A stretch of DNA of 24,598 nucleotides from a virus. The stretch's first letter is position 1. Every line of letters starts with the position of its first letter. Shown piece by piece: positions 1 to 24,598 of this stretch. Under the pieces are notes generated by a model. It was not told where the DNA came from. It did not search any database and saw only the letters and a list, made by a program, of their open reading frames with translations. The stretch lies in IMG/VR virus record IMGVR_UViG_3300042400_000660, positions 1 through 24,598 of that record. One strand, given 5' to 3'. The position numbers were made by a program, and so were the translations under genes.

Positions 1-2
1 AC

Positions 3-92
3 TATGCCGCAGTTCGACTGGACCACGCAAAAACCAACCGGGCGCATATTGGCCGAGACCACACAATCGCCGCCGTATTGGGACACTCCTAA
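3..92 (+). CDS. 3' end of an unidentified ORF entering from the left edge
   Basis: An open frame enters from the left edge and ends at a TAA at 90-92, giving 29 residues ending in IAAVLGHS. I do not recognise it. The last residues superficially resemble the LGHS box of tyrosine recombinases, but no HxxR motif precedes them, so I do not call it one. It may be chance, since there is too little sequence to judge coding character. Between it and the next gene lies only about 100 nt, containing a 15-bp palindrome. Confidence 0.2.
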   Translation, partial: YAAVRLDHAKTNRAHIGRDHTIAAVLGHS

Positions 93-95
93 GAC

Positions 96-110
96 AGCGT
101 TTCAAACGCT
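96..110. repeat. 15-bp perfect palindrome upstream of the excisionase-like gene
   Basis: AGCGTTTCAAACGCT is a perfect inverted repeat with 7-bp arms and a 1-bp centre. The half-site TTCAAACGC recurs at 172-180, just before the ATG at 189. The position, in front of the integration module, would suit an operator or an Xis/Int site, but nothing proves a function. Confidence 0.4.
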
Positions 111-188
111 ATGGGAATCGATCAACGGCCCCGGATCATGGGCCGCGAATCCGTTCGTATGGGTTATCGAATTCAAACGCATCAAACC

Positions 189-635
189 ATGACGCTCACC
201 GACGCCATCCTCGCCACGCTGCACGACATCAAGCAGGCGCGCCCGCTTGACCAGGTGCCCACGCTCACGATCGATGAGAGTGCGAGGTATATTGGCGTCT
301 CGGTTTCGCAGTTTCGGGAGTTGGCCGCCATCAACGGCCTGCACCCGCGCAAGATCATGGGCCGCATGATGTACAACCGCAGCCACATTGACAGGTACTT
401 GGAGGCACAATGGCAGGCCACAGAAAACGCCGCGCACCCAACGGGCGCGAATATTGGGAACTCACATGGCGCGAGGCCGGGCAGACGCGCACCCAAAGCC
501 TCGGGCCGGTCGCCCGACTCCGTGAAGCCGAAGTGCGAGAAATCGCTAGACGCAAAGATCGTGAACTTGCGCTTGCCAGCCACAACCCCATCAAGCAGGA
601 GCACAGCTTCGCCGATTGGTGCAGGCACTACCTAG
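189..635 (+). CDS. Excisionase-like helix-turn-helix protein
   Basis: The ORF encodes 148 aa if it starts at the ATG at 189. In-frame ATGs also exist at 111, 138 and 159, and none has a clear Shine-Dalgarno, so the start is uncertain. Residues about 27-75 look like a MerR/Xis-type winged helix-turn-helix: LTIDESARYIGVSVSQFREL, then a basic wing and a YNRSHIDRYLEAQ segment, as in excisionases and recombination directionality factors. Location directly before the integrase supports a role in excision or integrase control. The ORF continues 226 nt into the integrase gene in another frame. The tail after about residue 80 is rich in Pro, Ser and Arg and reads like an out-of-frame shadow of the integrase. 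The integrase lies in the -1 frame relative to this gene, but I see no canonical slippery heptamer. Confidence 0.5.
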   Translation: MTLTDAILATLHDIKQARPLDQVPTLTIDESARYIGVSVSQFRELAAINGLHPRKIMGRMMYNRSHIDRYLEAQWQATENAAHPTGANIGNSHGARPGRRAPKASGRSPDSVKPKCEKSLDAKIVNLRLPATTPSSRSTASPIGAGTT

Positions 636-1441
636 AGTGGCACGGTGCCGAGTACCCGCATTCGCACGTCCGTGTGGCGCAGATTGTCGAGCAGCACTTG
701 CTAGAGCACTTCACCGGCACGCTTGAAGGCATTTCGCAGATTGATGTGGAGCGTTACAAATTTGCGCGCACCGATGCAGGGGCCGCACCAGGCACCGTCA
801 CCAAAGAAATGCGCACGCTCAAAGCCATGCTGAACCGCGCTGTCGCACTTGGCTTGCTGGCACGCAGCCCGGCACAGTTGGTCAAAACCCCACGCAGCCT
901 AGACAACAAAAAAGGTTTCACGTATTTCACTGCGGATGAGCTGCAAACAATCTACCAAGATGGCTGCGTCGAAGATTGGCACCGCTGGGCGTGGCAGCTA
1001 TATGCCAGCACCGGCGCGCGGCTGCAGGAGCTGCTAAACCTCAAATGGGCAGACGTCGGCACCAACACCCTGCACCTGATCAGCACCGGCGAGGAACGCA
1101 CCAAGTCAGGCGAAGGCCGCGACGTGCCTTTAATGGCCAGCGCCACCGAGGCTCTGGCATTCTTTCGCACATGGGAACACAAGAGCGATCTCTACGTCCT
1201 GCCGCGTGTGTATCGCACCAGCCTCTCACGCATCGCGGCGCGGTGCATCCGCCGCGCAAAGCTCAAGGGCAGCTTGCACACGTTTCGCCATACGTTCGCC
1301 AGCAACCTTGCGCTGGATCCGCGCATACCGATTTCAGCAATCAAAGAGTGGATGGGCCACTCAACCATTCGCGTGACCGAGCAATACATGCACCTGCGCG
1401 AAGGTGTCAGCAGTGAGATTTTGAGAGGGATGCGGCTGTGA
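410..1441 (+). CDS. int: Tyrosine site-specific recombinase (phage integrase)
   Basis: This 343-aa integrase would catalyse attP x attB recombination. An N-terminal arm-binding region (about 1-55, basic, beta-type) is followed by a core-binding SAM-like domain (about 63-155) and the catalytic domain (about 172-343). The active-site set is complete: R204 in STGARLQELL, K232, H290 and R293 in HTFRHTF, H317 in MGHS, and nucleophile Y326 in EQYMHL. The ATG at 410 is supported by GGAGG at 401-405. The gene begins inside the helix-turn-helix ORF, and its TGA overlaps the GTG of the next small membrane gene. Its 3' end faces the tRNA-Glu core at 1815-1862, the same orientation as int and attP in lambda, so that core is its likely substrate. 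Confidence 0.96.
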   Translation: MAGHRKRRAPNGREYWELTWREAGQTRTQSLGPVARLREAEVREIARRKDRELALASHNPIKQEHSFADWCRHYLEWHGAEYPHSHVRVAQIVEQHLLEHFTGTLEGISQIDVERYKFARTDAGAAPGTVTKEMRTLKAMLNRAVALGLLARSPAQLVKTPRSLDNKKGFTYFTADELQTIYQDGCVEDWHRWAWQLYASTGARLQELLNLKWADVGTNTLHLISTGEERTKSGEGRDVPLMASATEALAFFRTWEHKSDLYVLPRVYRTSLSRIAARCIRRAKLKGSLHTFRHTFASNLALDPRIPISAIKEWMGHSTIRVTEQYMHLREGVSSEILRGMRL

Positions 1442-1704
1442 AGTATCAACGCGGATTTTTAGCCCCCTGCGGCAGACCAGCGCGTCAACCGGCTGCGTTG
1501 CCCGATGGTAGAAAACGGCTTTTAGAGGACTTGGTCTTGCTGCTTTGCGCGACGCTGGCAGCGGCAATACTTGAATTTGCAGAACCGCTGCCGCTGTATT
1601 TCCAGTTGTTTTGCCAAGCCTTCATGTGGTGGGGCGGATTTCTGGGCGTGTTCGGCGGCTTGCTGCCTTTGTATCTTTTTCGAGATGAATACCGTTGGAA
1701 ATAG
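1438..1704 (+). CDS. Small two-segment membrane protein coupled to int
   Basis: This 88-aa ORF begins with a GTG that overlaps the integrase stop (GTGA), so it could be translated by coupling. A basic N-terminus is followed by two hydrophobic stretches, about residues 30-48 (LEDLVLLLCATLAAAILEF) and 53-81 (aromatic and glycine rich), and a charged tail ending RDEYRWK. I do not recognise a family. Expression with the integrase would suit a lysogeny-associated membrane function such as superinfection exclusion, but that is only inference. A chance ORF remains possible because no independent ribosome-binding site is visible. Confidence 0.45.
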   Translation: MKYQRGFLAPCGRPARQPAALPDGRKRLLEDLVLLLCATLAAAILEFAEPLPLYFQLFCQAFMWWGGFLGVFGGLLPLYLFRDEYRWK

Positions 1705-1721
1705 TGCCGACATTTTGCCGA
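1703..1721 (+). repeat. Putative integrase arm-type site, left (P') arm
   Basis: AGTGCCGACATTTTGCCGA matches 17 of 19 bases of a second copy at 1897-1915 on the other side of the tRNA core. Within it TGCCGACATT (1705-1714) is followed 11 bp on by TGCCGACTTT (1716-1725), so it is a tandem pair. Direct repeats of about 10 bp at helical spacing flanking a core are typical of arm-type integrase sites. Confidence 0.55.
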
Positions 1722-1770
1722 CTTTCCATGGTGAAATACGGCGAGATATGGCGTTTTAGCCATAAAGACA

Positions 1771-1796
1771 AACGGCCTGCCCGAAGGCAAGCCGTT
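1771..1796 (-). terminator. tRNA-type intrinsic terminator reading on the - strand
   Basis: On the - strand GGCTTGCC-TTCG-GGCAGGCC forms a stem with one mismatch and a UUCG-type loop, followed by a T-rich CGTTTGTCTTTATG. It lies 18 nt beyond the CCA end of the tRNA-Glu fragment, where a terminator for the reconstituted tRNA gene would be. On the + strand the hairpin lacks a good T tract, so it would be a weak terminator for integrase transcripts. Confidence 0.6.
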
Positions 1797-1814
1797 GAAT
1801 TTACTACTAATTGC

Positions 1815-1862
1815 TGGCGTCCCCACGGGGATTCGAACCCCGGTTACCGCCGTGAAAGGGCG
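1815..1862 (-). other. attP: attP core: 3' part of tRNA-Glu(UUC)
   Basis: Read on the - strand these 48 nt are the anticodon arm (loop CTTTCAC, anticodon TTC), variable region, T arm with GGTTCGAATCC, 3' acceptor strand and encoded CCA of a tRNA-Glu. Similarity stops abruptly at 1863, so the D arm and 5' acceptor strand are absent and this is not a functional tRNA gene. Phages that integrate in tRNA genes carry exactly this 3' segment so that the target is restored. Arm-type repeats at 1703-1725 and 1897-1915 sit on both sides, which favours intact attP over a hybrid attL/attR junction. Confidence 0.85.
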
Positions 1863-1896
1863 ATCCAGCACTCTATAAATCAGGCACTTACGACAG

Positions 1897-1915
1897 AGTG
1901 CCGATATTTTGCTGA
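1897..1915 (+). repeat. Putative integrase arm-type site, right (P) arm
   Basis: AGTGCCGATATTTTGCTGA is the counterpart of the copy at 1703-1721, with two C-to-T differences. It lies 35 nt from the end of the tRNA core and just before the ribosome-binding site of the secreted-protein gene, so integrase binding could affect that gene's transcription. Confidence 0.55.
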
Positions 1916-1922
1916 GGATACC

Positions 1923-2210
1923 ATGAAAACATTGCTTGCCGTTGCTTTGATTGTAGCAGCCCCCCAAACCCACGCCCAATCCAATCCCGGCGAGCCCGTG
2001 TGGCCGGTGGTCGGCCAGATTGCCTGCAAGGCCGGGCAGGTGCGGTTTGAAGGCCGCTGCCTCACGCCGCTGCCGCCGATCTGCAAGCCCGGCCAAGTGG
2101 TGTTTGAAGGCCGATGTCTCACGCCGGACCGCCGACCAGTAAAACGCTGGTGTGGTGAGGAAGTGGCACCGCCGATGGTGCGGGATCTGCTGCGGCTGGT
2201 TTGCCGCTGA
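1923..2210 (+). CDS. Secreted six-cysteine repeat protein (cargo gene beside attP)
   Basis: This 95-aa ORF starts at the ATG at 1923, preceded by GAGGA at 1914-1918. Residues 1-19 are a clear Sec signal peptide ending THAQ. The mature part has two tandem 16-residue units, ACKAGQVRFEGRCLTP (34-49) and ICKPGQVVFEGRCLTP (53-68). With C77 and C94 there are six cysteines, an even number that suits disulphides in the periplasm or outside the cell. I do not know the family. The gene lies against attP, opposite in direction to the late genes, the usual position for a lysogenic-conversion gene. Its longer upstream in-frame extension runs through the tRNA core and is not credible. Confidence 0.7.
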   Translation: MKTLLAVALIVAAPQTHAQSNPGEPVWPVVGQIACKAGQVRFEGRCLTPLPPICKPGQVVFEGRCLTPDRRPVKRWCGEEVAPPMVRDLLRLVCR

Positions 2211-2270
2211 AAAATATTTTTAGTTTATTTGCAAAAATCGCTTGACTTGTTCGCAAAACGCGAACACAAT
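2210..2270 (+). promoter_or_regulatory. Promoter of the acr-aca2-like operon with nested operator
   Basis: A -35 TTGACT (2242-2247) and a weaker -10 CACAAT (2265-2270) are 17 bp apart. AT-rich DNA upstream, including AAAAATATTTTT at 2210-2221, could act as an UP element. The spacer is filled by the perfect inverted repeat TGTTCGC-AAAAC-GCGAACA (2248-2266), placed so that a bound dimer would block RNA polymerase. Aca regulators are known to repress their own acr-aca operon through inverted repeats in the promoter, so the Aca2-like product of this operon is the obvious ligand. Confidence 0.75.
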
Positions 2271-2276
2271 ACATTC

Positions 2277-2301
2277 ATCGGCAGCAATCGTGCAAGCCGA
2301 T
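2277..2301 (+). promoter_or_regulatory. Leader hairpin upstream of the acr candidate start codon
   Basis: ATCGGC (2277-2282) pairs with GCCGAT (2296-2301). GC (2284-2285) and GC (2292-2293) can extend the stem past a small internal loop, leaving a six-base loop. The hairpin would be transcribed from the promoter at 2242-2270 and ends 6 nt before the Shine-Dalgarno AGGAG (2308-2312). Aca2 of other phages also represses translation by binding mRNA stem-loops, so this is a candidate RNA target. The alternative is a simple leader structure without a ligand. Confidence 0.45.
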
Positions 2302-2318
2302 ACCTCTAGGAGATGAAC

Positions 2319-2573
2319 ATGAACCAAGCCAAAGCAGTCGCCAATTTTGAATCTATCGCAGCCGCGCTGTACGACGAAGCCCCATCTGACAAAGCTCGCG
2401 CTTTTGCCAAGAAGATTGCAGATGCGATTCGCTCAAAAGGTGCCGAGTGGATCGCCGCCAACGAGTTCGCGCTGCACATCACCTTCAGCGCTGCTGAACA
2501 AGAAGACACCTGCCCTGTTGAAAACAATCGCTTGTGGTACATCGCCGAATGGCAGATCGCATTGAGCAAATAA
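2319..2573 (+). CDS. Unrecognised small protein, anti-CRISPR candidate
   Basis: The ORF encodes 84 aa from the ATG at 2319. An in-frame ATG at 2313 abuts the Shine-Dalgarno AGGAG (2308-2312) and is too close, whereas 2319 is 6 nt away. The product is mildly acidic (12 D/E against 9 K/R). It looks like an alpha-helical N-terminal half (about 1-45) followed by a beta-type half with HITFSAAEQ and LWYIAEWQIAL. There is no signal peptide, membrane segment or known motif, and it does not match the AcrIF sequences I can recall. The call rests on context: it is the first gene of a two-gene operon, with an Aca2-like regulator 2 nt downstream and an operator in the promoter. This is the layout by which many Acr proteins were found. 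Other early-expressed inhibitors or a non-Acr function remain possible. Confidence 0.6.
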   Translation: MNQAKAVANFESIAAALYDEAPSDKARAFAKKIADAIRSKGAEWIAANEFALHITFSAAEQEDTCPVENNRLWYIAEWQIALSK

Positions 2574-2575
2574 TC

Positions 2576-3037
2576 ATGACCGCCACCGAACTGCAAGCGC
2601 TCCGGCGCTTGCTTTTTTTCACGCAGCAAGAGGCGGCCTCGATGGTCTCAGGCACCAGCCATCGCGCGTGGCAACACTGGGAGGACGGCAAACGCGCCGT
2701 ACCCGCCGACGTCGTTGAACGCATGCGGGAACTGGCTGACTGGCGCGAGCGCGCGATCGACGCGATGCTTGACGCGATCCAAGACAACATCGACGCTCAC
2801 GACGGGCAGAAGCCGGAATCTATACCGTTGGTCTGGTATTTCAATGCCGCCGATTGGAACAGCGGCGCAATCTTGTGGCGGCCACATCAATCAGCGTGCG
2901 CGGCCATGTTGGCGCTCAACGACCGCGTGCGTCTGGTGCCGTTTGACAGCGCGGCTTATGCCGCATGGCTTGGCAAACGCGCCGATTCTAGCCCTCAACG
3001 CGCCGCGTGGGCGGCTACCATACCACCGCCGGGCTGA
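2576..3037 (+). CDS. Aca2-like helix-turn-helix autorepressor
   Basis: The protein has 153 aa from the ATG at 2576, 2 nt after the stop of the candidate acr gene, so translation is probably coupled. An upstream in-frame ATG at 2534 lies inside that gene and is not needed. Residues 4-50 form the helix-turn-helix, with LRRLLFFTQQEAASMV, then SHRAWQHWEDGKRAVP, close to the SARSWQYWESGRSAVP segment I recall for phage ZF40 Aca2. The C-terminal half has LVWYFNAADW and LWRPHQSACAAMLALN, parallel to the WRLSQSVAAL region of the same family. The last 20 or so residues are an extension. Known Aca2 proteins repress their acr-aca operon. Housekeeping YdiL/DUF1870 relatives exist, so family membership alone does not prove an Acr partner. 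The 3' end overlaps the Rz gene on the other strand by 23 nt. Confidence 0.75.
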   Translation: MTATELQALRRLLFFTQQEAASMVSGTSHRAWQHWEDGKRAVPADVVERMRELADWRERAIDAMLDAIQDNIDAHDGQKPESIPLVWYFNAADWNSGAILWRPHQSACAAMLALNDRVRLVPFDSAAYAAWLGKRADSSPQRAAWAATIPPPG

Positions 3038-3608
3038 TCGCGGGCGCGGGCGCTCCGCAAACCCGCTGATATTCAAGGATCACGGCTTGGGCGGCGTCGA
3101 GCTGCTTGACGATGGCGTTGGCGTCGTTGGCGAGGTCGAGAAGATTTGCAGCAGTCGGTCTCGAAAGTTCGCTTCCCGTTTCACCATCACGTCCGCCGGC
3201 GGCGGCGAGAGCGTCACGGGCGCCGGGCAGCTTTCGGCAAGTGTCTTGCCCGCTGGTGGAAAAGGGGTCGAACAGCCGGAGGCCACCGCGCTGCACAGAA
3301 TCACGATCAGCAGCTTTTTGGGCTTGCACATTTTTCAGCTCCGTTTGGTAGTAGGTTGAAACGTCAGCAATCACTTTGGCGCTTTGCCGTTCTGTGGCGC
3401 GGTTGGCTGCGTTGGCTTTGTTCAGTTCAGCCTGCCATTCGGCCTTGGCCGTCGCCATCTTGGCTTGCCAGTGTTCACGCTCGGCCTGCACGCCGGTATC
3501 ACGTATCCACCACACGGCAGCGGCGAATGCGGCCACCACAGCAAAAGCGGCGGCGATGCGCCACAGCGGGAATGCCACATCAAGCCACATGCGGAGTGCC
3601 GTGATCAC
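3015..3608 (-). CDS. Rz: Rz-like inner-membrane spanin (i-spanin)
   Basis: The product has 197 aa, longer than lambda Rz (about 150). One N-terminal transmembrane segment (about residues 16-34, rich in Ala, Val and Phe) is followed by a periplasmic, helical, Ala/Lys/Glu-rich stretch (about 40-100) likely to form a coiled coil. With its outer-membrane partner it would fuse the two membranes in the last step of lysis. It starts with a GTG at 3608 overlapping the TGA of the DUF5675 gene. A complete Rz1-type lipoprotein gene lies inside it in the +1 frame, the lambda arrangement, which makes the call firm despite low expected sequence similarity. It is the last gene of the late region and ends 23 nt inside the convergent Aca2-like gene; no terminator is visible between them. 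Confidence 0.88.
   Translation of the reverse strand: MITALRMWLDVAFPLWRIAAAFAVVAAFAAAVWWIRDTGVQAEREHWQAKMATAKAEWQAELNKANAANRATERQSAKVIADVSTYYQTELKNVQAQKAADRDSVQRGGLRLFDPFSTSGQDTCRKLPGARDALAAAGGRDGETGSELSRPTAANLLDLANDANAIVKQLDAAQAVILEYQRVCGAPAPAISPAVVW
3080..3331 (-). CDS. Rz1: Rz1-like outer-membrane lipoprotein spanin (o-spanin), nested in Rz
   Basis: This 83-aa ORF lies entirely within the Rz gene in the +1 frame. It has a lipoprotein signal, MCKPKKLLIVILCSAVASGC, with the lipobox ASGC and acylated Cys at residue 20. The mature part is proline rich (PFPPAG, SPPPAD, and TPTPSSSSSTPPKP at the end), a hallmark of o-spanins. The ATG at 3331 has GGAG about 7 nt upstream. It should pair with the Rz product through their periplasmic parts. 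Confidence 0.88.
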   Translation of the reverse strand: MCKPKKLLIVILCSAVASGCSTPFPPAGKTLAESCPAPVTLSPPPADVMVKREANFRDRLLQIFSTSPTTPTPSSSSSTPPKP

Positions 3609-4045
3609 ATCTGCCCCGCATTGGTGATGGTGATCTCGATCTCCTCACCCGCATCCTCGGCTGCATCTAGCTTGGCGTATAGAGCCTCGAATGCCTCACG
3701 GCTGCGGCTGACACTCTCGCCCCCCAGCCCCAAGGCCATACCGGGAAGCAAGCAGCCTTCCGTGTCGGCATCGGTGTTGCCCGGGTGAATGCGGATGCCT
3801 TCAAAGCCCGGCACACCCACCAGCAACGGCAGGTCGCGCTTGAATCGATTGCTGTACGTGATCTGCACTTTGTAGTTGCCGACGGGGATGGCGGTCTTGC
3901 CTTTCACCTTCCAGCTCTCGACCGGCTGGCCCTCGACTTCGCGCACGATGTCTTCAAGAATGAAGCAGAACCAATCGCCGTCGATGTAGAGATCTCCGAT
4001 GGTGCAAGTTTCGCCGCTGGGCGTACGCTCAAGCAATAGATTCAC
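3605..4045 (-). CDS. DUF5675 family protein in the endolysin position
   Basis: This 146-aa protein begins with a GTG preceded by AAGGGGG. It matches the DUF5675 pattern I know: FCFILEDIVRE (27-37), KGKTAIPVGNYKVQ (48-61), SNRF (65-68), VPGFEGIRIHPGNTDADTEG (78-97), then C98. The His-x-Gly-Asn...Gly-Cys arrangement (H87, C98) recalls the His/Cys pair of YkuD L,D-transpeptidases, but biochemical activity is not established to my knowledge. It has no signal peptide. It sits between two membrane proteins and the Rz/Rz1 pair, exactly where a phage endolysin normally lies, and no lysozyme, amidase or transglycosylase is visible elsewhere in the window. A role in wall degradation is therefore inferred from position. 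Confidence 0.82.
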   Translation of the reverse strand: MNLLLERTPSGETCTIGDLYIDGDWFCFILEDIVREVEGQPVESWKVKGKTAIPVGNYKVQITYSNRFKRDLPLLVGVPGFEGIRIHPGNTDADTEGCLLPGMALGLGGESVSRSREAFEALYAKLDAAEDAGEEIEITITNAGQM

Positions 4046-4346
4046 AGTTCCCCCTTCTCTCTTTGCCGTCCCACGCTTTTGCGCGGTTAAGCATCTCTCT
4101 CAAATCGCCGCGCACCATCGCCACGGCTACCAGCGCCAAGCCAATGTGCAGGATGATCTCCACTTCGTCGCCACCACCCCAAGGCCACCAGTACGCAAGC
4201 GCGTGGCCAGCTGAACCGGCAGCGGTGAGCACAAAGCCCCAACGCTCACAGCCTGCGGTGTGACGGTCCATGTGTTTGTTGATGTAAAGCAGCATGCACA
4301 GGCACACCATGACCAGAGCAGTGCTGTTGAGGATCTGCTCAATCAT
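4029..4346 (-). CDS. Small membrane protein, holin or antiholin candidate
   Basis: The 105-aa product has three hydrophobic segments: about 8-22 (TALVMVCLCMLLYIN), 37-52 (GFVLTAAGSAGHALAY) and 64-79 (EIILHIGLALVAVAMV). A charged tail follows, with KAWDGKERRG. Its start overlaps the stop of the preceding membrane gene (ATGA), and its end overlaps the DUF5675 start by 17 nt. Two adjacent small membrane proteins before the lysin slot suggest a holin/antiholin or holin/pinholin pair. Which one is the holin cannot be told from sequence. Confidence 0.65.
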   Translation of the reverse strand: MIEQILNSTALVMVCLCMLLYINKHMDRHTAGCERWGFVLTAAGSAGHALAYWWPWGGGDEVEIILHIGLALVAVAMVRGDLREMLNRAKAWDGKERRGNCESIA

Positions 4347-4678
4347 TTGTCACCCCCCGCCTTGGTGGTGCCCCGCAACTTATCCAGCCACGCCCACGGG
4401 TCGTTTGCGAACCCGCGCCAGATCGCCAGCAAGCCAGGCACGATGAACATCCCACCAATGCCGAAGATAAACGCCAGGGCGTTGTTCACGATCGGCGGCA
4501 AGGTGTAGACCTGCATCACCAGCGATGGCCCCAGCACCGCGCACACTACCCCGGCGAGCAGTGCGGCGAACATTTCTTTCTTGGTCATCGGCGGGCTGTA
4601 GCTGATGCCCAGCGCCGCGCCGATGAAGCCGAGCACCGCAGTGATCAGCTCGAACCCATGCCAGTCAAAGTCTTTCAT
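4343..4678 (-). CDS. Three-segment membrane protein, probable holin
   Basis: This 111-aa protein has a short N-terminus and three predicted transmembrane segments, about 11-27 (LITAVLGFIGAALGISY), 36-58 and 67-87 (ALAFIFGIGGMFIVPGLLAIW). The C-terminal tail is basic (LDKLRGTTKAGGDK). Size and topology suit a class I phage holin, which would form membrane holes to release or activate the lysin. Its ATG overlaps the TGA of a 33-aa ORF, itself a duplicate of the end of the tail gene at 5183-5932. Before that duplication the holin start probably abutted the tail gene directly. Confidence 0.7.
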   Translation of the reverse strand: MKDFDWHGFELITAVLGFIGAALGISYSPPMTKKEMFAALLAGVVCAVLGPSLVMQVYTLPPIVNNALAFIFGIGGMFIVPGLLAIWRGFANDPWAWLDKLRGTTKAGGDK

Positions 4679-4761
4679 CCCACCACCTCGCGTGCGTTTA
4701 GTGAAATCGTTGTGTAATCCGGCGAGCTTTGATCCATCGTTTCATCATCGCTGCTGGCGGC
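4674..4761 (-). repeat. 88-bp direct repeat, copy 2 (left end of the metallopeptidase unit)
   Basis: By eye this stretch aligns without gaps to 5182-5269 with about 9 mismatches, an offset of 508 bp. It holds the duplicated 3' end of the upstream tail gene plus the start codon of the next gene. The two copies bound the lipoprotein metallopeptidase gene. Confidence 0.9.
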
Positions 4762-4776
4762 TATTCGCTTTTTCAT
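4675..4776 (-). CDS. 33-aa ORF duplicating the C-terminus of the upstream tail protein
   Basis: This small ORF starts at an ATG that overlaps the metallopeptidase stop (ATGA) and ends at a TGA that overlaps the holin start (ATGA), so it is in register for coupled translation at both ends. After MKKRIAA, most of its residues repeat the end of the tail protein encoded at 5183-5932: SDDETMD, PDYTTISLNAREVV. It is either a translated linker peptide that keeps coupling through the late mRNA, or a relic of cassette insertion. No function of its own is evident. Confidence 0.5.
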   Translation of the reverse strand: MKKRIAASSDDETMDQSSPDYTTISLNAREVVG

Positions 4777-5186
4777 CGTGTGTAGTCCCGCGGCGTGTAG
4801 CTGTGTTTTTCGGGATGCGTCAGGCCGAGCGCGTGGTCAATTTCATGCTTCAGCGTGTTGCAGGTGCCGGTGTAGCTGTCGGGCGGGTCTTTGACCAGTA
4901 TCGAAACGTGGTGCGTCCCATCAGCAAGAACAGAGCGTTCTGCGCACCCGCGGATGTTGAAATCTTTGCAGCTGCCCGGGTAATTGCGCCAGTCCGGCTC
5001 GTGCCGGATGGTAATACTCGATGCGACCGGCATTGTCTTCTGCCAGGTGTAGCCCATGCAGTCGGCCTTTTGCGCTTCAGGTGTGGGGCCACACCCGCCA
5101 ATCACCAGCGCCAGCAGCACCGAGCCGATCGCCGCCACACACCACAGTGCCGACGTCACCAAGTTCAAACGCCAGCCGGGCTTCAT
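4773..5186 (-). CDS. Lipoprotein with metzincin-type zinc-protease motif
   Basis: The product has 137 aa. Residues 1-32 form a membrane-spanning lipoprotein signal ending VIGGC, with acylated C32. The mature part contains four more cysteines (43, 73, 81, 109) and the motif HEIDHALGLTH (114-124), the HExxHxxGxxH zinc-binding signature of metzincins; H114, H118 and H124 would bind zinc, with E115 the general base. Short phage proteins with C...HE..H..G..HP motifs occur in other phages near tail or lysis genes, with unknown function. It starts by ATGA overlap with the tail gene and precedes the holin candidates. A role in envelope degradation, lysis or modification of envelope proteins is inferred. 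The gene is bounded by 88-bp direct repeats, so it appears to be a recent insertion. Confidence 0.72.
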   Translation of the reverse strand: MKPGWRLNLVTSALWCVAAIGSVLLALVIGGCGPTPEAQKADCMGYTWQKTMPVASSITIRHEPDWRNYPGSCKDFNIRGCAERSVLADGTHHVSILVKDPPDSYTGTCNTLKHEIDHALGLTHPEKHSYTPRDYTR

Positions 5187-5269
5187 GCCACCACCTCGCG
5201 TGCGTTGAGTGAAATCGTTGTGTAATCCGGCGTGTTCATATCCATCGTTTCGTCATCGCTGTTGGCGGC
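5182..5269 (-). repeat. 88-bp direct repeat, copy 1 (right end of the metallopeptidase unit)
   Basis: This is the original copy: it encodes the last 28 residues of the tail gene 5183-5932 and includes the start codon of the metallopeptidase gene. It matches 4674-4761 at about 90% with no gaps. Confidence 0.9.
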
Positions 5270-5932
5270 GTTGATGAGCGGCCACGTCCACGATAGTCGT
5301 GCGGTCACTTGCATATCCAGCCACACCGGGCCCGTGCGTAGGTCGGCGAGTAAGCTGCCGATGATCAAGTTAGTGTTGGAGACAACAAACTTGCCGCTGA
5401 CCAAATCGCAGCGCGTGCCGATGGCGGCGATGGCTTCGCGCCCATTCGCAAGTGATTCGCGGCTCTCGTTGTGGTTGCTGCGGACACTAAAGCCGTACTG
5501 CGGCGACACGATGTCTGTCACCGCCCCAAACACATACACTGCCCCGATGCGCCAATAGGCCAAGCCGTCCGGGGGCGTGGCTGAAGCAATACGCAGGCGC
5601 CAGTAGCGTGCAGACGTATTCACCGCCGCACAGCCACGGCGGCGGTTGAATCGATCGACGTTTGTGAGGCTCAGCGTGGCGCGGTCGGTGTAGGCGGTGT
5701 TGTCCGGGCTGGATGCGATCACGATGCTGGTGGCGTTGGTATCTTGCACGCCAATCCCGCGCGGGGTTTGTGCGCTGCCGAGATCGATGATGACGTCTTG
5801 CTGCGTGGTCGCCGTCGATCGCCACGGCAGGCCGAGCGCTTGTAGCAGCACATTGGTGGCTGCATAGCCGCTGGCCGCACTGGTCGCGGTGGCCGTGGTG
5901 GGGATGATGCGGCTGGTGTAGAGCAGGCTCAT
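5183..5932 (-). CDS. Minor tail protein with discoidin-like beta domain
   Basis: This 249-aa protein follows the tail-tip gene and a coiled-coil gene. Its N-terminal half has features of an F5/8 type C (galactose-binding-like) fold. ATNVLLQALGLPWRST resembles the strand-loop where such domains start, and YWRLRIASATPPDGLAYWRI resembles their typical second half (about 109-128). The C-terminal part includes LDMQVTARLSWTWPLINAAN and then the SDDETMD...NAREVV tail that is duplicated at 4675-4776. Such phage proteins are generally tail-tip or fibre components that touch the host surface. No enzymatic motif is seen. Confidence 0.6.
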   Translation of the reverse strand: MSLLYTSRIIPTTATATSAASGYAATNVLLQALGLPWRSTATTQQDVIIDLGSAQTPRGIGVQDTNATSIVIASSPDNTAYTDRATLSLTNVDRFNRRRGCAAVNTSARYWRLRIASATPPDGLAYWRIGAVYVFGAVTDIVSPQYGFSVRSNHNESRESLANGREAIAAIGTRCDLVSGKFVVSNTNLIIGSLLADLRTGPVWLDMQVTARLSWTWPLINAANSDDETMDMNTPDYTTISLNAREVVA

Positions 5933-6486
5933 GGTGTCCCTTTGCTTAATCGGCGCTCGATGCGTGCCAGCCGTGCGGCTTCACGCTCTGCCTCGGCGGC
6001 GGCCTCTTGCGCGGCCATGCGTTGTTGGTCGAGCTGCTGTCGTTTGGCCAGCAAGCGCGGATGTTTCTTGAGTTCATCGAAAGAGAAGCCCAGCGCGTGC
6101 AGCGTTTTGAGCGGCACGTCTTCACGGTGCTTTAGGGCTTCACGCAGCGCGGCTTTGCTTTCTTCTGGCAGGCCATCGCGGCCACGGGCTTCGCAGTGGG
6201 CAGCCAGCTCTGGCAAGCTGCATGGCATCCAGGTCACGTCAGGCAAATCGGTCGCATCTGGTTTCCAGCGCAGCCTTGGCGCATCTGGGTGGCTGTCTGC
6301 CATTGGGTGCTTTTCGAGCCGCTCGATCGCATAGGCACACGGCCGCACACCTTCAGGCAGTGTGGTTTCATCAATCGCGCCGATGGATACCATGTTGTCC
6401 GCCCACCATTTAAGCGGCTCTGGGTGCGCGAACATGACTTCAATCTCGCCGGTTTCCATCGAAATTTGTGCGTAGAGGAATTTCAT
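5929..6486 (-). CDS. Tail-associated protein with C-terminal coiled coil, unknown
   Basis: The ORF encodes 185 aa and overlaps both neighbours by 4 nt (ATGA junctions). The N-terminal part (MKFLYAQISMETGEIEVMF, then a Trp/Pro-rich stretch to about residue 100) is not a family I can name. Residues about 135-182 are a highly charged Ala/Glu/Gln/Arg helix, likely coiled coil. Position straight after the receptor-binding tail-tip gene suggests a tail-fibre assembly or chaperone role, but this is only context. Confidence 0.6.
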   Translation of the reverse strand: MKFLYAQISMETGEIEVMFAHPEPLKWWADNMVSIGAIDETTLPEGVRPCAYAIERLEKHPMADSHPDAPRLRWKPDATDLPDVTWMPCSLPELAAHCEARGRDGLPEESKAALREALKHREDVPLKTLHALGFSFDELKKHPRLLAKRQQLDQQRMAAQEAAAEAEREAARLARIERRLSKGTP

Positions 6487-9400
6487 GTGTTGAAAATCCG
6501 GTAATCGAACGTGACGGTGTCCGCCGAGGCTGAGTTGTTGTGCAGCCGCAAGCGCGCAAGGTCTGCCCCACCGACCTTGCTAATGTCTGTTGAGCAGCCG
6601 AAAAGAATGTCGCTCACGGTGGTGTTTGCCACCGCTGAAAATGCAAACGCATACTTATCAATGCCCACATTCAGCCGCCCGCCTGCCGCGATGGATGCCG
6701 TGGTGAAGCTGCCGGTACTGGTGTTGCTGCGGCTCCGATTAATCGAGGCATCCACAATCACATTGCCATCCGCCCACTTCGCCGTCGCAATGAAGTAGCC
6801 GCTGCTATAGCTGCCCGCGTTGCCAAACTTATCCACCGCCCGCACCCGCGCCCCGTAGGTGGTGCCGACGGTCGGGAACACGTATTCGAACGGCGTGCCT
6901 TTCACCCTGAAGGCCGTGCCCCACGATGCGCCAAAGTTGCTTGAAATCTGCGCTTCGTAGTAATCCACCATCTCGCTACCGGGCCGCATCACAAAATCAA
7001 ACTGCACGGTCTTGGTGCCGATCTGGCCGCTGGCGTTCATGGTCGGCGTGCCGGGCGCGGTGGCATAGCCCGGCGAATTGCGCGTGTCTGATACGGTCGC
7101 CCCTTCGATGCCGTTGGCGTTGATGGCGTAGGCACTCACGGTGTGGCTCACACCCGGGCGCAGGCCGCTGAGCACCGCCTCAAACACCGCGCCGTTGCGC
7201 TTGCCTTCGCTGCGGGTAATACCGCCTGTGGCATCCACCGCCTGAAACACGATGCGCGAGTAGTTCACGCTCGGCGGCGTGCAGGCGTAAAACATATAGG
7301 CGCGTGCAGTGCCGTCCGTCGAGGTGGTCACGCCGCTAGATCCGCTGGTGTAGGTCAAGCCAGTCGGTGCGGCCGGCGTGGTTTGCGAGTAGTCCGGCGA
7401 GTAGGCGCTCGATGCCCCAGCGGGAATCGTGCCTGCCCCGTAGGTGTAGATGCTGGCGTCGTATTGCCGTGCGGTAAGCGTGTTGGCATCGGTTGGCCGC
7501 TCGACACCACGGATGAGCCAATCCCGGTTGCCGGTGTAGCAGCTCACGCCCGTCACGGTCAGCACGTCGCCGTTATCGAACATCGCGCCCCACACCTTCA
7601 GCTTGGCGTCGCGGCGGGTGTTTTCACGCTTGGCGATGTAGTCAATCAGCCGATCGGCCACGTTGCCGTCATAGATGTACGGGTTCTGGATCCGCAGCGT
7701 TTCAGCCGTGCCGGTACCGCTGCGGGTGGCGGTAAATTGCCAATCCGTGCTGCCTGGTGCACGCGGCCGATACTTCAGCTCGTAAGCGCGTGGTGGCATC
7801 GGCTCTTCGACAGACTCCACGTCGATCAGGCTGTCTTGCTCGCGCAGCGTAGCGACACTCGCACGCACCTTGTCTTGCACAATCGCCCACGCGCCGGTGG
7901 AGGTTTTGACCAAATCACCACGGGCCACTTGCAGCAAGTATTCGATGATGACTTTAAGCTGCACTTCGGTGGTGTAGGCGGCGTCGATATAGAAGCCGCC
8001 CGCCACATCCACCGCAGCGGCCGCAGTAAAGCTGGCCGCGTCCGTTGGCACACCCACCTTGGTGAGCAGGCGCTGGATCTCAGTCGATGGCTCGCGGGTG
8101 CCGCTGACGGTGATGTCTGCCGTGAATTCGTACTGCTTGCCACTGGTGTCGCGTTGCTCGCGGGCAAATACGACTGTGACCACCACAAGGCCGCTGGTGG
8201 CCGTGGCGGTGCTCACGCTGTATTCGGATGCGCTGACAATACGACCGTCGCGGTACACGGTGTTCACGGTGTAGGTGGGGCCGGTGCGGCGCTCACAAAT
8301 GGCGAATGTCCAAGTGGTGGTGCCGTTGGTATTGATGAACGCCATCGGCACTTTTAGCAGCGTGCCCGGCGAGCAATCCGGCACCACGCGGCCAATGTGG
8401 CCTTCGTAGATGTTAGTGAACTCTTCTTTGCTGTACTTGTTCGACGGATAGACGCGATCGAGCGCGTCAGTATCGATGTCGGCAAAGCTCAGCGAGAGTT
8501 TGTTTTTCGTGACCGAGATGCGCTTGGCCACGGCGCGGCGCACGTCAGTCAGCTCGATACTTGAGCCGTTGGCGCGGGTGAGCTGGGAAAGAATCTCAAG
8601 CTCCCATGTCGTGCCCTTGCTGTTGTCGCGGATGGTGTCGAAATCGCCGCGAGAGAACAGATCGCGTGAGGCGTTGCAGTTGGTGAGGTAGCTGGTGGGT
8701 GGGCGTTTTTTGGCCCACTTGATGGGGCCGATTGCGCCCGTTGGTGCGCTATCGTCTCCAATTCCATTTGCAAGCCCGACATTCCAAGACGTCCCATTCC
8801 AAGAGCCATCGTAACCATTTGTCGAGATGATTTGCGCGACATTGTTAACCCAAGTCGATAGCGCCGTCCCAGACCATGCGGACGCGACGCGGGTTTTTGC
8901 TGTCGAGATTGCCTCGCCGCCGCCTAAATTGTTAACTCCGTCATAAGAGCCAATCGCATAATTAACTGAGCCCACAATATACAACGGCGTCCGATTTAAT
9001 ACGCTATCGCCCAAAACTCGCTTATCGGACGTCGGAATCGTATCGAGTTGATACTCGGCATAAACAAAGCCCTCGGCGTCGTTGATGATTGACCCCGGCA
9101 GTTGCAGCACAACTTCGTTTCGCGTTCCCGCGCCTGGCGGGTTGTATGCTGCGACACGCGCACCCAACACGGCCATCGGCCATGCGAAGGTGGTGCTGCC
9201 TTGGGCGGCCACGTTGGCGGTGCCTGCGACGCTTGAATAAGCTGGGTAGCACTCGACCGTCATGGTCGTGTTGCCCGTGCTGTTATTCGCCACCGCCAAG
9301 CGGATGCCCCACCATGCGCCCGCATCCTCTGCCGCCGAGTTGCTGCCGGCGTTCTGCACGCTGTCAACCGTCAACGCGCCGGTGCTGGTATCGATGTGCA

Positions 9401-11171
9401 CACGGCGACCAGTGCCGGTGCCGCCGGAATACACGAGACCAACACAGGCAAAACGCGCTGTGACAGCATCTTTTGCCACATACACGAGCACCGAGCGGGT
9501 GGCGCTGTCATTGGCCACGGTGATGGCGCTGCTGCGGAATTCGTGCGCCGCACCGTCGTTATCGGTCAACGTCCACGCGGTGAGCAAGCCATCCGGCCCG
9601 GTGGCGGCGGTGGTGACTGTGGTGCCAGTCTCGGTCCATGAATTGATGTCCGCCGTGATGAGGTTGGCTTCCTGCGGCGTGTGGTAGCTTGGGCGCTGCG
9701 TGGCGTCGGTGAAGGCTTCGGCGATTCGGGCGACGTTGCCCGCGCCGCTGGTGTTAATGGTCCACGTTTCGCCGGTGGACATGACGGCGGTAGTGGCACC
9801 TACAGCAAAGCGGTTGGCGTCGAAATCTACAGCGACTGCGCCGTTGATGCCGTTGAGGATTTGAGCGCGGTCGATTCTGCCGTTGAAATTGAATGCGCCC
9901 AACGTCTGACCGATCTCCACCGCGCCATTCGTGGTGAAGATCGCCCCAGCAAACCCGAGCACCTGTGCAGTTCCCAGCTGTTGCCAGCCAAGTCCATCTT
10001 GGGACGTGTAGAAAAGAACCGCAGTGCCTGAACGCGTAACCCTAAACCATCCGCCCGCATTGTTTGGCAGCGGAATGACGACGCTGGAAGTGACAATGGA
10101 TTGAGTCGTGCCGTCAGATGAGGCCTGAAACTGCAACTGGCCTGAAGACGAAATGCTGAAACCGTAACCCCACTGTGGTGAGGCTCCGTACTTCATGACT
10201 AACACTTGATTTGCACCAGGGGCATAGTTAACTGCGACTGCCCTTACCCGAATATCAATGTCCCCAGTTATGCGGTTGGCGACGGCATCTGGCGTTGAGC
10301 CAAAATTGCCCGGACGCCCCGGCAGATACACCCAAGCCTGCCGCTGAAACGTCGCGGCCACATCCGTGACATTGCCGCTGGCGTCGACGGTATTGAGATT
10401 CGGCGTGCGGAACCAGCGAACACCGCGCACACCAAAGCCCGCGTGCGGCCACACGGACGTTGAGACATTCGGCACGTACTCAGGTGCGACCAGATACGAT
10501 GCGCCCTGCATCGGCACCACCATCGCCTGCAGCACCGAGCCTGTGACGGTGACGGTGAGTGTGCCCGCCGTGGCGGTGAAGATAAGCTGCTTGCGGTTGG
10601 CGGTGCTGCCAGCCAGCGTGCCGCTGCCGACACCAGACAATGTGACCGAGCCGCTGCACTTGCCAAGCACCAGAATATGCGTGCCCGCCTGCACGGTGAT
10701 GGATTGGGTGGCGAGGGTTTCGGTATCGGACAGCATGTTGCGCACACGGCGGCACCCTGCCGCTGGTGCAAACTCATCAGCAAGCGTCCACTGGTAGTTG
10801 CCGTCGTGGTCCGGTACCGGAATCGGCAAATTGCGCGTGAATGCTGTGGGGTTCTCGCCGTATAGCGACACGAGCGAGTAGCCGTCCCAGTGGCCATCGG
10901 CGCTGTAGGTATCGGGCAGTATGTAGTCCGCCACAATGGTGGCATCAAACCCGCCGGACGTCTGCACGCCGAAGTTGTTGGTGACAGCATCACGCGGGCT
11001 GGGCAGCGCGGCCAAGATGGCTTGGTGCATCACACCATTGCGCACCTCGGCTTCGACCGCGAGATTGAACCGCGGCTGCGATTGGCCAGCGACGATCGGG
11101 CCGCGCAGGAAGGCATTAACCTTTCGATTCTCCTGGCTGCCGGTGGTGGGGTCTTGGACGATGCCGCTCAT
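6483..11171 (-). CDS. Giant tail-tip / host-specificity protein with LamG-like and Fn3-like domains
   Basis: This 1562-aa protein directly follows the tape measure (ATGA overlap). Visible regions are: an N-terminal tail-binding part (1-about 290); a LamG/concanavalin-like beta sandwich (about 295-445, with FNFNGRIDRAQILNG near its end); a carbohydrate-binding-type beta domain (about 505-690); a second LamG-like domain (about 693-825, ending GPIKWAKKRPP); a hub-like region (about 829-1240, with FTNIYEGHIGRVVPD); two fibronectin-III-like repeats (about 1263-1370 and 1372-1480); and a beta-rich C-terminus. It should form the distal tail tip and bind the cell surface. No separate lambda M, L, K or I homologues lie between it and the tape measure, so it may combine hub and receptor-binding roles. 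G+C falls in the second LamG region, a sign of domain exchange. Confidence 0.82.
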   Translation of the reverse strand: MSGIVQDPTTGSQENRKVNAFLRGPIVAGQSQPRFNLAVEAEVRNGVMHQAILAALPSPRDAVTNNFGVQTSGGFDATIVADYILPDTYSADGHWDGYSLVSLYGENPTAFTRNLPIPVPDHDGNYQWTLADEFAPAAGCRRVRNMLSDTETLATQSITVQAGTHILVLGKCSGSVTLSGVGSGTLAGSTANRKQLIFTATAGTLTVTVTGSVLQAMVVPMQGASYLVAPEYVPNVSTSVWPHAGFGVRGVRWFRTPNLNTVDASGNVTDVAATFQRQAWVYLPGRPGNFGSTPDAVANRITGDIDIRVRAVAVNYAPGANQVLVMKYGASPQWGYGFSISSSGQLQFQASSDGTTQSIVTSSVVIPLPNNAGGWFRVTRSGTAVLFYTSQDGLGWQQLGTAQVLGFAGAIFTTNGAVEIGQTLGAFNFNGRIDRAQILNGINGAVAVDFDANRFAVGATTAVMSTGETWTINTSGAGNVARIAEAFTDATQRPSYHTPQEANLITADINSWTETGTTVTTAATGPDGLLTAWTLTDNDGAAHEFRSSAITVANDSATRSVLVYVAKDAVTARFACVGLVYSGGTGTGRRVHIDTSTGALTVDSVQNAGSNSAAEDAGAWWGIRLAVANNSTGNTTMTVECYPAYSSVAGTANVAAQGSTTFAWPMAVLGARVAAYNPPGAGTRNEVVLQLPGSIINDAEGFVYAEYQLDTIPTSDKRVLGDSVLNRTPLYIVGSVNYAIGSYDGVNNLGGGEAISTAKTRVASAWSGTALSTWVNNVAQIISTNGYDGSWNGTSWNVGLANGIGDDSAPTGAIGPIKWAKKRPPTSYLTNCNASRDLFSRGDFDTIRDNSKGTTWELEILSQLTRANGSSIELTDVRRAVAKRISVTKNKLSLSFADIDTDALDRVYPSNKYSKEEFTNIYEGHIGRVVPDCSPGTLLKVPMAFINTNGTTTWTFAICERRTGPTYTVNTVYRDGRIVSASEYSVSTATATSGLVVVTVVFAREQRDTSGKQYEFTADITVSGTREPSTEIQRLLTKVGVPTDAASFTAAAAVDVAGGFYIDAAYTTEVQLKVIIEYLLQVARGDLVKTSTGAWAIVQDKVRASVATLREQDSLIDVESVEEPMPPRAYELKYRPRAPGSTDWQFTATRSGTGTAETLRIQNPYIYDGNVADRLIDYIAKRENTRRDAKLKVWGAMFDNGDVLTVTGVSCYTGNRDWLIRGVERPTDANTLTARQYDASIYTYGAGTIPAGASSAYSPDYSQTTPAAPTGLTYTSGSSGVTTSTDGTARAYMFYACTPPSVNYSRIVFQAVDATGGITRSEGKRNGAVFEAVLSGLRPGVSHTVSAYAINANGIEGATVSDTRNSPGYATAPGTPTMNASGQIGTKTVQFDFVMRPGSEMVDYYEAQISSNFGASWGTAFRVKGTPFEYVFPTVGTTYGARVRAVDKFGNAGSYSSGYFIATAKWADGNVIVDASINRSRSNTSTGSFTTASIAAGGRLNVGIDKYAFAFSAVANTTVSDILFGCSTDISKVGGADLARLRLHNNSASADTVTFDYRIFNT

Positions 11172-14100
11172 TAGGTTTGGCTCAAGGCTTCGTTGATGAC
11201 GCGGCGGTTGCTGCGGACGGTGTCGACAATGACACCTTCGATGTCGCGGCCGTCAATGCGCAGGATTAGAGTGCCGCCATCAATCGCGGGCTTGCGGCCG
11301 TTGCCGATGGTTGCTGTGCCAGAGCCATCATTGATGGAGCTGAGCAGGTTGCGGATCTCCGTCAACAACCCGCGCTGCGCTTCTGCCACTGTGAGCCCAC
11401 GTGTGGCGACATCGAGCTGCGCTTGGCCGGTGGCCTCTAGCAGTGCATAGGTGTCGGTGCCTTGCTGGCCGAGATCGGTATAAAAGCCGAGCGCTTGGGC
11501 GTTGAATTGATCGAGCGCATCATTCATCAGCTCGGTGTAGTCAATCAAGTTTTGTGTGAGGCCGTTGCTTTCAAGCGTGAGCGCCTCGATGCTCGATTGC
11601 AGCTCGAGCGCACGCTCTGCATCGGACTGCGCAGCACCTTGGACCTCGCTTAGTGCCACCATCGCTTCGTTGTAGGCCTTCAGGTATTCATCACTTGGGC
11701 GCTGGTACAAATCACCTGCACTGGCCAGACGCCCTTGAATAGCCTGAATGAGCGAATTGGCCGCACCGGCGCGCTGGTTGCCCGTGGTATTGCGGAAGGT
11801 GTTTTGCAGTGCGGCAATATCGTCACCCTGCATGCCGTAGCGTGCAAAGGCGCTGCCGGGGTTTTGGCCGCTGAATGAAATCGCCTTGATCGCCGCACGG
11901 GCCGAATCCGCAATGCCCTGCATCTGCGATACCAAATCCAGCTCGGTTTGCAGGCCCTGAATGCGCTTGGCAAGCGCATCTTGCTGCAAACGAACGGAAT
12001 CTTGCTGGCCACGGCTGAGTGCCTCGTAGCGCGCGCGGATTTCGGCTTGGCCAGTCGAGACGTATTGATCAACCACCGACAGCGCGGAATTGATGAGGCC
12101 AAGGCGGCGGCTTGGATCTGATTCACCGCCGATCTGGCCTTGCAATGTTGCGATGCGGCCAAGCTGCGATTGCGTTTGGCTATTGACCAGCCGGCCGATC
12201 TTGCTCATGCCTGGCACATCTTGGAAGCGCATGAGGTCGCCACCGACGCTGCTGATGCGCTGCGCCATCTGCTGACCAAAATCGAACGCGCCGGATTGGA
12301 TGCTGGCGAGCTGGTCGGCCAAATCCTGAATGAGTTTGCTCTCGGTGTTGTAGCGATTGAGGATGGCGTCCATCAATGCTTTTTGCGCGGCCACTTCTTT
12401 GGTGGGGTCGTTCAATTCACGCGCATCGGCGAGCGCCTCTTGCGCGGTGGTGACGTTATCGGCAAGGCTTTGCAACGTGCGAGTGAGCGCCTCGACGCCG
12501 TTATTCGACAGCCCGGCAATGGTGTTGTCGATCTCTTTAAGCATCGTTTGCAGCTGCTGATAGGCAGTGACCTGCTCGCCGATGTACTTAATCAGCTCCT
12601 CGCTGTTGCCGGCAAAATTCTTGATGGCATCTGAGATGCCGCTGTTTAGGTCGGCAAAGACGGCTGAATACTTTATTTGCAGAAACTCTTTAGAGAGTTG
12701 CTCGCTGGCGGTCGGGTCGCCCTTCGGGAAGGAAAACTCACGGCCAGTGACGCCATTCAAACGCCCTGCGGCGGCGGCGATCTGCGCGGGCGTGAGCAGC
12801 CCGCCGATTTGTGTATCCAGCCCGCCCAAGCCGCGCTGAAAGTTGCGGAAGCCTTGATTCGCGGCGTCATTGCCTTGGGCGTACTGAAAGCCCTGCATGC
12901 CGAAGATGGAGTCACTCGCGTAACCCTGCGCCGCCGAGCCGAAGCCGAGGCGGTAGCGCGGGTTTTCGCCTTTGTCGCGGAAAGTTTGAAACAGCTGATA
13001 GGCGGCCAACGCGGCGGCGATGTAGGGGCCTGCGGCGCTCAGCATGCCGGCCGCGCTAGAACCTGCGCCAGCCGCGCCGGTCAAGCCGGGGCCGCTGATC
13101 GCACCAGTCAAGCCGCCGACAAACTGGCCTGCACCGCCCAAGCCGATGCTCGTCAAACCGCCCGCCAGCGAGCCACCGATGCCAGACAGGCTGCCGAGAC
13201 CACCTAAGAGGCTGCCAATGCCGCCACCATTGCCGCCGAGTGCGCTAGCAACGGTAGAAGCCGATGAGCCAGTGAGCGTTGCGGCAAGTTGAATAACGAA
13301 CGGCCGCGCGATCAGCTGATACAGCGCATTTTTGAGGCCATTCTTTAGGTAATCACCAAACGATTTCGCGCCCTGCAATGCCGCCTTGAAGCCTCCGTCG
13401 ATGATGTCGTACCAACTGCTGAAAGCAGAACGCGACTGCTGAACAGCATCTTTCTGTTCCAGCAATGCTCGCTTTTGTGCATACAGCGCAATGACGCTCG
13501 CTTCGTCTTCGTCGGTCAATGCCAGGCGAATGGCCAGGGCCTCTTCGCGCGCAAGGGTCAGCTCTCGCTGGGCGTTTTTTGCTCCAAGCATTTCGGCAAT
13601 TTCGGCTTGCAACATCGCGTTGCCGCCCGTCATGCCATCGATCATTGAATTGCGCGCGTCGATAGCATCGACCTCTTGCTGCTGTGCTTCAGCTCGGAGC
13701 TTGTTTAAGTGTTCCAGCGCTTTTGCCTCTGCTTCGAGGCCGGCTTTGACGAACGGTTGCTGGTTCGTCAGTTTTTCAACCACGTCACGGTATTGCTCAA
13801 GCGTCAGCTTGCCGCCTTTATATGCGCCGAATAGTTTTTGCAGGTCATCGTAGAACGACGGGTCAAGGCCGCTTTCTTTACCGTTGATTTTGGCGAGCAG
13901 CTTGGTGATTTCATCGGTTCCCGCTTTCTGGGCACCAAGGAATGTCGCCGCGGCGGCGGCGGCGGCTTGCGACGCCCGCTGCTGCTCCTGGCTGAGACCC
14001 TTGACAGGCGCAATGGCGGCCGTCGATGCAGCGCCAATGCTCATGATGCTTTTTTCCCAACCATCAAAAGACGCTCGGGCTTTTTCAGCATCCTCCTTCA

Positions 14101-14986
14101 TTGCCCGGCCAATCGCGAGGCCACCTTTGATGTTGCCACTAGCGAACGCGGCTATTTGCGCGGCCATGCCGCCGATCTCGGTACCGACCCCGCGGAACAC
14201 AAACGCAACATTGCCGAAGAGGACTGCGATCGCCTTTCCGATTTCCAAAAGCGGACTGAAGGACTGACCCAGAGACGTGGATTTATCCTGCGCCTTCAGC
14301 ATTTCGTCCGCCAGGGCGTTCAGCAAGGGCAGCAATGGGCCGATCATGCGCGTCGCGAACCCGCCAGTGCCACCAAGCAGCACCAGTTTGTCGTTGAACG
14401 CATCGGCTTCGTCAGTCATCTGTTTTGTCACGCCTGATAGACGTGTGCCAACTTCGACGAGCTCGCCGATCTTGGCACCGCCTTCCGCTAGTAGCGGCGC
14501 GGCACCCATCCACGACTTGCCGAGGGCTTCGGCCATGACAGCGGCCCGCTGCTGTGGATCTTTCAGGTTTACAAAAACGTCGCTGAGCTGTTTGAAGGCT
14601 TCAAGCGGTTCTTTTGCCGTGATGCCCAACGCCCTGAATCGTTCGCCGTCTTTGCCAATATTCACCGAGAGTTTGTTCATCGCGCCGGCGATTGAGTTGA
14701 GATCACCCCCGGTCTGCTTTGCGGCAACACCCAGCCCCGCCAGCTGCTCCACGCTGATTCCTGTGGCCAGGCTCAGGTCGCGGATAGCGTCCATGGCATC
14801 AATCGCGCTCTTGGCGAGCGCCGTTAGACCTGCCACGCTGATGCCGGCCAGCGCGGCCTTGGCCAGCGCGGCATAACGCTCGATCGACTGCGCGGCATCA
14901 CCGACGATGCGCTTGGCATCGTTCATGTCCTTTTGCAGGCGAGCCATGTTCGCGAGCATTTCGATTTCGAGTGTGCCGACTTTCAT
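11171..14986 (-). CDS. Tail length tape measure protein
   Basis: At 1271 aa this is the second longest gene. It begins VGTLEIEMLANMARLQKDMN, the common start of lambda gpH/phage tape-measure proteins. An alpha-helical region with YAALAKAALAGISVAGLTA follows, and then the conserved block DLSLATGISVEQLAGLGVAA (about 90-110). The centre has a Gly/Ala/Leu-rich hydrophobic stretch (about 555-665), as expected for a segment that enters the host membrane. The C-terminal half is helical, with many Gln and coiled-coil signatures. At roughly 0.15 nm per residue the tail would be about 190 nm unless the protein is processed. Its start overlaps the end of the chaperone gene by 4 nt, and its end overlaps the tail-tip gene. 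Confidence 0.93.
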   Translation of the reverse strand: MKVGTLEIEMLANMARLQKDMNDAKRIVGDAAQSIERYAALAKAALAGISVAGLTALAKSAIDAMDAIRDLSLATGISVEQLAGLGVAAKQTGGDLNSIAGAMNKLSVNIGKDGERFRALGITAKEPLEAFKQLSDVFVNLKDPQQRAAVMAEALGKSWMGAAPLLAEGGAKIGELVEVGTRLSGVTKQMTDEADAFNDKLVLLGGTGGFATRMIGPLLPLLNALADEMLKAQDKSTSLGQSFSPLLEIGKAIAVLFGNVAFVFRGVGTEIGGMAAQIAAFASGNIKGGLAIGRAMKEDAEKARASFDGWEKSIMSIGAASTAAIAPVKGLSQEQQRASQAAAAAAATFLGAQKAGTDEITKLLAKINGKESGLDPSFYDDLQKLFGAYKGGKLTLEQYRDVVEKLTNQQPFVKAGLEAEAKALEHLNKLRAEAQQQEVDAIDARNSMIDGMTGGNAMLQAEIAEMLGAKNAQRELTLAREEALAIRLALTDEDEASVIALYAQKRALLEQKDAVQQSRSAFSSWYDIIDGGFKAALQGAKSFGDYLKNGLKNALYQLIARPFVIQLAATLTGSSASTVASALGGNGGGIGSLLGGLGSLSGIGGSLAGGLTSIGLGGAGQFVGGLTGAISGPGLTGAAGAGSSAAGMLSAAGPYIAAALAAYQLFQTFRDKGENPRYRLGFGSAAQGYASDSIFGMQGFQYAQGNDAANQGFRNFQRGLGGLDTQIGGLLTPAQIAAAAGRLNGVTGREFSFPKGDPTASEQLSKEFLQIKYSAVFADLNSGISDAIKNFAGNSEELIKYIGEQVTAYQQLQTMLKEIDNTIAGLSNNGVEALTRTLQSLADNVTTAQEALADARELNDPTKEVAAQKALMDAILNRYNTESKLIQDLADQLASIQSGAFDFGQQMAQRISSVGGDLMRFQDVPGMSKIGRLVNSQTQSQLGRIATLQGQIGGESDPSRRLGLINSALSVVDQYVSTGQAEIRARYEALSRGQQDSVRLQQDALAKRIQGLQTELDLVSQMQGIADSARAAIKAISFSGQNPGSAFARYGMQGDDIAALQNTFRNTTGNQRAGAANSLIQAIQGRLASAGDLYQRPSDEYLKAYNEAMVALSEVQGAAQSDAERALELQSSIEALTLESNGLTQNLIDYTELMNDALDQFNAQALGFYTDLGQQGTDTYALLEATGQAQLDVATRGLTVAEAQRGLLTEIRNLLSSINDGSGTATIGNGRKPAIDGGTLILRIDGRDIEGVIVDTVRSNRRVINEALSQT

Positions 14987-15477
14987 CGCTTTGGCCTTGT
15001 ATCAATGAGTGTATCGAGCGCGTTGCCCAGCCTATTGGCCACAGCGTCACGGACTTCGTCTGTCAGGGGCGTGTAGGCCGGTGATGGGCAATCGGGTTGC
15101 TCTGACTTTCTGGCTTGTGCCAGGTATTCGCCGGATAAGCGGCGCAGCATCTTGCTTTCCCACGGGGCGAGCTGAATGCCGATTTGGTCTTGCCATGCGG
15201 CAAGGTCTGGCCAGGTAATGGGCACCATGCCCATGCCGGCCACACTGCCGGGGCCGGCATCCATCAGGTACTCAACCAGGTAGAGCCCGCCGAAGACTTC
15301 CGGTAGATCGGGCTGCTCGCCTTTGTTGAGCATTTCCTGAATACGAGTAGTGGGCTCCGGGGTGTTGCTTTTTTTGTGGCTGAGATTGCGGTGCTCTTCG
15401 GTGGGGTTCACTGGCGCGGTTTGTAGCCACGCCAGCACCCGCACATACCGCTTTAGGTCTTCGAAGAGCGCTTCGTA
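14983..15477 (-). CDS. Tail assembly chaperone, frameshifted T-part of the G/GT pair
   Basis: The frame is open from the slippery site to 14983 and adds 164 residues after the zero-frame part, giving a fusion of about 294 aa. It begins YEALFEDLKRYVRVLAWLQ and contains VFGGLYLVEYLMDAGPGS, as in the T halves of lambda-like chaperones. A GTG at 15444 could allow independent initiation, but no convincing ribosome-binding site precedes it. As in lambda, the fusion would link the tape measure to tail tube subunits during tail assembly and be absent from the virion. It lies directly upstream of the tape measure, the standard position. Confidence 0.8.
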   Translation of the reverse strand, partial: YEALFEDLKRYVRVLAWLQTAPVNPTEEHRNLSHKKSNTPEPTTRIQEMLNKGEQPDLPEVFGGLYLVEYLMDAGPGSVAGMGMVPITWPDLAAWQDQIGIQLAPWESKMLRRLSGEYLAQARKSEQPDCPSPAYTPLTDEVRDAVANRLGNALDTLIDTRPKR

Positions 15478-15866
15478 AAATTTGCCCAGTCACCGAGGTT
15501 TTCACGCACCTGGTCGGCGATGAAGCCAATGCTGCGATCCAAGTACACGGCCTTGAACAGCTCCTCGCCCTGCAAATCATCGTAGGCGATGTTGGTGAAA
15601 CTCTTGGTTACATCCTTCAAGAATTCGGCGCGCTCTTCGGTGATTTCTTCGGCTGTTTGTTTTGCCTTCCCCTTGGCTTTCAGCTTGTTGAGCATGCGGT
15701 TGTTTTCCGCTGCCTGTGCCTTTGCGTATTGCTTGGTGCCAGGCCCGTAGATTTCCACTTTGCAACGCAAGGCGCCTTCATCGTCCGCGAACATGGGTTC
15801 GTTGGAAGCATCAAGCAGCTCGATGGTGGTGGTGGGCTCAACGGCGAATTTGCGAATGTCTTTCAT
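15453..15866 (-). CDS. Tail assembly chaperone, G-part
   Basis: This 137-aa, helix-rich, Lys/Glu/Ala-rich protein has AAGGAA upstream of its ATG. The segment GFIADQVRENLGDWANF near its end runs into the slippery heptamer. Zero-frame reading ends after 7 more residues (TKRSSKT); a -1 shift continues into the T part. Size, location between the tail tube module and the tape measure, and the frameshift signal together identify it as the gpG equivalent, although sequence similarity in this family is weak. A terminator at 15893-15922 precedes it. Confidence 0.8.
   Translation of the reverse strand: MKDIRKFAVEPTTTIELLDASNEPMFADDEGALRCKVEIYGPGTKQYAKAQAAENNRMLNKLKAKGKAKQTAEEITEERAEFLKDVTKSFTNIAYDDLQGEELFKAVYLDRSIGFIADQVRENLGDWANFTKRSSKT
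15477..15483 (-). promoter_or_regulatory. Programmed -1 ribosomal frameshift site (A AAT TTT)
   Basis: On the - strand the zero-frame codons read GCA AAT TTT ACG, so the heptamer A-AAT-TTT fits the X-XXY-YYZ rule exactly. The -1 frame is open from here through the T-part to 14983, while the zero frame stops 24 nt later at 15453. This is the arrangement of lambda G/GT. Confidence 0.85.
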
Positions 15867-15892
15867 GATGTTGTTTCCTTCGTGTGGTGAAT

Positions 15893-15922
15893 AAAAAAGC
15901 CCCCGGTGATCAAGCCGGGGGC
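15893..15922 (-). terminator. Intrinsic terminator after the 169-aa structural gene
   Basis: On the - strand GCCCCCGG (8-bp perfect stem, 15899-15906 with 15915-15922), an 8-nt loop and then TTTTTTATT form a textbook rho-independent terminator. It lies between the 169-aa structural gene and the tail chaperone gene. Confidence 0.88.
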
Positions 15923-15999
15923 CGGGCTACGGTGCTACGTGAGCCACCAATCGTGGGCCGCGCAAGTGCGGCAGCGCGACTCGGCGGCGGCGGCGGTGT

Positions 16000-16509
16000 T
16001 TACGAACCGATAACGATGATGTCGTAAGTGACTGTGGAACCGGCACCGCTGTTGGCGATACGCAGCAAATCCGCTGTGGTAGCAACGGCCGCGTAGGCGG
16101 TGTTGTCTGGCGCGAACAACGCAAAGACTCCACCCGGGCGCACCGTGACGGTGTGTGTGGCCGCGCCGAACATGCTGAATACGCCGTTCGATGCCGCGCC
16201 GCCAACAATAACGTTGTTTACGTTCGCCGCATCCGCACGAACGATAAGGCCGCGGATCTTGGTGAAGTTCAACGCGGCACCAAAAGCATCCACCAAGGTG
16301 GCGCCGTTGAGGTCGAGATCTTCGTTGGCGCTCGCCGCCAGGGTGCGGGTGTCAGACCACACCAGCTGGCCTTGGTTGGCACCGGAGCCGGTGGCGAGAA
16401 CCATTTGAGCGTTGTAGTTGATCGGGGCCTGTTGTGATTGCAGGTCCAGATTGTCTGAGTAGGCGATATCCGCCAATACGCGCACTGACGCGCTGAGAAC
16501 ACGTGGCAT
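16000..16509 (-). CDS. Beta-rich virion structural protein, unknown
   Basis: The product has 169 aa, with AAGGAA upstream of the ATG at 16509. It is rich in Ala, Thr, Val and Asn with short alternating strands (HTVTVRPGGVFALFAPDN; LLRIANSGAGSTVTYDIIVI), low in charge and without a signal or membrane segment. This suits a phage beta-sandwich structural or decoration protein. It shares a transcription unit with the tail tube gene: terminators lie just before the tube gene and just after this one, so it is probably also made in high copy. I cannot assign it to a named family; a second tail-tube-associated or decoration protein is the best guess. Confidence 0.6.
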   Translation of the reverse strand: MPRVLSASVRVLADIAYSDNLDLQSQQAPINYNAQMVLATGSGANQGQLVWSDTRTLAASANEDLDLNGATLVDAFGAALNFTKIRGLIVRADAANVNNVIVGGAASNGVFSMFGAATHTVTVRPGGVFALFAPDNTAYAAVATTADLLRIANSGAGSTVTYDIIVIGS

Positions 16510-16544
16510 GTTGAATTCCTTTCGTTAGAGGTGGATGCCGTGGA

Positions 16545-16997
16545 TTAGGTGCGAACGATGCCGACGCCAGCGCTGTTGCTGGTGAGTTCGAGCATGACGC
16601 TGGCTTGGGTGATGTTGTCCACCGAGCCGACGTTTGGCTTGAACTTCATGATCTGCGCTTGGAAGTAGTACTTGCGGCCAGACTGCAGCGTGATTTCAAA
16701 GCTGTAGTCGTTGTCCGAAACTGCGCCGGCTTCCAAGATCAACTGGCCAGCGTCGGCTTCGTCGAGTGCCATCATCAAATTGATCTGGCCCTCGTTGTAG
16801 CTGCCTTTTTTCTTGACGGTGGCGCGGGTGCCGATCGGATTGTGCGTGACGAGGTTGTACTCGCGGCCGAATTCGCCCAAATCGGTGATCTCACCCACTG
16901 CTGTCCAGCTGAGTGCGGCGTAGCCTGCCGCGTTGAATGTGCCGGGTTGCGCGGCGCTCACGCGGATGGTTGAGCCCGCTGATGTTCTAGATGCCAT
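16545..16997 (-). CDS. Major tail tube protein
   Basis: The 150-aa protein has the order typical of lambda gpV-type tube subunits: a short N-terminal arm, then WTAVGEITDLGEFGREYNLV (about 31-50), VKKKGSYNEGQINLMMALDE, and an EITLQSGRKYYFQAQIMKFK strand pair near the end. It would polymerise as rings around the tape measure. AGGAAA precedes the ATG. The strong intrinsic terminator at 17025-17055 lies upstream in the direction of transcription, so an own promoter or antitermination is needed for high expression. Confidence 0.85.
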   Translation of the reverse strand: MASRTSAGSTIRVSAAQPGTFNAAGYAALSWTAVGEITDLGEFGREYNLVTHNPIGTRATVKKKGSYNEGQINLMMALDEADAGQLILEAGAVSDNDYSFEITLQSGRKYYFQAQIMKFKPNVGSVDNITQASVMLELTSNSAGVGIVRT

Positions 16998-17024
16998 GTG
17001 CTTTCCTTTCGTTTAAAAATAAAA

Positions 17025-17055
17025 AGCCCGCAGGCGTTAGCTCAGCGGGCGGGCT
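17025..17055 (-). terminator. Intrinsic terminator upstream of the tail tube gene
   Basis: On the - strand AGCCCGC pairs with GCGGGCT (17049-17055 with 17025-17031) and is followed by TTTTATTTTTAAAC. It lies between the stop of the tail terminator gene (17090) and the start of the tail tube gene (16997). Confidence 0.8.
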
Positions 17056-17089
17056 ATTTGCGACGCTTTTTACACGCCGGCAAAACCGG

Positions 17090-17500
17090 TTACAGGTCTT
17101 CGAGGTAGGCGACTCGAAAGTCCTGTGTTTGCATAAAGACCGATGGATCGGCGCGGGAAAACTCCGGGCCTTGGCCATCAGTGTGGATGGTGACGTTTTG
17201 CCGACCGGCGAGTGGGCCGATGCGGTTGCGAAGCGCCTTGCGCAATGCGGCAAGGATGGTGCGCACTTCGCCACGCGTGCCGGCCACGACTGAGGCCTGC
17301 ACGCGGTCCGTGCGGTGCGCGGTGCCGTGCGGTTGAGCGGCGAGGATGTTGCGATCGATGCTGCTCACCAACAAAAAACTAATCGCGGGCAGCGGCGTAT
17401 TGCTCGGCAACTCATCACCCATGATGCGCGTGACTGGCACCAACTTGGTCAGCGCCATGTTTTCTTTGGCCAAACGCGCCAGGATCACCACGCCACTCAT
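17090..17500 (-). CDS. Tail terminator / tail completion protein (gpU-like)
   Basis: This 136-aa protein follows the HK97 gp10-like gene with an ATGA overlap and is the last gene before the tail tube. Position, size and content (PLPAISFLLVSSIDRNI, VQASVVAGTRGEVRTILAAL and a final VFMQTQDFRVAYLEDL strand) match the DUF3168/gpU-type proteins. These cap the tail tube and join it to the head. Sequence conservation in this group is low, so synteny carries part of the call. Confidence 0.7.
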   Translation of the reverse strand: MSGVVILARLAKENMALTKLVPVTRIMGDELPSNTPLPAISFLLVSSIDRNILAAQPHGTAHRTDRVQASVVAGTRGEVRTILAALRKALRNRIGPLAGRQNVTIHTDGQGPEFSRADPSVFMQTQDFRVAYLEDL

Positions 17501-18000
17501 GCTGCACCCACTTCAACATCACCGGCACCTTCGATGCCAGCCTTGGTCAGACGGGCTTTGATGTAGTTGCCGACGGCGATCACGGCGTCTTGCTGCCGGT
17601 TATCCATCGCCGGCCGCATGAATGGTTTTGCACGCGCGCCCGGGTGTTCAATCACTTCGGCAAACAGCCCTGCAAAAAACAGTGAGCGGGCATTCTTTGG
17701 TTTGATCCAATGCGCAGCGGTACCGTGCTCGATCCAATTGGCGATGTAGCCGTGTTTGCCCGCCGTTTTGATTGTGGCGGTGACTACGCCTTTGCGTGAA
17801 CGGGTGGTGACCTTGATGCCTTTGACCAGCTCGCCAGTCTCGACGCTGCCGTTGGTTTGCAGATTGCGCTGCGCATCGATGCGGATGGGTTTGGCACCCG
17901 CCCGCAATGCACCGCGCATGATGTTGGCTTCCATCTTTGCGGGGAGCTGGTCGAGAAAGGCTTGCAACTCACGCAGCCCCTTGACGTTGACTTCGCTCAT
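17497..18000 (-). CDS. HK97 gp10-like head-tail joining protein
   Basis: The protein has 167 aa from the ATG at 18000, which overlaps the stop of the head-closure gene (ATGA). The frame stays open upstream to 18264, but that extension overlaps the preceding gene and is not credible. The start VNVKGLRELQAFLDQLPAKM is the characteristic beginning of the HK97 gp10 family. ALRAGAKPIRIDAQ and, near the end, ARAKPFMRPAMDN also fit. It acts at the neck between connector and tail. Confidence 0.88.
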   Translation of the reverse strand: MSEVNVKGLRELQAFLDQLPAKMEANIMRGALRAGAKPIRIDAQRNLQTNGSVETGELVKGIKVTTRSRKGVVTATIKTAGKHGYIANWIEHGTAAHWIKPKNARSLFFAGLFAEVIEHPGARAKPFMRPAMDNRQQDAVIAVGNYIKARLTKAGIEGAGDVEVGAA

Positions 18001-18350
18001 ACCCGGCTCCCTTGCATGGTGTAGCTTTCCACCATCAGCTCGATACCTTCGTTGCGGCCGAGAATTGCGGGCCCCGACACAATCCGCCTCTCGATGCCGC
18101 CACGCTCCAACAAGATGACGCGCATATCCGCCGTAATGCCGGGAATGTAGCGAAACCGCACCCGCGTGGGCTGGTAGCCAACACGGATCGTGTTTTCGAC
18201 GTTTTCCGCATTGGTCGGCAGCACGTCTTTGATGCTGGCAGGTACGGTCACAAACTCCGCCCACACGGTCACCAAGGCTTCGGTGAGCGGATCGGTGGCG
18301 GAGGTTGCGGACTCGATCCGCACCATTTCGTTAAGTGGGCCGAGATCCAT
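17997..18350 (-). CDS. Head closure / head-tail adaptor protein
   Basis: This 117-aa beta-barrel-type protein starts MDLGPLNEMVRIES and contains VWAEFVTVPASIKDV, TIRVGYQPTRVRFRYIPGIT and a GGIERRIVSGPAI strand pair, the common form of SPP1 gp16/HK97 gp9-like head-tail adaptors. These seal the portal channel after DNA packaging. It abuts the connector gene upstream and overlaps the gp10-like gene downstream. Confidence 0.85.
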   Translation of the reverse strand: MDLGPLNEMVRIESATSATDPLTEALVTVWAEFVTVPASIKDVLPTNAENVENTIRVGYQPTRVRFRYIPGITADMRVILLERGGIERRIVSGPAILGRNEGIELMVESYTMQGSRV

Positions 18351-18937
18351 CAGAACCCCAACACGCGATATTTGGCCAAGAGGTGCTTTGCGGCCAATGG
18401 AACGGTTTCGAGCTTTTGTGCAGACGTCTCTGAGCGGTTGTCATACAAATGCGCTGTGACCATCGCCACGGCGGTCTTGACGTCTGCCGCCACCAAGTTC
18501 GATGCAAAGCCGGCGACATACCGCACCTTGACAGCGTTTGCCTGGCTGCGCGTGCCGGGCCAATCGGTACCGACGGCTGGGACCAGCCAATGCTCGTGCG
18601 AATAATCATCGAGCGCGTAGGTGTTGCTGTTGGCGGTGATTTCGGTACCGGCCTCGTTGAAGTACTTCAACGTGACGATGCTGGTGACTGGCCCACGCGG
18701 CAACAGAATCGCACCTTCCGGAAACGCATCAAGCGACAGCTCGAGTGTTTTGGGGCAGAAGCTGCGGGCGGTGTAGCCCTCCACCCACTCACGCGCGGCG
18801 GCCTGTAGCTCCATCAGCAGGGCATCATCCGGGTGCGCAGGGGTCGGTGTGCCGTAAGCGGTGACGCGGCAACGGGTGCGCAACGATGCCAGGGGAATCA
18901 GCTCATCGGCGACGTCGGTGATGATTTTGATTCCCAC
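18350..18937 (-). CDS. Head-tail connector protein (gp6-like / phiE125 gp8 family)
   Basis: The start is the GTG at 18937, preceded by GAGGT about 6 nt upstream, giving 195 aa. The frame is open to 19075, but this would run into the end of the upstream gene and adds only basic, non-conserved sequence. Conserved features are LMELQAAAREWVEGYTARSF (helical, about 40-60) and PRGPVTSIVTLKYFNEAG (about 75-92). VKVRYVAGFASNLVAADVKT and a final helix with NRSETSAQKLETVPL also fit. It attaches under the portal as a ring of connectors. Confidence 0.87.
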   Translation of the reverse strand: MGIKIITDVADELIPLASLRTRCRVTAYGTPTPAHPDDALLMELQAAAREWVEGYTARSFCPKTLELSLDAFPEGAILLPRGPVTSIVTLKYFNEAGTEITANSNTYALDDYSHEHWLVPAVGTDWPGTRSQANAVKVRYVAGFASNLVAADVKTAVAMVTAHLYDNRSETSAQKLETVPLAAKHLLAKYRVLGF

Positions 18938-18992
18938 AATTACCTCGACTTGGTTTGGATGTTTACCCGGACTGTGAAACGCGTGCGCCGTG

Positions 18993-19214
18993 TTACTTCT
19001 TTTTACGCGTTGCTTTTGGCTTTTCGGCAGCAGCCGGCGCAGCACCTGCGTACTCGGCAGCAGCCGGCGCCGCACCTACGTACTCGGCACAGCCAGCATC
19101 TTCCACAAAGTGCTTTGCCATTTCTGCTGATACACGCGCAACATCGCCGCTGCTGAAATTGCCAAAAACGGCGTTGCAACCGGTGGAGCTGAATTTGATT
19201 TCGCGTTGAGACAT
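18993..19214 (-). CDS. Small head-module protein with Ala/Pro repeat tail
   Basis: The product has 73 aa, with AGGAG upstream of the ATG at 19214. Residues 1-42 include FSSGDVARVSAEMAKHFVED, a pattern seen in small unnamed proteins between capsid and connector genes of many phages. Residues 43-65 are two near-identical units, AEYVGAAPAA and AEYAGAAPAA, encoded by a DNA tandem repeat, and the end is basic (KPKATRKKK). A helper in head maturation or DNA packaging is possible from position. The function is not known. Confidence 0.65.
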   Translation of the reverse strand: MSQREIKFSSTGCNAVFGNFSSGDVARVSAEMAKHFVEDAGCAEYVGAAPAAAEYAGAAPAAAEKPKATRKKK

Positions 19215-19236
19215 GGTTTCTCCTGGTTAACAAAAA

Positions 19237-19260
19237 GGGAGTGCATTTGTGTGCACTCCC
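19237..19260 (-). terminator. Intrinsic terminator after the major capsid gene
   Basis: GGGAGTGCA (19237-19245) pairs perfectly with TGCACTCCC (19252-19260), and on the - strand it is followed by TTTTTG. It lies 29 nt after the stop codon of the capsid gene. Confidence 0.88.
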
Positions 19261-19288
19261 GTTTCTGTTTGCTGCAGTGTTTCGTTGA

Positions 19289-20461
19289 TTACGCTGGTGT
19301 CAGGTCGCCGTAACGAACCGCTGCCGGACGCTCTACCGCCAACATCGCACGGCGCTCTGCACGCACGGTGATGAGGTTGCGCTGGAAGTTGTCGGTGTCA
19401 GAATCGGACAGCTCGACCACCACTTCGTCGCGTTTGTAGAACGTGGCGGCTTGTGCCAGGTTGGCCACCATCACGTTATCCGCTGTGACGGCGTTGGATG
19501 CCACCACTGGCAGGCCAAACAACGAGGCGGCGACATCCATACCAGGATCCCCCAAGATGTAACGGCCCGTGGTGTCTTTTGCCAAGCGCATGGTCCAGAA
19601 ATCGCCGGGGTTCAAGACAATCACGTCTGCCGGGAAATCTGCCAGCGCGCAATCGCCGATGATCTTGCCGATGAGGTCGAAGCGGTTTGTTGGTGACAAG
19701 CCGAGCGCGGTGAGTGACGCGGAGGTGTAACCGTGTGCGGTGAAGTTGCCGGCCTTGGTGAAGCCGGAGATGTTCGGCGCGGTGCCGTTGCCGTTGACGA
19801 TCTGGTTTTCAACACGCAGGTTGCAACCGTAGATCAAACGGAAATTGATGTACGCGGCAAGAGCCGGGTTGTCTTGTGCGAGCTGTTTGGAGATCTTCAA
19901 CCAGTGGGCGATTGTCGCGACCGGCTCAGTCACCAGCGTGGTGGTGACGGCGCTTTCTGCCTTGACGTTACCTTCAGTCGCCTCTGCCGCGGCGTTGGTG
20001 AAGGTGGCTTCACGAACATAATCGACAGCGTTGCTGGTGGTCGGCAATGTGGTGAGCAGCTGCTCCAACGTGAGTGCACGGAATGCAGCGCCAACGATGC
20101 TTGGCTTGCGGTCGGAGAAGGTGTTGCCGATGGGGTTAGTAACGGTGTTTTTTGCTTCAAACGCGACCTTGCCACGGCCGCCTGCTTTGACGAATGCGCT
20201 GTAGTTTTCAGACTTCACAAACTGCGCACCGACAGAGAGGTCTGTCTTGTCTTCGCTTGGCGCTGGGGTGGCTTTTTGCTCGACAGCCAAGAGGCGATCT
20301 GCCAGGGTGCGCTGTTCGACACCAAGTGCATCGATGGCGTTTTTGGTTTCGGTCGAGATTTTGCCGATGGCCGCGATTTCGGCTGAGGCTTTTTCGTCGT
20401 ACTTGGCCATCTTGCTTTCGATCTGGTCAAGCGACTTTTGGATAAGTTCGATGTTGCTCAT
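19289..20461 (-). CDS. Major capsid protein, HK97 family
   Basis: This 390-aa protein has AGGAG 7 nt before its ATG. An N-terminal scaffolding-like delta domain of about 100 residues is helical (IELIQKSLDQIESKMAKYDE) and probably removed by the protease encoded upstream. The mature part shows the HK97 plan: an N-arm near FSDRKPSIVGAAFRALTL, an E-loop region around NAAAEATEGNVKAESAVTTT, then the P-domain spine helix. AHWLKISKQLAQDNPALAAY and the C-terminal A-domain strands are typical of the family. It lies after the portal and protease in the standard order and is followed by a strong terminator. Confidence 0.95.
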   Translation of the reverse strand: MSNIELIQKSLDQIESKMAKYDEKASAEIAAIGKISTETKNAIDALGVEQRTLADRLLAVEQKATPAPSEDKTDLSVGAQFVKSENYSAFVKAGGRGKVAFEAKNTVTNPIGNTFSDRKPSIVGAAFRALTLEQLLTTLPTTSNAVDYVREATFTNAAAEATEGNVKAESAVTTTLVTEPVATIAHWLKISKQLAQDNPALAAYINFRLIYGCNLRVENQIVNGNGTAPNISGFTKAGNFTAHGYTSASLTALGLSPTNRFDLIGKIIGDCALADFPADVIVLNPGDFWTMRLAKDTTGRYILGDPGMDVAASLFGLPVVASNAVTADNVMVANLAQAATFYKRDEVVVELSDSDTDNFQRNLITVRAERRAMLAVERPAAVRYGDLTPA

Positions 20462-20503
20462 TGTGACTCCTAAATGATGGGATGGTGTTTGGTTAAAGTT
20501 CCG

Positions 20504-21193
20504 CTATGCGGCGAGGCGGGCGATACGATCTGCCAGCGCTTTTAGTTCTGCATCAGGATCCTGCCCAGCGTCCCGCTTGGCAAAGACGTCTTTTGCGCGG
20601 GCAGTGAGCGCCTGTACTGCCCCTTTCGAGAGACCACCTACGTCCCGCAGGAATCGCTCGTACTCTCTGACGGTATCGATCTCGGCAATTTCTGCGACGA
20701 TCTCTTCCGAAAATGTTTGAAACTTGACGCTGCCGGCGTCTACACGCGCAGCGGCATCTGCTGGAAATACAACCGGCGAGACTTCAACTAGATTGGCCCA
20801 GCGGCGAATGACGCGGTGGCCATCTTCAGTTTCGTCGTAGTCGCCCTTTTTCAGGAACCCGCCGATCGAGAGGCCATCAATGGTGCCGTGCTGCATGGCG
20901 GCGCGGACGTCGCTGGCACGCGATAGGTTCGGCGTAAATTCGCCTTCGACAAACAAGCCGTGATCGTCTTCTTTGGCGACGGTCCACTTGCCGATCGGCA
21001 TATCCCAGCTGTGGTCATAAAACATCTTGGGCTTGCCATTGCTGCGCAGCGTGGATTCAAACGCCCCCTTGATGATGGTGTCGCCGTAGCTATCGACGCC
21101 ACCGAAGACGCTGGCATACCCGGCAAAGGTGCCTTTGGCGCCATCGACCTTCAGTTGCACATCATTGAGCGAGATTGTTTTGCGAAGTAGCAT
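20504..21193 (-). CDS. Prohead maturation protease, HK97 (U35) family
   Basis: The 229-aa protein carries AGYASVFGGVDSYGDTIIKG (24-43). FYDHSWDMPIGKW (58-70) holds catalytic His61, and MQHGTIDGLSIGGF (100-113) holds catalytic Ser109. It would cleave the delta domain of the capsid protein and then itself. GGAGG lies about 6 nt before its ATG, inside the portal gene, which it overlaps by 32 nt. The C-terminal part (about 170-229) is a charged helix. Confidence 0.94.
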   Translation of the reverse strand: MLLRKTISLNDVQLKVDGAKGTFAGYASVFGGVDSYGDTIIKGAFESTLRSNGKPKMFYDHSWDMPIGKWTVAKEDDHGLFVEGEFTPNLSRASDVRAAMQHGTIDGLSIGGFLKKGDYDETEDGHRVIRRWANLVEVSPVVFPADAAARVDAGSVKFQTFSEEIVAEIAEIDTVREYERFLRDVGGLSKGAVQALTARAKDVFAKRDAGQDPDAELKALADRIARLAA

Positions 21194-22415
21194 CGCTGCC
21201 TCCGGTGTTGGGTTTGACTTTGCCTAGTAGCGTTAATGGCACTAGGTTGGATTGCGCGGTGAGCTCGTCGCCGCCCGGTAACGGTGGATCGTTTTCAAGC
21301 TGGCGACATTCGTTGCGGGTGCGCAGACCGTTTTGAACGGCCTTTGCGTAACCTTCCATGCGCTGAGTGAGGCTGCCCCGTAGCAGCGCATCAAAATGCC
21401 ACTCCGCGTGCAGCGTGGCGCGCTGTGTTGGTGTGAGCACGCGTTTGCGCACGGCTTGCTCGATATTCACAAGCATCGGGCGAATGCTGAATTTGTAGAA
21501 TCCGTCGATGATCTGCTCGATGCCGCTGCCCCAGGCGGTGACGTTGCTGTGGTGCACCAGCACGGGCGGGACGTCATACCAGCGGCAGAGTTCTTCGACG
21601 GAGTGTTTGCGCGACTCAAGTAATTGTTGTTGTTCTGGTGTGATGCTGATCGATTCGTACTTCATGCCGGCTTCAAGCACCTTGAGTTTTGCGGTGCTGC
21701 CTTCGGCGAGGTCTTTGAAATTTTCTTTTAGCCGCAGGCGCTGCTCATCAGTCAACACCTGGTCCATCATCAGGACGCCGGTAGGTTTGCCACCGTTGGC
21801 AAACATGGTGACGGCGGCTTTCTGCCCATAGGCTGCCTCGGCGATCGAGGCGCGCATGAATTGCATTTTGTCCAGCCCGGTGGTGCCGTTGCCGAGATTC
21901 TTGAGCACCAGCACGTTTTGTTCTGCCAGTGCGGCGACGTTTTCATCCACGCGGTAGGCGTAGACAATGGCGCCATCTGGCTGCACATGCGCTTGAACTT
22001 GGTCAGTGGGCATTGGCCACAACGCAACAGCCTCGCCTTTGGCGTCGCGATCGATGCGTGCATACGACACACCGCGCAAATCGTGCCAGAGGATCATGGC
22101 GCGCCAGAATTCAAACGGCGTCATTCTGGGGTTTGGCGAATCGTGCAGAAGCTGGTACAGCCGGGTCGTTCTGGCCAGCGACTTGGTGGCACCGTTTGCG
22201 CTGTACACAAAAAACGGCAGGCTGGCGATGGTGGTGGCGCGGCGATCAATACATGCCCAGATGGTGTCGATCTGTAGGGCACGGTCGGACGTGACAACGA
22301 TCAAGTCGTTGATGTTGGTGCTTGACGGCGCGCCTGTCTGAAGGCCTTTCCCCGTGGCCAAGCCGCCCGCGCCGTAGCGGAAGTAGCTCAGCAGTGATGT
22401 AAAGAAATTTGCCAT
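21162..22415 (-). CDS. Portal protein, HK97 family
   Basis: The 417-aa protein contains the family's usual signs: IDTIWACIDRRATTIASLPF (49-68), TPFEFWRAMILWHDLRGVSY, and a central LKENFKDLAEGSTAKLKVLE. SVEELCRWYDVPPVLVHHSN and the stem/crown helix with TAWGSGIEQIIDGFYKFSIR complete the pattern. It forms the dodecameric ring for DNA entry and exit at one capsid vertex. The ATG overlaps the terminase stop by one base. The length is normal for the family. Confidence 0.95.
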   Translation of the reverse strand: MANFFTSLLSYFRYGAGGLATGKGLQTGAPSSTNINDLIVVTSDRALQIDTIWACIDRRATTIASLPFFVYSANGATKSLARTTRLYQLLHDSPNPRMTPFEFWRAMILWHDLRGVSYARIDRDAKGEAVALWPMPTDQVQAHVQPDGAIVYAYRVDENVAALAEQNVLVLKNLGNGTTGLDKMQFMRASIAEAAYGQKAAVTMFANGGKPTGVLMMDQVLTDEQRLRLKENFKDLAEGSTAKLKVLEAGMKYESISITPEQQQLLESRKHSVEELCRWYDVPPVLVHHSNVTAWGSGIEQIIDGFYKFSIRPMLVNIEQAVRKRVLTPTQRATLHAEWHFDALLRGSLTQRMEGYAKAVQNGLRTRNECRQLENDPPLPGGDELTAQSNLVPLTLLGKVKPNTGGSDATSQNNLAQ

Positions 22416-24187
22416 CAGGTGGATACCGGTTCATTGAGAAACGCATCAATGTTGATCTTGGGTTTCGTGGTTTGCGCCAGGCCCACGGCCATCACTGCAG
22501 CGACCGCGCCATCGATGCGCCCAGTCGCTTTGGCTTTATCTAGCTTGCGATTGCCGGCCGGGTCTTCGACCACCACAGCGTTGGCGGCACACCAGGTCAT
22601 GACCGGGTTGCCGTCGTGTTCGATCTGGTTGTTCAGCAGCTTTCGTTCAAATTCGTCAATCGCCGGTGCCATGTCTTTGTAGCCTTGGCCAAACGGGACC
22701 AGCGGCATGGTGATGCCGTCATCCGTCAACAGCATTTGCAAGTCTTCGATGCGCCAGCGGTCGTATGCGACACCAACCAATTCAAACGACGCGGTGATCT
22801 GCGCGAGGTACTGGATGACTGACTTCTTGTTGATCGCCCTGCCCGGCAACGCTTGCAACCAACCAGCGTCCCGCCAGGCCAAATACGGCACACGGTCTTT
22901 GTCGGCTTTGTCGATCAAGCCTTCAGACGGCAGCCAAAACATTGTCTTCAGTGCCCACCGCTCGGTGTCGTTGCGCGGCTCAAACATGAGCGCCAGGGCG
23001 GTCAAGTCGGTGGTACTGGAGAGATCGAGGCCGGCATACACACGTCGACCCTTCAGTTGCTCAAAGGTGATGGCTTGTTTCGCCGATCGCCAAATGTGTG
23101 GTGAGAGCCAGGGATTCTCGGCTTCGGTCCACACACAAAAATTGAGGCGCTTCACCAGCGCCTCTTTTGCCGGCATCCCGCGCGCCTGTGTTACCTGTTC
23201 ACGCAGGTACTGCATGCCCGGTAACTCCGGCAGGCTGGGGTTCACCTTCACCCAGCACGATTCGTCGGCAAACGGATCGTCTTTTTCGTCAAGTGCGCAC
23301 ACGTAGGCGAAAAAGCTGTCATCTTCCAGCGCACCGCTGGCCACCCGGCATGCGTACTCGTGGTAGCTCCAACACACGCTGGTCTGCCCGCTGCCGGCAT
23401 TCGTGATCATGAAGATGATCGGTTGCTCGCGAGACTTCACGCCAGCGCGCATCATCTCGATCACGTTGCCATCACGATGCTCGTGCAGCTCATCAATCAA
23501 GCCAACATGCGGTCGCGGTCCGGATTGGCCATCGTCCGAGCTGATCGGGCGAAAGAATGACATCGTGGCGTTGTAGGCCAAGTTCCATTCTTTGCCGGCG
23601 GCACCGCTAACGTGGCAGCGCGTCTTGAGCGCTGGCGAGTAGTGGTACATGGCGATCGCGTCGCGAAACAAAATCGCCGCCTGGTCTTTCTTTGTCGCGG
23701 CGCTGTAGATCTCGGCGCGCTGTTCACCGTCGGCGACTAAGCCTTTGATCCCCACGCCGGCGGCAAGCGGCGATTTGCCCGAGCCTTTTGCGGTTTCAGC
23801 ATACACCATCCGGAAGCGGCGAGTGCCTGCGGTGGTCTTCCAGCCGTACAGACTTCCAACGATAAAGTGTTGCCACGACTTCAAGTCGAACGGCTTGCCT
23901 TCGAACTTGCCACCATTCAGCCGCAACACGTCAGGATAAAAATCAATCGCCAACTCGGCGGCCGCTTTATCCCACACCAGCCCGCGTTTGCTGCCTTCCT
24001 TCAAATCCCGCAGATGCCGTGCACACGCATCACGAACATGCGGGCCGGCCACAACTTTCTTTGCAACAACAGCGCGCGCATATGCGGTCGCGCGGTCCGG
24101 CGCAGCCTTTCTTTTCGGCTTAACCAGCGAAGTGGCGCGAGGCGGCGTCCGGCGCTTGTGGCGCTCCGGGGTTTGTGTTGTTTGCAT
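22415..24187 (-). CDS. Terminase large subunit
   Basis: The 590-aa protein has an ATPase domain with a Walker A variant AETAKGSGKS (130-139) and Walker B GLIDELHEH (D232, E233). Its nuclease domain has acidic residues in AGLDLSSTTD (D387), VAYDRW (D476) and RIDGAVAA (D559), the RNase H-like set expected for headful or cos-cutting motors. It powers DNA packaging with the small subunit and portal. Its start overlaps the small subunit gene by 68 nt, and no clear Shine-Dalgarno is visible at 24187, so translation may be coupled or start slightly downstream. Length and motif order are normal for the family. Confidence 0.95.
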   Translation of the reverse strand: MQTTQTPERHKRRTPPRATSLVKPKRKAAPDRATAYARAVVAKKVVAGPHVRDACARHLRDLKEGSKRGLVWDKAAAELAIDFYPDVLRLNGGKFEGKPFDLKSWQHFIVGSLYGWKTTAGTRRFRMVYAETAKGSGKSPLAAGVGIKGLVADGEQRAEIYSAATKKDQAAILFRDAIAMYHYSPALKTRCHVSGAAGKEWNLAYNATMSFFRPISSDDGQSGPRPHVGLIDELHEHRDGNVIEMMRAGVKSREQPIIFMITNAGSGQTSVCWSYHEYACRVASGALEDDSFFAYVCALDEKDDPFADESCWVKVNPSLPELPGMQYLREQVTQARGMPAKEALVKRLNFCVWTEAENPWLSPHIWRSAKQAITFEQLKGRRVYAGLDLSSTTDLTALALMFEPRNDTERWALKTMFWLPSEGLIDKADKDRVPYLAWRDAGWLQALPGRAINKKSVIQYLAQITASFELVGVAYDRWRIEDLQMLLTDDGITMPLVPFGQGYKDMAPAIDEFERKLLNNQIEHDGNPVMTWCAANAVVVEDPAGNRKLDKAKATGRIDGAVAAVMAVGLAQTTKPKINIDAFLNEPVST

Positions 24188-24598
24188 CGGGAAATAGAGG
24201 CAACTGAGCTGAGAGCGTGGTGAAGCGCGTCCGCGCGCTTGGCGTCATTCCAAACTCACACATAAACTTGTGCATCTGATCGGCAGCGCGGTTGCTGATC
24301 TGCAGCAAAACGCTCATCTGGCGATAGCCTGAAGGCGTTGTCTCGACCAGTGCGTCCTCGCCGGCCGCTTTGAGTTTCGTTTCAGCGGCAGCCCACCTAG
24401 CGTAGGCTTGGCAATACACAGCAAACGCCGCGCGGTCCAATTGTGAAATCAGCCCCAGGCGAATCAGTTCGGCGCCAAGGCGGTTCCACTCGGCCTTCGC
24501 CAGATCGGCCAAATGCTCGGGCGGGTCAGGCAAGACAACATCCGGCTTCAACTCGTTGCGCAGTTCGGCGCTCGATTTTTTCGAAGGGTTGCCATTCA
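24120..24598 (-). CDS. Terminase small subunit, P27 family (5' end outside window)
   Basis: The frame stays open to the right edge, where it reads NGNPSKKSSAELRNELKPD. The GNP(x)K element near the N-terminus of P27-type small terminases lies there, so the true start is just beyond the window. VVLPDPPEHLADLAKAEWNR, DRAAFAVYCQAYARW and FMCEFGMTPSARTR are typical of the family. It recognises the packaging site and loads the large subunit, encoded immediately downstream. Confidence 0.9.
   Translation of the reverse strand, partial: NGNPSKKSSAELRNELKPDVVLPDPPEHLADLAKAEWNRLGAELIRLGLISQLDRAAFAVYCQAYARWAAAETKLKAAGEDALVETTPSGYRQMSVLLQISNRAADQMHKFMCEFGMTPSARTRFTTLSAQLPLFPDANNTNPGAPQAPDAASRHFAG

Follow-up and report, generated by a model that had tools for sequence, protein, structure and literature searches.

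Background

In described Aca2 promoters a first inverted repeat, IR1, overlaps promoter elements and is tightly bound, and R30 is the key DNA-binding residue of the protein (PMC8434428). A second repeat, IR2, is dispensable for transcriptional repression (PMC8434428, PMC9410906). Aca2 of Oceanimonas smirnovii is an example of the family (PMC9410906), and inverted repeats have been described close to the promoters of the Aca2-like regulators YdiL (E. coli/Salmonella) and SO3848 themselves (PMC8434428). YdiL and SO3848 belong to the same Pfam family as the protein studied here, but they are chromosomal and stand alone or beside another partner; a scan of the ydiL locus (L048) gave no TTCG dyad with leader hairpin.

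We compared these systems with an operon in the virus record IMGVR_UViG_3300042400_000660, whose 24,598 nt, the whole stretch analysed, are called the window below (Table 1). The acrIF8-aca2 operon of the Pectobacterium phage ZF40 (JQ177065) resembles it in gene order, in its Aca2-family regulator and in the 7-bp arms of a dyad in the core promoter. The ZF40 leader likewise carries a hairpin with an A-U-N-G loop and a repeat at the ribosome-binding site, and both acr-aca operons lie beside lysis genes and integrase. The two differ in that the regulators share 36% identity, the 7-bp arms are 5 nt apart in the window and 4 nt apart in ZF40, the -10 element is CACAAT instead of TATAAT, the cassette gene is unrelated to AcrIF8, and ZF40 lacks the terminator-like hairpin that the window has in aca. 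The locus L145, whose Aca2 is the crystallised 7ezy sequence, shares the regulator family and has the promoter dyad TGTTCG...CGAACT (TGTTCGCAATTGCGAACT) with a leader hairpin GATTCGAG-ATTGG-CTCGAATC, but it has a 6-bp operator centre and another cassette gene.

From these comparisons we consider it highly probable that the dyad in the window is an IR1-type transcriptional operator through which an acr-aca2-type operon regulates itself. In all likelihood the locus is a gene switch of a known type, anti-defence in function and self-limiting, with a few unusual details, and what had been a bare palindrome thereby becomes a complete, testable regulatory module.

Table 1. Features of the operon and its surroundings (positions in the window)
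Feature	Position	Strand	Basis
tRNA 3' part, anticodon loop TTC (by eye, Glu); probably the core of attP	1813-1864	-	52 nt identical in L038
-35 element TTGACT	2242-2247	+	sequence, sigma-70 scan, retention in relatives
Probable operator dyad TGTTCGC-AAAAC-GCGAACA, IR1-type	2248-2266	.	sequence; identical arms in ZF40 acrIF8-aca2 promoter
-10 element CACAAT	2265-2270	+	sigma-70 scan; first 2 bases common to dyad
5'UTR hairpin ATCGGC-A-GCA-AUCG-UGC-AA-GCCGAU	2277-2301	+	comparative folding, pattern scan
Inverted repeat CTC-TAG-GAG incl. Shine-Dalgarno AGGAG (2308-2312)	2304-2312	+	sequence; kept in relatives
Cassette gene, 84 aa, candidate anti-CRISPR or other anti-defence	2319-2573	+	ORF; replaced in relatives
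Aca2-type regulator, 153 aa; R30 and Q33 in the HTH	2576-3037	+	Pfam, PDB matches, alignments
Terminator-like stem GCAAGCGC-TCCG-GCGCTTGC + T7	2593-2619	+	sequence, conservation in clade

The promoter and its dyad

The original prediction described a perfect 19-bp inverted repeat between the -35 and -10 elements, and the letters proved exact, with two 7-bp arms and zero mismatches. The placement held in part: the repeat fills the 17-nt spacer (2248-2264), and it also runs 2 nt into the -10 element. Within the 24.6-kb window the exact motif is found a single time. In a sigma-70 scan the two promoter elements with their spacer gave 9 of 12 matches, and the region as a whole gave 2 hits against 0.4 in shuffled sequence. 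The -10 element is poor (4 of 6 consensus bases), and an A/T-rich tract lies upstream of the promoter at about 2209-2238. TTGACT or TTGAC is also present in the relatives L002, L006, L016, L036, L103, L116 and L126.

Early in infection, transcription from this promoter would yield the 84-aa cassette protein and then the Aca2-type repressor. A repressor dimer would sit with one HTH domain on each TGTTCGC half-site and shut out RNA polymerase.

The Aca2-type regulator

That the operon encodes its own HTH protein, as had been proposed, is borne out by the match of the 153-aa product to Pfam PF08965 (Aca2_YdiL; E 3.3e-22, 79.3 bits against a cut-off of 23.8). The match covers residues 1-115 on positions 1-113 of the 118-position profile, i.e. 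the HTH and dimerisation domains. The nearest solved structures by sequence are Aca2 proteins (PDB 7ezy, 8w35, 7vjo and 7b5j, E 1e-11 to 2e-12), and R30 is invariant in the Aca2-type alignment, the window protein included. The small gene is immediately followed by aca, in a phage that carries integrase and terminase. Of 369 genomes from the same class as G001, none gave a PF08965 match; since G001 was reached via a locus without known kinship to the host, this result is uninformative.

Directly after aca, on the opposite strand, lies a gene for an Rz-type lysis protein (3015-3608). In the relative L004 a further promoter, with the spacer dyad ACTATCCC-GATTGT-GGGATAGT, follows directly past aca at about 3480-3540 and is perhaps a second, separately regulated module. 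In L126/L133 (232-1039) an aca2-type gene sits upstream of a second operon that has a TTGACT-TGTTCGCATTCCCGAACT dyad and a leader hairpin of its own, and one Aca2 may here control two operons.

Dyads across Aca2-type operons

To compare operators we inspected the DNA upstream of aca in relatives collected from IMG/VR and from records of phages and plasmids; the letters of IR1 were taken from the ZF40 genome. A core-promoter dyad was found ahead of about 25 Aca2-type operons, and a matching one persists down to approximately 30-50% protein identity. The core promoter of ZF40, which serves as the reference system for Aca2, reads TGTTCGC-GATT-GCGAACA, so the comparison with a known Aca2 operator that the original prediction had called for returned the same 7-bp arms in the same place. 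The site in L002 is identical to that of the window. As in the description of IR1 given in PMC9410906, the window has an inverted repeat within the core promoter that matches other Aca2 operators, and we assign it to IR1 by our own reading of its position.

The commonest arms among the Aca2-type loci are GTTCG/CGAAC. Other arms (GTTCGG/CCGAAC, GGTCG/CGACC, CTTCG/CGAAG, GTTCT/AGAAC and CTTCC/GGAAG) are still palindromic, and compensated changes were seen as TTCGG/CCGAA in L036, GGTCG/CGACC in L013, L046 and L047, CTTCG/CGAAG in L042 and L064, TTCT/AGAA in L011, and TTCC/GGAA in L009 and L038. Across loci the recognition-helix residue 33, beside W32, tracks the fourth base of the half-site, with Q and G together in 19 loci, R and C in L009 and L038, and A and T in L011 and L012. 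This correlation, although it extends over few independent changes, links the dyad directly to the protein.

It should be noted that the available upstream sequence of the Aca2-type genes L034, L035, L136 and L153 holds no convincing dyad, hence the link between dyad and Aca2 is not universal. When genomes were scanned for the promoter together with the dyad, nine contigs came up; in the DNA available, none of them carried an Aca2 gene downstream, and these were judged to be chance or other systems.

Leader RNA

Between promoter and ribosome-binding site lies a conserved hairpin. Folded alone the window leader is not decisive, with a weak free-energy z of -0.95, and the case for the hairpin rests on comparative evidence. 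In 25 of 26 folded loci a hairpin starts 5-15 nt past the dyad (32 nt in L116). The best hairpin energy over 25 loci has a mean of -9.3 kcal/mol, against -3.9 kcal/mol in dinucleotide shuffles. An apical loop of 4-6 nt with A first and G last is present in 22 of the 25, against 16 of 500 shuffles, and the base pairs that flank the loop vary (A-U, C-G, G-C and G-U types). At the ribosome-binding site, about 20 of the 26 leaders carry CTC...GAG. An Rfam search of the region gave no family for the leader.

Scanning for the hairpin and Shine-Dalgarno pattern of the window clade, with neither operator nor protein in the query, returned 54 contigs, several of which encode Aca2 within 2.5 kb, and added three Aca2 loci (L053, L064 and L072). 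The leader signature (dyad, A...G hairpin and CTC...GAG) could serve as bait for unknown anti-defence genes without a match to any acr. In L053 (1020-1350) a 69-aa Aca2-like HTH protein follows a 62-aa small protein; the hairpin loop is AUGG and fits the pattern, though the dyad GTTCATA-AAAA-TATGAAC has another spacing. This locus was excluded from the counts.

Aca2 reportedly also binds RNA, namely the acrIF8 mRNA (Birkholz et al., Nature 2024;631:670-677). The leader hairpin and the repeat at the ribosome-binding site of the window sit where Aca2 is reported to bind that message. The hairpin, at or near the 5' end of the transcript, corresponds to the second inverted repeat in ZF40, and we propose it as the RNA element bound by Aca2. 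The repressor would then probably also bind the hairpin and the repeat at the ribosome-binding site, so that existing messages would not be translated. Judged from sequence, the operon is very probably under both DNA and RNA control.

The cassette gene and its replacement

We place the start of the cassette gene at 2319 and not at 2313, as the ATG at 2313 abuts the Shine-Dalgarno sequence and reads ATC in L002. Between the window and L002, 2168-2322 and 2576-3037 are each 97% identical and the sequence in between is unrelated. Against L004 the identities are 89% (2165-2322) and 92% (2576-3021), with three other ORFs in between. The homology blocks with both relatives stop at the cassette ATG (2322) and restart at the aca ATG (2576), so that operator, leader hairpin and aca stay constant while the intervening gene is swapped exactly from ATG to ATG.

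The 84-aa product is a candidate anti-CRISPR protein through guilt by association. The alternative that the first gene of an Aca2-type module is some other anti-defence or accessory gene comes only somewhat short of an even chance. In bacterial genomes only 3% of Aca2-like genes adjoin known acr genes (PMC9410906). The 84-aa protein has no family match in Pfam, PHROGs, NCBIfam or PADLOC and no relatives in IMG/VR or phage records, its AlphaFold model is of low confidence (pLDDT 64.5), and BLAST found no similarity among the cassette proteins, this one included. Elsewhere the cassettes encode an LPD29 domain protein (L036) and a DUF932 protein (L152), and the only recognised anti-CRISPR among those compared is AcrF8 of ZF40, our positive control. 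On the other hand, acr genes have been discovered through this very pattern, in which small, variable and unrelated genes precede a conserved aca, and the relative ZF40 has AcrIF8 in this place. The cassette gene is therefore best called a candidate anti-defence gene and not an established Acr.

The 7-bp centre of the probable operator

The centre between TTCG and CGAA measures 7 bp in the window and 6 bp in ZF40, L145 and most relatives, so the window departs from the spacing of the characterised Aca2 operators. One extra bp in the centre would set the half-sites about 1 bp further apart and rotate them by about 34 degrees. It might be argued that the operator is thereby weakened or inactive, and that the repressor acts mostly at the RNA hairpins. 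About 20 loci, those characterised in vitro among them, have the 6-bp form, and the 7-bp form was seen in five (the window, L002, L004, L072 and L152, the last with a GGATG/CATCC dyad). Against this, the longer centre arose at least 3 times independently on the protein tree, and in L004 it survives a change of the centre from AAAAC to CAAAA with the inner 6-bp arms intact, as under selection. The same difference in L004 shows that the 7-bp length is not a sequencing slip of one contig. We find a weakened operator clearly unlikely and continue to read the dyad as a functional Aca2 operator. As spacing is not given as a defining feature in the sources consulted, we count the 7-bp centre as a variant and not as an exclusion.

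No convincing alignment column separates the proteins with 7-bp operators from those with 6-bp operators. The two centre lengths, together with the link between residue 33 and the half-site base, offer straightforward ways to test DNA recognition by Aca2.

Other repressors and chance

A further alternative is that the dyad is bound chiefly by another repressor, such as a CI/Cro-type lysogeny regulator of the phage or a regulator from the host, and that the linked Aca2-type protein acts elsewhere. The layout TTGACT-TGTTCGC-N5-GCGAAC, with a 7-bp centre, indeed precedes short YdaS/Cro-like genes in the unrelated phages L015, L017 and L019 (the L017 protein has a weak YdaS match), and hence the dyad alone is no proof of Aca2. 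In addition the window record is possibly a fragment, and a CI gene could lie beyond the 24.6 kb. In L002 and L004, however, the dyad travels with aca while the cassette between them changes, matching dyads persist in more distant Aca2 operons, and the half-site varies with residue 33 of the protein linked to it. A different repressor as the main ligand is therefore very unlikely, and we hold to the Aca2-type protein. The dyad had also been put forward as independent support for the Aca assignment, and this has to be narrowed, since the dyad identifies Aca2 in combination with the leader hairpin and the linked protein, and not alone. In L015, L017 and L019 we also observed an extra half-site upstream of the layout and near-leaderless YdaS/Cro-like genes; apparently an unrelated phage regulator uses the same palindrome there.

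Perfect repeats with 7-bp arms and loops of 3-8 nt number 18 in the whole window, against 14.9 expected from a Markov model, and the repeat alone is thus not significant. To call it a clear repressor site on account of its perfect arms, as was done originally, went too far. A chance palindrome of an A/T-rich promoter is nevertheless extremely unlikely, as a perfect 7-bp dyad within a 21-nt promoter spacer has P ~0.0012 at local composition and the arms are identical to those of ZF40 and other Aca2 promoters. The operator reading is strongly backed by comparison, while the RNA elements of the leader and the 1-bp-longer centre had been overlooked.

A terminator-like hairpin within aca

The stem at 2593-2619 is perfect over 8 bp and lies within aca codons 6-15, which encode part of LQALRRLLFF. 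The window clade and L038 retain the hairpin, and in L006, L135 and L142 synonymous compensating changes replace CAA...TTG by CAG...CTG in the stem. Seven of 17 clade members have a hairpin of terminator type, where 0.7 would be expected from synonymous recoding; as the members fall into about four lineages and so do not count as independent, this conservation is no more than suggestive.

We speculate that the aca terminator forms a third layer of control in the clade by making repressor synthesis conditional on translation of acr, an idea we regard as rather doubtful. Translation of the cassette would bring coupled ribosomes into aca, where they would melt the hairpin and allow aca to be made; with the leader blocked by Aca2, the message would go untranslated and end before aca. 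If so, the terminator layer and the 1-bp-longer operator centre would together set this locus apart as a separate variant of the Aca2 switch.

A probable attachment site

The integrase of the window (410-1441) and the acr-aca operon lie on either side of the tRNA segment, which is a probable attP core. Rfam gave a sub-threshold tRNA-like match at 1818-1887. The same 52 nt occur at 2367-2418 of L038, near an integrase in a different phage.
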